Below, in pieces: positions 1 to 64,000 of a stretch of DNA of 64,000 nt (positions are counted from its first letter, which is position 1; every line of letters starts with the position of its first letter). Position numbers and translations under genes: made by a program. The notes under the pieces were generated by a model that was not told the origin of the DNA, made no database searches, and saw only the letters and a list, made by a program, of their open reading frames with translations. The stretch is taken from NCBI RefSeq assembly GCF_900114835.1, contig NZ_FOUJ01000001.1, positions 248,001-312,000 on the forward strand. Direction: 5' to 3'. The DNA comes from Methanolobus profundi (lineage in GTDB: Archaea; Halobacteriota; Methanosarcinia; Methanosarcinales; Methanosarcinaceae).

Positions 1-1
1 G

Positions 2-1027
2 CACATAAGGGAAGCGTGCATTCACTCACTTGAATGTGGTGAAACCTCATATACTTCGAATTATGGCCTTATTGAGCTTAGGGAAGAGCTGGCCGATCAT
101 TTTTCCACAAAGTACAGGGCCAATTACGATCCTGATACAGAGATACTTGTTACTTCAGGAGTTAGTGAAGCACTTGATGTAGCCATCAGGGCCATAACCA
201 ACCCGGGTGATGAGATAATTGTTGTCCAGCCATCATATGTGGCATATGTGCCTTCTGTGATGTTTGCAGGTGGAGTTCCTGTTATTATTTCCACAAAGCT
301 TGAGAACAACTTTAAGCTGACCGCTGAGGAGCTGGAAGCTGCCATTACACCAAGAACAAAGGCAGTGATCATCAACTTCCCGAACAACCCTACTGGTGCT
401 ACCATGGGTAAGGAAGACCTTGAAGCTATTGCAGATGTGGTCTGCGAGCATGATATCATGGTCATTTCCGATGAGGTATACGACTGTCTGACCTACAATG
501 GCGGACACACATGCTTTGCCTCCCTTGATGGAATGCGCGACAGGACCATTCTACTGAACGGTTTTTCAAAAGCATATGCAATGACCGGTTTCAGAATGGC
601 ATATGCAATGGCATCTCCTAAGATCATCAGCGCAATGATGCTGATACATCAGTATTCAATGCTCTGTGCTCCCATCACTGCTCAGATCGGCGCTATCGAA
701 GCCCTGAAGAATGGCCAGCACGAAATGGAACGTATGGTCCGTGACTATGACCGTCGCCGCCACTTGATAATCAGCGGCCTTAACAAGATCGGACTTGACT
801 GCTTCGAGCCAAAGGGCGCATTCTACGCATTCCCATCTGTGGAGAACACAGGCTTAAGCTCCGAGGAATTCGCAGAGCGCCTCATGAACGAGCAGAGGGT
901 TGTCACGATCCCTGGTAATGTATTCGGTGAGGCCGGCACAGGTTTCCTCAGATGCTCCTATGCAACTTCCAGAGAAGAGATCGAGGTCGCTCTGGAAAGG
1001 ATCGGGGCGTTCGTTGATGGATTATAA
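2..1027 (+). CDS. PLP-dependent class I/II aminotransferase, 5' partial
   Basis: The reading frame is open from base 2, so the start lies before the window; about 341 residues are present, with probably the first 40-50 missing. Fold-type I aminotransferase signatures are clear: SNYGL near the visible start, NNPTGA, the DEVY aspartate that contacts the pyridine nitrogen, the Schiff-base lysine in NGFSKAYAMTGFRMAYA, and a late arginine in LRCSYATS that would hold the substrate carboxylate. The family transfers amino groups between amino acids and 2-oxoacids (aspartate or aromatic type). The substrate cannot be assigned from sequence. A hairpin and T-run follow at once, so this is the last gene of its transcript. 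Confidence 0.93.
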   Translation, partial: HIREACIHSLECGETSYTSNYGLIELREELADHFSTKYRANYDPDTEILVTSGVSEALDVAIRAITNPGDEIIVVQPSYVAYVPSVMFAGGVPVIISTKLENNFKLTAEELEAAITPRTKAVIINFPNNPTGATMGKEDLEAIADVVCEHDIMVISDEVYDCLTYNGGHTCFASLDGMRDRTILLNGFSKAYAMTGFRMAYAMASPKIISAMMLIHQYSMLCAPITAQIGAIEALKNGQHEMERMVRDYDRRRHLIISGLNKIGLDCFEPKGAFYAFPSVENTGLSSEEFAERLMNEQRVVTIPGNVFGEAGTGFLRCSYATSREEIEVALERIGAFVDGL

Positions 1028-1043
1028 TTAAAAATATCTGCAT

Positions 1044-1078
1044 AGGTCCAGTTCTATGGACCTCAATACTATTTTTTT
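1044..1078 (+). terminator. Hairpin-T terminator of the aminotransferase gene
   Basis: AGGTCCA (1044-1050) pairs perfectly with TGGACCT (1057-1063) around a 6-base loop, and a run of seven T follows at 1072-1078. It begins 17 bases after the stop codon. Confidence 0.6.
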
Positions 1079-1166
1079 GAAATGGGTCCTTTATCTGGGT
1101 CCAAAAAAAGATGATTCAATATTGTGTTGAAAGGTTATCAGGAAGAGTTACCTCTCCCTGTGATCT

Positions 1167-1373
1167 TCAGTTCGTGTAAGCATCGTATATCTGCCATAGC
1201 CATATAATAGGTCCCGTTACAAGTCCTATCACTATAAACGTTAACATACTGCTAATGATAAGTCCTGCCCATATTCCTATGGCTTTGAACAACTGTCCTT
1301 TTATTATCTGTCCTAATCCCGGGATAAAAAATGATAATAATGCCGGAACTCCATATGTTTTGTTCTCACTCAT
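1167..1373 (-). CDS. Small TM2-domain-like membrane protein
   Basis: This 68-residue protein has two hydrophobic segments (about residues 9-35 and 37-60). The first contains FIPGLGQIIKGQ and the second ends in WLWQIYDAY, the pattern of TM2-type small membrane proteins, in which a Gly-rich turn precedes the first helix and an aromatic-Asp motif closes the second. A GGTG ribosome site lies a few bases before the ATG. The function of such proteins in archaea is not known. It stands alone between the aminotransferase terminator and a structured noncoding stretch. Confidence 0.75.
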   Translation of the reverse strand: MSENKTYGVPALLSFFIPGLGQIIKGQLFKAIGIWAGLIISSMLTFIVIGLVTGPIIWLWQIYDAYTN

Positions 1374-1550
1374 ATTCTACACCTAGCCTAGATCAAACAA
1401 TATTATAATATTTTAGTAGTATATAATACTTCTCGTTTTATTTTTAATGTATGCTTTGCTAGATCAGTTGAGTTTTCTATGTTCTCATTTTCCCATCTCT
1501 TCAAATGTAATATCTCATAATGATGAGTCTCATTATATATTTAACTATAC

Positions 1551-1870
1551 ATATATTTATATAGTAGTATGTGTTAGTAGAGTCTGCAGTCACAAAACCT
1601 AATGACCGGTTTTGGAGACTGATTGGTGGTACGATGTGTTCATCGGAAAAAAACTGAAGTAAAATGGTACGATTAAAAGGAACGCGGGCAGATTCCCTCT
1701 GCACTACATCATCTCTCCCAAAAAACATATTTTTGTCCGCGTTCCGATCTTCAGTATACTTGTTCTTTTCTATAATTATCATTCAAAAGCATAGCATAGG
1801 CTATGCATCCGTCTTGATGAGTTGTGTTCTTTAGAAAAGCCTATGGCTGATCATCATAGCTTCTTGAATT
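1551..1870 (+). ncRNA. Candidate structured RNA in a gene-free stretch
   Basis: The 650 bases between 1374 and 2024 hold no credible gene. An A/T-rich box at 1551-1564 resembles a TATA element. About 25 bases after it comes a run of hairpins: CAGTC (1587-1591) with GACTG (1617-1621) enclosing CAAAACC/GGTTTTG (1593-1599/1608-1614); CGATG/CATCG (1632-1636/1641-1645); a 14-pair stem with two G-U pairs whose core is GGAACGCGG/CCGCGTTCC (1679-1687/1737-1745) around a pyrimidine-rich loop; and CATAGGCT/AGCCTATG (1795-1802/1838-1845). TGGTACGAT occurs twice (1627-1635, 1665-1673). The strand is inferred from the TATA position. No known RNA family was recognised. Confidence 0.4.
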
Positions 1871-2024
1871 GATATCTATGATCTCGTCTTGTGGTCAGTT
1901 CGATATCATTAAAAAGAGATGTCAGAAAGGTTGCCATGAACTTTTGACAGTTATTGGGGAGCAACCTTTCCTGTATCCTCATGGAAAAACGTCAATTTTT
2001 CTTTCCAGCATATTCATATCATCG

Positions 2025-2418
2025 TTAAATGGCTGCAACTTCATATCTGTCTGCAGTCATATTGAACATGCTTTGTTCTATCTCAGGCTCGCCGGTCATT
2101 GCAGTTCCTGCAACACCCGTCATATTCTTCAGGCCATACAGGCTTTGCCTTGCATCCTTGAAATAGAACCTTTCCTGCAGGAAATCTTCCTCCTTCAGTC
2201 TGCCAAGTGCATATCTGATAGTTCGTGGAGGCAGATAACTTTCCTGGGCAATTTCCTTTTGAGTAAGGGGTCCGCCATACTCGAGAACCTTAAAGACAAG
2301 TTTTGCAGAAGGTGGAAGTCCCTCTATTGTTTTTCTTATTTCCTTGTCTGTCTGTTTCTCGATATTATCTGTTATCTGTACTTTTTCTCTGTAAGTATCA
2401 ACAAAAACGATCCCTCAT
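2025..2418 (-). pseudogene. Frameshifted winged-helix (MarR/ArsR-like) regulator
   Basis: Read on the minus strand, an AAGGAG ribosome site precedes an ATG at 2418-2416, but the frame stops after six codons. Removing one base from the five-A run at 2403-2407 (five T on the coding strand) restores a continuous frame of about 130 residues ending at TAA 2027-2025. The restored protein starts MRDRFVDTYREKVQ and contains a clear winged helix: LPPSAKLVFKVLEYGG, LTQKEIAQESYLPPRTIRYA as helix-turn-helix, and RFYFKDARQSLYGL as wing. The domain is otherwise intact, which suggests a fresh mutation or a homopolymer sequencing error rather than an old pseudogene. Confidence 0.75.
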
Positions 2419-2673
2419 TTCAATTACTCCTTTTTATATGTTTGAGCATTCTGCATATGTGCTGGAACACTCTCATCACGATTGTGAATTAACAATTGTG
2501 AATTGTATTTATGTTATATATATTTGTCGATAAATCTACGCGAGATAATGCACAGTGGTTATTTTTCGGTCTGCCTTTAAATGTACCTGGTCTATTTTGC
2601 CTGTATCTGAGCTATTATATGGATTCATAGGTAACCGTTCCTATCATAGAACTAATGGACAAAGGTTAAGAAA

Positions 2674-2907
2674 ATGGTAAATGAAGCTATAGAACTAGAT
2701 CTGAAAGGGGAGGTCTGCCCTCTTACTTTTGTAAAGACAAAACTACATTTAGAAGGATTGGAAAGCGGTGATCATCTCACTGTTATCTTTGATTCACGAT
2801 CAGCGATATCCAGTGTTCCTAAAAGCGTGAAAAGTGAGGGTCACACCATTATTGGTATTGACCAGGAAGATGCTGGGACTTGGAAAGTTCATATTGAAAA
2901 AGCCTGA
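2674..2907 (+). CDS. TusA/SirA-family sulfur-carrier protein
   Basis: This 77-residue protein matches the TusA fold: DLKGEVCPLTFVKTKLHLEG carries the family motif, with the sulfur-accepting cysteine followed by Pro, then a helix, the GD turn and a final strand pair. TusA-like proteins accept persulfide sulfur from a desulfurase or rhodanese and pass it to thiolation or redox partners. Its place just upstream of a permease and sulfite/APS reduction genes suggests a role in moving sulfur produced there, but it has its own promoter space and no recognised partner in the window. Confidence 0.88.
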   Translation: MVNEAIELDLKGEVCPLTFVKTKLHLEGLESGDHLTVIFDSRSAISSVPKSVKSEGHTIIGIDQEDAGTWKVHIEKA

Positions 2908-3031
2908 TGGCCAGTCTATCAGTTTCACTTTCTCTTTTTTTTCTCTTCTTCTTCTTTTACAAAATAAAAAATACAACTTTAAGGTGCTATTTTTTCCATG
3001 GCACCTTATAAGTTATCTCTTATTGGTCATT

Positions 3032-3991
3032 TCAGGAAATGACCTTCATGGCACTGTATGCTATTAGGCCGGCTATTATTGGTGAAGTTATCCACATGAG
3101 GCCGATACGTTTCACTGTCTTATTCCTTATCGTGTTGAATCCTTCATTCGCACATCCAATGCCAATGATAGCTGCGGGTACTATCTGTCCAAGTGACACT
3201 GGTATGCCTGCATGTGAAGCTCCATGGACTATGATCGCTGCTATTGCCTCAATGAATATTGCACGTATGGTACAGAGCTCAGTTATATCGTTTCCAACTG
3301 TCTCCAGTATCCTTCCACCTATAAGCAGAGCGCCGATCCCAAGTGCCAGTCCGCCAATGATCGTACCTGTTGTCTGATCAAAGAAACCTGCTCCTACAAG
3401 AGGACCAACAGCACTTGCAGCATTGTTCGCACCTGCAGAATATGCTACATAACATCCGGAAGCAGTAAGAAGCTTTACAATAATGCTCCTTATCTTCTCT
3501 TCCGACTCATGGTCCATAAGCCAGAGCACAAGTTTTGGATGGATGAATTTCCCACAGAGAAAAGCAAGCGCAAAGGCAAGCAATGGTGTGAGTACCCACC
3601 ATCCTATTATTGTAGAGAGCAGACCTGTATCAAGTACACCGAAGAAGATCCCTATTCCTACTATGGATCCCACTGCTGACTGACTTGCTGATACCGGTAC
3701 CTTCAATATATTACCTATGAACAGACTGAGTGCAGAAGCAGTTATCGCAATTATCGCTGCAACCAGTGTTATCGTGTTGCCTGGTACGATACCGTCACCC
3801 AGTGTCTTTACGACATCACCGCCACTGATGACAGCTCCGAGAAGGGAGAATATTGCTATCAGGATCACAGCCTGCTTCTTTGTACGGGCCTTTGCACCAT
3901 ATGCTGCTCCCATAGAAGCGGCTGCATTATTTCCGCCAATGTTCATTCCCATAAATATTGCAGATGCAATTGCAGCCAGTGCTATGATCAT
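3032..3991 (-). CDS. PiT-family anion permease, possibly CysP-type sulfate transporter
   Basis: This 319-residue integral membrane protein has the duplicated PiT signature: GGNNAAASMG in the first transmembrane segment and SAGANNAASAVGPLVGAG in the middle. PiT proteins are cation-symporters for phosphate, but the family also contains sulfate permeases such as Bacillus CysP. The gene is divergent from a sulfite reductase gene across about 200 bases and sits in a sulfur cluster, so sulfate is the more attractive substrate. That is an inference from context; phosphate cannot be excluded. An AGGAGAG ribosome site precedes the ATG. Confidence 0.85.
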   Translation of the reverse strand: MIIALAAIASAIFMGMNIGGNNAAASMGAAYGAKARTKKQAVILIAIFSLLGAVISGGDVVKTLGDGIVPGNTITLVAAIIAITASALSLFIGNILKVPVSASQSAVGSIVGIGIFFGVLDTGLLSTIIGWWVLTPLLAFALAFLCGKFIHPKLVLWLMDHESEEKIRSIIVKLLTASGCYVAYSAGANNAASAVGPLVGAGFFDQTTGTIIGGLALGIGALLIGGRILETVGNDITELCTIRAIFIEAIAAIIVHGASHAGIPVSLGQIVPAAIIGIGCANEGFNTIRNKTVKRIGLMWITSPIIAGLIAYSAMKVIS

Positions 3992-4192
3992 TTGTTATTC
4001 TCTCCTGTTCCATGGTTCTAAATGTGAGTTCATTGTCCGTTCATTTGGATAGTTCAGGATAAAGCAAAGTGAGCTTGTTATATAGTACTGGAGAATGGGG
4101 CCAAAATTACCCCAACATGCTCCAAAAGGTTGCAACATTTGCCTTTTTATGCACGTATATATCCAAACATGAGAAAGTGGGTTTGATAATAC
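3992..4192. promoter_or_regulatory. Divergent promoter region of permease and sulfite reductase genes
   Basis: A CTATATAAC-like box reading toward the permease lies at 4078-4086 and a GTATATATCC-like box reading toward the sulfite reductase at about 4154-4163. Between them TGGGG and CCCCA flank a short A/T stretch near 4095-4112, a possible operator. Shared control of uptake and reduction is likely from this arrangement. Confidence 0.45.
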
Positions 4193-5053
4193 ATGGCTGA
4201 AAAGACGATCAACTATAACAGGCTCAAACAGGGCGGTTTCCTTCGCCAGAGGCAGCAGGAGGACCTATTCTCCATAAGGCTTCGTATCGTAGGCGGTCAG
4301 CTGAACGCTGAGCAGCTTCGTGCACTTGCCGATGCTTCTGAGAAGTATGGCAGGGGCGAGGTTCACATAACCGCACGTCAGGGACTTGAGATCTCATATA
4401 TCCCATTTGAGGATGCAGATACTCTCCTTGATGAACTTGAGGAACGAGGTGTCCGTCAGGGTACCTGTGGTCCAAGGGTCCGTGGTATAGTTGCATGTCA
4501 GGGTAATCGTATCTGCCCCAGAGGACTGATCGATTCAGAGGACATTGCGAAGAAGATCGACGACCGGTATTTTGCCAGGGAGCTTCCAGGCAAGTTCAAA
4601 TTCGGTGTCACAGGCTGTCCGGCTTCATGTATGAAGGCACAGGAGAATGACCTCGGTGTCATGGGCGGACTTGAGCCGGAATGGGTCGAAGATAACTGTA
4701 ATTATTGTACGCTCTGTCAGACTGCATGTCCTGCGGATGCCATCAGGGTAGAGAACAAGACCCTGCATTATGACAGGGAGAAATGTATCCTGTGTGGTCA
4801 GTGCCGTATGATATGCCCGAAAGATGCGTGGGCAATATCTAAAGAAGGGTATACCGTCTATGTAGGAGGCAAGGTTGGCAGATATCCAAGATTTGGTGTC
4901 AAACTTGTTGAACTTATAGATGAGGAAACACTCTTTAATGTGATCGAGAGGTCTCTGGAGTTCTTTAATAATGAGGCAGATCCCGGAGAACGTTTTGGAG
5001 ATACTATACAGCGCGTGGGTTTTGAAGAGTTTAAGACCTTTGTGCTGGAATGA
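4193..5053 (+). CDS. Small siroheme sulfite reductase with ferredoxin domain (Dsr-LP/AsrC-like)
   Basis: This 286-residue protein has the nitrite/sulfite reductase core: an N-terminal substrate-binding half (to about residue 75), then the siroheme/[4Fe-4S] ligands as C102-X5-C108 and C142-X3-C146 (GCPASCMKAQ). An inserted ferredoxin domain follows with two clusters, CNYCTLCQTACP and CILCGQCRMICP. The family reduces sulfite to sulfide with six electrons. It is compact, lacking the F420H2 dehydrogenase half of methanogen Fsr, so its electron donor must be a separate ferredoxin or other protein. It is the first gene of the run toward the APS reductase and sulfurylase genes. A role in sulfite detoxification instead of assimilation is possible. 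Confidence 0.88.
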   Translation: MAEKTINYNRLKQGGFLRQRQQEDLFSIRLRIVGGQLNAEQLRALADASEKYGRGEVHITARQGLEISYIPFEDADTLLDELEERGVRQGTCGPRVRGIVACQGNRICPRGLIDSEDIAKKIDDRYFARELPGKFKFGVTGCPASCMKAQENDLGVMGGLEPEWVEDNCNYCTLCQTACPADAIRVENKTLHYDREKCILCGQCRMICPKDAWAISKEGYTVYVGGKVGRYPRFGVKLVELIDEETLFNVIERSLEFFNNEADPGERFGDTIQRVGFEEFKTFVLE

Positions 5054-5159
5054 GTAGTTTCGTCTGGAAGCATATATCTGTGATACTGATCATTTTTATA
5101 TGTATATACAATATCTCGTATGGATCGATACTCTCATTCAAATTAATGGAAACTCAACA

Positions 5160-5897
5160 ATGCCAGAACAAAAAACAGAAATCGAGAAGCTAGCAAATGA
5201 GTATAAGGACAGGAACCCGCAGGAGATCCTTGAGTATGCTCTCAACAGGTTTGGAAATGATATAACCATTGCATTTAGTGGAGCCGAGGATGTAGTACTC
5301 ATCGATATGGCTACGCGGATCATGCCTGATGTGAGTGTCTTCTCTCTGGATACAGGTCGACTGCACCCTGAAACATACAGATTCTTTGATGTTGTGCGGG
5401 ATCTCTATGATATCCCTCTTGAGATATTCTTTGCTAACAGGGAAAAGACCGAGGAACTTGTCCTGAAGAAGGGTATGTTCTCATTCTATAGGGATGGGCA
5501 TGGTGAGTGTTGTGCTGTAAGGAAGGTCGATCCGCTCAGGCGCTCTCTGAGTACCAGGGCTGCGTGGATAACAGGACAGCGTAAGGACCAGAGTCCAAAT
5601 ACACGTGCGGATATTCCAGTGATGGAGGTCGATCCTGCATTTGGTGACGGGAAACTCGTAAAGTTCAATCCTCTGGCCAACTGGAGCTCAAAACAGGTAT
5701 GGGATTACATCAGAGAGAATGACGTCCCTTACAATGAGCTTCATAATAAGGGCTATGTAAGCATTGGTTGTGAACCGTGTACACGACCGGTCCTTCCCGG
5801 GCAGCATGAACGTGAAGGGCGCTGGTGGTGGGAAGAGGCCACTAAAAAGGAATGCGGTCTGCATTTAGGTAACATAAAGGCCCGGGTTTGGGAATAA
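5160..5897 (+). CDS. cysH: CysH-family reductase of the Fe-S, APS-reducing type
   Basis: The protein of 245 residues is best started at the ATG at 5160 (MPEQKTE); an upstream Met at 5100 overlaps a probable TATA box. It has the PP-loop-like nucleotide motif FSGAEDVVL, then C117-C118 ([11 protein letters not shown]) and C204-X2-C207 (GCEPCTRPV), the four ligands that bind a [4Fe-4S] cluster in APS reductases and are absent from PAPS reductases. The C-terminal KKECGLH carries the redox cysteine C232. It should reduce adenylyl sulfate to sulfite and AMP using thioredoxin-type electrons, feeding the sulfite reductase upstream and using the product of CysDN downstream. Confidence 0.9.
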
Positions 5898-5974
5898 GGG
5901 CCTGGGATCATCTATCTAAGGATAAAATTGAGAATGTCATTAATTACATCTATACAAATTAAAGGAGGGTCACG

Positions 5975-6883
5975 ATGACCATTACGGAAGAATCGTATCG
6001 GCTTTCAAATCTAAAGACACTTGAAGCCGAAAGTATTGGGATCATGAGGGAAGTAGCTGCAGAATTCGACAATCCTGTAATGCTTTATTCAGTAGGAAAG
6101 GACTCGTCGGTAATGGCCCATCTTGCGATAAAGGCCTTTTACCCGAAAAAGGTGCCATTTCCACTATTACACATAGATACCGGATACAAGTTCCCTGAGA
6201 TGTATGAGTTCAGGGATCAATACACAAAGGACCATGGGCTTGACCTGAGGGTTCACAGGAATGAGGAAGCTCTCAAAAAGGGAGTTAATCCTCTTACAGT
6301 TGGAACTGTCAAATGTTGTGCCGATCTTAAGACAAAAGCACTCCTTGATGCATTGAAAGAAGGCGGTTATGATGCTGCATTCGGAGGCGCCCGAAGGGAT
6401 GAGGAGAAATCAAGGGCAAAGGAAAGGATCTACTCATTCCGTGACAAGCATGGTCAGTGGAATCCGAAGAACCAGAAGCCTGAGCTATGGAGTCTCTTCA
6501 ATTCAAAGATCGATCCGGGTGAATCCATCAGGGTATTCCCGCTATCGAACTGGACAGAGCTTGATATCTGGACCTATATCTATCATGAGAATATCGATAT
6601 CGTTCCTCTTTACTTTGCAAAGGAAAGACCGGTCATTGAGAAGAATGGTCAACTGATCCCTGTTTACACAGATGATCATGAGGGCGAGGTCAAAGATGTC
6701 ATGTGCCGCTTCAGAACACTTGGATGCCATTATTGTACAGGTGCGGTAAGGTCAGAGGCAGACACTCTGCCAAAGATCATCGGGGAGATGATGGTTTCCC
6801 GTCATTCCGAGCGTATAACGCGTGTTATCGACCATGACCAGGATAGCTCCATGGAGCAAAAGAAGAAGGAGGGATACTTTTGA
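5975..6883 (+). CDS. cysD: Sulfate adenylyltransferase subunit 2 (CysD)
   Basis: This 302-residue protein is full length for CysD. The PP-loop [13 protein letters not shown] binds ATP pyrophosphate; downstream come [33 protein letters not shown] and [12 protein letters not shown], all diagnostic of CysD. With CysN it activates sulfate to adenylyl sulfate. A strong AAGGAGGG ribosome site stands just before the ATG, and the stop TGA overlaps the TTG start of cysN by two bases, so the two subunits are translationally coupled in a 1:1 complex. Confidence 0.96.
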
Positions 6884-8424
6884 GTTCCGACTCTCTGATC
6901 GAGCAGAATCAGAATATCGATCTGTTACGGTTTGCCACTGCAGGTAGTGTGGATGATGGTAAATCGACTCTTATCGGTAGGTTGCTGCATGATTCAAAAT
7001 CAATATTCGAGGACCAGCTGAGTGTTATCAAGACATTCTCAAAGGCCCACAGGAATCAGGAGATCGATTATTCTCTGGTAACTGACGGACTGAAGTCTGA
7101 AAGGGAGCAGGGAATAACTATCGATGTAGCTTACAGGTTCTTTTCGACACCTAAAAGGCGCTTCATCATTGCTGATACTCCGGGGCATGAACAGTATACA
7201 AGGAACATGGCTACGGGTGCATCCAATGCATCCCTCGCACTGATCCTTGTTGATGCCCGTAATGGAGTTGTAACGCAGACAAAGAGGCATTCGTTCATAT
7301 CCTCTCTGCTGGGTATCCGTAATTTTGTAGTTGCGATCAATAAGATGGACCTTGTGGACTATTCGGAAGAAGTTTTCGAGAATATCGTAAGCGAGTTCAA
7401 TTCCTTTGCTGACAAGCTATCTGAGGAATCGATCTACTACATACCCATAAGCGCCCTAAAAGGTGACAACGTGATCGACAGGAGCGAGAATATGCTCTGG
7501 TATAAGGGTTCTACGCTTCTTGATTATCTGGAGAATGTAAATGTGTCCGGTGGGCGCAATCTGGCTGACCTCAGGTTCCCTGTCCAGTATGTAAACTGGG
7601 GAGGAGGCGATGATTTCCGTGGCTATTGTGGTACTATAGCTTCAGGTGTTGTCCATAAAGGTGACAAAGTAAGAGTGCTCCCTTCAGGAAAGACGAGCAC
7701 GGTATCACGGATCGTCACGTATGACGGTGACCTTGATTATGCCTTTGCACCCATGGCAGTGACCATTTGTCTTGAGGATGACATTGACATCAGTCGTGGC
7801 GATACGATAGCGAAGGTGGATGATCTTCCTGTGATCGCCGGAAGTCTTGAGGCCAATGTGGTCTGGATGGATAGTGCTCCTATGGAACTCGGGAAGGATT
7901 ATCTTATCAAGCATACCACAAGCACTGTGAAGGGAAATTTCGAGGAAGTGATGCATGAGTTCGATCCTGACGACATCAGTATGAAGTCGTCGGAGTCCTT
8001 AGCTCTGAATGGGATCGGGAAGGTCAAAGTTGAGCTAAAGAGCCCTATATTTGCGGATATCTATTCCGAGAACCGGGCAACGGGTTCGTTCATCGTGATC
8101 GATCCTCACACTAACCAGACCGCTGCTGCCGGTATGATAACCAGGTGCAAACAGGTCTCTCCTGACAAGGCATGCAGATCTGTGAAGCCCAGGGTAATTA
8201 CATATCCAGGTGACAAAAAGCAAGAGGCAAAGGCCAGTTATGACCGTCTCTCAATGCATGGTACACATTGCATCTATGTGGATGATGATCTGCTACAGGA
8301 AACCATCTGCAAAGGTGTATCTGTTGACAGTGATCAGTATTCCGAAGGTATCGCTGGTCTCTGTGAGATCGCCACAAGATCAGGTGTCTCTGTGGTTGTG
8401 TGCTCTGACCATCTGAAAGATTGA
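6880..8424 (+). CDS. cysN: Sulfate adenylyltransferase subunit 1 (CysN) with unusual tail
   Basis: This 514-residue GTPase starts at a TTG overlapping the cysD stop, preceded by GGAGGG. Translation-factor GTPase motifs are intact: [10 protein letters not shown] (G1), DTPGHEQY (G3) and NKMD (G4), followed by two beta-barrel domains. CysN couples GTP hydrolysis to CysD so that APS formation becomes favourable. Residues from about 437 on form an extra tail; the stretch [13 protein letters not shown] and the following helix up to GVSVVVCS resemble the second half of APS kinase, as in CysNC fusions, but no GxxGxGK[ST] P-loop is present. The tail is therefore unlikely to be an active kinase. Confidence 0.95.
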
Positions 8425-8433
8425 ATTAAAATT

Positions 8434-8473
8434 TCTGCCAGCTCTTAAGGGCGGCAGATTCCTTATCTTTTTT
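8434..8473 (+). terminator. Terminator after cysN
   Basis: TCTGCC (8434-8439) pairs with GGCAGA (8453-8458), followed by CTTATCTTTTTTT. It lies 10 bases past the cysN stop. Confidence 0.6.
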
Positions 8474-8811
8474 AAAATAGTAATATTTTGGTTATGTGGT
8501 AATCCTCATTTGAATCAAAAGGTAAAGCTTAAGCGATCAATTATTTTTCATCTTTTTGAATCGAGCCGGCTTTGCCGGACCCTCCGGGATGATCGAAGTT
8601 ATCCATCACCTCTGGTTAGCATAACTATTGTTCTCTGCACTTCTGTTGTTATAATAGTTATGCAAAAGATCATTGGAAACAAAGAACGGGATGACCACCC
8701 ACTGCACGCGGCACATTCCATTGCCACTAATTAAAAACAATTGACTTTATCGGTAATTGATAGTGTTGACTTCAAAGCTGGAATTTACAGGATCCCTACA
8801 GAGCCAATATT
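8474..8811. other. Gene-free gap between convergent genes with two inverted repeats
   Basis: No credible gene is seen in this gap. It holds CCGGC-TTT-GCCGG (8566-8578) and an 11-base perfect inverted repeat, GCATAACTATT (8619-8629) with AATAGTTATGC (8653-8663), around a 23-base loop. They may act as terminators of the flanking convergent genes, but neither has a following T-run on the plus strand, so their role is open. Confidence 0.4.
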
Positions 8812-9720
8812 TTAAAGTTGAAGTTTCTTCACAAATCGAAGGTCAAATATCTCTTCCTGCCTGAGCTTTCCTGAAATATATCCAAGTTCATGTAACACAT
8901 CCACGAATCTCATGGTGGATGCTATATATTCTTCAGATACCTTTGCAGTGTATTTGGGTGATATCATATACATGTCCTGTACGAAGTCAGCATCAACCAT
9001 CTTTATGGTATCTGCGACAAGTTCTGAAGCTTCTTCAGTGTTCTCCCGGATGAACCGGCAGGCTTTATCGTGTAGTTCTATGAACTTCAAAAGAGTGTCA
9101 TGTGAATTGTCTATCATGTTCTGGCTTGCAACGATCCCATAGCTTGGGTTGTCCGGCCAGAGCTTTTCAGGAGAAATTACTACCTTTGCATCACAATATC
9201 TCTTTGCGACAACTGCCAGAGATGGTGTCCCTACGGCTGCTTCGATCTCTCCGTCCATGATAGCCTCTGGTATCATGTCTGCCCATTCGTAGTTAAGGAT
9301 TCTGATCTCTTCGTCAAGACCAGCTTCTTTGATATAGTTCCTTATGATCACGTCATGAATGGAGCCAGCAGGTGGACAGGCAATGCTTAGTCCTCTGAAC
9401 TGCTCTAAAAAAAGTGTATTATTGTTATTACATTCATCAAGTGTATGATACTTGGCAGTGGCTATCATCACTGTTCCTTCCACATGGCCCCCTGCAATAC
9501 ACTTTGCTTTCAGGCTTCTGTCTATCCCTATCATCGTGGGTGGAAGTCCGATGTAACCTATATCGATCTCGTTGTTCTCAAGTGCACGGACGATGGCAGG
9601 TCCCCCTCCAAAAATTTCCCATTTAGGTTCAATGCCTGCTCTTTCCAGCCAGTCAGTGCTCATCAGTATGAATGAGCTGTGGTACATAGTGGAAAGATGA
9701 CCGATCCTTAGTTCTGTCAT
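8812..9720 (-). CDS. TauA/SsuA-like binding protein without signal peptide
   Basis: This 302-residue protein has the NMT1/SsuA/ThiY-type periplasmic-binding fold: an N-terminal strand MTELRIGHLSTMYHSSF, the GGGPAIVRALENNEIDIGYIG motif in the first lobe, and AVVAKRYCDAKVV in the second. It begins directly with the mature fold and has no signal peptide or lipobox, so it should be cytosolic. No permease or ATPase lies nearby. It follows the MoaD-like gene 41 bases downstream on the same strand, probably one transcript. Related folds serve as enzymes (for example THI5-type) or as intracellular ligand sensors. Its ligand, perhaps a sulfur compound, is unknown. Confidence 0.75.
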   Translation of the reverse strand: MTELRIGHLSTMYHSSFILMSTDWLERAGIEPKWEIFGGGPAIVRALENNEIDIGYIGLPPTMIGIDRSLKAKCIAGGHVEGTVMIATAKYHTLDECNNNNTLFLEQFRGLSIACPPAGSIHDVIIRNYIKEAGLDEEIRILNYEWADMIPEAIMDGEIEAAVGTPSLAVVAKRYCDAKVVISPEKLWPDNPSYGIVASQNMIDNSHDTLLKFIELHDKACRFIRENTEEASELVADTIKMVDADFVQDMYMISPKYTAKVSEEYIASTMRFVDVLHELGYISGKLRQEEIFDLRFVKKLQL

Positions 9721-9761
9721 GTATTCACCGTTTCTGATGGTCCGGGCTTGTTTTACGATGC

Positions 9762-10037
9762 TCAGCCACCGCTGATGGCCGGGAGTACTGAGACCTCGTC
9801 CCTGTCAGTGATCTTTGTTTCAATGCCGGAAAGATGTCTGATGTCCTCTCCGTTGACGTAAACATTGACGAACCTTCTGATCTCTCCACCATCCATCAGA
9901 CGTGTTTCAAATTCCTTGCCATATTCGCTGGAAAGCCTGTCAAAAAGTCCTTTCACCGTAGAATCTCCAATGTTGACCGTTGTAGCTCTTGTTCCTGTAA
10001 CACTGTTCAGGGCTGATGAGAATTTAATAAATACCAT
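9762..10037 (-). CDS. MoaD/ThiS-family ubiquitin-like sulfur carrier
   Basis: This 91-residue beta-grasp protein ends in SVLPAISGG, the Gly-Gly terminus that is adenylated and thiocarboxylated in MoaD, ThiS and SAMP proteins. DRDEVSVLPA is the typical last strand. It is divergent from a MoeB/ThiF-type activating enzyme, its likely partner. Roles could be molybdopterin or thiamine sulfur insertion, tRNA thiolation or protein modification; nothing in the window decides. In this sulfur cluster a carrier that takes up sulfide-derived sulfur for cysteine or homocysteine formation is also conceivable. Confidence 0.88.
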   Translation of the reverse strand: MVFIKFSSALNSVTGTRATTVNIGDSTVKGLFDRLSSEYGKEFETRLMDGGEIRRFVNVYVNGEDIRHLSGIETKITDRDEVSVLPAISGG

Positions 10038-10416
10038 TTGTTTTTCACATCCCTTTCCTCAGTTGATATCAGATGCATTCCTGTAGGGTGCAGTGGTCGC
10101 ATGAGGATATAGTATGGTAATGCTGTACTTTTTCCAGCATTCTGTATTACTGGCCTATTAGTTGATGCTTATACATCTGCCCTTTTATTCAGGCTAAAAT
10201 AGCCGCATTTTGCAGTCTGAAGTGAGATATGCCTTTCAGCAGACTTGTGTATGCGCCGGTAAGCATGTATGAATACGGTGTTTTATGAATATTTCATACA
10301 TTTATGAATGGGTATTTTTGCCTCATTCTATACCTATTTATCAAAAAATGGTCCATTCTTAAAAAAGAAACATGAGCTATGATGGTCGACCTGTGTCGGT
10401 CTCAGGAAGGTTAATT
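10038..10416. promoter_or_regulatory. Divergent promoter region of sulfur-carrier and activating-enzyme genes
   Basis: The gap has no gene. An A/T-rich part near 10285-10345 contains the palindrome ATGAATATTTCAT (about 10285-10297) and further TATTTAT-like boxes that could serve the plus-strand gene. No other structure stands out. Confidence 0.35.
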
Positions 10417-11235
10417 ATGATCCATGGATTTACAGATGAACAGATCACGCGTTATTCAAGACATATCATCCTGCAGGAAGTAGGAGGAAAAGGCCAACAA
10501 AAACTGTTATCCTCAAAAGTGTTGTGTATAGGTGCAGGGGGATTGGGTTCTCCTATTATACAGTATCTTGCGGCTGCCGGTGTAGGGACCATTGGTATAG
10601 TCGATGATGATGTAGTGGACCTGAGCAACCTCCAGAGGCAGGTGATACATGGAGGTAATGTATCTGTTCCAAAGGTCGATTCTGCAAAAAAGTACGTCGC
10701 TGATCTTAATCCTGATGTGAATATCATCACTTATAATGAAAGGATCGGTCCTGGAAATATACTTGATATCATAAAAGATTACGATGTCATTGTAGATGGC
10801 TCTGACAATTTCGCCACTCGTTATCTTGTGAACGATGCCTGTGTACTTGCAAAGAAACCACTTTCTCATGGCAGTATATTTCGTTTTGAAGGACAGGCTA
10901 TGACGGTAGTCCCTGGCGAGGGTCCGTGCTATAGGTGTCTTTTTGAACATGCTCCGCCTGCTGATATGGTGCCAAGTTGCCAGGAGGCCGGTGTCTTAGG
11001 CGTGTTGCCTGGTGTTATTGGTACAATTCAGGCCACAGAGGTAATAAAATATCTTCTTGGAGTTGGCGAGCTACTTAATGGTCGTCTTGTATTCTATGAT
11101 GCATTGAATATGTCCTTCGACGAGATCAAGGTCCGCAAGGATCCGTCATGTCCTGTATGTGGTGAGAAGCCTTCGATAACATCGATAGAGGATGAGAATT
11201 ATCTTCATGGGGATGGTGTATGTACTTTGGGTTAG
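10417..11235 (+). CDS. MoeB/ThiF/HesA-type E1-like activating enzyme
   Basis: The start at 10417 (MIHGFTDEQ) is preferred over an upstream Met at 10372, because GGAAGG stands 6 bases before it and the family begins with a segment such as RYSRHIILQEVGG; this gives 272 residues. GAGGLGSP is the nucleotide loop, DDDVVDLSNLQRQVIH the Arg-finger region, and CYRC with CPVCG the structural zinc site. These enzymes adenylate the C-terminal glycine of MoaD/ThiS-like carriers. The carrier gene lies divergently next door. Confidence 0.92.
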   Translation: MIHGFTDEQITRYSRHIILQEVGGKGQQKLLSSKVLCIGAGGLGSPIIQYLAAAGVGTIGIVDDDVVDLSNLQRQVIHGGNVSVPKVDSAKKYVADLNPDVNIITYNERIGPGNILDIIKDYDVIVDGSDNFATRYLVNDACVLAKKPLSHGSIFRFEGQAMTVVPGEGPCYRCLFEHAPPADMVPSCQEAGVLGVLPGVIGTIQATEVIKYLLGVGELLNGRLVFYDALNMSFDEIKVRKDPSCPVCGEKPSITSIEDENYLHGDGVCTLG

Positions 11236-11384
11236 GACAGGAGAATGTGAGTATTTAATCATTAATGTCCTCTGTTGTTTTTGTCGCTGGGATAACTAAT
11301 TTCTAATGCTTTTTTATGTTTCTCTTTTTCTAACATATTATTGATTTTGTCTGAACTAAGGCAAGATATTAAAAAATCTAATAA

Positions 11385-11392
11385 GATATATA
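11385..11392 (+). promoter_or_regulatory. TATA box of first TPR gene
   Basis: GATATATA lies 25-30 bases before the ATG at 11417. This spacing implies transcription starting at or close to the start codon (leaderless). The paralogous gene downstream has the same layout. Confidence 0.5.
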
Positions 11393-11416
11393 TTGTCGTA
11401 TGCTTATTTTATCCCA

Positions 11417-12964
11417 ATGACCAATAATTCCACAAGTCCCACAGGTAACATCTCATGGATAGACAGCACCTTAAAAGAAACCTCGGACTTCTTCTCTGCT
11501 CATTATTCTATTCTATCTATAGAAAATATTAGTCTTGGAATTGGAATTATTGCAATATTAGTTGCATTTTACATTTATCTAAAACAAAAAAAGTCAAGTG
11601 AAAAAGGCCATTCAGAACTTCTCTCTAATCAAGAAAAAATGCTTGAAAAATTCGATTCCATTAAACTATTCCCTAACTCTCCAATTTCCAATATTGTTGA
11701 TTTCTTCTTGGAATTTGATGATGATCACAAAAAAGACCTTTTTGAGTCTGCAATGAAGTTCCGAGATGAATACAAGCCACTTGAGGCTTTAAAAAGATTC
11801 AATCAACTTTTAGATCAGGAACTAACAGACAGTGAAAAAATCTCACTTTTTGTAAATATTGGAAATACTAATCTTTTGATTGGAGATTACGATGAAGCCA
11901 TTAGCAAGTACAATAAAGCTCTTAAGATTGCTGAACAAGCAAATGATATTCGGTCAAAAGGAGTGGCATTAGGAAACATCGGATTGATATACGCTGATAA
12001 AGGGGATACTGAAAAAGCCTTAAAATGCCATCTTCAGTCCCTTAAGATTGCTCGAGAAATGGGATACAAGAAGGGAGAAGCAAACCAGCTGGGAAATATT
12101 GGTAATATATACAATGCCAAAGGCGATAATGAAAATGCATTGGACTATTATCAACAAGCCCTTAAGATTCATCGTGAGATAGGGCACAAGTCGAGAGTGG
12201 CAGGTAATTTAGGAAACATTGGGTTAGTATACAATAATAAAGGCGAATCTGAAAAAGCATTGGAACACTTAGAACAAGCCCTTGATATAGCTCATGAGAT
12301 TGGATTCAAATTAGGAGAGGCAAATCAATTAGCAAACATTGGGGTGCTATACTCTAAAAAAGAGGAATTTAAAAAAGCATTGGACTATCATCATAAAGCC
12401 CTCGAGATTCATCGTGATATTGGACACAAGTTGGGAGTAGCAGCTGATTTGGGTAATATTGGACTTATATATCGAGATAAAGGTGAATTAGAACAAGCCT
12501 TGACTTATCTATTTGAAGCCTTGGAAATTGATCGTGATATTGGATATAAATTGGGAGAAGCAAGTGATTTAGGGAATATTGGACTCGCATATAAAACTAA
12601 AGGAGAATTTGAAAATGCATTGGAATACTTAGAACAAGCTCTTAAGATTGATTGCGAGATTGGATACAAGTTGGGAGAAGCAAACCAACTGGGAAATATT
12701 GGTAACTTATATAGTGCCAAATATAATTTAAAACAAGCATTGAAGTATCACCATCAAGCTCTTGATATTGACCGTAAAATTGGATATAAGTTGGGAGAGG
12801 CAATCGATTTGAGGAATATTGGACTGATATATCATGGTGAAGGCCAACAGGAAAAAGCATTACATTACTTAGAAGAAGCCCAACAAATTTTTAATTCAAT
12901 AGGAGCATGTAATTTGGGAGATAAAGTACAAAAACACATTTTGGAAGTTATACATAATATCTAA
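11417..12964 (+). CDS. Membrane-anchored TPR repeat protein, copy 1
   Basis: The start at ATG 11417 (MTNNSTSPTGNIS) is chosen because the neighbouring paralogue aligns there and a TATA box lies about 27 bases upstream; this gives 515 residues. One hydrophobic helix lies at about residues 38-58 (LGIGIIAILVAFYIYLK), then a linker and about nine 40-residue TPR units, each with a GNIG-x2-Y-x3-G core and ALxxHxxALxIxREIG. TPR arrays bind other proteins; no enzymatic domain is present. With its paralogue it may form a membrane scaffold. Confidence 0.88.
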   Translation: MTNNSTSPTGNISWIDSTLKETSDFFSAHYSILSIENISLGIGIIAILVAFYIYLKQKKSSEKGHSELLSNQEKMLEKFDSIKLFPNSPISNIVDFFLEFDDDHKKDLFESAMKFRDEYKPLEALKRFNQLLDQELTDSEKISLFVNIGNTNLLIGDYDEAISKYNKALKIAEQANDIRSKGVALGNIGLIYADKGDTEKALKCHLQSLKIAREMGYKKGEANQLGNIGNIYNAKGDNENALDYYQQALKIHREIGHKSRVAGNLGNIGLVYNNKGESEKALEHLEQALDIAHEIGFKLGEANQLANIGVLYSKKEEFKKALDYHHKALEIHRDIGHKLGVAADLGNIGLIYRDKGELEQALTYLFEALEIDRDIGYKLGEASDLGNIGLAYKTKGEFENALEYLEQALKIDCEIGYKLGEANQLGNIGNLYSAKYNLKQALKYHHQALDIDRKIGYKLGEAIDLRNIGLIYHGEGQQEKALHYLEEAQQIFNSIGACNLGDKVQKHILEVIHNI

Positions 12965-13035
12965 AACTTCCCTCTATTTTCTCTAGGACAACATTTCCCC
13001 ACTTTCACTTATCCAGCCATCACCCCATTTAAAAA

Positions 13036-13045
13036 AACATATATC
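13036..13045 (+). promoter_or_regulatory. TATA box of second TPR gene
   Basis: CATATATC centred near 13041 stands 27 bases before the ATG at 13068, matching the arrangement of the first TPR gene. The short segment between TATA and ATG is also similar in the two copies (TTTTATC just before the ATG). Confidence 0.5.
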
Positions 13046-13067
13046 TCTTCCTGCTAATTTTATCTTA

Positions 13068-14606
13068 ATGGCTAATAATTCTATAAGTCCTACAGGTAAC
13101 ATCTCATGGATAGATACCGCCTTAAAAGAAAGCATGGACTTCTTATCTGTTCATTATTCCAACTTGCCAAAAGATGATTTATCAATTTTAATAGGAATTG
13201 TTGGACTTATCATAGCATTTATTTCGATCTGGTATGCATTTCATTCTTCTCGGAAACAAGATGACACAAATAAAGAAATTCTTGATAAAATAGATTCCAT
13301 TAAACCATTCGATAAATCTCCTATTTCTAATATTGTTGATTTTTTCCCAGAATTTGATGATGATTACAAAAGAGATATCTTTGAGTCTGCAATGAAGTTT
13401 CGTGATGAATATATGCCACATGAGGCACTAAAAAGATTCAGCCTTCTTATAAATCAGAAACTAACAGACTATGAAAAAATAGCACTTTTTGTAGATATTG
13501 GAAATACTAATCTTTTGATAGGTGATTATGATGAGGCTATTAGCAAGTACAAGAAAGCTCTCATGATTGCTGAACAAGCAAATGATATTCAGGCAAAAGG
13601 AGCAACATTAGGAAATGTCGGACTAATATATGCAGATAAAGGCGATACTGAAAAATCCTTGAAATATCAACTGCAATCTCTTGCTATTGCTCGTGAAATT
13701 GGAGACAAAAGGGGGGAATCAAGTGCTTTGGGAAATATTGGACTGATATACAGTGACAAAGGCGATACTAATGAAGCCTTACAATATCAACTTCAATCCC
13801 TTGCTATTGCTCGCGAAATTGGATTCAAGGTGGTAGAAGCAAGTGCTTTGGGAAATATTGGACTGATATACAGTGACAAAGGCGATACTGAAAAATCCTT
13901 GAAATATCATCTGCAATCCCTTGCTATTGCTTGCGAAATTGGATACAAGGTAGTAGAAGCAAACCAATTGGGAAGTATTGGACTAATCTACAGAAATAAA
14001 GGCGATAATAGCAAAGCCTTGCAATCTCATCTACAATCCCTTGAGATACATCGTGAAATTGGGTACAAGGTAGGGGAATCAATTGAGTTGGGAAATATTG
14101 GGCTGGTATACTTAAATAACGGCGAATTGGAAAATGCCTTGAACCACTTTGAACAAGCTCTTGATATTGCTAGTGAAATTGAATATAAGTTGGGACGAGC
14201 AAATCAATTGGGAAATATTGGAGTGATATGCTTTAGTAAAGGCGAAATGGAAAAATCCTTGCAATATTATCATCAATCCCTTAGTATTGCTCACGAAATA
14301 GGATATAAGAAGGGAGAAGCAAGTGCTTTGACAAATATTGGTACGATATATGTTGGCAAAGATGATGCTGATAATGCCTTGCACTGCTTCGAACAAGCCC
14401 TTGATATTCATCGCGAAATAGGATATAAGAAGGGAGAAGCAAGCGATTGGGCAAATATTGGACTTATATTTGCTGGAAAAGGCGAACTAGAAAAAGCATT
14501 ACAATACTTAGAAGAAGCAAAACTTATCTTTGAATCAATTGGAGCTTCTAATCTAGCAGAGCAAACACATCGTAATATATTAGTCATCAAAACTGATATG
14601 AAATAA
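13068..14606 (+). CDS. Membrane-anchored TPR repeat protein, copy 2
   Basis: This 512-residue paralogue of the preceding gene has the same order: a conserved start (SPTGNISWID), one transmembrane helix (about residues 42-62), a conserved block (KSPISNIVDFFPEFDDDYKR) and about nine TPR units. The N-terminal 180 residues are much closer between the copies than the repeats, where unit order has drifted and some neighbouring units (GNIGLIYSDKGDT, twice) look recently duplicated within the gene. The function is unknown; protein-protein interaction is expected. Confidence 0.88.
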   Translation: MANNSISPTGNISWIDTALKESMDFLSVHYSNLPKDDLSILIGIVGLIIAFISIWYAFHSSRKQDDTNKEILDKIDSIKPFDKSPISNIVDFFPEFDDDYKRDIFESAMKFRDEYMPHEALKRFSLLINQKLTDYEKIALFVDIGNTNLLIGDYDEAISKYKKALMIAEQANDIQAKGATLGNVGLIYADKGDTEKSLKYQLQSLAIAREIGDKRGESSALGNIGLIYSDKGDTNEALQYQLQSLAIAREIGFKVVEASALGNIGLIYSDKGDTEKSLKYHLQSLAIACEIGYKVVEANQLGSIGLIYRNKGDNSKALQSHLQSLEIHREIGYKVGESIELGNIGLVYLNNGELENALNHFEQALDIASEIEYKLGRANQLGNIGVICFSKGEMEKSLQYYHQSLSIAHEIGYKKGEASALTNIGTIYVGKDDADNALHCFEQALDIHREIGYKKGEASDWANIGLIFAGKGELEKALQYLEEAKLIFESIGASNLAEQTHRNILVIKTDMK

Positions 14607-14735
14607 CCCAAATTAGCTATTGTTCTCAGTTTTGAAACTTCCAATCATGAATCTATCGCCAACGGATTAATTATATACATTACAGTAAAAAATACGATGC
14701 TATGTGTTAATAAGGTTAATGTACAATGAACATTC

Positions 14736-15758
14736 TTAATTTTGTAAATATTCTTCATTGAACATCCTTGCCATCAGGACTACATATGATATCAACAAGG
14801 GACCGATAATGATCCCAAGAAGTCCGAAAAGGTTCAGTCCTATTATCACTCCAATTAGTGATTCCAGTGGATGGATACGTCCGACCTTGTTCTGTATCAT
14901 GGGTCTCAGGAAATTATCTATGGAACTGAGGATCACTCCTCCAATGAGGATGCCTACAGCAGTAAAATAATCCTGCTGGATAAGCTGGATGATAACAGCC
15001 GGGATCCATATGAGCGTTGCACCAACAACTGGCAGGAATGAAAGGATGATCGCAACGAATCCCCAGAGGAATGCACCATCGACTCCAAGCAACAGGAATG
15101 TTACTGTGAGTATCCCACCCTGTATGAGGGCAATGATGCCTGAGCTGATGAGTGTTGCATTTACAATGGATGTGAACTCATTCTGAAGGGTCTCTGTATT
15201 CTTTTTATTGAATGGGACTGCATTTTTAAGTTTGATCGAGCTTTTTGAACCGGTACCTACAAACAAATAATACAACAGGAAATACATTATAACGAACTCA
15301 ATGAGTCGTTGTCCCAGGCTTTGTATCGCGTTGACCAGCAGTGTACTGAAGAAATTAGCTGCGGCCGAGACAAGTTCTGTGATCTTTTCATTAATATTGA
15401 TCTCCATTGGTAATGATTCAAGATGAAGCTGGGCTATGTATGTGTTTGCAGTATTCAGGTATCCTATGATGGTGTCAGTATCGAATAGGATATCCTGTAT
15501 CTGGATTATCACAACGGTAATTAGCAGGTAAAGTGGTATCAATATCAGGATTATTGTCAGGACTATTATGCTAAATGCAGCTATGCTCTTTTTAAGGCCC
15601 CTTTTATCTGTCAGGTTCGTGTATAGTGGCTTGAAGACCACATATAGTATGAAAGCCCCGAAAAATGCATTGATGTAAGGGTAAAGGGCGTAAATAAGAA
15701 CTGCTGCCAACACTCCAAGTATCAGAAGTGCCTGTGGCATCTTGCTTGGATGGTTCAT
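14736..15758 (-). CDS. AI-2E family transporter-like membrane protein
   Basis: This 340-residue polytopic protein has the family pattern: two N-terminal helices, a central amphipathic domain (about 110-180), then paired helices and the closing motif DNFLRPMIQNKVGRIHPL followed by GLLGIIIGPLL. Members have been linked to autoinducer-2 export and to Na+/H+ exchange. The substrate here is unknown. It is encoded convergently to the TPR genes and divergently from a YihY-type gene. Confidence 0.88.
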   Translation of the reverse strand: MNHPSKMPQALLILGVLAAVLIYALYPYINAFFGAFILYVVFKPLYTNLTDKRGLKKSIAAFSIIVLTIILILIPLYLLITVVIIQIQDILFDTDTIIGYLNTANTYIAQLHLESLPMEININEKITELVSAAANFFSTLLVNAIQSLGQRLIEFVIMYFLLYYLFVGTGSKSSIKLKNAVPFNKKNTETLQNEFTSIVNATLISSGIIALIQGGILTVTFLLLGVDGAFLWGFVAIILSFLPVVGATLIWIPAVIIQLIQQDYFTAVGILIGGVILSSIDNFLRPMIQNKVGRIHPLESLIGVIIGLNLFGLLGIIIGPLLISYVVLMARMFNEEYLQN

Positions 15759-15864
15759 TACTTTTCACATTCTTGTTCATTGTATTTAAGAGTACTATCC
15801 TGGAACTTCTGAGCAGAGATATCACTGATAAAGAATAAATTCTATTGGATGGTTGTTCTAGTAG

Positions 15865-16692
15865 ATGATATCGGAATATGTCTGCCTTTTCAGAAAAACT
15901 CTGGTCAAGTGGAGGGATGATGATGGTATCACAAGCAGTGCAGCTCTTTCCTTCCATGCGATAATAGGGCTTCCTTCTCTTCTTCTGTTCACTCTGTTCC
16001 TGGGGAGTATCTTTCTGAAAGAACAGCTTATAAAAGCAGCCATCATCACAGATGTATCTCTTTTTGCAGATGATATATCGATAAAGGTATTGAATTCACT
16101 TTTCACACAGCTCTCTGTCAGTACATCCTTCAGTTTAGGTGCTTTACTGAGTTTTTTGCTCTATCTCTGGAGTGCAGGTAATATCTTCCTTCAGTTTCAG
16201 AGAATGATCAACAGGATGTGGAGCTCAGGTCCGTCCAACAGAAGCTGGCTTCACAGGCAAGTGCGTAAAAGGGCATCTGCTCTGGTTGCAGCATTGGTAT
16301 TTGGGATACTTGTAGCAATGAGTACTTTATTTGAAGTTGCGTTCTTTGTTGTTTCTGATAGCCTGCAAACTATCCTTCCGGTCTCCACTGGTCTTGTACA
16401 GTACTCCAGTCTGGTGATAAATTTCCTGACCCTTATCGTCCTGTTCATGTATCTTTTCAGAGTACTTCCTGATGCTAATCTTGGTATGAGGTATGTATTT
16501 ACGGGCTCCCTGCTTACAGTTGGTTTACTTACGATCGGAAAGTACCTTGTTGGTATATATCTCTCTTACAGCAGTATAACGACAGTCTATGGTACCATTG
16601 GGTCAATACTTGCTGTTTTTCTCTGGATATATCTATCTTCCATTATTGTTACTTTTATGGCTGAGTTTACTGGCGTATATGCAAAATCATGA
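15865..16692 (+). CDS. YihY/BrkB-family membrane protein
   Basis: This 275-residue protein has about six transmembrane helices and the family signatures SSAALSFHAIIGLPS near the N terminus, LWSAGNIFLQFQRMINRMW in the middle and YGTIGSILAVFLWIYLSS near the end. The family was once misnamed ribonuclease BN; its biochemical role remains unclear. The divergent AI-2E gene starts about 105 bases away, so they may share a control region. Confidence 0.88.
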   Translation: MISEYVCLFRKTLVKWRDDDGITSSAALSFHAIIGLPSLLLFTLFLGSIFLKEQLIKAAIITDVSLFADDISIKVLNSLFTQLSVSTSFSLGALLSFLLYLWSAGNIFLQFQRMINRMWSSGPSNRSWLHRQVRKRASALVAALVFGILVAMSTLFEVAFFVVSDSLQTILPVSTGLVQYSSLVINFLTLIVLFMYLFRVLPDANLGMRYVFTGSLLTVGLLTIGKYLVGIYLSYSSITTVYGTIGSILAVFLWIYLSSIIVTFMAEFTGVYAKS

Positions 16693-17004
16693 CGTATCGG
16701 CATTTCACCTACATAGTATGCAAAAAACTATATTCTTTTTAATATCTACTTTTTATATTCTATTACTAGTAATATACTTTGTTGGCTGCTTGTTATTTGT
16801 CATTGGGGATGCAGGATGTTTGAGACTCAGGTGGTGTTCCAAGTTGAAATAAAAATATGACATATCTGGCCAATTTTAATGTATGTCTTACTTATTCATG
16901 TATATCATACTATAATCATACTAGTATGATTTTATCGTGTCCGGTTGTATGATGAAAACATATATCTAATATTCAATATGAATCATGTAGTGGGTGTGTG
17001 AAAT
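16693..17004 (+). promoter_or_regulatory. Upstream region of tspO-like gene with CATACTAGTATG palindrome
   Basis: This A/T-rich gap carries ATCATACTA at 16904-16912 and again within the perfect 16-base palindrome ATCATACTAGTATGAT at 16915-16930. The core CATACTAGTATG recurs at 51149-51160, and a close relative stands before the RHH gene (40750-40763). It is probably an operator. No gene is seen in the gap. Confidence 0.5.
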
Positions 17005-17490
17005 ATGAATTTTGAGCATATCGACTGGAAGAAGCTTATAAGCTCTGTCGTTCTATGTCAGTTAACTGGGATTCTGGGTGGGATATTCACTTATAATTCT
17101 ATATCAAGTTGGTATGTATCACTTGAAAAACCCGCTATCGTTCCACCTGGGTGGAGCTTTTCGGTAGTATGGCCCATTCTCTATCTTCTAATGGGTATTT
17201 CACTTTATCTGATATGGCAAAAAGGATGGCGATCACCTGGCATAAAGGTCGCAATGTATGTATTTGGGATCCAGTTATTTCTGAATTTCCTATGGTCACT
17301 CTTATTCTTTGGATTGCGTTCTCCTCTAATGGGTTTTATAGATATATTGGCCCTGTGGGTATTGATCTTAGTTAATATTGTGGTATTTTCCAGGATATCC
17401 CGTACTGCGGGCTTGATTCTTGTTCCATATCTATTGTGGGTATCTTTTGCAGCGTATCTCAACTATTACTTGATGATCCTGAATGCCTGA
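17005..17490 (+). CDS. TspO/MBR-family tryptophan-rich membrane protein
   Basis: This 161-residue protein has five predicted transmembrane helices and the TspO hallmarks: WYVSLEKPAIVPPGWSF after helix 1, VWPILYLLMGISLYLIW, LFLNFLWSLLFFG and LLWVSFAAYLNYY. TspO proteins bind porphyrins and other ligands and act as stress or redox regulators. The gene stands alone behind the palindromic control site. Confidence 0.92.
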   Translation: MNFEHIDWKKLISSVVLCQLTGILGGIFTYNSISSWYVSLEKPAIVPPGWSFSVVWPILYLLMGISLYLIWQKGWRSPGIKVAMYVFGIQLFLNFLWSLLFFGLRSPLMGFIDILALWVLILVNIVVFSRISRTAGLILVPYLLWVSFAAYLNYYLMILNA

Positions 17491-17610
17491 TCAGTGATAC
17501 ATTCATTCTGGAAATCTCGTATTTCCAGTAGTTGTTCTATAGTTGTTGTGGATCCATGACCCTTGTCAGTCCGATGATCATTTTGCCATGTTTAAGCAAG
17601 GCTCGAAGTG

Positions 17611-17650
17611 GCAGAAAAAAAATTAAAAGAAAAGCATTCTATGGATGCTT
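17611..17650 (-). terminator. Terminator of the CMD-like gene
   Basis: On the minus strand AAGCAT (17650-17645) pairs with ATGCTT (17637-17632) and is followed by a T-rich run complementary to the A-run at 17615-17631. Confidence 0.45.
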
Positions 17651-17663
17651 CTGGTTTCTGTAT

Positions 17664-17963
17664 TCAGAGTATGTCTCTTAGTGCATTGGCCGCTGCATAA
17701 ACGCTTCCTATGCCGCCTATATAGTTTGCAATGCGCACAGCTTCCATTATCTCCTCTTTTGTTGCACCTGCATCCATTGCCTGCATTGCCAGTACCTTTA
17801 CTCCGTCAATTGCGCCATGCTCAGCATCGAGTGCCAGTGCAATAAGGAATTTGTATTTAAGCGGTATGGCTCCTTCTGAAAGTGCGTTCTCACGTACTCC
17901 CTCTATCATATTGAAGAATTCACTGTCTTTTTCCTGGATTATGTTTAGTGGATGTCCTTCCAT
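17664..17963 (-). CDS. Carboxymuconolactone-decarboxylase/AhpD-like protein without cysteines
   Basis: This 99-residue all-helical protein matches the CMD fold (IPLKYKFLIALALDAEHG, then GATKEEIMEAVRIANYIGG). It contains no cysteine, so it cannot use the CxxC dithiol of AhpD peroxidase-type members; only the neighbouring His is kept. A very strong GGAGGAGATC ribosome site lies before the ATG. The function is unknown. Cysteine-less members occur among decarboxylase-like relatives. Confidence 0.85.
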   Translation of the reverse strand: MEGHPLNIIQEKDSEFFNMIEGVRENALSEGAIPLKYKFLIALALDAEHGAIDGVKVLAMQAMDAGATKEEIMEAVRIANYIGGIGSVYAAANALRDIL

Positions 17964-18040
17964 TTGATCTCCTCCTTTTTTTCTTGTCAGTGAAACTATA
18001 TGTCCTTTCCTGATGGATCATTATTCATTTCTCAAAATGC

Positions 18041-18076
18041 TTAAATATGACTCTGGTCATTTATGACCGTGGTCAT
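18041..18076 (+). promoter_or_regulatory. Promoter with two TetR-type operators
   Basis: A TTAAATA box at 18041-18047 is followed by two 14-base sites of the same design: ATGACTCTGGTCAT (18047-18060, one mismatch) and ATGACCGTGGTCAT (18063-18076, arms perfect), 16 bases apart centre to centre. A further GGTCAT half-site is at 18087-18092. The sites overlap the expected transcription start of the TetR-ABC operon, fitting autorepression. Confidence 0.7.
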
Positions 18077-18119
18077 CTAATTATCTGGTCATGGATCATG
18101 GTCTTAAATATGAGGTAAT

Positions 18120-18731
18120 ATGTCCCTTAGAGAAAAAAAGAAGCAGGAAACCAGAACTCGTATCTTTGATGTGTCTGCTGCTCTGTTCAAAGAAAAAGGA
18201 TTTGAGAACACAACTGTGGACGAGATCACAAAAGAAGCGGGTATAGCCAAAGGGACTTTTTTCAATTACTTTCCTACAAAAGAAGCATTGCTGTTCTACT
18301 TCAAGGAGCAGAAAGAGGAATTTGTGCGTGACCTGATGACAGGACAAATGTCCCTCAATGCTCCTGTAAAAGAAAGACTGATGGATCTCTTTGTTCTTGT
18401 TGCAGAACATTATGAAAAGGACAAAGAGCTTTCAAGATTGTTATTCTTTGAACACAAAAGGCTGATCATGGCCTCTGGCAAGATCCCTTCCGGAAGCCGG
18501 CATGAGGGACATAGTCCCGGTCATTTTGTCAATATGCTCTGTTCATTGCTTCAGGAAGGCATACAAAATGGAGAGATAAGGCAGACCGTTGATCCGATGG
18601 TCGCAGCAAAGACCCTGCATGCTATTTATTTCCACTCACTTATGGGCTGGTTACACTCAAACACTGACTACTCTTTCTCTAATGATATATCAGCAAAGGT
18701 CGATCTTCTCTTCACAGGTATCGGGGAATGA
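18120..18731 (+). CDS. TetR/AcrR-family repressor
   Basis: This 203-residue protein has a canonical N-terminal helix-turn-helix (KKQETRTRIFDVSAALF, then TTVDEITKEAGIAKGTFFNY) and a helical ligand domain. A GAGGT ribosome site precedes the ATG. It is the first gene of an operon with an ABC exporter and most likely represses it through the palindromes just upstream until a toxic ligand binds. Confidence 0.94.
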   Translation: MSLREKKKQETRTRIFDVSAALFKEKGFENTTVDEITKEAGIAKGTFFNYFPTKEALLFYFKEQKEEFVRDLMTGQMSLNAPVKERLMDLFVLVAEHYEKDKELSRLLFFEHKRLIMASGKIPSGSRHEGHSPGHFVNMLCSLLQEGIQNGEIRQTVDPMVAAKTLHAIYFHSLMGWLHSNTDYSFSNDISAKVDLLFTGIGE

Positions 18732-18734
18732 AAA

Positions 18735-19718
18735 ATGTACGCAATAACAGTTGAGGATCTTGTAAAGAAATTCGGTGATTTCACTGCTGTGAACAACCTC
18801 TCGTTCAACATTGAAAGTGGTGAGGTATTCGGTCTGCTCGGTCCCAATGGGGCCGGTAAGACCACGACCATATCAATGCTTTCAACTATGCTTAAACCTA
18901 CGTCAGGCAATGCATCTGTAAATGGTTTCGATATCCGTACAAATGAGGATGATGTGCGCAAGTCCATAGGAATAGTGTTCCAGGATCAGAGTCTTGATGA
19001 GGAACTTACGGCCTACGAGAATATGGACTTTCATGGAAGGCTATATCGGATACCCAAAAATGTCAGGCAAAAAAAGATAATCGAACTTCTGGAGCTTGTG
19101 GAGCTAGATGATAAAAAGGACAATCTTGTGAAAACATACTCTGGTGGTATGAGACGCCGTCTTGAGATCGCAAGAGGTCTGTTACACGAACCTAAGGTCC
19201 TTTTCCTTGATGAGCCAACACTTGGTCTTGATCCGCAGACAAGGAACCATCTGTGGGATTATATAGAGAAGCTGAACAAGGAGAAAGGTATCACAATAAT
19301 CCTTACAACTCATTATATGGAGGAAGCAGACAAGCTTTGCCATCGTGTGGCCATAGTTGACAGGGGGCAGATCATAGCTCTTGATACGTCAGAAAAGCTC
19401 AAAAATGATATTGGTGGAGATGTTATCACTATTGTCTCTCAACAGAAAGATGACCTTTATTCGATAATAAGGTCCCTCTCCGAAATAAAAAGCATTGAAG
19501 TGCATGATAATTTTATCACTATCGGACTGCAGAATGCTGAAAAGCACGTTGCAAAGATAGTCACTATGGCCTCAGAGAATGGCATCACTATTGAGTCTCT
19601 CTCTATTCACAAACCAACTCTTGAAGATGTCTTCCTTCACTTTACAGGCAGGACCATCAGGGAAGAGGAAGCCAGTACCAAGGATAAGATGCGTATGATG
19701 ATGAAGGGAAGGCGGTGA
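18735..19718 (+). CDS. ABC exporter ATPase (DrrA-like)
   Basis: This 327-residue ATPase has Walker A GPNGAGKTTT, the signature YSGGMRRRLEIARG, Walker B VLFLDEPT and the switch His in TTHYMEE. Its C-terminal domain (about 220-310) with ESLSIHKPTLEDVFLHFTG is typical of the daunorubicin-resistance subfamily, which works with ABC-2 permeases in export of drugs or lipids. It starts 3 bases after the tetR stop. Confidence 0.95.
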   Translation: MYAITVEDLVKKFGDFTAVNNLSFNIESGEVFGLLGPNGAGKTTTISMLSTMLKPTSGNASVNGFDIRTNEDDVRKSIGIVFQDQSLDEELTAYENMDFHGRLYRIPKNVRQKKIIELLELVELDDKKDNLVKTYSGGMRRRLEIARGLLHEPKVLFLDEPTLGLDPQTRNHLWDYIEKLNKEKGITIILTTHYMEEADKLCHRVAIVDRGQIIALDTSEKLKNDIGGDVITIVSQQKDDLYSIIRSLSEIKSIEVHDNFITIGLQNAEKHVAKIVTMASENGITIESLSIHKPTLEDVFLHFTGRTIREEEASTKDKMRMMMKGRR

Positions 19719-19722
19719 TATC

Positions 19723-20472
19723 ATGGATATAGTTTACACGATCTGGTTAAGGAATGTAAAACGCTATGTTCGTTCAAAGAGCAGGATGCTGGGTAGTCTG
19801 GGAATGCCCTTGTTCCTTTTACTTGTCCTTGGATTTGGACTGGATTCTGTAGTAACTCTTCCGGGAATGGAACAAGGTTACATTGGTTTCATAATGCCTG
19901 GTATCATATCCATGAGCGTTCTTTTCACTTCGGTCTTTGCAGGTATTCAGATCATATGGGATAAACAGTTCGGCTTCCTTAAGGAAACGCTTGTAGCTCC
20001 TGTATCACGACTTGAGATCATGCTCGGACAGACATTTGGAGGCGCAACAACAGCTGTCATCCAGGGTCTGATAATACTGGTACTTTCACTTTTTATCGGT
20101 CTTGAGATTACCAGCATCCCCGGCTTTGCCATAGCCATCATGTTCATGCTGCTTATCGGTATCTCATTCACTGCATTTGGTATTGCCATTGCATCAAGGA
20201 TGGATGACATGCATGGTTTCCAGTTAATAATGAACTTTGTCATCTTCCCGATATTCGGTCTGTCAGGTGCACTTTTCCCTATAGACAGTCTGCCTTCATG
20301 GGCAAGGTCCCTTACATTGCTGGACCCACTCACATATGGAGTTGAAGGTATCAGGTATGGCCTTCTTGGAACATCTCAGGTAGATCCTGCAGTAAGCTTC
20401 ATGGTCCTTTCAGGATTTACAGTTTTCATGGTCTTTGTGGGATCTTATCTGTTCAGGAAGATCAGTATATAA
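19723..20472 (+). CDS. ABC-2 type permease (DrrB-like)
   Basis: This 249-residue protein has six predicted transmembrane helices and the ABC-2 pattern: GYIGFIMPGIISMSVLF, KETLVAPVSRLEIMLGQ in the coupling loop and FPIFGLSGALFPIDSLPSW near the end. GGTGAT stands just before the ATG, 4 bases after the ATPase stop, so it forms the membrane half of the same exporter. Confidence 0.94.
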   Translation: MDIVYTIWLRNVKRYVRSKSRMLGSLGMPLFLLLVLGFGLDSVVTLPGMEQGYIGFIMPGIISMSVLFTSVFAGIQIIWDKQFGFLKETLVAPVSRLEIMLGQTFGGATTAVIQGLIILVLSLFIGLEITSIPGFAIAIMFMLLIGISFTAFGIAIASRMDDMHGFQLIMNFVIFPIFGLSGALFPIDSLPSWARSLTLLDPLTYGVEGIRYGLLGTSQVDPAVSFMVLSGFTVFMVFVGSYLFRKISI

Positions 20473-20769
20473 TAAGGAAGGGTGAAAAATAATGTGTTGT
20501 AAACCAGAGGCTGTTATACAATTAATATACTAATAGTGTTTTAAATTTTGATAAGCTCTGATATTTGCATTAATATTTTGGATATCATTGCTTTATTTTA
20601 TTAGTATAATGCCCCTATCATCTTATTTTTACTAGTATAATTTTTGATGACCAGTATATTTTTATATGGATACACAATATAACAGTTATAACTTAATGGG
20701 ATTTATTCATTTGTATATTTATTCAGTAATTATATCTGTTCATTCACTTGCTAGTTGGGATGGTATTAG
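20473..20769 (+). promoter_or_regulatory. A/T-rich upstream region of a histidine kinase gene
   Basis: No gene is present. ATTAGTATAAT and ACTAGTATAAT lie about 35 bases apart near 20600-20641, followed by a TATTTTTATATGG box. They may be promoter elements; nothing more specific is seen. Confidence 0.3.
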
Positions 20770-22731
20770 ATGGGGCAATTATTATTACTTGATATTGGAA
20801 AAAAAAAGGATTCTGACCTTGGGTCAAAATTCGGGGAATTGGATTACCCGTTACTCTCATTGTCCATGTCAGATATTTCAGAAGATTCCAAAAGGGTCGT
20901 TGAGGATACAGATATAATATTCTATTCATATGACAAGGACGAGTTTCGTGAGCTTGCCGGGATCTTGCATGAAAGTCTGAACAATGCATCTTTTATCTTT
21001 GTAGTGAACGAATGTAGTGGAGATCTTTTCCTTGATATTTCAAAGGTTCCTAATTCAACATACCTTAAAGAACCCTTTGGAAAAGAAGAGTTAGAGCATA
21101 TTGTTCGTATGGTCTCATTGTCACATTCGGCAGGGATCCGCAAAAATGAAAGTAATATGCTCATGGGGCAGTTGGTAGCAAACACCACAGATGATGATCT
21201 GGATCTCACTATCCAAAAGTGGATCCTTGATGTAGCTTATGATCATGCTCCTTCTTTGATATTGATGATAGATGAGGACCTTCGTATCGATCGTGTCAAC
21301 AGGCTAGGTCTTGAGATCATAGGAAAGGACCCTGAAAATATCCTTGGTTTCCCTGGAGGCGAGGTATTCTCATGTGTCCATGCCAACAATAATGGGGGGT
21401 GTAGTAAAAACCCTGATTGTCTGGACTGTTCTATCCGCGGTCTTGTCCGTGAGACATTGAATTCTGGCGTAGGTTTTCACAAAGTTGAAGGGAATATTGA
21501 TATCCTTAATGATGATGGCGTTGTGTCAAGCCGTGATTTCCTGATCTCTACGGCATATGTGGGTTTGCAGGATGGGAACCGTGTCATTCTGTATCTTGAT
21601 GATATCACAGAGCGTAAAAAGAATGAGAAGACCTTAAAGGAAAGTGAGGAACGCTTCCAGACCATGTATGAGAATGTACCCGGAGGTACAATGATCATAG
21701 GTAAGGATTATGTTATCGAGGACGTGAACCAGAGAACGTGTGAGATAACGGGTTATAAAAAAGAGGAACTGGTAGGTCAGTTGTGTGATATTGTATGTCC
21801 TAAAGGTTCTTTATCAAAGAAATGTCCTATTTGGGTAGATGGGCTCGAAGGTTTCAGGGGTATGGATACTGCCATAAAATGTAAAGATGGTACCAAAACG
21901 CCTATTTTGAAGAATACAAAAAGGATCTTCATAGAAGGTAACCAGTATATTCTGGAGAATTTCCAGGACATATCTGAAAGAAAAGAGGCTGAAGAGGCTA
22001 TAATTCATGCCAAGATCACTGCTGAGGAAGCTAACCGGACCAAAAGTGAGTTCCTTGCTACAATGAGCCACGAACTTCGTACACCACTCAATGCGATAAT
22101 AGGTTATTCTGATCTGCTTCTTGATTCTACATTCGGTGAACCGGGTCCGCAGCAAAAGAGATCACTTGGTCATATTTCTAATAGTGGAAAGCATCTTTTA
22201 AAATTGATAAATGATATTCTGGACATCTCAAAAGTAGAATCCGGTAAGATGGAATTACATTATGAGATGTTCCGTGTTCGGGATATCTTTGATAATGTAC
22301 TTAACATCGTATCTCCACTGGCAAGAAAAAAGGATATTGAGGTCGAAATTTCCATCTCTCCTGCTGGTCTGTCTCTAAATGCTGACAGGATACGTTTTAA
22401 ACAGATATTGTTCAATCTCGCCAGTAATTCCGTAAAGTTCACTCCTGATGGTGGACACGTGTTACTTGAGGCCAGTATGGATAACAATATGGCAACAATA
22501 TCCGTAACTGATACTGGTATTGGAATTGCTGAGGAGGATATTCAAAAACTCTTTCTGCCTTTCCAGCAGATCGATTCGACCATCTCGCGTGCCTATAATG
22601 GTACAGGTCTTGGTCTTTCACTGGTAAAGACCTTTGTAGAAATGCATGGTGGTGAGGTATTTGTTGAAAGTGATGTTGGTAAAGGTAGCAAGTTCACTTT
22701 TAGACTTCCGCTGGATGTAGCGATGCACTGA
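20770..22731 (+). CDS. PAS-PAS histidine kinase with pseudo-receiver N terminus
   Basis: This 653-residue soluble kinase has, in order: residues 1-120 resembling a receiver fold that ends in YLKEPFGKEELEHIV but shows no clear phosphoacceptor aspartate; PAS1 (about 150-285) with cysteines 202, 211, 217 and 220; PAS2 (about 295-415) with CDIVCPKG and a following CPIW; HisKA with H434 in TMSHELRTPLN; and HATPase_c with NGTGLGLSL. No transmembrane helix is present, so it senses a cytosolic signal. The clustered cysteines suggest a redox or metal cofactor. No cognate regulator is adjacent. Confidence 0.9.
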   Translation: MGQLLLLDIGKKKDSDLGSKFGELDYPLLSLSMSDISEDSKRVVEDTDIIFYSYDKDEFRELAGILHESLNNASFIFVVNECSGDLFLDISKVPNSTYLKEPFGKEELEHIVRMVSLSHSAGIRKNESNMLMGQLVANTTDDDLDLTIQKWILDVAYDHAPSLILMIDEDLRIDRVNRLGLEIIGKDPENILGFPGGEVFSCVHANNNGGCSKNPDCLDCSIRGLVRETLNSGVGFHKVEGNIDILNDDGVVSSRDFLISTAYVGLQDGNRVILYLDDITERKKNEKTLKESEERFQTMYENVPGGTMIIGKDYVIEDVNQRTCEITGYKKEELVGQLCDIVCPKGSLSKKCPIWVDGLEGFRGMDTAIKCKDGTKTPILKNTKRIFIEGNQYILENFQDISERKEAEEAIIHAKITAEEANRTKSEFLATMSHELRTPLNAIIGYSDLLLDSTFGEPGPQQKRSLGHISNSGKHLLKLINDILDISKVESGKMELHYEMFRVRDIFDNVLNIVSPLARKKDIEVEISISPAGLSLNADRIRFKQILFNLASNSVKFTPDGGHVLLEASMDNNMATISVTDTGIGIAEEDIQKLFLPFQQIDSTISRAYNGTGLGLSLVKTFVEMHGGEVFVESDVGKGSKFTFRLPLDVAMH

Positions 22732-22855
22732 TCTGCATCAATTGTCCTGTGCGGTATTATCAATATATAACGCTAGGTCATTTCAGATCAGCCTTCAAAA
22801 AAGAGAAGCTATGCTTGTTGCATGTCATGCAGATCTGTTATCAGAGAAAAAGGTG

Positions 22856-23230
22856 TTATTGTGCAAGGAGTTCCTTGTCGAAGTTCTCGATAAGGTCATT
22901 CATCTTGTGGTACCATTGGTCGATGGTCTTCCTTATCATTTCTTTGACCATTACCGGTTCGATAGCCACATATTCATAATAATAGCCGCCTATGGATATT
23001 GATCTTGTTTCTCTATACACCAGGCCTGCGGATATGAGATTCTGTAATGAACGATATGCTGTACTTCTTTCGCGTCCAAGGAGCTCTCCAAGTCTTTCTG
23101 CGGTCATGGCGCCATGCTCCAGAAGTGTCTTGTATGTATTGATGTCAAGTTCTTTCAGACCAAGCACGCATTTTGCCATATCTTCGCATTTACAGTCTGC
23201 TCTCAGCATTTCAGGTATAGAACTTGCCAT
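22856..23230 (-). CDS. TrmB-like winged-helix transcriptional regulator
   Basis: The start at 23230 (MASSIPEML) is chosen because GAGGAG stands just before it; the open frame extends further upstream without support. The 124-residue product has a Cys-containing N terminus (CKCEDMAKC), a winged helix (LDINTYKTLLEHG, then LGRERSTAYRSLQNL) and a C-terminal helix. The three cysteines ahead of the DNA-binding domain could bind metal. It is divergent from the ArcS-like gene and convergent with the kinase gene. Confidence 0.8.
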   Translation of the reverse strand: MASSIPEMLRADCKCEDMAKCVLGLKELDINTYKTLLEHGAMTAERLGELLGRERSTAYRSLQNLISAGLVYRETRSISIGGYYYEYVAIEPVMVKEMIRKTIDQWYHKMNDLIENFDKELLAQ

Positions 23231-23310
23231 ATTTTCTCCTCGTAGTTCACAGAATGATCTTTCCGGCTTTGTTGTATAATTTGCACAAAACCGATTAAAG
23301 ATTGCGTCAA

Positions 23311-23320
23311 TTATATATAT
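23311..23320 (+). promoter_or_regulatory. TATA box of the ArcS-like gene
   Basis: TTATATATAT is centred 28 bases before the TTG start codon at 23344, consistent with a leaderless transcript. Confidence 0.45.
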
Positions 23321-23343
23321 AGTTTGCCAGAATCTCCTTTTCC

Positions 23344-24033
23344 TTGACAATAATACCTGAAGATGAGCGTTCCAGTCTTCCACTGGACACGGATGAGGTT
23401 ATCTATCATCCTGATATGATCCGCGCCAATGAGTGGGTTCTTACTGAGTATGAGCCACCTGAGAGAAAACTCTGTATATTTGTCCCCTGTGCAAAGAAAA
23501 AACCCTATCATGAAAGTCCTTCACACAAGATATTCGACAAGGTCATATTTGGTATGCTTGAACCTGAGCAGGTGCATGTTGTTGTATTTGGTACATGTGG
23601 CATAACTCCCAGGGAGCTTGACACTGAGTATCCTTTTATGGACTATCAGTTCATGCTTGGTAAGTGTAATGTGGCAAAAGTAAAACGTGATTTCATAAAA
23701 ATGGAAAGCCAGCGTCTGTCGGAGTATCTTATGAAGACACAGGATACTTATGAACATCGTGTAGCATATTGCATTGGAGACTTCAGAAAAGCTATGGAAA
23801 TGGCTGTTGAGATGTCAGGTGTCGATGTTACTATTGTCCCTTGGGAGGAGACCATTAGTTCACATATGCAACCAGGAAAGAAGTTCATCTATGGGAGTCT
23901 TAATCAGGCAAGTTACCTTCAGGATCTTTCTGATGCTATTGCTCTAGCTCTGGGGGAAGATGTTCAAAAGACCGTCACAGATGAAAGTGGTCCGGAAAAG
24001 CATACCAATGATAATGATTGGTATCTGTTTTAA
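23344..24033 (+). CDS. ArcS-like (DUF5591) protein without PUA domain
   Basis: This protein of about 229 residues uses a TTG start that fits the TATA spacing; the next Met is residue 25. The motif PCAKKKPYHESPSH corresponds to the PC...KPY..S.SH signature of archaeosine synthase ArcS, which adds nitrogen to preQ0 in archaeal tRNA. Full ArcS also has TGT-like and PUA domains, absent here, so this is a stand-alone core domain. It may work with a separate tRNA-binding subunit or have a related role. The last 25 residues are polar and probably flexible. Confidence 0.65.
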   Translation: MTIIPEDERSSLPLDTDEVIYHPDMIRANEWVLTEYEPPERKLCIFVPCAKKKPYHESPSHKIFDKVIFGMLEPEQVHVVVFGTCGITPRELDTEYPFMDYQFMLGKCNVAKVKRDFIKMESQRLSEYLMKTQDTYEHRVAYCIGDFRKAMEMAVEMSGVDVTIVPWEETISSHMQPGKKFIYGSLNQASYLQDLSDAIALALGEDVQKTVTDESGPEKHTNDNDWYLF

Positions 24034-24055
24034 GAATAGTATGAAAAAGTAATAC

Positions 24056-24076
24056 TAGTGGCTTTTGATGCCACTA
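24056..24076. terminator. Hairpin between convergent genes
   Basis: TAGTGGC (24056-24062) pairs perfectly with GCCACTA (24070-24076) around a 7-base loop between the stops of the ArcS-like and KaiC-like genes. The T-runs are short. Confidence 0.4.
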
Positions 24077-24077
24077 T

Positions 24078-24806
24078 TTAATCTAGATATGGGGATTGCG
24101 CGAGTACAGACATACCATTGTCTGAGATATTGAGTACTCTGACCTCATTGATCGTGCCTGATCCTCTCATCTTCATGATGTATATAGAGCGTTGAAGGTT
24201 GTTACCTGCAATTATACGATCAAGTTTTATAACTGAGTCTGCACCATATTCTACCATCTCGTCCAGCCCGAACATTGCACCTACAGTTATCACGGATGTA
24301 ACATCATGTTTACGGAACACACTGAAAACATCATCAATGAGTGTCCTTAACTTGTAGTTTGACTCAATGGCCAGGAAAAGAGCTTCCACTGAGTCAATGA
24401 ATATGCGTGTTGGTTGTATGTCCTCTATCTTGCTCTCGACCAGCTTCTTGAAGCTCTTTATGAGCTCTGATGGTGCGATCTCAACACTTTTCTGAAGTCG
24501 AAGGCTTGGATCTGTTATATCTACAAAAGTGAGGAGTCCCTGGTCAACGTATTCTTCCAGATTCAGATCAAAAGAAGTTTTCATCTCCCTTACGATCGAT
24601 TTTGATTCCTCTGAGGTGATAATGCACATCACTTTTTCACCCTTCTTGGCTCCCTCAGCAATGAACTGCGTCCCGAATATAGTTTTACCTGTACCAGATT
24701 TTCCTGATACGACATTTGCAGTTCCTTTGAAGAATCCTCCACGCAACATCTCGTCCAGCCCGGGTATACCGGAATTCACTCTCTCTGATGGGTCAGCATC
24801 TGTCAT
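24078..24806 (-). CDS. KaiC/RadA-like single-domain ATPase
   Basis: This 242-residue protein is one RecA-fold KaiC domain: SGIPGLDEMLRGGFFKGT, Walker A SGKSGTGKT, paired glutamates in TSEESKS, and Walker B RIFIDSVEAL. Archaea have many such single-domain KaiC homologues, often near signalling or motility genes. Their roles are mostly unknown, and a circadian function should not be assumed. A GGTGG ribosome site precedes the start. Confidence 0.9.
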   Translation of the reverse strand: MTDADPSERVNSGIPGLDEMLRGGFFKGTANVVSGKSGTGKTIFGTQFIAEGAKKGEKVMCIITSEESKSIVREMKTSFDLNLEEYVDQGLLTFVDITDPSLRLQKSVEIAPSELIKSFKKLVESKIEDIQPTRIFIDSVEALFLAIESNYKLRTLIDDVFSVFRKHDVTSVITVGAMFGLDEMVEYGADSVIKLDRIIAGNNLQRSIYIMKMRGSGTINEVRVLNISDNGMSVLAQSPYLD

Positions 24807-25054
24807 ATATAAACCACCTGTTGATATCTAAAGTTCAAAATATATCCCAAACTTCTTGATCATACAGCTATAATTATGTATTCTATTGAAAAGTATATGA
24901 TAATTACCATCTGTATCTTTTCGAATATTGTTTATTATGTCATCCTAATATAAAAAATCACGTATTTAATTTTGTTAGCTTCATTATGCGGCCACGGGAA
25001 TCCTAAAAAGCAATTGGGCGTGAACTATTTGTATCATAGTGACCAAGTCCTTAC

Positions 25055-25065
25055 TTATAAAAAAA
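25055..25065 (+). promoter_or_regulatory. TATA box of hmgA
   Basis: CTTATAAAAAAAG lies about 50 bases before the chosen hmgA start and downstream of an in-frame GTG at 25039, which argues against that earlier start. The rest of the 300-base gap (24807-25110) shows no other feature. Confidence 0.5.
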
Positions 25066-25110
25066 GATACAAGATACCTTTTGCTTTTTGTTGATACAAG
25101 GGAGATAATA

Positions 25111-26355
25111 ATGACATCAAGAAATGATCTGAACAGGGAAAAGAAAGAGCTGCTGGATGGCGTCGTATCTGGTAGTATCTCATTTCATAAGCTTGACAGC
25201 CTGACCGATAAGGACACTGCTGTCATGATAAGAAGATTAGCCCTTGAAGAGGGCCTGGAGTTCAATTTTGATCATATACAGAATTATTCCATAGATGTTG
25301 AGAATGCGACAAAGAAGAACATCGAGAATATGATAGGTGTTATCCAGATCCCTCTTGGTGTGGCTGGTCCTCTTAAGGTCAATGGCGAGTTTGCAGATGA
25401 TCTGTTCCAGTTACCATTAGCTACCACGGAAGGTGCTCTTGTTGCCAGTGTGAACAGAGGATGCTCGGTAATCACCCGTTCAGGTGGTGCTAATGTCAGG
25501 ATATTCCAGGATGTTATGACAAGAGCTCCTGTATTCAGGCTGGAGAATGTGATAAGGGCAAAAGAGTTCTATGACTGGCTTAATGATCCGTCTGTTCTTT
25601 CACGTATGAAGGCCAAGGCTGCAGAGACCACTCGCTTTGGTGAACTGGTTGATGTGAAGGCATTCGTTACCGGTAATACAGTGTATGCACGATTTTCATA
25701 CAATACTAAAGATGCCATGGGAATGAACATGGTCACAATTGCCACAGATGCTGTTCTAAGCCTTGTACAGGATGAGTTCGGTGCGATCCCTGTGTCCCTT
25801 TCAGGTAATATGTGCACGGATAAGAAACCAGCAGCCATCAATAATATACTTGGCAGGGGTAAAACGACAATTGCAGATGTTACTATTCCTGCTGAACTTG
25901 TGGAAGAACGTCTCAAATGTAAGCCAGAGACTATGGTAGAAGTGAACTATAGAAAGAACATGCTTGGTTCTGCAAGGGCTGGATCACTTGGGTATAATGC
26001 ACATGCTGCAAACATCATAGCTGCAATGTATATTGCCTGTGGACAGGACCCTGCTCATGTGGTAGAGGGTAGTAGTGCCATCACTACTATGGAGCTTACA
26101 CAATATGGTGATGTATATTGTTCTGTAACTCTTCCATCCATGGCCATAGGCACTGTAGGTGGTGGAACGAACCTGGGACCGCAGCGTGATTGTCTAAGGT
26201 TGCTTGGTGTAAGTGGATCCGGTGCTCCGCCTGGTTCCAATGCAAAGAAGCTTGCAGAAATAATCGCTTCTGCCGTGCTGGCCGGCGAGATATCTCTGAT
26301 CGGTGCACAGGCCGCTGGTCATCTTGCTAAGGCCCATGCAGAACTTGGAAGGTAA
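25111..26355 (+). CDS. hmgA: 3-hydroxy-3-methylglutaryl-CoA reductase
   Basis: The 414-residue protein begins at ATG 25111, preceded by GGGAG. It makes mevalonate from HMG-CoA with two NADPH, the committed step to the isoprenoid ether lipids of archaea. Catalytic residues are visible: the Glu in EGALVASVNRGC, the Lys in NMCTDKKPAAIN, the Asp in GQDPAHVVEGSS and the late His in GHLAKAH; GTVGGGT belongs to the NADP site. Length and motifs fit class I archaeal enzymes. A terminator follows directly. Confidence 0.97.
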   Translation: MTSRNDLNREKKELLDGVVSGSISFHKLDSLTDKDTAVMIRRLALEEGLEFNFDHIQNYSIDVENATKKNIENMIGVIQIPLGVAGPLKVNGEFADDLFQLPLATTEGALVASVNRGCSVITRSGGANVRIFQDVMTRAPVFRLENVIRAKEFYDWLNDPSVLSRMKAKAAETTRFGELVDVKAFVTGNTVYARFSYNTKDAMGMNMVTIATDAVLSLVQDEFGAIPVSLSGNMCTDKKPAAINNILGRGKTTIADVTIPAELVEERLKCKPETMVEVNYRKNMLGSARAGSLGYNAHAANIIAAMYIACGQDPAHVVEGSSAITTMELTQYGDVYCSVTLPSMAIGTVGGGTNLGPQRDCLRLLGVSGSGAPPGSNAKKLAEIIASAVLAGEISLIGAQAAGHLAKAHAELGR

Positions 26356-26386
26356 TGTAAAAAAAGGATATTGAAAGATCATTGAT

Positions 26387-26415
26387 ACAAAGGGTGTTTA
26401 CCCTTTGTCTTTTTG
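26387..26415. terminator. Terminator between hmgA and the cohesin-domain gene
   Basis: ACAAAGGGT (26387-26395) pairs perfectly with ACCCTTTGT (26400-26408) around a 4-base loop, followed by CTTTTTG on the plus strand. It may serve both convergent genes. Confidence 0.65.
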
Positions 26416-26426
26416 TTTATTATTTT

Positions 26427-27230
26427 TTATTTCCTGTCAAGGAAGTACGCAACTGCAAAGAACGCTACTGCAGCAAAGATAATTACTGTCCAGTTTGATG
26501 TTCCGGTATTCTCGAATTCAGGACTGTCTGCTTCGGCTGATACCGCACTGCCTGTCTCACCAGTATCTTCAGTACTTGCAAATCTATCCTCTTCATTGTC
26601 CTGGATACTTTGTTGTTGTTCATCTTGTGCTGTTTCAGTTCCTTCATCGTTGGCCGGGATGATGTTGAGATCAGTTTCTCTCTCATCATTGTCATTCCTT
26701 TCTGTATCTTCTGTGTTTTCAGCGATACTGATGATGGAGTCGAATGTAACTGCCGGTACTTCCTGTCCATTCTCATCACCGAGAACTACGTTTGTTAATC
26801 TGAGCTCGCAGGGTCCATAGTTATATTCTGTTGTCAGTTGAATGGTGCAAAAGACACCTTCATCTGAAACGGTATCTCCCATTATTATGGAGCTGTAGAT
26901 CATTGAAACAGTGCCCTCCTGTTCATCAATGATGCCTGGGTTGAACATCACTGCAGAACCACTATTTGCAAAGAAGTCCCCCTCTTCGATGCTGTTGATA
27001 GTGATCAGTGTGTTATCATATTCCAGATCGAACTGCAGAGCAGCAACGGGTGTATCTGGTTTGACATGAACTTCCATAATGATGTCTTCTCCCGTTCCCA
27101 CCGTTTGCGAAGATGGTACTATGCTCACGCTTGCGGAAGCATTTGCGATTCCGGGGAGGAGGAGAAGACACAATGCAATAAGCATTGTATATGTTGCTAT
27201 CCTTGACACTGGCGCATCCACAGATATCAT
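26427..27230 (-). CDS. Surface protein with cohesin domain and C-terminal anchor
   Basis: The start at 27230 (MISVDAPVSRIATY) lies 5 bases past the stop of the preceding small gene; this gives about 267 residues. A signal peptide (TMLIALCLLLLPGIANA) leads into a cohesin-type domain (about residues 35-175; VAALQFDLEYDNTLITI and GVFCTIQLTT are typical). An acidic, Glu/Asp/Thr-rich linker of about 70 residues follows, then a C-terminal transmembrane helix (WTVIIFAAVAFFAVAYFL) and a short basic tail. It should display the cohesin domain outside the cell. No dockerin partner is seen in the window. Confidence 0.82.
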   Translation of the reverse strand: MISVDAPVSRIATYTMLIALCLLLLPGIANASASVSIVPSSQTVGTGEDIIMEVHVKPDTPVAALQFDLEYDNTLITINSIEEGDFFANSGSAVMFNPGIIDEQEGTVSMIYSSIIMGDTVSDEGVFCTIQLTTEYNYGPCELRLTNVVLGDENGQEVPAVTFDSIISIAENTEDTERNDNDERETDLNIIPANDEGTETAQDEQQQSIQDNEEDRFASTEDTGETGSAVSAEADSPEFENTGTSNWTVIIFAAVAFFAVAYFLDRK

Positions 27231-27235
27231 CAGTC

Positions 27236-27454
27236 CTATTCCAGTTTGACCCTGGCCTTTTCCAAAAGCACGGAACACTCGTCCATCTTTGCTGCTGCCA
27301 TCCTGATATCTTTGGCAATATCTTCATAGCCTGCAGCTTCTATTTTTTCGGCCCAGTCGGTGAAACTTGTGCTGTGGCTATCGTTGTGTTCTATCCAGTG
27401 GCCGATAAGATGTTCAAGTTTTGGTTTATCGAGTTCCATGCTAATAAGCTCCAC
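27236..27454 (-). CDS. Small helical protein (DUF8180-like)
   Basis: This 72-residue, wholly helical protein has the pattern LEHLIGHWIEHNDSH, then FTDWAEKIEAAG and repeated heptad-like leucines. It resembles small archaeal and bacterial helical domains of unknown function with a conserved HWIEHN motif (family name given from memory; moderate certainty). The two histidines could bind metal. It is encoded between leuC-like and cohesin genes on the same strand, with 22- and 5-base gaps, so all three may form one operon. Confidence 0.65.
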   Translation of the reverse strand: MELISMELDKPKLEHLIGHWIEHNDSHSTSFTDWAEKIEAAGYEDIAKDIRMAAAKMDECSVLLEKARVKLE

Positions 27455-27476
27455 ATATATTCTGTTCTATTTGCAT

Positions 27477-28718
27477 TTATATCTCACGTGGATCTGTGAT
27501 CTCGCCTGTGAGGGCAGAGGCTGCTGCGGTTGCAGGTGATGACAAATATATAAGTCCGCCAGTTCCCATTCTTCCTTTGAAGTTACGGTTAGCTGTTGAA
27601 ATGCATGTCTCTCCCTTGCCGATAACTCCCATGTGTCCTCCGAGGCATGGTCCGCATCCTGGTGGACCGACCACAACACCTGCATCAAGTAGGGTTTCAA
27701 TGATGCCTTTTCTGACAGCTTCAACAAGGACGTTACGGGATGCCGGAACCACTATTGTCCTGATGGCAACCTTCTCTCCTTTGAGGATAGATGCAGCTAC
27801 TTCCAGGTCCTCAAGTCGTCCATTGGTGCATGTACCTATGAAAGCCTGGTCAAGCTTTGTAGGTTTGATCTCGGATATGTCCTGCACATTATCTACCTGA
27901 TGTGGGATGGCTATCTGTGGTTCAAGTTCAGTTGCATCGAAATCATATTCTTTGGAATATACTGCATCCTCATCAGCATATACTGGTTCATATTCTTCGC
28001 TTGCAATATTCTCAAGGAAGTCGAATGTTGTCTTATCCGGTGGGACTATTCCTGCCTTCCCTCCCATCTCGATCGCCATATTACTGAGTGTCATCCTTCC
28101 TGACATAGAAAGTGCCTCGATGGTACTTCCATAGAACTCAGCAGCCTTGTATGTTGCACCGGCAACTCCAAGTGTTCCGATTATCTTGAGAATAAGGTCC
28201 TTGGCATAGACTCCATTATTCAGTTTTCCTTCAGCTGTTATTTTGATACTTTCAGGAACTTTGAACCATAGCTTTCCTGATGAGAATATCTCAGCCATAT
28301 CTGTGGCTCCTACTCCTGTACCAAATGCTCCGAAAGCACCATAGGTGCATGAATGTGAATCCGCTCCTACAATGAGCTTTCCGGGTAATGCAAATCCGTT
28401 CTCCGGGAGCAGTTGATGGCAGATACCTTCACCGACATCGTAGAAGTTCTTGATGCCCTGGTCTTTGATCCATCCTCTGATCTCCTGCTGTAGTCCGGCT
28501 GTAGTATCCGTATTTGCTGGTGTCAGGTGATCGAATGGTATGATTATCCTTTCAGGGTTCCATACTTTCTCTTCTTCCATTTCCCTGAATGCGTTCACGG
28601 CAAGGACGCTTGTACCATCATGTGCCATTGCAAAATCAACATCAGCTATTACAAAATCATTCGCCTTAGCTTCTTTTCCTGAAGCACGGCTGAATATTTT
28701 CTCGCTTATAGTGCTCAA
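27477..28718 (-). CDS. LeuC/homoaconitase-family dehydratase large subunit
   Basis: This 413-residue protein starts at TTG 28718, with GGAG 8 bases upstream. The three [4Fe-4S] ligands lie in the [12 protein letters not shown] region, [11 protein letters not shown] and [11 protein letters not shown]. Methanogens carry two such large subunits, one for isopropylmalate (leucine) and one for homoaconitate (coenzyme B side chain); they cannot be told apart here with certainty. The small subunit is not in the window and must be encoded elsewhere. Confidence 0.92.
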
Positions 28719-28875
28719 AAGATTAACTCCATTAATTAATGTAATAAGGATCGGGGTTGTTAAATATCCCTTTTTAACTTAAAATCTTCGATAGGGATGA
28801 TCGCTCATAAGGGATGTTATAAAGTTCCCTGTAAAAAAGGTTTTTTGCTGCACAAAGGCAGCAGATAGAAATGAA

Positions 28876-29250
28876 TTATGCCAGTCTCTTGAGTTTCTCA
28901 ATATTATTGAGAATATAACTGCTTTCCAGAAGGATCCTCTGCTCGATGCTCTGGACGATCTCATCCAGCGGAGTTACGAGCTTGTAGAGTTTGACAGGTC
29001 TTCCTTTACCTTCGGTCTTTTTTTCTTCCCTTATGTCTACCCAGTTGTTGTCTTTAAGGTATCTCATTGCGATACTGACCTCAGGTTGCCTCAGGTTCGA
29101 GTTCTTTTCGATCTCGCGGGAAGTAATCTCATCTCCGCATGAGAGGCAGGCGAGAGTTAAGGCCACAGGTCTGTTAATATCTAATTTCCTTAACAGCTCT
29201 ACTATCTCATACTCTTTTTCACTCATGCCACTAGGTTTTTTCTCTCTCAT
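28876..29250 (-). CDS. Archaeal winged-helix transcriptional regulator
   Basis: This 124-residue protein has a winged helix (LDINRPVALTLACLSCG, then ITSREIEKNSNLRQPEVSIA as recognition region) and a wing with GKGRPVKLYKL, followed by a C-terminal helix for dimerisation. A GGTGAT ribosome site precedes the ATG. Its target is unknown. A perfect 19-base palindrome about 150 bases upstream could be its own operator, and the dehydratase gene just downstream is another candidate. Confidence 0.82.
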   Translation of the reverse strand: MREKKPSGMSEKEYEIVELLRKLDINRPVALTLACLSCGDEITSREIEKNSNLRQPEVSIAMRYLKDNNWVDIREEKKTEGKGRPVKLYKLVTPLDEIVQSIEQRILLESSYILNNIEKLKRLA

Positions 29251-29720
29251 ATAAAATCACCAGATAATATGTAATTAATATCGTTTTGATCTCGTGTTTT
29301 CAGGATATTTGATCAAAAAGGGGGGAGCTTTTCATCAAAAGTGTGCTCTTGATGCGGAGTCTCTCCTTTGTGTATATCCTTGATCATTGTAATGACTACT
29401 AATTACTATTATAGTAATTTATTATATATTAATATTCTTTATATTAAAATAGTAAGTCCATAACATCTATTTTTTATAATATATTATCTACTGATCTTTA
29501 CGGAAAGCCCATGTCTTGTCCTGAAAAAGTGATGTAATGTATTACCTAGGGCATATTCGGGCATTGAAAATGTTCCCGTTTCAATACAGTCTTCATTTGA
29601 AATGGAATAATGCGTTTGGAATAGCAAAAGTAAAATTAACAATCATTAATATTGTACATTCAAATCGTAGCAATAATGATAATTAATAGATATTGATAAT
29701 ATATGTGAAAAATAGATGAA
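29251..29720. promoter_or_regulatory. Upstream region of HTH gene with 19-base palindrome
   Basis: No gene is seen. AATTACTAT-T-ATAGTAATT (29401-29419) is a perfect palindrome in a TATATTA-rich stretch. Between it and the HTH start the minus strand reads CATCAA...TTGATG and then CTCCCCCC before T-rich sequence, possible leader structure. The remainder toward the tRNA gene is A/T-rich and featureless. Confidence 0.4.
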
Positions 29721-29797
29721 TGGTGGGCCCGCTGAGATTCGAACTCAGGACCTCACGGTTATCAGCCGTGCGCTCCACCTAGCTAAGCTACGGGCCC
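29721..29797 (-). tRNA. tRNA-Ile(GAT)
   Basis: On the minus strand a full cloverleaf is seen: acceptor GGGCCCG/CGGGCCC, a D arm with AGCTTAGCTAGGT, anticodon loop CTGATAA with GAT, and a T arm with GTTCGAATC. The discriminator is A (29724) and CCA is encoded (29723-29721). No intron. Confidence 0.95.
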
Positions 29798-29977
29798 ACA
29801 TTGCGTGTGTCTCGCATGATGCTCTTCATCACGCGACACTCCAAATACGCATGCAGATACTTTAAGGTTTCGCTCGGAAATGGGGTCTGCGCATAATTTT
29901 TTCAAAATGTTAATTTTAGCTACAGGTTTGCAGCGATAGGTTTATGTTGGATAATGTTCTGTATGGCTTGATATTCT

Positions 29978-30049
29978 GGGCTGGTAGATCAGGGGAAGAT
30001 CGCTACCTTGGCATGGTAGAGGCCTCGGGTTCAATTCCCGACCAGTCCA
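29978..30049 (+). tRNA. tRNA-Ala(GGC)
   Basis: The cloverleaf has acceptor GGGCTGG/CCAGTCC with G-U pairing, D stem GATC/GATC, anticodon stem CTACC/GGTAG around TTGGCAT (anticodon GGC), T stem TCGGG/CCCGA and discriminator A at 30049. CCA is not encoded, unlike the neighbouring tRNA-Ile. The two tRNA genes are divergent, about 180 bases apart. Confidence 0.9.
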
Positions 30050-30211
30050 CTCATCTTTTTTCTTAGATCTGCAGCATTGTAGTGACTTTGCTATCGTGTG
30101 TGTATATTTCTCTTCTTACAGGGCGCTGCCTATGTTTTTCTTGGGACCTGCTTGAAAATAAGTAAATAAAAAAAGGTAAGTGATCACTGATGCCTGGTCT
30201 TCTTCGCTCAA

Positions 30212-31042
30212 TTATGGGTACAATTGGACCATTTCATTGCTTCCGTATGTTGTAGGAAGTATGAAATCTGCATTTGCTGATGCTCCAGCTTCTGGTGTTA
30301 AGACCATGTTCACTGTAGCTCTGGGCTCAAGGTTAAGTCCTGAAGATCTCAGCGTAGACGAAACATTTATTGATCTTAAGGTCGTATATCCTGTATTTAC
30401 AGATGATTGGGATGCCGTTGATACATAGACCACAACAAGATCCCCTGTGGTAAGCACTGGATGTATCTGTGAAAAGGAATCATCTTCGTCCCTTATGTTG
30501 TCTACTGTGAAGTATACTTGTGAATTTACATAGGTTACATTTATTTCTGCATCACCCAATGTTGAGGTTTCTGTAAGGAGCTTTTCCAGGTTTGCTGTTG
30601 CATTAGTGGTACTAATCCCTGACATGTTCCCTTCAAATTCCGGACTTGGTGCTCTGCTATTTGTATTTCCTGCGTATACCAGATTGTTTGTCCTGTATCC
30701 ATCTGTGATACTTATTACAACCTCTTTAAGGTCAACGGGCTCACTTGCAGCATTCAATCCCATTGTTATTTTTATGAGATCAAGGGTTGTTGCCATGTCT
30801 GTGCTGCTGTTCTTTGCTCTGTATCCTTCTATTTTATGGACCATAAGATTGGATGAAACTTCTTTTGTCGCTTGTTTTCCAGTTGCCTGAGCTTCCTGTT
30901 GAAGAACTCCGGACGTTTGGATCAAAACAGCAGCAGCAACGGCAGCTACCAGTACCATTGCAATAAATATTATAAGAGTACCGATACCTATCTGGGCTTT
31001 AGTGTCGGGTAAATGTTTTTTATTAATATCAAGGATATACAT
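30212..31042 (-). CDS. Archaellin (FlaB family), orphan
   Basis: This 276-residue protein starts with a short basic leader ending in DTKA, cut by the prepilin peptidase FlaK/PibD, then [20 protein letters not shown], the classic archaellin hydrophobic N terminus that packs the filament core. The body is Ser/Thr/Asn-rich with several N-x-S/T sites for N-glycosylation (for example NATA, NVTY, NVSS). A GGTGAT ribosome site precedes the ATG. None of the other fla/arl assembly genes is nearby, so it is an isolated filament subunit gene. Confidence 0.93.
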
Positions 31043-31315
31043 AAATTATCACCAGTGATCATTAGTCATGTTGTAGTAACAATTGCACATTTATGTACTA
31101 TATTTATATATTATATATAATTTTGCATAGACTTGAAATAGTATGTATGAATTTTTCTTAATTGTGAATGAAAATAGTGATGTGATCGTTACTTCATCTT
31201 TTCATTACTCTTATATATCTTGAAGTGACACTCTGAATTATTGTCATAATTCGTGATTATGTTCTTCTGATGTGTAGCAATTATGAAGTGTATTAAAGAA
31301 ATGAATGGTGATCAT

Positions 31316-31849
31316 GTGAAACGGATATTATTCCTTATATTGCTCTTCTCTCTGCTTGTAAGTGGTTGTACCGATTCCGATACCTCCCAAAAGGTAGAGG
31401 CAGGGGACTATGTCTCAGTGAATTATACTGGCAGTCTGGAAGATGGAACTGTGTTCGATACTTCTATTGAAGAGGTCGCAAAAGCAGAAGATGTTTACAA
31501 TCCTTATCGGACCTATGAACCTTTGTCCTTCATAGCTGGTGCCGGTCAGATGATACAGGGTTTTGATGATGCTGTAATGGGTATGGAGATCGGTGATAAG
31601 AAAACAGTTACCATTCCTCCGGAAGAAGCATACGGTGCTTATTGTCCTGAGCTTCTGATTCCTTTGCCAGTCGATGATTTCCAGTCTGTAAATATTACTC
31701 CTGTGATCGGCCAGAAAGTCACATATCAGGGCCAGGTGGGGACCATTGTCAATATATCTGATGTGAACGTGACGATCGATTGTAACCATGATCTTGCTGG
31801 AAAGCCCCTGATCTTTGATATTGAACTGGTAGCTATAGAAAAAGCCTGA
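31316..31849 (+). CDS. FKBP-type peptidyl-prolyl isomerase lipoprotein
   Basis: A GTG start at 31316 is preferred, because GGTGAT sits just before it and it yields a compact lipoprotein signal KRILFLILLFSLLVSGC; in-frame ATGs at 31283 and 31301 are alternatives. The 177-residue product has the FKBP core (GDYVSVNYTGSLEDGTVFDT, then MIQGFDDAVMGMEIGDKK and IPPEEAYG) with a C-terminal insert typical of SlyD-like proteins. It should be anchored outside the membrane and help fold secreted proteins. Confidence 0.9.
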   Translation: MKRILFLILLFSLLVSGCTDSDTSQKVEAGDYVSVNYTGSLEDGTVFDTSIEEVAKAEDVYNPYRTYEPLSFIAGAGQMIQGFDDAVMGMEIGDKKTVTIPPEEAYGAYCPELLIPLPVDDFQSVNITPVIGQKVTYQGQVGTIVNISDVNVTIDCNHDLAGKPLIFDIELVAIEKA

Positions 31850-31861
31850 ATTGGTCTGCAC

Positions 31862-32245
31862 ATGGAAAAAGAAGAAAAGATCGTTGTGATCCTTATGTGC
31901 ATGGCTTTGCTGTCATTGGCAATAGCATATGTAACATTTTTCTCAGGAGAGAGTGAAGGAGATGTGATGTCATTCAGTTCTTCTTCTCTTCCTGGTGATA
32001 TTGTGCAATTTGAGGGTGAGGTATTCTCAAAACACTTTACTTATACAGGCGGTCACCTTCTGCTGGATGTTGACTATGGTCCTGGTGTTGTATCGGTTTT
32101 TATCCCTTCGAATAATGGTGCAGATGATGTAGATTCAAGGCTGGTCGAGGGGGATCTTGTGTCTGTGAGGGGTTCTGTGCAGGAATATGGGGGAGAACTT
32201 GAGGTAGTGGTAATGGCTGGTGAAGATGTTGTTGTTCTTTCCTGA
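31862..32245 (+). CDS. Membrane-anchored OB-fold protein
   Basis: This 127-residue protein has one N-terminal transmembrane helix (about residues 7-27) and an OB-fold-like beta domain (LPGDIVQFEGEVFSK, then LVEGDLVSVRGSVQEYGGELEVVV). The second part looks like the nucleic-acid-binding OB family, but facing away from the cytosol it may bind something else. It follows the FKBP gene by 12 bases, probably co-transcribed. No closer function can be given. Confidence 0.7.
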   Translation: MEKEEKIVVILMCMALLSLAIAYVTFFSGESEGDVMSFSSSSLPGDIVQFEGEVFSKHFTYTGGHLLLDVDYGPGVVSVFIPSNNGADDVDSRLVEGDLVSVRGSVQEYGGELEVVVMAGEDVVVLS

Positions 32246-32309
32246 TGTATCTCAAAAATAATTGATGTGTCGGTAAAGATATATGCAAAAAATGACCTCA
32301 TACTAGAAT

Positions 32310-33470
32310 ATGAAAGCCTGTATCATGTGCGGCGGAGAGGGGACTCGGCTGCGTCCATTGACATTTGCCAGACCAAAACCAAGTATTCCTATTTTGAACA
32401 AGCCTTCTGTGGTTCATCTGATAGAGCATCTTGCAAAAGAAGGTTTTACTGATATTGTTATCACTCTGGGGTATATGGCTGATAAGATCGAAGAACAACT
32501 GGGTGACGGACGTATATTTGGTGTTCATATCGATTATGTTTATGAGAAGGACAAACTTGGTACGGCAGGTGGTGTCAAGAATGCTGAGAAGTATCTGCGC
32601 GATGAGCCTTTCATAGTGCTTGGTGGTGATCATGTATTGAACCTGAATCTCAGGGAGATGCACAGGTTCCATGAAAGTACGGATGCCCTTGTCACTATAG
32701 GGTTGTTATCAATTGATGATCCTCGTGAGTTCGGTATTGCTGATATGGATGTAAATAACAGGATACGCCGCTTTTTAGAGAAGCCAGGTCCGGGTGAGAT
32801 CTTCAGTAATCTTGCCAGTACTGGTATATATGTTTGTGATCCGGAGATATTCGACTGGATCCCTGAGAATACAAAGTATGATTTTGCAAAGGACCTTTTC
32901 CCGGATATCCTTGCCAGGAAACGGATAATAAATGGTATACTTGCAAGAGGGAGATGGACCGATGTAGGTAGCCCTCAGGCTTACAGACAGGCTCAGCGCT
33001 GGATGCTTGAAGCTTTGCCCGGTACTACTATCGAAGGTCATTTCAAGACCAAGGATGCCCGTATTAAAGGACCTGTGGCTCTTGGGCACAATGTATCGGT
33101 AGGTTCTAATTCAGCTATTGTAGGTCCTATCGTAATAGGTGAGAATACTACGATCGGTGATAATGTCCTGATCGGTCCATATACAACAATTGGTTCCAAC
33201 TGTGTGATACATAATGATTCAAGGATCCTTTCCTCTTATCTGTTCAATGGTGTTGTCATAGGGAAGAACTCAAATGTATCTGGGTCTGTGATCGACAATG
33301 GTACTACTGTGGGTAGTAACTGTAGTCTTGAGAATGGCACTGTAATTGGACCTGATGTCGTGATCGATCATGATGTAACTGTCCACTCCAATGTAAAGGT
33401 GTGGCCGGAGATATCTATACCCTCCAGCACACGTGTCAAAGAAGATATTCTGAATGAATCTTATATGTGA
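32310..33470 (+). CDS. Sugar-phosphate nucleotidyltransferase with left-handed beta-helix
   Basis: This 386-residue protein has an N-terminal nucleotidyltransferase domain (GGEGTRLRPLTFARPKPSIP, metal-binding GGDHVLN) and from about residue 250 a hexapeptide-repeat left-handed beta-helix (isoleucine/valine-rich IGENTTIGDNVLIGPYTTIG). It forms NDP-glucose or GDP-mannose type sugars for glycoprotein or glycolipid synthesis. The exact sugar and nucleotide are not assignable. A TATA-like box near 32277-32286 fits a leaderless start at 32310. Confidence 0.9.
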   Translation: MKACIMCGGEGTRLRPLTFARPKPSIPILNKPSVVHLIEHLAKEGFTDIVITLGYMADKIEEQLGDGRIFGVHIDYVYEKDKLGTAGGVKNAEKYLRDEPFIVLGGDHVLNLNLREMHRFHESTDALVTIGLLSIDDPREFGIADMDVNNRIRRFLEKPGPGEIFSNLASTGIYVCDPEIFDWIPENTKYDFAKDLFPDILARKRIINGILARGRWTDVGSPQAYRQAQRWMLEALPGTTIEGHFKTKDARIKGPVALGHNVSVGSNSAIVGPIVIGENTTIGDNVLIGPYTTIGSNCVIHNDSRILSSYLFNGVVIGKNSNVSGSVIDNGTTVGSNCSLENGTVIGPDVVIDHDVTVHSNVKVWPEISIPSSTRVKEDILNESYM

Positions 33471-33474
33471 TGCA

Positions 33475-33494
33475 AACCTTGATTATACAAGGTT
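33475..33494 (+). promoter_or_regulatory. Intercistronic hairpin before the flippase-like gene
   Basis: AACCTTG (33475-33481) pairs perfectly with CAAGGTT (33488-33494) around ATTATA. It ends 6 bases before the downstream ATG and covers part of the likely ribosome site GGTTGGGT, so it may affect translation of that gene. Confidence 0.35.
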
Positions 33495-33500
33495 GGGTCT

Positions 33501-34523
33501 ATGAACAAGATCAAAAAGTGGATAATTGTATCTTTACTTATCAGCCTGATCTCCGGGTTGATAGTTGTCCTTTTTACTTTTGACTCGGATACTCTGTCTG
33601 CTTTGATGGAGCTCAAAACAGAATATTTAATTGCTGCTGCCATAATTCATTCTCTCACATATGTTATATGGGGTATGCGGACGCATTCTCTTTGTAAAGC
33701 TCTTGGTTATGATATAGGTTATATGCGTTCCATTGAGATCGTGACCTCTGGTACACTGGCTGCCTCAATAACTCCTTCATCTCTTGGTGGTGAGCCACTT
33801 AGGATCCATTTGCTCTATGGGGAGAAGATGCCGCTGGGTAAGGCAACTGCCGTAGTTCTTGGAGAAAGGGTACTTGATGGTATCCTCATACTGGCACTGG
33901 CTCCGATATCTATCTACATCATACGCGGTGTTCTCAATGATCCTGTTTTTGATGCGATGTTCTTGTTTGCAGAAGCAGGATTGATTTTCATACTTTTTCT
34001 TATTTTGTATGCTCTATGGAGGCCAGATCCAACAAAAAAGGTAGTATATTTCTTTGTGCGAAGGGTGGCTCCCTTATTAGGAAAAAAGACAGACGCAGCT
34101 CTTGAGAAGGTCATTGACAGGGTTGACTCAGAACTTGAGCATTTTCATGATAGTATCTCAGTATTGATGAATGAGGGTAGAAAGGGTCTTTCATATGGTA
34201 TATTCCACACACTTGCATTCTGGTTCGTAGATTTCTCAATGCTATATGTGATACTGGTTGGGTTGAACCAGCATCCAGATCCAATAATCGTCTTTGCGGC
34301 ACAGGTGATCCTGATGATCCTTATTGTAATACCGGCAACTCCTGGGGCAAGCGGTATTGCTGAATTTGCTGGGACCACTGTATTCTCCTTATTCGTTGCA
34401 TCGTCTGTTCTTGGTATAGCAGTTATTGCCTGGCGGGCATTCACTTTCTATATGAATCTCCTTGTTGGTGGATTCGTCAGTTTCAAGATACTGAAAGATG
34501 CAGATTTCATAAAAAATACTTGA
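33501..34523 (+). CDS. Lysylphosphatidylglycerol synthase-like (UPF0104/AglD-type) membrane protein
   Basis: This 340-residue protein has about eight transmembrane helices and the family signatures TPSSLGGEPLRIHLL and TPGASGIAEFAGTTVF. Members include the membrane half of MprF and archaeal proteins thought to move or modify lipid-linked sugars. Encoded just after a sugar nucleotidyltransferase, a part in glycan assembly or lipid flipping is likely but unproven. Confidence 0.87.
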   Translation: MNKIKKWIIVSLLISLISGLIVVLFTFDSDTLSALMELKTEYLIAAAIIHSLTYVIWGMRTHSLCKALGYDIGYMRSIEIVTSGTLAASITPSSLGGEPLRIHLLYGEKMPLGKATAVVLGERVLDGILILALAPISIYIIRGVLNDPVFDAMFLFAEAGLIFILFLILYALWRPDPTKKVVYFFVRRVAPLLGKKTDAALEKVIDRVDSELEHFHDSISVLMNEGRKGLSYGIFHTLAFWFVDFSMLYVILVGLNQHPDPIIVFAAQVILMILIVIPATPGASGIAEFAGTTVFSLFVASSVLGIAVIAWRAFTFYMNLLVGGFVSFKILKDADFIKNT

Positions 34524-34553
34524 ATTGAATGGTCATACTGATCAATCAATTCA

Positions 34554-36230
34554 TCAAAGGCTTATGTATGGAAGAATCTCTTCATTGCCAGTCCTTTTTA
34601 CAATATCCTCTTTGTCCGAGAATGGTATGTTCTGGTGTATTTTGACTGCCTGCTTCTTTCCAATTCCGGGTAATTCCTGTATGAATTGAATGGGTGCTGT
34701 ATTGATGTTAAGGGGATATGGGATCCCAGTTACTGACCTGTGTCCATGGCGTGTTACAGTAACATCTGTAAATGTGTTAAGTGGCATATTTGCAGGAATT
34801 CCTATCAATAGTGGATATGATCCCAGTTGTCTTCCAAAGCACATCTTTCCATCATTGACCTCGCATATTACGTCCTTTAGTATTGTTCCAACAGGTACTA
34901 CTTTCTGGAGCATTGGGAGGTCTATATCCTTCCTTATCTTTTCTTTGTATTTGAGGAATATCTTCTTGTGCTTTCCTACAAGTTCATCATTCCCGTACAT
35001 TGGAGTATCCGGGAATGCCATTACCTGCCTTATATTGATCCTGCGTAGCAAGAGGTCTGAGTCAAGGATGCTTTTTAGGAAATCATAGTTCAAATCGAAT
35101 GTCTTTTTAGATTCTCCTATTAGTCCATGTACTATATTGAGTCCCGGGAGAAGTTCAGGCATACCATTGTTACCTCTGCTTCTTCCTATCTCATTTATTA
35201 TTCTGATAGCTTCAAATACATCATCTGGCATTGCCTTCAGGTTATTTGCCTTAACAACGTTAGGGTCTGCACTTTCCATTCCAAGGGCAGCTACATCTCC
35301 TGGTGTATGATATTTTACGATCGTCTTCAGTATGTCCTTACAGGGTTCGGGATATGTGGCTATGGTTCCTGGGTTTGCATTATCCATGTGCAGCACTTTT
35401 AGTTCCGGTGCTACGTTCCTTATCCCTTTGTAGAGATTCAGGATAGCAAGGGGGTCCGGTTCTGGTATATTGCCTCCTGTGTCCTTTGCATGGTAGCTGA
35501 GTATATCCGGTTGCCTGCCGATCCTGAAGTTTCTGGCTCCTCTTCCATACAGGCTGGAAACTTCTAATATTACGTCTTCTATCGGCCGATAATCTGAGCT
35601 TCCATAAGATGGTTCTGTACAGAATGAGCAATGTCTGTCACGTCCGCATCCTCTGTATGTCTCAAGCTCGCACATGACATTGGGATAGTCTGAATGTTGC
35701 TCGATAATGAAGGCACCTTTTACTGCCCATCTTCCTATCTCTTCGACCGATCTGGATCTGTGCTCGATATCTTCCAGGTCTGATGTGTGTTCAGCAAGCA
35801 TATCAAAGACGAATGCTTCAATATCCTTCTTGCAGATGATCGCATTCGTGTTATCCAGCAGGCTGCTTTCTGCTTTTTTCCCTCCTTCCATTGAGAAACC
35901 CAGCCTGATCGGTCCGCCCAGTATGTTAGTTCCGTTGGATGCATTGAAAATGCTCTCTATCTCTCCGAGGCTTATTGGTGTTGAACGCAGGTATTTTCCA
36001 GGGACTGTCATGCCTGCAATTATTATCGTGATATCTGCTTTTTTTATGATCTCTGAGACCTTTGTAGGGTCTATGCGGATCTCATCGATAGTTGAATAGG
36101 ATATGTCCTTTTCCTGCAGTCCTCTTTCCCTTAAAGCTCCTGCAATGTATCTGATATATGGGGATATATAGGGCGGAACTCCGAAACATGCAGGTTCGTC
36201 CACATATCCGTCAATTATTATTGCTCTCAT
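34554..36230 (-). CDS. COG1031-type radical SAM protein with helix-hairpin-helix
   Basis: The start at 36230 ([17 protein letters not shown]) is preferred over an upstream in-frame ATG that would add a low-complexity, K/Y-rich leader; this gives 558 residues. The cluster motif reads [11 protein letters not shown] (CX5CX2C, a variant of the usual CX3CX2C spacing). A TRAM-like beta segment follows, and the end holds a helix-hairpin-helix ([17 protein letters not shown]). This family is conserved in archaea but has no proven reaction; the HhH suggests a nucleic-acid substrate. Confidence 0.85.
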
Positions 36231-36733
36231 GGTCTGTGTGTAGTATATATTAAAATATCTATCTCTAATTATAGCTATTATTTTATAGTTATTATTTATT
36301 GTATATTTATGTGCAATTTTTGTTGATGCTGTTTTTCTTTTGCTGGTTTGCAGATATTTATGTGTGTATCTTGTCAGCATTTAATAGAAACCCATTAGCA
36401 TTATTTTGGTATCTATCGGGTGTGTGATGTTAAAAGGAATGTACTATGCGTTATTTAATCTGGTGGGTGATGGTTGTGCTACGTATCTGATTCGTATGAT
36501 TGCATACGTTTTCATACGTATGATATTGCATGAAATTGTGTTGTGGTGTAGTTATGGCGTAGTATTACTAATTATGTACAGGTGTATGGTTGTTATGTTG
36601 TTTATGTTCACGAAAGGGCTCTGTCAATATTGTTGCTCATGTTTTTGTAATTGCACGACAGCACATACTTATTATATACCACTTTCTCTATTACGTATAG
36701 TAGCTTAAGTATAGCAGTAAACGAGGTTTTCTA
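36231..36733 (+). promoter_or_regulatory. Divergent gap upstream of ilvD with a CATACG/CGTATG array
   Basis: No real gene is seen in these 500 bases. CGTATG (36493-36498), CATACG (36503-36508) and the palindrome CATACGTATG (36513-36522) repeat at 10-base intervals, one helical turn. A CTTATTATATAC box near 36668-36679 probably serves ilvD, whose GAGGT ribosome site lies at 36723-36727. Confidence 0.45.
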
Positions 36734-38395
36734 ATGAGAAGTGACAAGACCAAGAAAGGACTCGAACGTGCACCACATCGTTCACTTTTGAAGGCAACCG
36801 GCGTAACAGATTCCGAAATGAAAAAACCGTTCATAGCAGTTGTGAACTCCAGGAATGAACTCATTCCCGGTCATATTCATCTCGACAAGGTTGCAGAGGC
36901 AGTAAAGGCAGGTATCAGAAGTGCTGGTGGTGTGCCATTTGAATTCCATACTATCGGTATATGTGATGGTATAGCAATGGGCCATGAGGGCATGAAATAT
37001 TCCCTTCCAAGCCGTGAAGCTATCGAAGACTCCATAGAGCTTGTCCTTCAGGGGCACCAGCTCGACGGTATGGTAATGATCACAGCATGTGATAAGATCA
37101 CTCCAGGTCATCTTATGGCAGCAGGGAGGCTTGATATCCCTGCCATCGTTGTAACAGGAGGTCCGATGATGCCTGGGTATGTAGATGATGAGCCTCGTGA
37201 TCTTATATCTGTATTCGAAGGTGTAGGCGAATGTCAATCTGAAGCAGTATCTGAAGAGAAACTGAAGATCCTTGAAGATTGTTCATGTAGTGGCGCTGGT
37301 TCATGTGCCGGAATGTATACTGCAAATACCATGGCATGTATGACCGAGGCACTCGGGCTAAGTCTTCCCGGTTGTGGTACAGCGCATGCAGCAGATGCTA
37401 AGAAGATAAGAATGGCAAAAGAATCTGGTGAACGCATAGTTTCCATGGTCAACGAAGGTCTCAATCCTCGCAGTATAGTCACCATGGGCTCATTCGAGAA
37501 TGCAATAATGGTGGACATGGCCATTGGTGGAAGTACCAATACGACCCTTCACCTCCCGGCGATTGCTCATGCATTCGATATCGAACTCTCCCTTGATGTA
37601 TTTGACAGGCTGAGCAGGACAACTCCTCATCTCATATCCCTGAAGCCTGGTGGGGAGAACTATATGATCGATTTCGAGAGAGCAGGTGGAGTTCAGGCTA
37701 TAATGTCCAGACTTGGTTCAAAGATGAACCTTGATGAGGCTACTGTAAATGGTAGAACGATCGGTCAGAATCTTGATGATCTTATAATCATAAATCCAAA
37801 GCTCAATGCCAAGATCATGGGTACGCTTGAAGCTCCTATTCATGAAGAAGGAGGTATTGCTGTACTGAAGGGCAGTCTTGCTCCGGATGGGTCAGTTGTA
37901 AAGCAGGCAGCTGTCGATCCAAAGATGCTCCAGCACAGTGGACCTGCAAGGGTATTTGATAGTGAAGAGGATGCCATGGCAGCTATTCTGGCAAAGAAGA
38001 TCGTTGCTGGTGATGTTGTCGTGATAAGATACGAGGGTCCAAAAGGCGGTCCTGGTATGCGTGAGATGTTGTCTCCTACTTCTGCAATTGCGGGAATGGG
38101 ACTTATCGACAAGGTTGCTCTGGTAACTGATGGTCGTTTCTCTGGTGGAACTCGTGGTCCATGTATCGGTCACATCTCTCCTGAAGCTCAGGAAGGCGGT
38201 CCGATCGGTCTCGTTCAGGAAGGAGATATAATTGAGATAGATGTCCCTGCACGAAAACTTGACCTGAAGGTATCAGAAGAGGAACTTCAAAAGCGCAGGG
38301 GATCATTCGTACCTGTTGAGAAAAAAGTAACTGGTTACCTTGCCAGGTACAGAAGATTTGTAAGCTCTGCAAGCAAGGGTGCCATCATCGAATAA
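36734..38395 (+). CDS. ilvD: Dihydroxy-acid dehydratase
   Basis: This 553-residue enzyme dehydrates 2,3-dihydroxy acids to the 2-oxoacid precursors of valine, isoleucine and leucine. Family signatures are complete: [12 protein letters not shown] near residue 120, [20 protein letters not shown] around residue 190 with Fe-S ligands, and a C-terminal [19 protein letters not shown]. Length is normal. It is monocistronic, with a strong terminator downstream. Confidence 0.97.
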
Positions 38396-38399
38396 TGTT

Positions 38400-38444
38400 G
38401 AACAGGATAGGTCTTTACTGCCCTGTTCTTCTATTTCTTTTTTT
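38400..38444 (+). terminator. Terminator of ilvD
   Basis: GAACAGG (38400-38406) pairs with CCTGTTC (38422-38428) and is followed by a T-rich run at 38431-38444. Confidence 0.65.
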
Positions 38445-38447
38445 AAG

Positions 38448-38470
38448 ATCGCTTATATGCAATAAGCGAT
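38448..38470. promoter_or_regulatory. Perfect inverted repeat before the small zinc-protein gene
   Basis: ATCGCTTAT (38448-38456) and ATAAGCGAT (38462-38470) form a perfect 9-base inverted repeat with a 5-base spacer, starting 4 bases after the ilvD terminator and ending 35 bases before the next start codon. It may be an operator or a second hairpin. Confidence 0.4.
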
Positions 38471-38504
38471 GGTTATTTTAATTGTATTGACTGAGTATTA
38501 TTCA

Positions 38505-38681
38505 ATGGAAAGAGCTGGTATTTGTCCTATATGCGGTTCAGTATCAAAACTGAACACGTGTGCTATATGTGGAAGGCTTGTCTGCAATCGGTGCTATGAC
38601 CATTCAAGAAGTGTTTGCATCCAGTGCTCTCCTGGGAATATACTTTCGGAAATGTCTACGGAAAGAACTGGATTGGTCTGA
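38505..38681 (+). CDS. Small treble-clef-like zinc protein
   Basis: This 58-residue protein (start at MERAGICPICGS; an upstream ATG falls inside an inverted repeat) carries four CxxC-type knuckles: CPIC, CAIC, CNRC and CIQC, with an intervening His. The arrangement C-x2-C...C-x2-C...C-x2-C.H..C-x2-C fits a two-zinc B-box or HIT-like finger. It would bind protein or nucleic acid. Its function is unknown. Its stop lies one base before the end of the convergent RHH gene. Confidence 0.7.
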   Translation: MERAGICPICGSVSKLNTCAICGRLVCNRCYDHSRSVCIQCSPGNILSEMSTERTGLV

Positions 38682-38682
38682 T

Positions 38683-40713
38683 CTATTTGAGCCTGTGAAG
38701 TTGTTCCACTCCATTCTCCTGTTTGAGAACGAGAACTTCCTTTGAAACAAGTTCTTGTATCTTCCTGTCTATCTCATCCTGGCTGAACTGTCGTGATACC
38801 AGGCTTTTGATGATCTCCTTTTTCACCTTTGCACCACGTGGCATATACATCAGTATGTTAGTTTCAAGCTTGTCTGGCTTTTCTCCTGTTCCTTGTTCTC
38901 TTGCAGGTGCAGGTGGTGATGCAACTGGTTGTTGTGTGGTTTGAGTTTCGGGTCTGCTCTCTATTCCACTTCCCATTGAAGGTGGGATCTCTCCCATATT
39001 GGGTGGTTGTTGTGATCCTGGTGCAGCAAATGGTGGAACTCCTTCAGGTGGCTTCAGCTCTGGCAGTGTGAATGCTGGTGCTTCTTCTGTCTGCTCCGGT
39101 GGCTTTAGTTCTGGCATTGCAAATGCTGGTATTTCTGTCCCTTGTTCTGGTGGCTTTAGATCCGGCATTGTGAATGCTGGTACTTCTGTTGCCTGTTCCG
39201 GTGGCTTTAGTTCTGGCATTGCAAATGCTGGTATTTCTGTCCCTTGTTCTGGTGGCTTCAGCTCTGGCATTTCAAATGCTGGTATTTCTGTTGCCTGTTC
39301 CGGTGGCTTTAGTTCTGGCATTGCAAATGCTGGTATTTCTGTTGCCTGTTCTGGTGGTTTGAGCTCTGGCATTTCAAATTCTGGTACTTCAGTTGCCTGT
39401 TCCGGTGGTTTGAGCTCTGGCATTTCAAATGCTGGTACTTCTGCTTCTTGTTCCGGTGGCTTCAGCTCTGGCATTGCAAATGCTGGTATTTCTGTCCCTT
39501 GTTCTGGTGGCTTTAGATCCGGCATTGTGAATGCTGGTATTTCTGTCCCTTGTTCCTGTGGCTTCAGCTCTGGCATTTCAAATTCTGGTACTTCAGTTGC
39601 CTGTTCTGGTGGCTTCAGTTCTGGCATTTCAAATCCCGGTACTTCAGTTGCCTGTTCTGGTGGCTTCAGTTCTGGCATTTCAAATCCCGGTACTTCAGTT
39701 GCCTGTTCTGGTGGTTTGAGCTCTGGCATTTCAAATGCTGGTACTTCAGTTGCCTGTTCTGGTAGCTTCAGTTCTGGCATTTCAAATCCCGGTACTTCTG
39801 TTTCCTTTACTGGTGGCTTCAGTTCTGGCATTTCAAATTCTGGTACTTCAGTTGCCTGTTCTGGTGGTTTGAGCTCTGGCATTTCAAATGCTGGTACTTC
39901 AGTTGCCTGTTCTGGTAGCTTCAGTTCTGGCATTTCAAATCCCGGTACTTCTGTTTCCTTTACTGGTGGCTTCAGTTCTGGCATTTCAAATTCTGGTACT
40001 TCAGTTGCCTGTTCTGGTGGTTTGAGCTCTGGCATTTCAAATGCTGGTACTTCTGTCTCTTGTTCCGGTGGCTTCAGCTCTGGCATTTCAAATTCTGGTA
40101 CTTCTGTTGCTTGTGTTATCTCTTCAGTTTCATTTGTTCCGGCCTTTTCTGCCACGAGCTCAGAAAGTTTCATCTCATGCGCTGTTTCTTCCTGTGTTGC
40201 TGGACCTGTTTCTTTTATTCCGCTCTCTATTTCTGCGGCTATAGTTGTTTTTTCCAGAGGTGCTATTGGTTCTATTGATACAGGTCCTATTGTATGTGTG
40301 TCCTCTGTCATGCCCGGGGTTGTGATCTCTGTAACTTCATCTAGTTCCCCTGTATCTGCATCAGTGAGGTCTTCTGTTTCTTCCATTTCGGGAAGTATTG
40401 TATCTATCAGGGGTGTCTCTTCTGGTGTATTTGCTAAAGTTTCGGGTATGCTCTGTCTACTCTGTAAGTTCCCGATCATGTCGTTTATGCCTGAGAAATT
40501 CTTCTCTATCAGCTCTAATCTGCCTGACATTGCAGTGACCTCCTCACGAAGGATACTGAATCTTTCTGTCCATGGTATTATCTCATCTTGTGGGGCATTG
40601 TCTAACATGTCCAGCTCCCTTTCAATGAGTTTTCTGATGAATAGGCTCTTGTTCTCGATAACTTCCAGTTTATCAAACAGTTCATCAGACATGCTGATAG
40701 TAAGTCTCTTCAT
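38683..40713 (-). CDS. Ribbon-helix-helix protein with 21 tandem 17-residue repeats
   Basis: This 676-residue protein starts with a ribbon-helix-helix DNA-binding domain (KRLTISMSDELFDKLEVIEN, helices to about residue 36). A helical dimer-like segment and an acidic Thr/Glu-rich stretch follow to about residue 201. Exactly 21 tandem copies of a 17-residue unit of the form ATEVPxFEMPELKPPEQ come next (357 residues). A Gln/Pro-rich linker leads to a C-terminal winged-helix-like domain (NILMYMPRGAKVKKEIIKSL to the end). The domain pairing suggests a DNA-bound architectural or regulatory factor with an extended spacer. Palindromes directly upstream look like its own operators. Confidence 0.85.
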   Translation of the reverse strand: MKRLTISMSDELFDKLEVIENKSLFIRKLIERELDMLDNAPQDEIIPWTERFSILREEVTAMSGRLELIEKNFSGINDMIGNLQSRQSIPETLANTPEETPLIDTILPEMEETEDLTDADTGELDEVTEITTPGMTEDTHTIGPVSIEPIAPLEKTTIAAEIESGIKETGPATQEETAHEMKLSELVAEKAGTNETEEITQATEVPEFEMPELKPPEQETEVPAFEMPELKPPEQATEVPEFEMPELKPPVKETEVPGFEMPELKLPEQATEVPAFEMPELKPPEQATEVPEFEMPELKPPVKETEVPGFEMPELKLPEQATEVPAFEMPELKPPEQATEVPGFEMPELKPPEQATEVPGFEMPELKPPEQATEVPEFEMPELKPQEQGTEIPAFTMPDLKPPEQGTEIPAFAMPELKPPEQEAEVPAFEMPELKPPEQATEVPEFEMPELKPPEQATEIPAFAMPELKPPEQATEIPAFEMPELKPPEQGTEIPAFAMPELKPPEQATEVPAFTMPDLKPPEQGTEIPAFAMPELKPPEQTEEAPAFTLPELKPPEGVPPFAAPGSQQPPNMGEIPPSMGSGIESRPETQTTQQPVASPPAPAREQGTGEKPDKLETNILMYMPRGAKVKKEIIKSLVSRQFSQDEIDRKIQELVSKEVLVLKQENGVEQLHRLK
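39040..40110 (-). repeat. Coding tandem repeat, 21 x 51 bp
   Basis: The array is 1,071 bases, exactly 21 units of 51 bases, all in frame. Most units differ only at the residue after Pro (Ala, Gly or Glu), at E/A/T before Met, and at the linker pair EQ/VK. Units 3-5 and 6-8 form a duplicated block of three (153 bases), showing recent expansion by unequal exchange or slippage. There are no spacers between units. Confidence 0.95.
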
Positions 40714-40749
40714 AGTGATCTCTCTCTCTATTGTTCATTTGTGTAGAAT

Positions 40750-40777
40750 CATACTAGTGTATGCATGTATCATACAT
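40750..40777 (-). promoter_or_regulatory. Paired palindromes at the RHH-gene promoter
   Basis: CATAC-TAGT-GTATG (40750-40763) and ATGTAT-C-ATACAT (40765-40777) lie side by side, 37-64 bases upstream of the RHH start, next to a TATATATG box read on the minus strand. Tandem short palindromes over a promoter are typical RHH operators. The first is one base-insertion away from CATACTAGTATG seen twice elsewhere in the window. Confidence 0.55.
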
Positions 40778-40916
40778 ATATAATTAATGGAATTATATTT
40801 TTGAACTTATGTTGTTTATGTAATATGTATGATTTGGATCTTTCAGCAAAGCTACCGCTATTGGCTGATCGGTCAGCAGCTACAAAATAATAAATAAAAA
40901 AGATGTGAACAAGCGT

Positions 40917-41690
40917 TCACATTGACTTTTTACACTCAGGACATGCTTTGCCCTTTGTTGTCTGTATGAATGAGTGTTTTGGTGTTATGCATTTGCATAG
41001 CGGGCATAGTGAATTGTTCTTGAATATCTTTTCTACTGACTGAAGATCGGTGTCGTAGATGTGTGTATCCCATCCGGTAGCTATCAGTGATTCGATCTCA
41101 TAATGCAGGTCCTGTTCTCTGAATACCTTTTTGAACCCTTCTACTATGGCTGGTATATTAGCAGGGAATCCGCCAAACGCATCCCATGAGCGGTATAGTA
41201 GGTATATCCTTACCTGTGTCTCGTTCAGGAGCTCTACCTTATATGCTATCCAGCAGGGCTGATCCTCGAATTTAGGTATGTGTACCTCATTCTCCCATAG
41301 CACGCCAACATGTCTTCTGGATCCGGGACGCAGGTTACTTACATTTGCATGTAGTGTATTGTATGCTGTCTCTCCGTATCTGAAAAGCTGCTTTGCATAA
41401 CAGTAGTCGAATTTCCTCTTATCGTCATCTGTGAGTGAAACATACCATTCGGCATACTCTTCTGTAAGCTCTTCTTTGTATTTCTTTATGAGATTCTCTC
41501 CGAAAGGTACAGCGGGGCTGACCTGTCTCTCATTGACGTCCTTGATGTATATGGTTGCATGCACCCTTTTTGTCTTTGTCTTATAGTCCGGTTCATGCTC
41601 CTCCCCTTTCTCATATATCTCATGGATCAATTGGGACCATGCAGAGGCAATGGTATTTGCTTTTATTAATACGGCTTCCATGTCGTTCAT
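40917..41690 (-). CDS. Thymidylate-synthase-like protein with C-terminal zinc ribbon
   Basis: This 257-residue protein shows the thymidylate synthase/dCMP hydroxymethylase core: QPCWIAYKVELL matches the catalytic PC(H)xxxQFxV strand with its nucleophilic Cys, and LLYRSWDAFGGFPANIPAI matches the RS.D....PxNI phosphate and nucleobase site. Archaeal members of the family are divergent like this. From about residue 232 a zinc ribbon follows (CPLCKC, then KACPECKK), which ordinary enzymes of the family lack. It probably methylates or hydroxymethylates dUMP or a related nucleotide with a methanopterin-type C1 donor; this is inferred. Confidence 0.7.
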   Translation of the reverse strand: MNDMEAVLIKANTIASAWSQLIHEIYEKGEEHEPDYKTKTKRVHATIYIKDVNERQVSPAVPFGENLIKKYKEELTEEYAEWYVSLTDDDKRKFDYCYAKQLFRYGETAYNTLHANVSNLRPGSRRHVGVLWENEVHIPKFEDQPCWIAYKVELLNETQVRIYLLYRSWDAFGGFPANIPAIVEGFKKVFREQDLHYEIESLIATGWDTHIYDTDLQSVEKIFKNNSLCPLCKCITPKHSFIQTTKGKACPECKKSM

Positions 41691-41772
41691 TCCCTTTTAA
41701 TAACTAGTGAATAAGTAAGTATTCAGAAGGTCAGTTTCGTCCACTAAATTAAATGTGTACGCCCTGATATAA

Positions 41773-42636
41773 TTATTTTTGTTCCTCATCATCTATCTGG
41801 ATCTCATGTTTACTCACAAGGGCACTTGCGAGCATTATGGCTTTAGTGTAATGGCCTCCAACTCTGGATGTATCGACAAAAACATAGTCATCCATTAGTA
41901 TGGGTGCTCCAAGTCCGTCTCCTCCTCCGAGGAATACAAGTGTTCTGAATATTAGGTTGCCTGATATCCCGTCTGGTGCGAGTATGAAATTAGCTTCCTT
42001 GATAGCATCTTCTATCAGTATGGTGTAGTGCTCTGCATCTATGCCCTGTTCTCTGACCCTGTTCGCTATGAAGTCTCCTTCTGCAAGTGTCTGGTCGACT
42101 CTGCTATTACGGCCCAGGTCGCCCATTCTTCCTCCTGAAAGGATGCCAACGACCGGTTCGATATCGAACCTGCGAATATACTCGACTCCGATCTTTATGA
42201 ACTCTATCTTGTCTGCCAGTTCATTGCCTTCATCTATTCCTACAGGTGCAATAAAGAATGGTTTTCCTTCGTTCGTCTGAAGCAAAGCGATCCGATGCAG
42301 CTTCTCCTGGCATAGTATCTTCTTGAGGTGGGCAAGTGTCTGCGATGCACCAGCGGTTCCTCTGACGGCTGCATCGATGTACCTTGATTTTAGCAGGTCG
42401 CCGAGTGTTCTTTCAGGGTCATTGGTGCCTATTATCTCAAGGTCTGTTCCTATTTCTTCTATCTCTTTCTTATTGCCGACCAATAGCACATGTGCATATC
42501 CTGCTTCGTGTGCATCTCTGGCACTCTTAAGCATCTTCGGACTGGGATTGCGTACCCCTATGGCAACTCTGGCCTTGTTCTGTAATGCCCTTCTCTCGAT
42601 AAGGCCAAGGAGATTCTCTGTACTTTTTGATATCAT
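41773..42636 (-). CDS. mtxX: MtxX (methanogenesis marker protein 4)
   Basis: The start at 42636 (MISKSTENLLGLIERR) fits the family; longer in-frame sequence overlaps the rfcL start and is unlikely to be coding. The 287-residue protein has a phosphate acetyl/butyryltransferase-like fold (ARVAIGVRNPSPKML, ILSGGRMGDLGRN, APDGISGNLIFRTLVFLGGG). It is found in methanogens and was named for linkage to methyltransferase genes, but its reaction is unknown. Divergent from rfcL with under 90 bases between them. Confidence 0.88.
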   Translation of the reverse strand: MISKSTENLLGLIERRALQNKARVAIGVRNPSPKMLKSARDAHEAGYAHVLLVGNKKEIEEIGTDLEIIGTNDPERTLGDLLKSRYIDAAVRGTAGASQTLAHLKKILCQEKLHRIALLQTNEGKPFFIAPVGIDEGNELADKIEFIKIGVEYIRRFDIEPVVGILSGGRMGDLGRNSRVDQTLAEGDFIANRVREQGIDAEHYTILIEDAIKEANFILAPDGISGNLIFRTLVFLGGGDGLGAPILMDDYVFVDTSRVGGHYTKAIMLASALVSKHEIQIDDEEQK

Positions 42637-42723
42637 ATCAAGATACCTACCATTAATAATATCGATCAAAACAAACAAAGTGATGCAAACATTAATTACT
42701 TTTCCTGAATATTGGGTAGTAAC

Positions 42724-44208
42724 ATGACAGTGCAGATGGAATGGGCAGAGAAATACCGGCCAAGGACCCTTGATGATATTGTAGGTCATAAGAAGGTGAT
42801 AGATGACCTGCGGAAATGGAGCGAGCACTGGGAGCATGGTACTCCTGCGTCAAAGGCTGCCTTGCTCCATGGGGATGCAGGTATAGGTAAAACATCTTCT
42901 GCACATGCTCTTGCAAGCGATATGGGTTGGGAGGTCATAGAGCTTAATGCCAGTGACCAGAGAACAGCAGGTGTAATTGAAAAGATCGCCGGTTCTGCAT
43001 CTACTATGCAGACACTGACCGGTGCATCTGCAAAAAGGTTGATCATACTTGATGAAGCTGATAATCTTCATGGTAATAGTGACCGTGGTGGATCACGTGC
43101 TATTATTGATGTGGTTAAAAAGACCAGCCAGCCGATAATTCTGATAGCTAACGACCTTTATGGTATCTCTCCTTCATTACGTTCATTATGTCTTGAATTG
43201 AAGTTCGGTTCTGTCCAGTCACGTTCGATGATCCCTGCGCTCAAGAGGATCGCGCATCAGGAGGGTATCATGTGTGGTGTCGGTGTCATTGAGAAGATCG
43301 CCGGATCTGCAGATGGGGATCTCAGAAGTGCTGTCAATGACCTTCAGGCGATCTCACTTGGTCGTACTGAGATCGATGTAGCTGACATTTCCATATCTGA
43401 CAGGGATAATAAAGAATCAATATTCAAAGTAGTAGGCAGGATCTTCAAAGGAACTGATGTTTCATCTGCACTTGACGCGACCTATGCTCTTGATGAAACT
43501 CCTGAGGATCTCATTCACTGGGTGGGTGAGAATCTCCCTTATCAATATACTGGTAAAGGTGAGGAAGCACTTACTGATGATATTGTTCAGGGCTATTCGT
43601 ATCTTTCACGTGCTGATCGTTTCCTTGGGCGTGTGCGCAGGCGCCAGAACTATCGTATGTGGCGCTATGCCGGTATGCTTATGACCGGTGGTACGGTGGT
43701 ATCAAAGAGTCGTGTACGTGGTGGTTTTGTAAAATATCAGCCGCCTTCTCTCTGGAGAAAGATGGGTCAGATGAGGTCCAGGCGAAATATGCGTAATAAT
43801 ATCGCTGTGAAGGTAGGTTCTCATTGTAATGAGTCAATGCGTTATTCCCGCCTTGAGGTGGCAGGTTTGTATTCACGGCTCCTGCAGCAGGATGATTATG
43901 CTACCGATGTTGTGGCAACGCTGGGACTTGATATTGATGAGTTCCTTTATATGATGGGTGCTAAGAAAGTGACCAAGAAACTTCAGAAGGTCTATGATGA
44001 AGCTCAGGAAAAGCGCCAGCATATTATGCCTTCGGATGAGCCTGCATTCTTTGTTGAAAAAACTGTGACAAAGAAGGACCCTTCTCAAATGAGTCTTGAT
44101 AAACTGCCTGCTTCTGATGCATCTGTGGCTCCGGTGTCTGATGCACCTGCCTTCCCGAAGAAAGAAGCCGACAAGAAACCGCCTCAGAAGACTCTGTTCG
44201 ATTTCTAA
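42724..44208 (+). CDS. rfcL: Replication factor C large subunit
   Basis: This 495-residue clamp-loader ATPase has [18 protein letters not shown], Walker [16 protein letters not shown], Walker B ILDEADNL and a collar domain. The C-terminal tail is Lys/Pro-rich and ends [11 protein letters not shown], a PIP-box-like QKTLFDF motif for binding PCNA. With RfcS it loads PCNA on primed DNA. The ATG at 42724 is chosen; a TTG four codons upstream is possible. Confidence 0.96.
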
Positions 44209-44864
44209 TGTTCTTGTAAGGGTGCCTGCTTTTCAGCAGCAACTTTTTAAGTATATATTTTATTATATACTTTTCATGATGCTTTTTAAATAATAGATTT
44301 TACATTATGTATTATATTGTATAATGTTTTTTATATGCTTTCTTGTATTATGCAGAGTTCGTAGGGTCATAGTAAAAGATGGCCAGCAGCCGGACTTTGA
44401 TGGATTATTTCCTATCTCATTATATTGTTTGTTTTAACAGTTGTCCTATAATGTAGGATTTGTGCAACTTTATAGAAAAAAGTAGCTTGTTAATTTTATA
44501 GTTTTTTGTTATGATTGTGTAATACGGGTAATACACTTTCTTTTTAGAATATGTGAACTACAGTAAAGGGTACTACTCACATTGAAACTTAATTGTTGGT
44601 AAAAATGATGTTAAAAGTGGAGTGGAGTATGAGCGGGTTGGGGAGTGGGGGTTATTGTCAAAAAGAGGATAACCCGCTCATCTAAATGCTAGTATGAACT
44701 CTATGGTATATATACGTTGTGCTCATTATCATCATCATTATGAGGTGATTTTATGAAAACAATCCCTTGCATGCGGTATTGACTATTTTTAATTGTGATC
44801 GGACTTATGATATCATAGAAAACTGCTAAATACCTTGGCTCCCACTTTCTGTCTTAGTGATAAT
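44209..44864 (+). promoter_or_regulatory. Gene-free gap with a long inverted repeat and a micro-ORF
   Basis: The first part is A/T-rich and unremarkable. ATGAGCGGGTT (44629-44639) and AACCCGCTCAT (44671-44681) form a perfect 11-base inverted repeat around a G-rich 31-base loop. A GGTATATATACG box at about 44705-44716 lies next, then GAGGTGAT (44742-44749) and a nine-codon frame (44753-44782). The downstream RAM-domain gene starts at 44865. Confidence 0.5.
44753..44782 (+). CDS. Possible nine-codon leader peptide
   Basis: The frame reads MKTIPCMRY and stops. It is preceded by GAGGTGAT at the right distance, a better ribosome site than most genes of the window have, and lies about 40 bases after a TATA-like box. 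It may be a leader controlling the RAM-domain or topoisomerase genes, or chance. Confidence 0.3.
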   Translation: MKTIPCMRY

Positions 44865-45098
44865 ATGGTAATAGGCGTAACCATGGTCAATGTGCTTCCG
44901 GGCACAGAAAGAACAGCTTACAATGAGCTTACTAGTATAGAGGGGATCAAGGATATCTATCACGTATTTGGTGAATATGATTTTGTTGTAATCATCGAGG
45001 TAGATGATCTTGGAAATCTCAACAGCATCGTTGATCTCATTCGTGAGGCTGAATCAGTAACTGCTACACAGACTATTGTTGGTGCAGAACTGAAGTAA
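44865..45098 (+). CDS. Stand-alone Lrp/AsnC ligand-binding (RAM) domain protein
   Basis: This 77-residue protein is only the RAM effector domain of Lrp/AsnC regulators: [20 protein letters not shown], then [21 protein letters not shown] and a closing strand [10 protein letters not shown]. It lacks a DNA-binding helix-turn-helix, so it probably oligomerises, binds amino acids or similar, and modulates a partner. It precedes the topoisomerase VI genes on the same strand by about 95 bases. The ATG at 44865 has GTGAT before it. Confidence 0.88.
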
Positions 45099-45193
45099 TG
45101 TGTGTCGATCGCGAAAAAGATTTTTATATATTCTGAGTTATTATTTTTTGGCCACAGAGGTTGTGGCCAATAACGGACGAGGATGATACTCTT

Positions 45194-47056
45194 ATGGATA
45201 ATCCAATTGCAGAAGAACTTGCAAAGAACCAGAGGTCAATAAGTGTTGCAGAGTTCTTTGAGAAGAACAGGCAGATACTTGGTTTTGACTCTGCTCCCCG
45301 AAGTTTGATCACCACGGTCAAAGAGGCAGTGGATAACTCACTTGATGCATGTGAGGAGTCTGAGATACTACCCGATATATTCCTGCATATAGAACGGGCA
45401 GGAAAGGACAATGTAGTGATCATAGTAGAAGACAATGGTCCGGGAATTATAAAAGAGCAGATCCCTAAGGTATTTGCCAAGCTCTTGTATGGTTCAAGGT
45501 TCCATGCTCTTAAACAGAGTCGTGGGCAGCAGGGTATAGGTATATCGGCATCTGTGTTGTACTCACAGTTGACATCAGGTCATCATACCAAGATCATTTC
45601 CAAGATCGGTCATGGCAAACCTGCTCACTATTATGAGCTTATGATCAATACAAGTACCAATGACCCTGAGATCCTGAAAGATAAGATCGTGGATTGGGAC
45701 AGGCCACATGGTACACGTATAGAGATGGAGATGGAGGCTTCATATGTAAAAGGAAGGAGGCAATCCATCTATGAGTATCTCAAAGCAACTGCAATTGTAA
45801 ATCCACATGCAAGACTGACCCTTGTTGAGCCTGATGGGAACGAGATTACATTTGAAAGGGCAACGGATAAACTTCCGGTTCCTGCTAAAGAGATCCTTCC
45901 ACATCCTCATGGTATCGAACTGGGTACTCTCATGAAGATGCTGAGGTATACAGAAAGGCAAAAATTGTCTCCCTTCTTACGTTATTCTTTTTCCAAGATC
46001 GGGCACCTTGCATCCGAGGAAATATGTAAAGCATCAGGTCTTGATCCTGATCTTGATCCTCATGAGCTGACAAGGGACCAGTCAAAGAAACTCCTTGATT
46101 CTTTCTCAAAGGTCAAGATAATGGCTCCTCCGACAGATTGTCTGTCTCCAATAGGTGAGGATCTTATCTACAAAGGACTTGAGAAAGAGTTCAGTGTTGA
46201 TTTCATAGCGACAACCACACGGAGTGCATCAGTATTCTCAGGCAATCCTTTCATTGTTGAGGTTGGCATTGCATATGGTGGCGAACTGCAAAAGGATGAT
46301 CGTGTGGACATAATGCGTTTTGCGAACAGGGTTCCTCTGCTTTATCAGCAGGGTGGATGTGTCATAACGCATGCTATCGAATCTATCAAATGGAAACAAT
46401 ACGGTCTGAACCAGCCTGGAGGTGGGTTGCCTTCAGGACCTGTAGTTATCCTTGTGCATGTAGCTTCCACTAATGTACCTTTTACTTCTGAGTCCAAGGA
46501 TGCTGTGGCTGAGATCCCTGAGATAAAGGATGAGATCGAACTTGCCATTAAAGAAGTTTCCAGAAAAATGAATCGATACCTCAATAAGCGTGATAATCTC
46601 AAGAAAAGACGTGAAAAAGAGGTTATAATTACCAAGGTGCTTCCAAAACTGGCCGCAAAGCTTGCTGAGACCCTTGAACGTGATGTTCCTGACATAGAGC
46701 CCGTTGTTGCAAAGGTAATGGGTAATCTGCTTGTTCATCGTGTTGTGGAACCTAATGGGAACGGTGGTGTTAATATCTCTATCCGGGTCAACAATTTCTC
46801 CAGCAAGAAGCAGGACTTCAAAGTGCATGACATGGTGCCTTTTGAGGCAGAGAATGCAGTGCCTGAGCCTAAGATAATAAGCATGGGTAATGATTTTGAT
46901 TATATATGGGACCTGAGTGTTGCACCTGGTGCTTCCAAGGTCGTGAAATATTCCGTAGCAACTCTTGATGAGGCCGGTATCTCAAGACTACCTTCTCTTA
47001 TTGTTGAGGGTCTTGACGAGGAGGTTGTTACTGGTGCAAAAGCTATAAAGGGGTGA
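45194..47056 (+). CDS. top6B: DNA topoisomerase VI subunit B
   Basis: This 620-residue GHKL ATPase starts at [13 protein letters not shown], with GAGGATGAT upstream. The ATP site is complete: [12 protein letters not shown] (N box), EDNGPGI (G1) and [10 protein letters not shown] (G2), then a helix-two-turn-helix, transducer domain and Ig-like C-terminal domain. It dimerises on ATP and drives the double-strand passage performed with subunit A, relaxing supercoils and decatenating chromosomes. Confidence 0.97.
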
Positions 47057-47060
47057 TCGA

Positions 47061-48170
47061 ATGACAGATGACAGATCAGATCAGAAAAAGGAACATGATG
47101 AGATTACAAATAATCGTTTGATGGGCCTTGCCGGAGAACTGTACGATCAGTTCGTTGATGAGATAGTTCCTAATGTCACCCTTCCAAGCCGTACAAAGGC
47201 TAATATCGAGTACAGTGAGGATAGTGATGTATGGGTATATGGTGACAGGGAGACTGAGAGGAGTGCAAAGACAGTAAAAGGTGCTTTCCAGTTGTTGAAG
47301 ACATCCCATGTCATTGATTTCCTGATAAAGAACCATTTGGGGCAGAACAGAGGATCCACTTTAAGAGAGCTGTATTATATCTCTGAGAATTGGGATATAG
47401 CAAAATTTAAGGAACAACCTGAAAGTGATCGCTTGATCGAGGACCTTGAGATCATATCCGGTCTTCAGAGGGAATACTTCCACATGCGTCCTGAGGAGGA
47501 TGGTGCTACTATGTTCGGTCCTATACGTCTGCGTGAAGAAACAAAGCGTGGGGATCGTATAATTCACTGTCAGGAGGATATCGGTGAAAGTGGTTACCAG
47601 ATCCCGTTCAATGTTGAGAACATTGAGTTCCTGGATACGGATGCAAAATTCATTATTGCTATCGAGACTGGTGGTATGTATGCCAGGCTTATTGAGAATG
47701 GGTTTGATGAACGTAATGACGCGATCCTGGTTCACCTCAAGGGTCAGCCTGCACGTTCCACTCGTCGTATAATCAAAAGGATGAATGAGGAGATGAACCT
47801 GCCTGTAGTTGTCTTTACTGACGGTGACCCGTGGTCCTATCGTATCTTTGCTTCAGTTGCATATGGTGCTATAAAAAGTGCCCACCTTTCCGAACATATG
47901 GCAACTCCTGGGGCACAGTTCATCGGTGTGCAGCCATCGGACATCGTGGAGTATGAGCTTTCAACTGATAAGTTGACCGACAAGGACGTGGCTGCTCTGA
48001 GGAGTGAGCTCACAGATCCTCGGTTCGGGAATGATTACTGGAAAGAGCAAATTAGTCTCCAGCTTGATATCAACAAAAAAGCTGAACAGCAGGCCTTTGC
48101 AGGAAAAGGTCTTGATTTCGTGACAGATAGGTACCTTCCGGAACGTCTGACCGAACTCGGGATACTTTGA
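47061..48170 (+). CDS. top6A: DNA topoisomerase VI subunit A (Spo11-like)
   Basis: This 369-residue protein has the winged helix with the catalytic tyrosine ([13 protein letters not shown]) and the Toprim metal site ([24 protein letters not shown]). It cuts both DNA strands in the A2B2 enzyme. GGTGAT precedes the ATG, 4 bases after the top6B stop, so the subunits are co-translated. A hairpin terminator begins in its stop codon. Confidence 0.97.
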
Positions 48171-48206
48171 TCCGAAACATTTTCGGATCGCTTCTTTTCT
48201 TTTTTT
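48169..48206 (+). terminator. Terminator of top6BA
   Basis: GATCCGAAA (48169-48177) pairs perfectly with TTTCGGATC (48181-48189) around CAT, followed by a long T-rich run from 48191. The run reaches the end of the convergent TPR gene. Confidence 0.75.
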
Positions 48207-48915
48207 ATTTATTGTCCTTGTTACGGGGTCTAAAATTCCTGCATATGGCTTTGGGTGCAACCATCATACCTTTAGTATCCTTGTAATGGCACCTATCATC
48301 GGTGCAGAATTTGCATGAGCTGCATGAATATAGCTTATTGCTTAGATTCTCCTGGATTATCTTTTCTTTGACCAGGTCCTCTCCAAAACCTTTGTAGTAC
48401 TTGATATCTTTCTGACTGCATTTCATTGCATGTGCAAGAAGTGTTGTAACTGCAGGTGGTTCCCATCTGTCGTATATCTGGTTCACTGCAAGATCTTTGG
48501 AAGGCACATTTGCAGGTTTTGAAGTTCTTTTGTCTGCTTTCCCTTCAACTATAAGGGTCAGGTCTTCAACATGCTTTTTTATTTTCTCATTATCTGGCTG
48601 TTGTTTCAGGGCCCTGTTCATAAAGGTCAGAGCTGCTTCATTCATCCCTATCTCTTTAAGGGCAAGGCTCTTGTTGTAGAGTGCAGGCAGTGACCTTGTC
48701 ATATTGTACTGTTTTAGTATTCTGTCGTAATAGTCGATCGCATCCCTTGGTTTGCCTTCCTTGTGAAGTACCATGCCTTTGTTGTTCAGAGCTGCAGGGT
48801 CATTCGGGTCAAGTTCGAGTGCCATGTCAAAATAATGTAATTTCTTTTTCGGGTCTTTTTCGCTGATCCCTTTCTCGACCCAGTTTCTCACGATATCTGA
48901 ATTCTTCGTTCTCAT
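48205..48915 (-). CDS. TPR protein with C-terminal Cys cluster
   Basis: This 236-residue protein has an N-terminal run of about three to four TPR units (LHYFDMALELDPNDPAALNN, then YDRILKQ and FMNRALKQQP). A basic linker and a helical segment follow, and near the end a cysteine cluster: CSSCKFC, DDRC and a later Cys (AICRNF). The cluster resembles a zinc or iron-sulfur site. It may be a scaffold that binds nucleic acid or a redox partner. The function is unknown. Confidence 0.75.
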   Translation of the reverse strand: MRTKNSDIVRNWVEKGISEKDPKKKLHYFDMALELDPNDPAALNNKGMVLHKEGKPRDAIDYYDRILKQYNMTRSLPALYNKSLALKEIGMNEAALTFMNRALKQQPDNEKIKKHVEDLTLIVEGKADKRTSKPANVPSKDLAVNQIYDRWEPPAVTTLLAHAMKCSQKDIKYYKGFGEDLVKEKIIQENLSNKLYSCSSCKFCTDDRCHYKDTKGMMVAPKAICRNFRPRNKDNK

Positions 48916-48989
48916 TTGCTGGTCTATTCATAGAATAGGTATATTATCTTTCTTGCTGGTTCTGATGTTTGGAACTAGATTTAAAAAAG

Positions 48990-48998
48990 TTTATATAA
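48990..48998 (+). promoter_or_regulatory. TATA box of mscS-like gene
   Basis: TTTATATA lies 22-30 bases before ATG 49020, so a leaderless transcript is likely; this also decides against an in-frame start at 49002. Confidence 0.5.
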
Positions 48999-49019
48999 GA
49001 ATTGTTCGAACCAGAGTGC

Positions 49020-50108
49020 ATGTTTCTGAATAACACGATTCCTCTCTATATTGAGCAATTAGTGGGCTCTCAGTCGGGGGCTCTTGGGTCGGATGTTGTA
49101 GCTGCTGCAGTGGTGCTGGTTGCTGCTGTAGTGCTTGCTTTCATTGCAGACCTTATATTTGAGAAGATATTCTTGCATTATGCTGCAAAGACCAAATATG
49201 ATTGTGATGATCTCATTGTAGATGCACTTAAAAAGCCAATATTCTATACTGTATCGTTCTTAGGTGCATTCATTGCCGCTGAGATCGTGTTCCCTGGGAA
49301 TGCAGCCATTGAGATAATTATGGGTCTGCTCCTCAGTGTTCTTGGTATTATCTGGATACTGGCACTTCTAAAGATAGACAAGATCCTGTTCAAGCATATA
49401 CTCTCACATGTTGTCAGAAAGACCGATACAAGAATGGATGATGAACTGCTTCCATTGTTCAAGAATGTAGTAGATGTCCTTATCGTCTTCTTTGGTATCC
49501 TTGCAATTCTCAAGGGTGTGTGGGATGCAGATATTTTACCTCTCTTTGCATCTGCCGGAATTGTAGGTCTGGCTGTTGCATTCGCAGCACAGGATACGAT
49601 ATCACAGTTCTTCGGCGGTATCTCTATTTATTTCGATCAGCCTTTCAAACCTGGTGACAGGATAGAGATCGATGATGGCGAGATCGGTATCGTTCAGGAA
49701 GTAGGTATTCGCAGTACTCGTATCAAGAACCTCTATAACAACATGATCGTTATCCCAAACAGTATAATTGCCAATAGTAAGGTGACCAATTATACTTCGC
49801 CCGAAGAGTCAATGATGGTAAAGGTGACAATAGGTGTTGCCTATGGTTCTGATGTTGAGAAGGTCCGTGGTATTCTGACGGATATTGCGAAGAGCACAAA
49901 CTTTGTTCTGGATGATCCGGCTCCCTATGTAAGGTTCGATAATCATGGGGATTTCAGTCTTGATTTTGCCATGATCATGTGGGTGACCCATCCGGGTGAG
50001 AAGTTCACTGTGATAAATGAAGTAAATACAAAGATCAATTCTATATTCGAAAAGGAAGGTATAGAGATCCCATTCCCTGTCCGGACAATTATCAGGCAGG
50101 ATCCCTAA
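49020..50108 (+). CDS. MscS-family mechanosensitive channel
   Basis: The protein is 362 residues from ATG 49020. It has four or five predicted transmembrane helices; the pore helix is Gly/Ala-rich (SAGIVGLAVAFAAQDTISQF) and is followed by the beta domain GGISIYFDQPFKPGDRIEI, the family core, and a C-terminal alpha/beta domain. These channels open under membrane tension to release solutes after osmotic downshock. Length is larger than E. coli MscS because of extra N-terminal helices. Confidence 0.94.
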   Translation: MFLNNTIPLYIEQLVGSQSGALGSDVVAAAVVLVAAVVLAFIADLIFEKIFLHYAAKTKYDCDDLIVDALKKPIFYTVSFLGAFIAAEIVFPGNAAIEIIMGLLLSVLGIIWILALLKIDKILFKHILSHVVRKTDTRMDDELLPLFKNVVDVLIVFFGILAILKGVWDADILPLFASAGIVGLAVAFAAQDTISQFFGGISIYFDQPFKPGDRIEIDDGEIGIVQEVGIRSTRIKNLYNNMIVIPNSIIANSKVTNYTSPEESMMVKVTIGVAYGSDVEKVRGILTDIAKSTNFVLDDPAPYVRFDNHGDFSLDFAMIMWVTHPGEKFTVINEVNTKINSIFEKEGIEIPFPVRTIIRQDP

Positions 50109-50111
50109 TGT

Positions 50112-50145
50112 AAGCAGGAATATTTCCTGCTTTCAACTATTTTTG
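50112..50145. terminator. Hairpin between mscS-like and cutA genes
   Basis: AAGCAGGAA (50112-50120) pairs perfectly with TTCCTGCTT (50124-50132) around TAT, with TTTTT at 50140-50144. It may serve both convergent genes. Confidence 0.65.
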
Positions 50146-50153
50146 TATTATCT

Positions 50154-50471
50154 TTATTTATCTGTAGATCCTCTGATCCATTCAAGGTATTGTTTTTCTC
50201 CTTCTATCTTCCATGAGATTATGGCCGGAAGCTCGTAACTATGCATTTCTTTTATACATTGTGTGACAGGTTCTACATTGCTGCTTTTTGTTTTTATTGA
50301 AAGCGCTATTTCTATCTCTTCTTCGATATTTCCTTCCCATGCGTATATTGAATCGATCGGGTGCATGTTGACACAGGCTGCTAGCTTTTGTTCTACGAGT
50401 CTGAAAGCAATTCTTTTTGCTTCATCTTTGTTTCCTGTTGTTGTGTGTACTATGGAGAACATCATTATCAC
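50154..50471 (-). CDS. cutA: CutA-family protein
   Basis: This protein of about 102-105 residues (three possible starts, MIMM) shows the trimeric CutA1 fold: VHTTTGNKDEAKRIA, LAACVNMHPIDSIYAWEGNIEEE and ELPAIISW, with a C-terminal YLEWI helix. CutA was linked to divalent-metal tolerance; in archaea the role is uncertain. Convergent with the channel gene. Confidence 0.95.
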   Translation of the reverse strand: MIMMFSIVHTTTGNKDEAKRIAFRLVEQKLAACVNMHPIDSIYAWEGNIEEEIEIALSIKTKSSNVEPVTQCIKEMHSYELPAIISWKIEGEKQYLEWIRGSTDK

Positions 50472-50520
50472 ATCAAAGTTCTAAAAATAATTATATATTT
50501 TAAACCTCTTATTTTTATTC

Positions 50521-51048
50521 ATGACTCGTGATGATCCTGCGGACCCTGTCATTTTCAAAGAGGTCCAGAGATTTACTCAATTCTGGGTATGGCTGGCAGT
50601 TCTTCTGCCAGCTGCAATGGCATGGTATGGTGCCATAGAACAGTTGGTATATGGGCGTCCCTATGGCACAAACCCTGTGTCTGATCAGGGTATGGTATCT
50701 ATACTTGTTGCGTTTGGTTTTCTGCTTCCATTGTTCATACTTTCCATTCGCCTGGTAATAGTTGTCAGAAATAGTGGTATTTACGTGAAGTTCTTCCCTG
50801 TGCATCTTTCTTTCAAGCATTATCCATTTGAAAGTATAAGTGCCTATGATGCCGTGACCTACAGGCCTCTTCGTGATTATGGGGGATGGGGCATAAGGTA
50901 TGGTTCTCAGGGCAAGGCTTACAACATAAAAGGTAACAGGGGTCTGATGCTCAAGTTAACCAATGGTAAGCATCTTCTTTTGGGCTCACAGGAGTCTGAT
51001 GTTCTAAAGATGTCAGTAGATCAGGGTCGCAGCAGGACGTCCAATTAA
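50521..51048 (+). CDS. DUF6141-like membrane protein
   Basis: This 175-residue protein has a cytosolic N terminus (VIFKEVQRF), two transmembrane helices (about 24-45 and 60-85) and a C-terminal PH-like beta domain with YGGWGIRYGSQGKAYNIKGN and LLLGSQ. This layout fits a small membrane family of unknown function that I associate with DUF6141 from memory. The convergent hairpin and A/T gap upstream give it its own promoter. Confidence 0.7.
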   Translation: MTRDDPADPVIFKEVQRFTQFWVWLAVLLPAAMAWYGAIEQLVYGRPYGTNPVSDQGMVSILVAFGFLLPLFILSIRLVIVVRNSGIYVKFFPVHLSFKHYPFESISAYDAVTYRPLRDYGGWGIRYGSQGKAYNIKGNRGLMLKLTNGKHLLLGSQESDVLKMSVDQGRSRTSN

Positions 51049-51120
51049 GTTTCATCCTGTGAAGTTTCTTTTTTCTTTAAATTCTTTCCTTTTATATCTT
51101 CATATTTTTTATGATATTTT

Positions 51121-51160
51121 CATACACTATGCTATTTGCTGATTATGTCATACTAGTATG
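51121..51160 (+). promoter_or_regulatory. CATACTAGTATG palindrome upstream of a hypothetical gene
   Basis: A perfect 12-base palindrome CATACTAGTATG stands at 51149-51160, with CATACACTATG at 51121-51131. The same 12 bases form the centre of the palindrome before the TspO gene. Confidence 0.5.
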
Positions 51161-51307
51161 CTCATATGTTTAGGATATTTCATAATTTTAGTAATCATTT
51201 TGTGTATTTGTATTAATCATTATATTGATGCTGATTTCTTAGTTTGTTTGTTGTTTATAGTTTCAAATTTGAAACTCTTAACTTTATTTTCTATGATATT
51301 GGGAAGA

Positions 51308-51655
51308 ATGGACACTTTATTTATGCTATATTGCCAATTTCTGACTATGGACAATGAGCTTACAGAACTTGGGGATAATGAACTTGAACATTTCATACCA
51401 TCTATCACAACAAATGATCTTATGGATATCTTTCAAGCCTATGATATTAGCTTTATCCGGTATTTTGGTTCTGATCTCTTCTATGTGGAAATGGTGGATG
51501 GTGAGCCACTTGTACCTCTGAATCCTAAAGGATCGTATCCTCAGGGTATAGAAAGACTGTTCGACCTGATGGCACGGGAACGGTTAAGCATGTTATCATA
51601 CAAGGATGAAAAGTTCCTTTGTTCATACTTCCCTGTAGACAGCAATGACCTGTAA
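51308..51655 (+). CDS. Hypothetical protein
   Basis: The 115-residue product from ATG 51308 is not recognised. The C-terminal 90 residues look like a folded soluble domain (HFIPSITTNDLMDIFQAY, VEMVDGEPLVPLNPKG, then a helix with LMARERLSML). An earlier in-frame ATG at 51158 would add a hydrophobic segment, but it overlaps the palindrome and is doubtful. ATG 51347 is another possible start. It may belong to a set controlled through the upstream palindrome. Confidence 0.5.
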   Translation: MDTLFMLYCQFLTMDNELTELGDNELEHFIPSITTNDLMDIFQAYDISFIRYFGSDLFYVEMVDGEPLVPLNPKGSYPQGIERLFDLMARERLSMLSYKDEKFLCSYFPVDSNDL

Positions 51656-51783
51656 GTGTATTATAAAGTATCAATGATGAGCATCAGTGTGCGATCACCA
51701 GCATGTGAATTGAGTAATCGCTATACTGTGCCATATTATCTATTTTCATGAAATAGTTTTTTATATCTTTGGATTCTATTAAA

Positions 51784-52203
51784 ATGCAGTGTGGTATGAA
51801 TCTATTATATGATCTAAGGGACTGGTTCTATGAGTGTGACCGCCTTCTATTTCTGGCAGAGGTGCACTATCATAGGGAGAATGTTCTTCCTTCGGGGCAT
51901 AAATTCTCTCATGAACTTACAAGTTCCTGTTTGGAAAGGATGTTCAAAGACATCAAAAAAATGGCAAATGAAAGCAATTGCTGTGTTAATTTCGACACCT
52001 GTGCATGTCACGATGAAGTATCGTTCCTTAAGGAAGTACTTGATAACATATCAACTGGTGAATGGGGCAATATGGATGTTCAAAGCATTCTGAAAGCACA
52101 GTCGATCGTTCAAGAACTTGCCAATGCAGTTAATGCAGATATTCTGGAAAATAGTGAGCTACGGGGTTATCCAAGGATCTATAATGCATGTAGGATCCGG
52201 TAA
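51784..52203 (+). CDS. Hypothetical helical protein with Cys/His motifs
   Basis: The start at 51784 (MQCGMNLLYDL) lies about 23 bases after a TTTTTATATC box, suggesting a leaderless message; the product is 139 residues. It is mostly helical, with clustered cysteines and histidines in the middle (SNCCVNFDTCACHDE) that could bind metal. I recognise no family. It ends 3 bases before the end of the convergent fusion gene. Confidence 0.5.
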   Translation: MQCGMNLLYDLRDWFYECDRLLFLAEVHYHRENVLPSGHKFSHELTSSCLERMFKDIKKMANESNCCVNFDTCACHDEVSFLKEVLDNISTGEWGNMDVQSILKAQSIVQELANAVNADILENSELRGYPRIYNACRIR

Positions 52204-52206
52204 CTT

Positions 52207-53394
52207 TTAATTCTGTTCTCTTATCAATGTGGATGAGGTACCATCATCCATGTATGTTTCCAGTGGAACTATCTCGCAGATATCCGGTATATCGATATTT
52301 TCGGATACCTCTGAACCTTTTCGCTGGAATACCATGAAGCGAATGCCATATTCTCGGAAATGTTCAATAAGCTCATCAGTATTCTCGTCTTTCCTGTAGT
52401 ATTTTATATTGAACAATCTGTTGAGTGTATCCATACCTATGATGAAAACAGAACCCGGAAACAATATAGCCTTGTCAGCGAACAATGGTGCATTTGTAAG
52501 GTATATGTTTCCCATATATCTACCATCATAATTTTCCATGATCGAGCTGACCCTGCTGTCAAGGGATATATGGTCTATAGGTGGTTTGTCAACATTGGCC
52601 AGTGATATCTCAAGGTCTACCGGTCCATTGATCCTCTCAGAGGCTATTCTGATCATTTCAAAATGATTCTTATGGAATGGGTTAAATGAGCCTGATAGCA
52701 CCACACGTGTTCTATTATTGCTTATTCCCATATCGACCTTTAAAGGCTCTATCCGTTGCCCGGAATTGATGTTCTTGAGCGTCCTTAACAACAGTTCTGC
52801 CACAGCTTCATGTGCCTTTATCTCACTTTCAACAGAATTCTCCATGGTCATGTTGCTCAAAGCTCGCTGACCATCTATCCTTCCATAGTGGCATATCATG
52901 TATATCTTTTCAATAATATGCTCTGCTACGGCTTTTTCCTGTTCTTCCCTGCTCGTGATATCCTTTAGCAGAACGCTTGAAACACCTGTCCTGTCGTATG
53001 ACTGGTAGGCAAAATGTATCTCATGTTCCCTGCCTTCACGTTCATTCGTTGTCCTGGCAAGCTTGCAGGTAACACCAATACCAATAAGTTCTCTATCTTT
53101 CTGATCCTCTGCATTTGGATCAAGGTAAAGTGCACGCATGTAGGCTGCCATTGCCATCTCCTTTGCCGTGTCCATGGAAGCGTATCTTTGTGGTTCTTTT
53201 CCTATCAGGTCAATGAGGGCTTCTCTGCTGTATGGGATGATAGCCTCCAGTATAGTATCTGATCCTCTGCCATGTCTCAGTAGCTCTCCAATAGCTTCGG
53301 TCCCTCCGCCGGTTATGGTAAGTACTATTCTGTATGGTGAATCATGTATGGCGAATATCATGTCCTGAATTTCTTTATTCGTTCTGCTATTCAT
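52207..53394 (-). CDS. Fusion of CinA-like and NadD-type nucleotidyltransferase domains
   Basis: The start at 53394 (MNSRTNKEIQDMIF) is preferred; the product is about 395 residues. Residues 1-165 resemble the CinA C-terminal (PncC, NMN deamidase) fold: LTITGGGTEAIGELLRHG, AIIPYSREAL, then GIGVTCKLAR. After a helical middle, residues from about 235 form a nucleotidyltransferase with GSFNPFHKNH, the ATP site of NadD/CoaD enzymes, and a C-terminal STLIR motif. Deamidation plus adenylylation would be two steps of NAD salvage, but some CinA catalytic positions are altered, so activity is uncertain. Confidence 0.72.
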   Translation of the reverse strand: MNSRTNKEIQDMIFAIHDSPYRIVLTITGGGTEAIGELLRHGRGSDTILEAIIPYSREALIDLIGKEPQRYASMDTAKEMAMAAYMRALYLDPNAEDQKDRELIGIGVTCKLARTTNEREGREHEIHFAYQSYDRTGVSSVLLKDITSREEQEKAVAEHIIEKIYMICHYGRIDGQRALSNMTMENSVESEIKAHEAVAELLLRTLKNINSGQRIEPLKVDMGISNNRTRVVLSGSFNPFHKNHFEMIRIASERINGPVDLEISLANVDKPPIDHISLDSRVSSIMENYDGRYMGNIYLTNAPLFADKAILFPGSVFIIGMDTLNRLFNIKYYRKDENTDELIEHFREYGIRFMVFQRKGSEVSENIDIPDICEIVPLETYMDDGTSSTLIREQN

Positions 53395-53693
53395 TTTCTC
53401 TGTCAACCCGACCACTTTATGCAACAAGCTCGTTTACTTTGTTTTGTGTAGATATAGTCTGTGTTCTCATTGTTCTTATGTGTTATATTTGATACTTTTC
53501 TTTATAATAACAAAAGTGTGGGGTTATCTGCGATATGCTTTTATAGAGTAAATAACTAAACAATATTATCATTCATTTATTATATTTATCTGATGTGGGC
53601 TGATAAATGCGAAGGTCATCGTTTCCCTTTGCAATTACCATTGGTTCAGACAAACATATGTGGAAAGGGAAATTTAATAATTTGAGGGAAAAA

Positions 53694-54068
53694 ATGTGTC
53701 ATATACTCGTAATTGAAGATAATCCTGTAAATATGGAACTTACTGTAGACCTTCTGGAATCCTATGGGTATCAGGTAACTCCGGCAGAGGATGGTTTCAT
53801 TGCTCTTGAAAAGATAAAGGATAACAAGTTCGATCTTATTCTGCTGGACATACAGTTACCTAAGATGGACGGACTTGAGGTACTTTCACGTTTGAAAGAG
53901 GATGAAAATACAAAAGAGGTTCCTGTTATTGCTTTAACTGCTCATTCAATGCGCGGTGACGATGAACGTTTCATAGCAGCAGGATGCATAGATTATATAT
54001 CCAAACCAATTGACATTCACAGTTTTAAAGAAAAGATAAACTACCATCTTGAAGCGTCAAAGCAGTAA
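53694..54068 (+). CDS. Stand-alone response-regulator receiver
   Basis: The start at 53694 (MCHILVIEDNPVN) follows GAGG and removes a non-homologous leader; the product is 124 residues. It is a complete CheY-like receiver: acidic pair ED at residues 8-9, phosphoacceptor D52 in LLDIQLPKMDG, Thr in ALTAHSM and Lys in ISKPID. It has no output domain, so it probably relays phosphate or acts by contact. It precedes the two hybrid kinases by about 40 bases and is likely co-expressed. Confidence 0.93.
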   Translation: MCHILVIEDNPVNMELTVDLLESYGYQVTPAEDGFIALEKIKDNKFDLILLDIQLPKMDGLEVLSRLKEDENTKEVPVIALTAHSMRGDDERFIAAGCIDYISKPIDIHSFKEKINYHLEASKQ

Positions 54069-54109
54069 GCAGTAAGTAGCTAAAACACACAGTGGGTTTT
54101 GGGTAGAAT

Positions 54110-57100
54110 ATGCAACTTCGCACAAAAACGTTATTTGTATTTAGTTTTACTCTTTTTTTCCTTCTTCTGACCTTGCATCTTAGCACAGGCTCTATTATAT
54201 TCAAGAACTTCGAGGATCTTGAGTACAAGGGGGTCACAGACGATGTAGATCAGGCATTGTCCTATATTGATACTTATGGATCACGAAATGCAGATGTAGC
54301 CCAAAGTATTGCCGATAATTTTGGTGACAGGGACCTATCCACTATTAATTATTCAGATGTCCTTTTAAATATCGAGAGTAGTGATATTAAAGATGCAAAT
54401 TTCGATCTGCTAGTTCTAATGGATAGTTCCGGGAACATCGTTTATACTAAAGCTTATGATCGGTTAAGTGATGAAGTGGTTACTTTTCCAGTGGATATGG
54501 AGGAGGCTTTATCAGATAACGGTCCAATGATGTCTTCCTTTGAGAACGGCTACTCTTCTTCAGGTATGGTCGTTCTTTCTGATGGTCCTGTCATTCTTTC
54601 CTCAATACCTATCCACGACACAACAGATAACGGTAATGTGACCGGTATCGTTATAGTTGGAAGTTATTTCGACCATGGATCTGCTGTTTTTTTCACTCAG
54701 GCGCATGGAATACCTCTACAATACCATATACTTCAAGAGCCTTCGATCGACCCTGAAATAGAGAACTTGCTAACATCTATGGCTGAAGAGAAAAGTTCTG
54801 TTTATATCACACCGGTCGATGAATATACTATAAAAGGTTATACTGTAGTCAATGATGTGTATGGGGAACCTGCGATCATTCTGGAAGTTTCCTCATCACG
54901 AACAATATATCAAAAGGCGCAGACAACCTTCGCTTATCTTCTCTACGTCATTATCTTTGCTGGTTTTCTCTATGGTGCGGTAGGTACGGTGTTCCTTGAG
55001 AACTCCATCCTGTCAAGATTATCCATGTTGACAAAGGGCGTAGATTCCATAAAAGGGGACCTTTCCACCTCCAATAAAATAGATATCCTGGGAGATGATG
55101 AGATATCATCTCTTGGTTCAAGTATAAATGACCTTGTTGAAAGACTTGAAGAAAGGGATAGTCTGCTTTTCTCAATAATAGAATCCATGTCAGAAGGTCT
55201 TATAGTATTTGATGAGGACTATAAGATATCACATATCAAATCAAAATTCATCCAGCTCTGGAACATTCCCGGTGAGATCATCGAAGAGCGTGATGGTCTG
55301 AAGCTACTTGGATATCTAAAGAACAGTATGGTCAATTATGAAGAGATGTTGGCACTTTTGAAAGAGTACCATATGACCGACAAAATATCCATTACAATGG
55401 TACATTTCACAGATGGCACTTATTTTGAAGTTCTGGGTTCACCTCTGTTCCAGAACGAGAATGTTGTCGGTAGGATACTAAGTTTCAAGGATGTGACCGA
55501 TAGAGAGAGATCCCAGGCTCTTGCAAAGGAAAAAGAGCATATGTACAGATCACTCTTCGAGCATTCGAACGATGCTATTTTCATTGTAAAGGATGGTATG
55601 ATCCAGGACCTTAATGAAAAGGCACATGATTCTATATGCAGGCCCGGACAGGAGGTAATTGGAAAGTCCTTCTTTGATATATTGGATGAAAAGAACTGGG
55701 CACTTATGCACCAATTGATAGAAGGCGCATTAGCTGATTCCTTCGGCTTAAAGGAGCTTGAGATCGCCTGTCATAATGGTGCTTCAATGGATGCAGAGGT
55801 CAGTGCGACCGTTATTGATGCAGAGGATGGGTTGGTACAACTTATTGTTCGTGATATCACTGAAAGAAAAGAAATTGAAAGGCTCGAAAAAGAAAATAAT
55901 GAAAGGATGGGCCTGATACTTGACAATATCAATTGTGGTGTCATTGTGGTCGACGCTCATACCCATGAGATCGTTGATATAAATCCAACTGCTCTGGATA
56001 TAGTTGATCGTAAAAAGGAAGATGTCATCGGCAGAGCATGTCATAAATTCGTTTGTCCTACTGAGAGGGGTATGTGTCCTATCAGTGACCTTGGGCAGAA
56101 TATTGATAAGTCCGAACGTTTTGTTGTCCGTTCCGATGGAGCAAGAATACCTGTCCTGAAGTCAGTGGAAGTTGTGGAATTGGGTGGACGTGAGCTATTC
56201 ATAGAAAGCTTTGTTGATATAACCAAGATAAAGGATGCAGAGGAAGCACTTCTGGCGGCTAAAGTGCATGCTGAAGCTGCGAACAGGACAAAGAGCGAGT
56301 TCCTTGCCAATATGAGCCATGAACTAAGAACACCTTTAAACTCTGTGATAGGCTTCTCTGACCTGCTGCTTGAGGGTAGTTTTGGTGAACTGAACGCGAA
56401 ACAGGGTCGTTTCATGTCAAATATAGCTGCAAGTGGAAAACATCTTTTGGACCTCATTAATGATATCCTCGATATTTCCAAAGTAGAAGCAGGAAAGATG
56501 GAGCTTTTTTATGAGGTTTTTGATCTTGCTGATATGATATCTGATATCCAGTTGATGATGAGGCCACTTGCAGCAAAGAAGGATATTGTTCTTGACGTGC
56601 AGATGGAAGCAAAGAGCATCTATGTAAAGGCCGATAGAAGCAAGCTGAAACAGGTTCTCTACAATATAATTGGTAATGCAACAAAGTTCACGCCTGAAAA
56701 CGGAAATATCTATGTAAAAGTGTCAACAAATGCTGGCATGCTCAATGTAAGCATACGGGATACCGGGATAGGTATATCCAAAGATGACCAGAATAAACTT
56801 TTCAAGCCATTCGTTCAACTGGACTCATCCAATAATCGTAAGTATGAAGGCACTGGTCTTGGACTTGCTCTTGTAAAGAATCTTATAGAACTTCATGGTG
56901 GCAATATATGGGTAGAAAGTGAACCCGGAAAAGGTTCTACGTTCATATTCACAATTCCTTTGAATATTGATACTAAGGAATTGATCGAACAAGAATATAA
57001 TGAAGCTCAGTCTTCTTATTCTCACGATTCGCTCTTCTCCGAAGATGACCTTGTTATTATCGATCCGCAAGGGTCAACAGGTAATGTGCCTCTTGTGCTG

Positions 57101-57859
57101 GTCGTTGAAGATGATGCAAGATCAAGGGAACTTATAAGCACCATGCTTACAGGATCTGGATATCGTGTGGCACTTGTTGAAGACGGATCAGTAGCTCTTG
57201 AGGCTGTCAAAAAGCTACATCCTTTTGCAATAACACTTGATCTCAATCTGCCTGGAATGGACGGTACAGAGGTCCTGGAGGTTCTGAAGAGCAACGAATC
57301 AACAGCTTCCATTCCAGTACTTGTGTTATCGTCCCTTGGGGAACAGGATGTAGGTATGGTTGTAGGTATTGAAGACCACCTGACAAAGCCTGTGGATGCA
57401 GACCATCTCCTGAATGTGTTATCGAATGTAAAGAGCAGGTCGGGAGTTTCTTCACTGAAGGTCCTCGTCATCGATGACGATCCACTTGTTGTTGAAATGC
57501 TTTCTGAGATGATCAGGTCATATGGTTATGGCGTGATAACTGCCTATGGTGGAAAAGAAGGTATAGAAAAGGCGTTCAATGATAACCCTGATATGTTGGT
57601 AGTAGATCTGATGATGCCAGAGGTAACTGGCTTTGATGTCATATCCACTTTAAAATCGGACCCTCGTACCATTAATATTCCTCTGATCGTCTGTACTGCT
57701 AAGGATATGGATCCTGAGGAACTTGAGATACTCAACAAGAATGTTCATGGTATAGTTCAGAAAGGTTCTCTTACAAAGGATGATCTTCTGAGGATACTTG
57801 GAACAATGGTCTCGAATTCTGATGATGTTTCGCCTGATGCAGAGGAGGAAGTGCAATGA
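54110..57859 (+). CDS. Hybrid histidine kinase: CHASE4-HAMP-PAS3-HisKA-HATPase-REC2
   Basis: In this 1,249-residue protein, TM1 (about 8-27) and TM2 (about 273-297) bracket an extracellular CHASE4-like sensor. HAMP (about 297-350) follows, then three PAS domains (about 350-465, 480-595, 600-715). The third has CHKFVCPTERGMCPI. HisKA H737 lies in NMSHELRTPLN, HATPase_c about 840-955 ends EGTGLGLALV, and two receivers have aspartates D1044 and D1166. Such kinases integrate an outside signal with cytosolic cofactors. Its stop overlaps the next kinase's start (ATGA). Confidence 0.92.
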   Translation: MQLRTKTLFVFSFTLFFLLLTLHLSTGSIIFKNFEDLEYKGVTDDVDQALSYIDTYGSRNADVAQSIADNFGDRDLSTINYSDVLLNIESSDIKDANFDLLVLMDSSGNIVYTKAYDRLSDEVVTFPVDMEEALSDNGPMMSSFENGYSSSGMVVLSDGPVILSSIPIHDTTDNGNVTGIVIVGSYFDHGSAVFFTQAHGIPLQYHILQEPSIDPEIENLLTSMAEEKSSVYITPVDEYTIKGYTVVNDVYGEPAIILEVSSSRTIYQKAQTTFAYLLYVIIFAGFLYGAVGTVFLENSILSRLSMLTKGVDSIKGDLSTSNKIDILGDDEISSLGSSINDLVERLEERDSLLFSIIESMSEGLIVFDEDYKISHIKSKFIQLWNIPGEIIEERDGLKLLGYLKNSMVNYEEMLALLKEYHMTDKISITMVHFTDGTYFEVLGSPLFQNENVVGRILSFKDVTDRERSQALAKEKEHMYRSLFEHSNDAIFIVKDGMIQDLNEKAHDSICRPGQEVIGKSFFDILDEKNWALMHQLIEGALADSFGLKELEIACHNGASMDAEVSATVIDAEDGLVQLIVRDITERKEIERLEKENNERMGLILDNINCGVIVVDAHTHEIVDINPTALDIVDRKKEDVIGRACHKFVCPTERGMCPISDLGQNIDKSERFVVRSDGARIPVLKSVEVVELGGRELFIESFVDITKIKDAEEALLAAKVHAEAANRTKSEFLANMSHELRTPLNSVIGFSDLLLEGSFGELNAKQGRFMSNIAASGKHLLDLINDILDISKVEAGKMELFYEVFDLADMISDIQLMMRPLAAKKDIVLDVQMEAKSIYVKADRSKLKQVLYNIIGNATKFTPENGNIYVKVSTNAGMLNVSIRDTGIGISKDDQNKLFKPFVQLDSSNNRKYEGTGLGLALVKNLIELHGGNIWVESEPGKGSTFIFTIPLNIDTKELIEQEYNEAQSSYSHDSLFSEDDLVIIDPQGSTGNVPLVLVVEDDARSRELISTMLTGSGYRVALVEDGSVALEAVKKLHPFAITLDLNLPGMDGTEVLEVLKSNESTASIPVLVLSSLGEQDVGMVVGIEDHLTKPVDADHLLNVLSNVKSRSGVSSLKVLVIDDDPLVVEMLSEMIRSYGYGVITAYGGKEGIEKAFNDNPDMLVVDLMMPEVTGFDVISTLKSDPRTINIPLIVCTAKDMDPEELEILNKNVHGIVQKGSLTKDDLLRILGTMVSNSDDVSPDAEEEVQ

Positions 57860-60800
57860 AGATAAATAACAGGTCTTTATGTACTGTTTTCATTATCTTT
57901 TTACTTATTTTTCTTTTAAGTGGCTCTGTTCGGTCGGACGATGAGGATACTCTGATCATTGGTGTTCTTGTAGGCGATGATCAGCAAAGGCCATTTGAAC
58001 GTATGAGTGGTATGTCTGAATATCTGTCCTCAGATATTACAGAATTCACATTTGAGATAGTCCCACTGGATTACCATTCAATGGATGAGGAAATTGTAGC
58101 TGGAAATATAGATTTTCTTATAGTGGACCCTGCAACATATGTGATACTTGAGAAGACCCATGGGATAAGCAGTATTGCAACCATGGAAACAATTGCATAC
58201 CTTCCATCTGACTATACACAAAAGGTCTCGGTCCATCAGGTGGGTTCTGTGATCTTCACCAAAGCTGAAAGGACTGATATCGACAATATAGGTGATCTTT
58301 CAGGTCTCTCTCTGCTGGCATTGGAAACTCCTTCCAGCGAAGGGTGGTGGACCACAAGGATGGAACTGGAAGCACATAAGATCGACTATGAAAATGATCT
58401 TGGTACATTGGAGTTCCGAAATGATCCTGAAAGCATCGTTCTTTCTATAGTGGCTGGTGAATTTGATGCTGGTAATGTTCCTTCGGGAATACTTGAGAAA
58501 ATGCACATGGAAGGAAAGATCGATATCAACGATCTAAATGTTCTCCACTCTCAAAGTTATGATAACTACCCGCTGCTTGTAAGTACAGGAGTATATCCCG
58601 GCTGGGTCTTTGCAAAAACACAGCATACTTCTAAATCGATATCAGAAAGGGTTTCTGTATCTCTTTTGAGCATGCCTTTCAATATATCCGGATCAGATAG
58701 TATAGGAGATGTTGCCGGATGGACAGTACCTCAGGATTATACTCCGGTTGAAAACATCCTTTCTGAATTGCAGGTAGGTCCCTTCCAGCCAAAAATAGAC
58801 CCTATAGGTCTGATAATGGAATTCAGATATTTCCTTCTTGGAATATCGTTCTTACTTGTTCTTGCAGGTGCAAGTGTAATTTATGTGAACAACCTCAACT
58901 CAAAACTTGAAAAAGAGATTGCAGCAAAGACAGAGGCTGAAACAATATTGAAAAGAAAACACATGATCGAGAAGACCATGTTCACTATCTCTTCTATGTT
59001 CACATATCCTGGTGATGTTGATGAGGCCATAGATACATCACTAATGGAGATAGGTACTTTGTGCGGTGCTGGCCGATGTTATCTTTTTGTTTTTAATGAA
59101 GATGGAACTCAGATGAGCAATACCCATGAATGGTGTTCTGCCGGAGTTGATCCCCAGAAGGATGAGCTGCAGGATCTACCTTCTGATATGTTCCCATGGT
59201 GGATGGCAAGACTGCAGGATGACCAGATGGTAAATATTTCGGATGTATCTGCCATGCCTCCTGAAGCTTCTGCTGAAAAAGAGATCCTTGAGATGCAGGA
59301 CATAAAGTCTATCCTTGTGCTTCCGGTATTCATTGAAGGTATCCTCGTAGGATTTGTTGGTATTGATGATGTCAATGGAACGAAAGAATGGGAAATGGAT
59401 GATTTTGATACACTTCACATGTTCTCGACCATGATGGCAATGGTCATTAAGCGCAGAAAGATGGAAAAGTCTCTCATGGAAAGTGAACAACACCTTAAGC
59501 GTGTTCTTGAGGGCAGTAATGAAGGGACATGGGATGCTGATATTCAGGAAGACCGTATTGTATTCAATGACAGATATGCTGAGATACTCGGTTATCCAGT
59601 GGATGAGGTCGGCACTTATTATGAGTGGATGAATGAACGTATCCACCCCGATGATGCTCATCATGTTCATGAAAAAATAGAAGCTGTGCACAAAGGGAAT
59701 ACTGAAACTGCTGAATCTGAGTATCGTGTGAGGGGAAAGGACGGTCAATATAGATGGGTATTCAACAAGGGTAAAGTAGTTGAATATTCCAAAGATGGAA
59801 AACCATTGCATATGGCAGGTATCCTTGTAGATATATCTGATCGTAAAGCAGCCGAGGAAGCACTCATTGCTGCAAAGGATGCTGCTGAGGATGCAAGCAG
59901 GATAAAGAGCGAGTTCCTTGCCAATATGAGCCATGAACTGAGAACACCTCTGAACTCTGTGATCGGTTTCTCAGATATCCTTCTTGAAGGGACGTTCGGT
60001 TCACTCAACGATAAGCAAAAAAGATATGTCGGTAATATTTCTAAAAGTGGAAAACACCTGTTGACACTGATCAATGATATCCTCGACCTATCAAAAGTCG
60101 AAGCTGGCAAGATGACCCTTAATATCGAGGAATTTGATGTGGGTGGGTCACTGGATGATATCAGGTCCATAGTCTCTCCTCTTGCGTTAAAGAAGGATAT
60201 TGGACTTGTAGTCGAGCTTGTTCCCGAAACCATTCTTCTGAAAGCTGATAAAGGGAAGTTCAAACAGATCATCTACAATCTTCTGAGCAATGCTATAAAA
60301 TTCACTGATGCTGGTGGCACAGTAGGTATATCCGTCACTGAACAGGACAACCATATACTTGTTAATGTCACAGACACTGGTATAGGTATCACTGAAGAGG
60401 ACCAACAAAAGCTTTTCAAAGCCTTTACACAGATCGATTCCTCAACTTGCAGGGTATATGAGGGGACAGGTCTGGGTCTTGCTCTGGTCAAGAGTTTCAT
60501 AGAACTGCATGGGGGAAGGATCTGGGTCGAAAGTGAATGTGGCAGAGGCTCATCTTTCCTTTTTGAACTCCCTCTTGAGCCTGTTCAGTTCCCCGGGCCG
60601 GAAGAAATAGAAACTGTCATTATGTCTGAAGGATCTTTGGAAGACCGGTCAATAGCTGATCCGGATAAAGTTGATAAGGGACCGCTTGTATTGGTCGTTG
60701 AAGATGAGGTCTCATCTCAGGAGATCCTTGCAATAACATTAAAGAATGCTGGGTACGATGTAAGGTTCGCTTCAGATGGAAAGGAAGCACTTGAACTTGC

Positions 60801-61419
60801 GCGGGAACTTCAACCATTTGCAATAACCCTGGACATAATGATGCCAAAAATAGATGGCTGGGGTGTTCTTAAACAGCTCAAGCATGAAAAGAGGACAGAG
60901 AATATACCGGTTGTGATCGTATCGATCCTCAATGAGAAGGACCTTGGTATTATCTGGGGTGCATTCGATTATATGGTCAAACCAGTTGACAGGGAAGCTC
61001 TTCTTTCTTCACTTGAAAGATTGAGGGAACTGCGTTCTTTTGAACAGGTGAATGTTCTTGTGATCGATGATGAGCCATCTGTAATTGAACTTATGGAATC
61101 TATGCTTTCTAACGAAGGCTATGATATAATGAGCGCTTCCAATGGCAAAGAAGGAATTGAAAGAGCATTGAGCTTCCTTCCTGATGTGATCATACTGGAT
61201 CTTATGATGCCAAAGGTAGACGGTTTCGATGTTATCAGTGAACTGAAGAAGCACCCTGAGACAATTGACATTCCTATAATCGTCTGTACTGCAAAGGACC
61301 TTGAAGCATATGAAAAAGAGCAGCTTGACAGAGATGTATCCTTTGTGATGCAAAAGGGTATATTCAGTAAGCAGGACCTTCTGGGATGTATAAAAAGTCT
61401 TGAAAAACTATCAAAGTAG
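57856..61419 (+). CDS. Hybrid histidine kinase with PhnD-like sensor (TtrS-like) and two receivers
   Basis: This 1,187-residue protein has a signal/TM segment (about 8-25), then a PhnD-type periplasmic-binding domain (about 33-310; GVLVGDDQQRPFERMSGM, VDPATYVILEK, FTKAERTD) outside the cell. TM (about 318-343), a GAF domain (about 370-545), PAS (about 550-665) and HisKA H693 follow, then HATPase_c (EGTGLGLALV) and two receivers with D993 and D1115. PhnD-fused kinases include the tetrathionate sensor TtrS, so an oxidised sulfur or phosphorus anion is a plausible ligand. It is translationally coupled to the preceding kinase. Confidence 0.9.
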   Translation: MKINNRSLCTVFIIFLLIFLLSGSVRSDDEDTLIIGVLVGDDQQRPFERMSGMSEYLSSDITEFTFEIVPLDYHSMDEEIVAGNIDFLIVDPATYVILEKTHGISSIATMETIAYLPSDYTQKVSVHQVGSVIFTKAERTDIDNIGDLSGLSLLALETPSSEGWWTTRMELEAHKIDYENDLGTLEFRNDPESIVLSIVAGEFDAGNVPSGILEKMHMEGKIDINDLNVLHSQSYDNYPLLVSTGVYPGWVFAKTQHTSKSISERVSVSLLSMPFNISGSDSIGDVAGWTVPQDYTPVENILSELQVGPFQPKIDPIGLIMEFRYFLLGISFLLVLAGASVIYVNNLNSKLEKEIAAKTEAETILKRKHMIEKTMFTISSMFTYPGDVDEAIDTSLMEIGTLCGAGRCYLFVFNEDGTQMSNTHEWCSAGVDPQKDELQDLPSDMFPWWMARLQDDQMVNISDVSAMPPEASAEKEILEMQDIKSILVLPVFIEGILVGFVGIDDVNGTKEWEMDDFDTLHMFSTMMAMVIKRRKMEKSLMESEQHLKRVLEGSNEGTWDADIQEDRIVFNDRYAEILGYPVDEVGTYYEWMNERIHPDDAHHVHEKIEAVHKGNTETAESEYRVRGKDGQYRWVFNKGKVVEYSKDGKPLHMAGILVDISDRKAAEEALIAAKDAAEDASRIKSEFLANMSHELRTPLNSVIGFSDILLEGTFGSLNDKQKRYVGNISKSGKHLLTLINDILDLSKVEAGKMTLNIEEFDVGGSLDDIRSIVSPLALKKDIGLVVELVPETILLKADKGKFKQIIYNLLSNAIKFTDAGGTVGISVTEQDNHILVNVTDTGIGITEEDQQKLFKAFTQIDSSTCRVYEGTGLGLALVKSFIELHGGRIWVESECGRGSSFLFELPLEPVQFPGPEEIETVIMSEGSLEDRSIADPDKVDKGPLVLVVEDEVSSQEILAITLKNAGYDVRFASDGKEALELARELQPFAITLDIMMPKIDGWGVLKQLKHEKRTENIPVVIVSILNEKDLGIIWGAFDYMVKPVDREALLSSLERLRELRSFEQVNVLVIDDEPSVIELMESMLSNEGYDIMSASNGKEGIERALSFLPDVIILDLMMPKVDGFDVISELKKHPETIDIPIIVCTAKDLEAYEKEQLDRDVSFVMQKGIFSKQDLLGCIKSLEKLSK

Positions 61420-61468
61420 TTCTCTATAGTAACTATTGGATGAGTTTAGATAAAAAAGAGAACCGGTA

Positions 61469-61957
61469 TCATTCGGGAATGATATTGTCGGTCTGTAGTT
61501 CGAACTGGTCCTCAATGCCGTTCACATTCACGATGTATACTCCTTTCTCAAGTCCGTATACATCAAGTGCAACGGTCTTTTCGAAAGGAACAATAGCTTC
61601 CGTGCACATTGCATCTGCAGGTCTTTTTGTTTGCATCCTGACTGTGAAGAGGTTATTTTCATCATCAAATACAATGTTCTCTTCTTCAAGCTCTGTGCAT
61701 CCGTCCGGTAGATATCCTGTTACTTCCACATGTACCTTGACAGGAAAGGATTCCAGGATCAGCACATCTGTTTCCTCGACAACTGCATCACCATATATGT
61801 ATTCACCGTCAAATGTATCGTCTGTCTCATTGACATTTGTGGTATTATCCGGAACTTCTGGCGGTTCAGCGCATCCAAGGGAGAACGTTGCGATCGTTAC
61901 AATGACGATCGTGAGTAACACCAGGATACCTAACAGAACATTGTTGTTGGATCTCAT
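61469..61957 (-). CDS. Hypothetical lipoprotein
   Basis: The start at 61957 (MRSNNNVLLGILVLL) has GAGGAAG before it; the product is 162 residues. A signal peptide ends in a lipobox TFSLGC, followed by an acidic Asn/Thr/Asp-rich linker and a small beta domain (VKVHVEVTGYLPDGCTELE, then KTVALDVYGLEKGVYIVNV). The two later cysteines may form a disulfide. It should be lipid-anchored outside. I recognise no family; it is convergent with the hybrid kinase, so probably unrelated to it. Confidence 0.7.
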   Translation of the reverse strand: MRSNNNVLLGILVLLTIVIVTIATFSLGCAEPPEVPDNTTNVNETDDTFDGEYIYGDAVVEETDVLILESFPVKVHVEVTGYLPDGCTELEEENIVFDDENNLFTVRMQTKRPADAMCTEAIVPFEKTVALDVYGLEKGVYIVNVNGIEDQFELQTDNIIPE

Positions 61958-62103
61958 ATACTTCCTCTTAAACCCCCTTTGGCACAATGCGTCAGTCTGA
62001 TAAATATCTTCCTGAAACTGCGGATCTGTTCGAAGTTATGGTGTATTTCTCAAAAATGACATTATGATACGCTCTTTAATTGCCCGGCCAGATAATTTGT
62101 CAA

Positions 62104-62748
62104 TCAAAGAATAGAGTTCAATCTCATCTGATACCTTTCAAGTTCTTCGGTCACTCTTTCACTTGACATCTTCCCGGCTCCAAAGATCATATGGGTTTCA
62201 AGTACTTCCATTCCTACGTATTCAAATGTACAATGGCTGATGTATCTCAACAGTTCATTGATATCTCCATGTCTTCCTTCACGGGAATACCAATCTTCTT
62301 CTGCACCAGTACTTATCACCATCATTGCCTTCTTTCCTTTCAGAAGTCCGTTCTCGTAAACTCTGTCCTTTATTGGGCTGAAGGCAAAACCTGCTGCAAA
62401 GGTCCTGTCTATCCATCCTTTCATAATTGCAGGCATTCCGGTGAAGTATATCGGGAAATGGAATATCAGGACATCTGCCCATTTTATCTTCTCCATCTCT
62501 GACATGATATCATCAGAAAAAGTGCCTTCCTTACTTGCTGTGATCTGTTCAAGGAATGGGTTGAACAGGTCCGGGTCCTTGCGTTGCAAAAAATCACTCT
62601 GGTCAAGAGCAGGCTTGAAACCCATGGAATACAGGTCAGAGAGCCTGATCTCATTACCTTTTTCTTCAATGGTCTTAATGGCCATCTCTTTCATTGCAGA
62701 ATTGAACGACCTTGGTTCAGGATGCGCAAAAATGTATAATATATTCAT
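62104..62748 (-). CDS. Flavodoxin-fold NAD(P)H oxidoreductase (MdaB/KefF-like)
   Basis: This 214-residue protein matches the NAD(P)H dehydrogenase (quinone) family: YIFAHPEPRSFNSAMKE at the FMN phosphate site, DLYSMGFKPALDQSDF, then ADVLIFHFPIYFTGMPAIMK and WIDRTFAAGFAF. GGGGAGT precedes the ATG. Such flavoproteins reduce quinones or drugs, or regulate ion channels; the physiological acceptor is unknown. Confidence 0.93.
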   Translation of the reverse strand: MNILYIFAHPEPRSFNSAMKEMAIKTIEEKGNEIRLSDLYSMGFKPALDQSDFLQRKDPDLFNPFLEQITASKEGTFSDDIMSEMEKIKWADVLIFHFPIYFTGMPAIMKGWIDRTFAAGFAFSPIKDRVYENGLLKGKKAMMVISTGAEEDWYSREGRHGDINELLRYISHCTFEYVGMEVLETHMIFGAGKMSSERVTEELERYQMRLNSIL

Positions 62749-62803
62749 AGTACTCCCCTATAGATCATTGATCAGGTAGTACTTATACATTTTTATGGTG
62801 ACG

Positions 62804-64000
62804 TTACTTAAAAAGAGGAACTGTAAATGTAAAAACACTTCCTTTTCCAGGTTTGCTTTCTGCCCATATAGTACCACCATGCATTCTGACAAGTTCTTTT
62901 GAGAGGGCAAGTCCAAGACCAGTACCTTCATATTTTCTTGATTCTGATGAGTCCAGCTGTACAAATGGATCAAAAAGTCTTTTCTGTTGTTCTGGTGGAA
63001 TGCCGATCCCTGTATCTCTCACAGAGATATGGATGTATCCATCCTTGAGTTCTGTACTGAGGGTTATAGAGCCTGTATTATCTGTAAATTTTATTGAATT
63101 GCCAACAAGGTTGAACAATATCTGCTTAAGCTTTGCTCTGTCAGCATATGCATATATCTCTTCGGGAACAGACTTCATTTCGATATGTATATCCTTTTTA
63201 TCAGCAAGATGATGTAATGTTGATATGACCTCGTTAAATATCTCGTACACTGGTACGTTATCCTTGAATATTTTCATGTTACCGGACTCTATCTTGGAGA
63301 TATCCAGTATATCATTGATTATATTGAGCAGGTGTTTTCCACTTCCTGAGATGTTCTCAAGATATGCTGATTGCTTTTCGTTGATATCTCCGGCAACTCC
63401 GTGAAGAATGATATCTGCAAATCCTATGACCGAATTCAGAGGTGTTCTCAGTTCATGGCTCATATTGGCAAGGAATTCGCTCTTGGTACGGTTAGCATTC
63501 TCAGCATCTATCTTTGCTTTTAGAAGAATATCCTCTGATCTCTTCTTTTCAGTGATATCGGTGCATATTGCAAGGTATCTGTTATTCGGAATCCTGACCG
63601 CCTGTACGTCCAGGTAAAAAACAGTTCCATCATTTTTTCTAAAAGGCATCTCTTCTGACATCTTTCCCTCATTGGTCAGCTTTTCAAAATTAAGTGTGTA
63701 AAGCTGTTCGTTCCCCTCAACGAAAAAGTCTTGAGGGGTCATTTTGAGGATCTCTTCTTCAGAATAACCTGTAACATTGCAGGCAGCAGGATTTATATCT
63801 ACAAAATTCTCTGATCCGTCAATAACAAAAATAGGATGCGGGGATATATTCACATATGTTCTGTATTTCTCTTCTTTTTCCTGTAGGGCTTCCATTGCAA
63901 GTTTTTCATTATGGACATCGACAGCGATCTCGAATCGCACCATGCGACCATCAGGCCATTCTATTGCTTTATCGATGCAGCGATACCATCGCTGATTTTT
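62804..64000 (-). CDS. PAS-containing histidine kinase, 5' partial
   Basis: The frame remains open to the window edge: codons beyond the Met at 63943 read RWYRCIDKAIEWPDGR, the end of an upstream PAS/PAC domain, so the protein is longer than seen. The visible part has PAS (YVNISPHPIFVIDGSENFVD), HisKA (NMSHELRTPLNSVIGFA) and HATPase_c (EGTGLGLALS) and ends in VFTFTVPLFK without a receiver. It resembles the two hybrid kinases nearby in its catalytic core and probably arose from the same expansion. The sensor part is not visible. Confidence 0.9.
   Translation of the reverse strand, partial: KNQRWYRCIDKAIEWPDGRMVRFEIAVDVHNEKLAMEALQEKEEKYRTYVNISPHPIFVIDGSENFVDINPAACNVTGYSEEEILKMTPQDFFVEGNEQLYTLNFEKLTNEGKMSEEMPFRKNDGTVFYLDVQAVRIPNNRYLAICTDITEKKRSEDILLKAKIDAENANRTKSEFLANMSHELRTPLNSVIGFADIILHGVAGDINEKQSAYLENISGSGKHLLNIINDILDISKIESGNMKIFKDNVPVYEIFNEVISTLHHLADKKDIHIEMKSVPEEIYAYADRAKLKQILFNLVGNSIKFTDNTGSITLSTELKDGYIHISVRDTGIGIPPEQQKRLFDPFVQLDSSESRKYEGTGLGLALSKELVRMHGGTIWAESKPGKGSVFTFTVPLFK

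Follow-up and report, generated by a model that had tools for sequence, protein, structure and literature searches.

The repeat protein encoded in the window (the whole stretch of Methanolobus profundi DNA analysed here, 64,000 nucleotides) is, in the reading that we favour and to which we give close to an even chance, a SegB-like, self-repressing binder of a cluster of DNA sites that carries a multivalent linker. This is a proposal made at the level of the sequence: sequence analysis yielded the domain architecture, a conserved operator, a cluster of sites and the constraint on a repeated motif, and from these we infer DNA binding, repression, a docking partner and an organising function. The RHH end of the protein would bind GTATGA half-sites, tightly at an operator of three half-sites over the TATA box of its own gene, which would be repressed, and more weakly at half-sites, single or in pairs, that lie between genes up to about 30 kb away. 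Through the half-site cluster, a single region of the chromosome would be loaded with many molecules of the protein. Each chain would present the motif F-x-M-P-E-L-K-P-P as many as about 20 times in its disordered linker, and this motif may dock a partner multivalently; the winged helix at the C terminus would cap the linker and make a second contact, either with protein or with DNA. A nucleoprotein scaffold would thereby form locally and serve either domain organisation or segregation. Chromosome organisation and segregation in polyploid euryarchaeal methanogens are poorly known. In Methanolobus, the gene belongs to the single-copy core, and a specific DNA site, a site map and a docking peptide can be predicted for it.

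The original prediction placed an RHH domain at the N terminus and a winged-helix-like fold at the C terminus, and both assignments were confirmed (Table 1). Pfam RHH_1 matches five of 13 family N-termini (best E 2.1e-4), and the family N terminus aligns with RHH_1 members (proteins of the same order) at 73% in hhalign; the assignment rests on these relatives, the N terminus of the window protein by itself giving no Pfam RHH_1 match. Residues M1, L4, I6, D10, L12, L16, E31 and L34 are invariant in the family. The AlphaFold2 monomer has low confidence for residues 1-10 (59) and shows a helix there in place of the RHH strand. The helix predicted for residues 48-86 is possibly a coiled coil. The C terminus is confidently predicted to be a winged helix, without a specific relative: Foldseek matched it to MecI, BlaI, TubR and HlyU-type wHTH domains with a probability of about 1.0, none of these matches reaching E < 0.001. 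Its recognition helix has a net charge of -2 (acidic), and the helix before that has +3. A likeness of the C terminus to MCM5-C was discarded (E 0.008-0.016, under the cut-off), and Pfam and NCBIfam gave no match to a ParB-type domain in the protein.

Searches with profiles of the N terminus (A1) and the C terminus (A2) identified one syntenic copy of the gene in each of the 27 Methanolobus genomes and orthologues, which are shorter there, in seven further genera of the Methanosarcinaceae. The family profiles had no match at E <= 0.001 in g23, the largest genus of the Methanosarcinaceae, and the A2 profile had none outside the Methanosarcinaceae at the same threshold. Both end domains are strongly conserved across the orthologues and the linker is variable, with a length of about 45 to 570 residues; the shortest linkers belong to g20, where the proteins have 184-189 amino acids. 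The gene is part of a block with the conserved order rfcL, mtxX, thymidylate-synthase-like gene, RHH/winged-helix gene, gene for a 70-aa zinc-finger protein (convergent), ilvD and radical-SAM gene, which is common to Methanolobus and the other family genera read. In other genera, mtrA-/mtrH-like genes (of the mtxA/mtxH kind) replace the thymidylate-synthase-like gene, which g21 retains. MtxX is a methanogenesis marker to which no function is assigned and which is sometimes encoded in a single unit with mtxA and mtxH (PMC3087415).

Two of these neighbours deserve a note. The thymidylate-synthase-like protein (40917-41690, minus strand) has a C-terminal zinc-ribbon-like stretch and is under the methanogen ThyA cut-off (75.7 versus 174.6 bits). 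The 70-aa zinc-finger protein (38469-38681, plus strand; Prok-RING_2, E 3.6e-5) is conserved and its gene convergent with the RHH/winged-helix gene wherever it was found; it is a possible functional neighbour.

Table 1. Features of the RHH/winged-helix gene and of the predicted DNA sites around it (positions in the window; aa, amino acid position in the protein).
Feature	Position	Strand	Details
Whole ORF	38683..40713	-	676 aa, ATG start; RHH end, helix, array-bearing disordered linker, winged helix
RHH-type domain, aa 1-40 (MKRLTISMSDELFDKLEVIENKSLFIRKLIERELDMLDNA)	40594..40713	-	Pfam RHH_1 in relatives; hhalign 73%
Predicted helix, aa 48-86	40456..40572	-	AlphaFold2; pLDDT 85-88 for aa 51-70
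Array of 21 x 17-aa units, aa 203-559, 1,071 bp	39037..40107	-	consensus TE(V/I)PxFxMPELKPPEQx
Three-unit block of 153 bp in exact tandem duplicate (units 3-5 = units 6-8)	39700..40005	-	100% DNA identity
Predicted winged-helix domain, aa 612-676	38686..38880	-	AlphaFold2 pLDDT 92-95, H-E-H-H-E-E
Predicted operator: half-sites TGTATGA (40776-40770), GCATACA (40764-40758), AGTATGA (40755-40749)	40746..40776	-	at most one mismatch in 27/27 Methanolobus
TATA-box-like TTATATA abutting operator	40777..40783	-	TATATA directly before operator invariant in genus
Satellite cluster between BrkB-family and TspO genes	16905..16965	.	four GTATGA/TCATAC half-sites and one-mismatch full site 16946-16964
Three half-sites, divergent ilvD/radical-SAM promoter region	36494..36523	.	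full or one-mismatch sites there in L111, L112
Satellite site (TTTATGATATTTTCATACA at 51108) and half-sites	51106..51153	.	about 10 kb from gene
Satellite site TTTATGAATATTTCATACA at 10282	10267..10300	.	about 30 kb from gene

The array had been described as 21 perfect-length units of 51 bp, all in frame and including a duplicated three-unit block, and TRF (39043-40114, period 51, 21.0 copies, 85% matches, 0% indels) together with an in-frame comparison of the units bears this out. It comprises 20 regular 17-aa units and a degenerate 21st (EEAPAFTLPELKPPEGV). Units 9 and 10 are also identical, the remaining unit pairs being mostly 67-98% identical, and the linker consists of 19% proline and 21% glutamate. 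The number of 21 units is the count in the present assembly, and the contigs of several drafts (G015, G009, G018, G020) break inside the array; in kind, the array is neither a chance product nor an assembly artefact, since single-contig Methanolobus genomes carry the same sort of array. A comparison of the repeat number across relatives showed that it varies: the arrays in the closed genomes of one Methanolobus subset are of a similar kind and number roughly 8 to 21 units, and in another subset (e.g., L018, L022-L025) the motif is left only as degenerate traces. Repeats of 17 amino acids with the core (F/I)-x-M-P-(E/D)-L-x-(P/T)-(P/T) were found in Methanolobus and in g24; g17 has a single related motif (LSFPELKIPPELL). 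One orthologue from g17 (L100 in G115, 643 aa) contains its own array of an unrelated 18-aa unit (SLPDPLDSPLISDSVISP-like) at the same linker position, and repeat growth in the linker therefore arose more than once. For the growth and turnover of tandem repeats, this conserved cellular gene provides a clean natural series.

A 594-codon ORF with a TTG start runs antisense to the gene (38999-40783, plus strand) and spans the whole array and the N terminus. It was taken as spurious, because it has internal stops in relatives with a matching antisense strand, and it is probably a by-product of the 51-bp period. A DUF3855 match to the array was likewise not retained (E 9e-5, under the cut-off; low-complexity).

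In the window array, which is contiguous and was analysed without motif selection, pN/pS is 0.06 in the F-x-MPELKPP core, delimited after the sequences were seen, and 0.48 in the rest of the unit. Core pN is lower than spacer pN in nine of ten arrays, most clearly in L001 and L019. The position-permutation value is below 0.05 for L001, L004, L011, L012 and L019 and not for L002, L003, L007, L008 and L016; the contrast between core and spacer is weak in L002, L003 and L007, and pN/pS is reversed in L016. Identity between species is 0.64 in the core (a value that is partly built in, the units having been found by a motif that holds part of the core) and 0.20 in the spacer; within arrays it is 0.74 and 0.51, respectively. 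We infer from this pattern that the core may be under selection as a short linear motif, with rapid turnover and homogenisation of the spacers. Since the core barely changes and recurs across species with differing spacers, the linker would be a multivalent docking array and not an inert spacer; we rate the chance that the repeats are a docking motif as slightly better than even. The earlier suggestion that the repeats could act as a spacer between two DNA-bound domains was, as regards an inert spacer, not supported, the core being much more constrained at the protein level than the rest of the unit. Two other readings of the repeat, as an FtsZ C-terminal peptide (IPAF) and as a MIM2-like motif, were rejected; IPAF occurs only in some species and lies outside the conserved core.

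The same constraint bears on a two-headed bridge, in which the RHH domain and the winged helix would each hold DNA and the repeats would serve only as a stiff spacer with an array contour of about 110-127 nm. Such a protein would have a nucleic-acid-binding-type fold at either end, as is predicted here, and a long linker rich in proline and glutamate, and local clustering of its sites (see below) would be in line with bridging. A pure spacer would have no need of a near-invariant core, however. With its acidic recognition helix, the C terminus makes a poor candidate for canonical DNA binding, and a linker is almost absent from the orthologues of 184-189 aa. We consider the bridge improbable.

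The DNA site that is proposed for the RHH end was deduced from the promoter of the gene. Promoter alignment showed TGTATG-N6/7-CATACA in all 27 Methanolobus genomes (24 exact, three with one mismatch) at about 40-76 bp before the start codon, and most of these promoters have a third half-site, 21 bp from the first. Conservation is 0.98-1.00 in the half-sites and 0.83 in the spacer, which is 6 or 7 bp long. Three half-sites in the same register are also present in g24 (L107, L108, L110, L033), where the promoter sequence is otherwise unrelated. With an operator profile, the own promoter ranked first in every one of the 27 genomes, with E from 1e-11 to 7e-4; four of the 27 operators found by the profile (those with 6-bp spacing) lay outside the training set, and nothing besides the own promoter was found under E 0.01 over those genomes. 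Predicted promoter elements of M. psychrophilus lie about 19-22 nt from the start sites (PMC5378194); by this spacing, the operator probably has the TATA box on one side and the start on the other, a placement that suggests repression. The promoter comparison thus predicts that the gene is autoregulated via the operator on its TATA box, and it is likely that the protein binds its own promoter. The gene hemA was dismissed as a second target: the exact site that recurs there in seven genomes lies in coding sequence and is conserved because the hemA protein is conserved.

The half-site is the same as that of a known RHH protein, the metal-dependent RHH_1 repressor NikR. Arg3 and Thr5 of NikR make base contacts, and the NikR strand MQRVTIT aligns in register with MKRLTIS of the repeat protein, R3 and T5 matching. 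The E. coli NikR, an RHH repressor, binds GTATGA-N16-TCATAC (PMC7055735). This half-site and the in-register strand make GTATGA a plausible half-site for the repeat protein. Homology to NikR is not significant (E 0.37), and the repeat protein differs from NikR in that no metal-binding domain was seen and in that the hexamers are spaced by 6/7 bp instead of the 16 bp of the E. coli nik operator. Covariation of strand and site was inconclusive, because g21 has the same MKRLTIS strand, yet the operator is absent from its promoter, and g17, with the differing strand MKELKIS, has 1.97 half-sites per kb in its small flanks.

Pure autoregulation, first suggested by the uniqueness of the full operator, was abandoned when a cluster of sites appeared at the level of half-sites and one-mismatch sites. 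The hexamer GTATGA had been set by the promoter operator before the cluster was looked at. Within 10 kb of the gene, it comes out on top among 2,080 hexamers. Its intergenic density near the gene is 2.51 per kb (-10 to 0 kb) and 2.80 per kb (0 to +10 kb), followed by 1.35 (-30 to -10 kb), 0.66 (+10 to +20 kb) and 2.05 (+20 to +30 kb); beyond 30 kb it is 0.62 and 0.84 per kb, and it is 0.43 per kb in a control set limited to 40 regions. Within 30 kb in the ten genomes, GTATGA is enriched 2.77-fold, and of the 90 hexamers of the same composition the next reaches 1.67, the median being 0.96. After masking of a conserved element that held one half-site, ten of ten genomes had 10-18 sites within 30 kb versus 4.3-6.9 expected, with a Poisson p per genome of 0.054 to 1.6e-6; these p-values are not independent, since the genomes are related and share intergenic ancestry. 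One-mismatch full sites within 60 kb occur at 19.3 per Mb in the ten genomes (own promoter excluded), compared with 1.2 per Mb in control regions and 6.7 per Mb for the reversed pattern. G000, a genome of 3.1 Mb, has 5 of its 14 one-mismatch full sites (7-bp spacing) within 51 kb near the gene. A satellite site at +23 to +27 kb, downstream of the gene, is present in eight of ten genomes, seven times between TspO and BrkB and in G024 in a neighbourhood of another type. Distances of 8, 10-11, 21 or 31 bp from one half-site to the next are frequent. The site cluster around the gene is likely to be real, and it also fits a chromosome-organising role. The conserved operator and the clustered half-sites uphold the original prediction of DNA-bound domains for the RHH end; for the winged-helix end, with its net acidic recognition helix, it is unproven.

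An ordinary local repressor could leave similar traces. It would repress its own transcription together with that of a few neighbouring genes (TspO, ilvD, the lrp/top6B region), the winged helix would dimerise, and the linker would be tolerated and grow by slippage. Its own promoter would be the best site, as observed, and many satellite sites are close to promoters, as a local regulon would have them; the half-site enrichment is greatest in tandem intergenic regions, which contain promoters (2.23 versus 0.57 per kb), and the wide range of orthologue linker lengths would agree with a tolerated linker. The half-sites adjoin many unrelated genes over about 50 kb, however, and the repeat core shows constraint within arrays and, unlike the spacers, turns up again from species to species. 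A local repressor is a possible explanation, but we consider it doubtful. Quite improbable is the binding of promoter and cluster sites by a different RHH or other regulator in place of the repeat protein: the sites are known here from sequence alone and the same genomes encode other RHH proteins, including a NikR-type protein, but the sites centre on the RHH/winged-helix gene, and the NikR-type protein of this genome has the strand RIGVS, not RLTIS.

The preferred reading takes SegB as its model. SegB has a long disordered part. It is the archaeal RHH partner of SegA in chromosome segregation of the Sulfolobales (PMC12284271, PMC5120986). Palindromes lie just before the SegB cassette, and ChIP gave 16 peaks over the surrounding 50 kb (PMC12284271). 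The repeat protein has in common with SegB that it is an archaeal RHH protein with a long disordered part, a self-operator and a cluster of sites, the last two here predicted, over tens of kb. Unlike SegB, it has the RHH domain at the N terminus, its site is TGTATGA instead of TCTAGA, its sites are mostly intergenic whereas those of SegB are mostly intragenic, and it contains a winged helix and tandem repeats, which are not described for SegB. The SegB cassette has segA upstream and overlapping, whereas the neighbour here is the thymidylate-synthase-like gene. No ParA-type P-loop protein was found within 60 kb of the gene in nine of ten genomes; the only ParA/SegA-type candidate within this distance is CooC-like and occurs in one genome. 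Profile searches against PDB chains, which were the whole comparison, gave no significant match and none named SegB. The protein is not filed as a member of the SegB family, and on the evidence of its sites and domains it would work like SegB. An organising or segregation role can be assigned tentatively, at somewhat less than even chances. No report of a SegB- or ParB-type centromere binder in Methanosarcinaceae was found in the literature searched. It is conceivable, and in our view rather unlikely, that the protein belongs to an undescribed archaeal centromere-like system of the Methanosarcinaceae, in which about 60 kb around the gene would be RHH-marked via scattered GTATGA half-sites, many copies of a partner would be recruited by the array of one short docking motif, and the repeat number would tune the valency.

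Other systems share parts of the architecture. AspA-ParB-ParA of pNOB8, an archaeal partition system, combines a DNA binder of the winged-helix type with an adaptor whose two domains are joined by a linker (PMC5120986). These are three separate proteins, unlike the one-chain protein here, and in Foldseek the C-terminal fold did not match AspA significantly (E 0.21). Among DNA-binding factors whose tails allow multivalent docking, the nearest precedent is ASCIZ, which binds DNA, carries many copies of one docking motif for LC8 in a disordered tail and is under feedback control (PMC5963919); the likeness is one of the way of working only, as ASCIZ is eukaryotic and unrelated in sequence. As to in-frame repeats in methane-cycling archaea, the closest parallel is offered by the aaTR proteins of Borgs, in which, as here, tandem repeats of perfect length give rise to disordered regions (PMC9879509). 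The Borg repeats are near-identical and spread over many unrelated, often extracellular proteins (PMC9879509), whereas the array described here lies in the chromosome of a cell, within a single core-locus gene that is conserved genus-wide, and its units are diverged but core-constrained.

Two further observations were made in the window. A 62-bp noncoding element between rfcL and an AsnC-domain gene (44621-44682; GATGAGCGGGTTATCCTCTTTTTGACAATAACCCCCACTCCCCAACCCGCTCATACTCCACT on the minus strand) is near-identical in every Methanolobus genome read, and the flanking intergenic DNA has diverged. The element contains an 11-bp hairpin (z -6.0) and has no match to Rfam at the gathering threshold. 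Its relatives adjoin rfcL in g21 and g24, and second, partly repeated copies were found in L236 and L248; it is possibly an RNA or a replication/segregation element. At 12130-12831 and 13638-14469, a neighbouring gene pair contains 120-bp (40-aa) repeats that are TPR-like by period and sequence.
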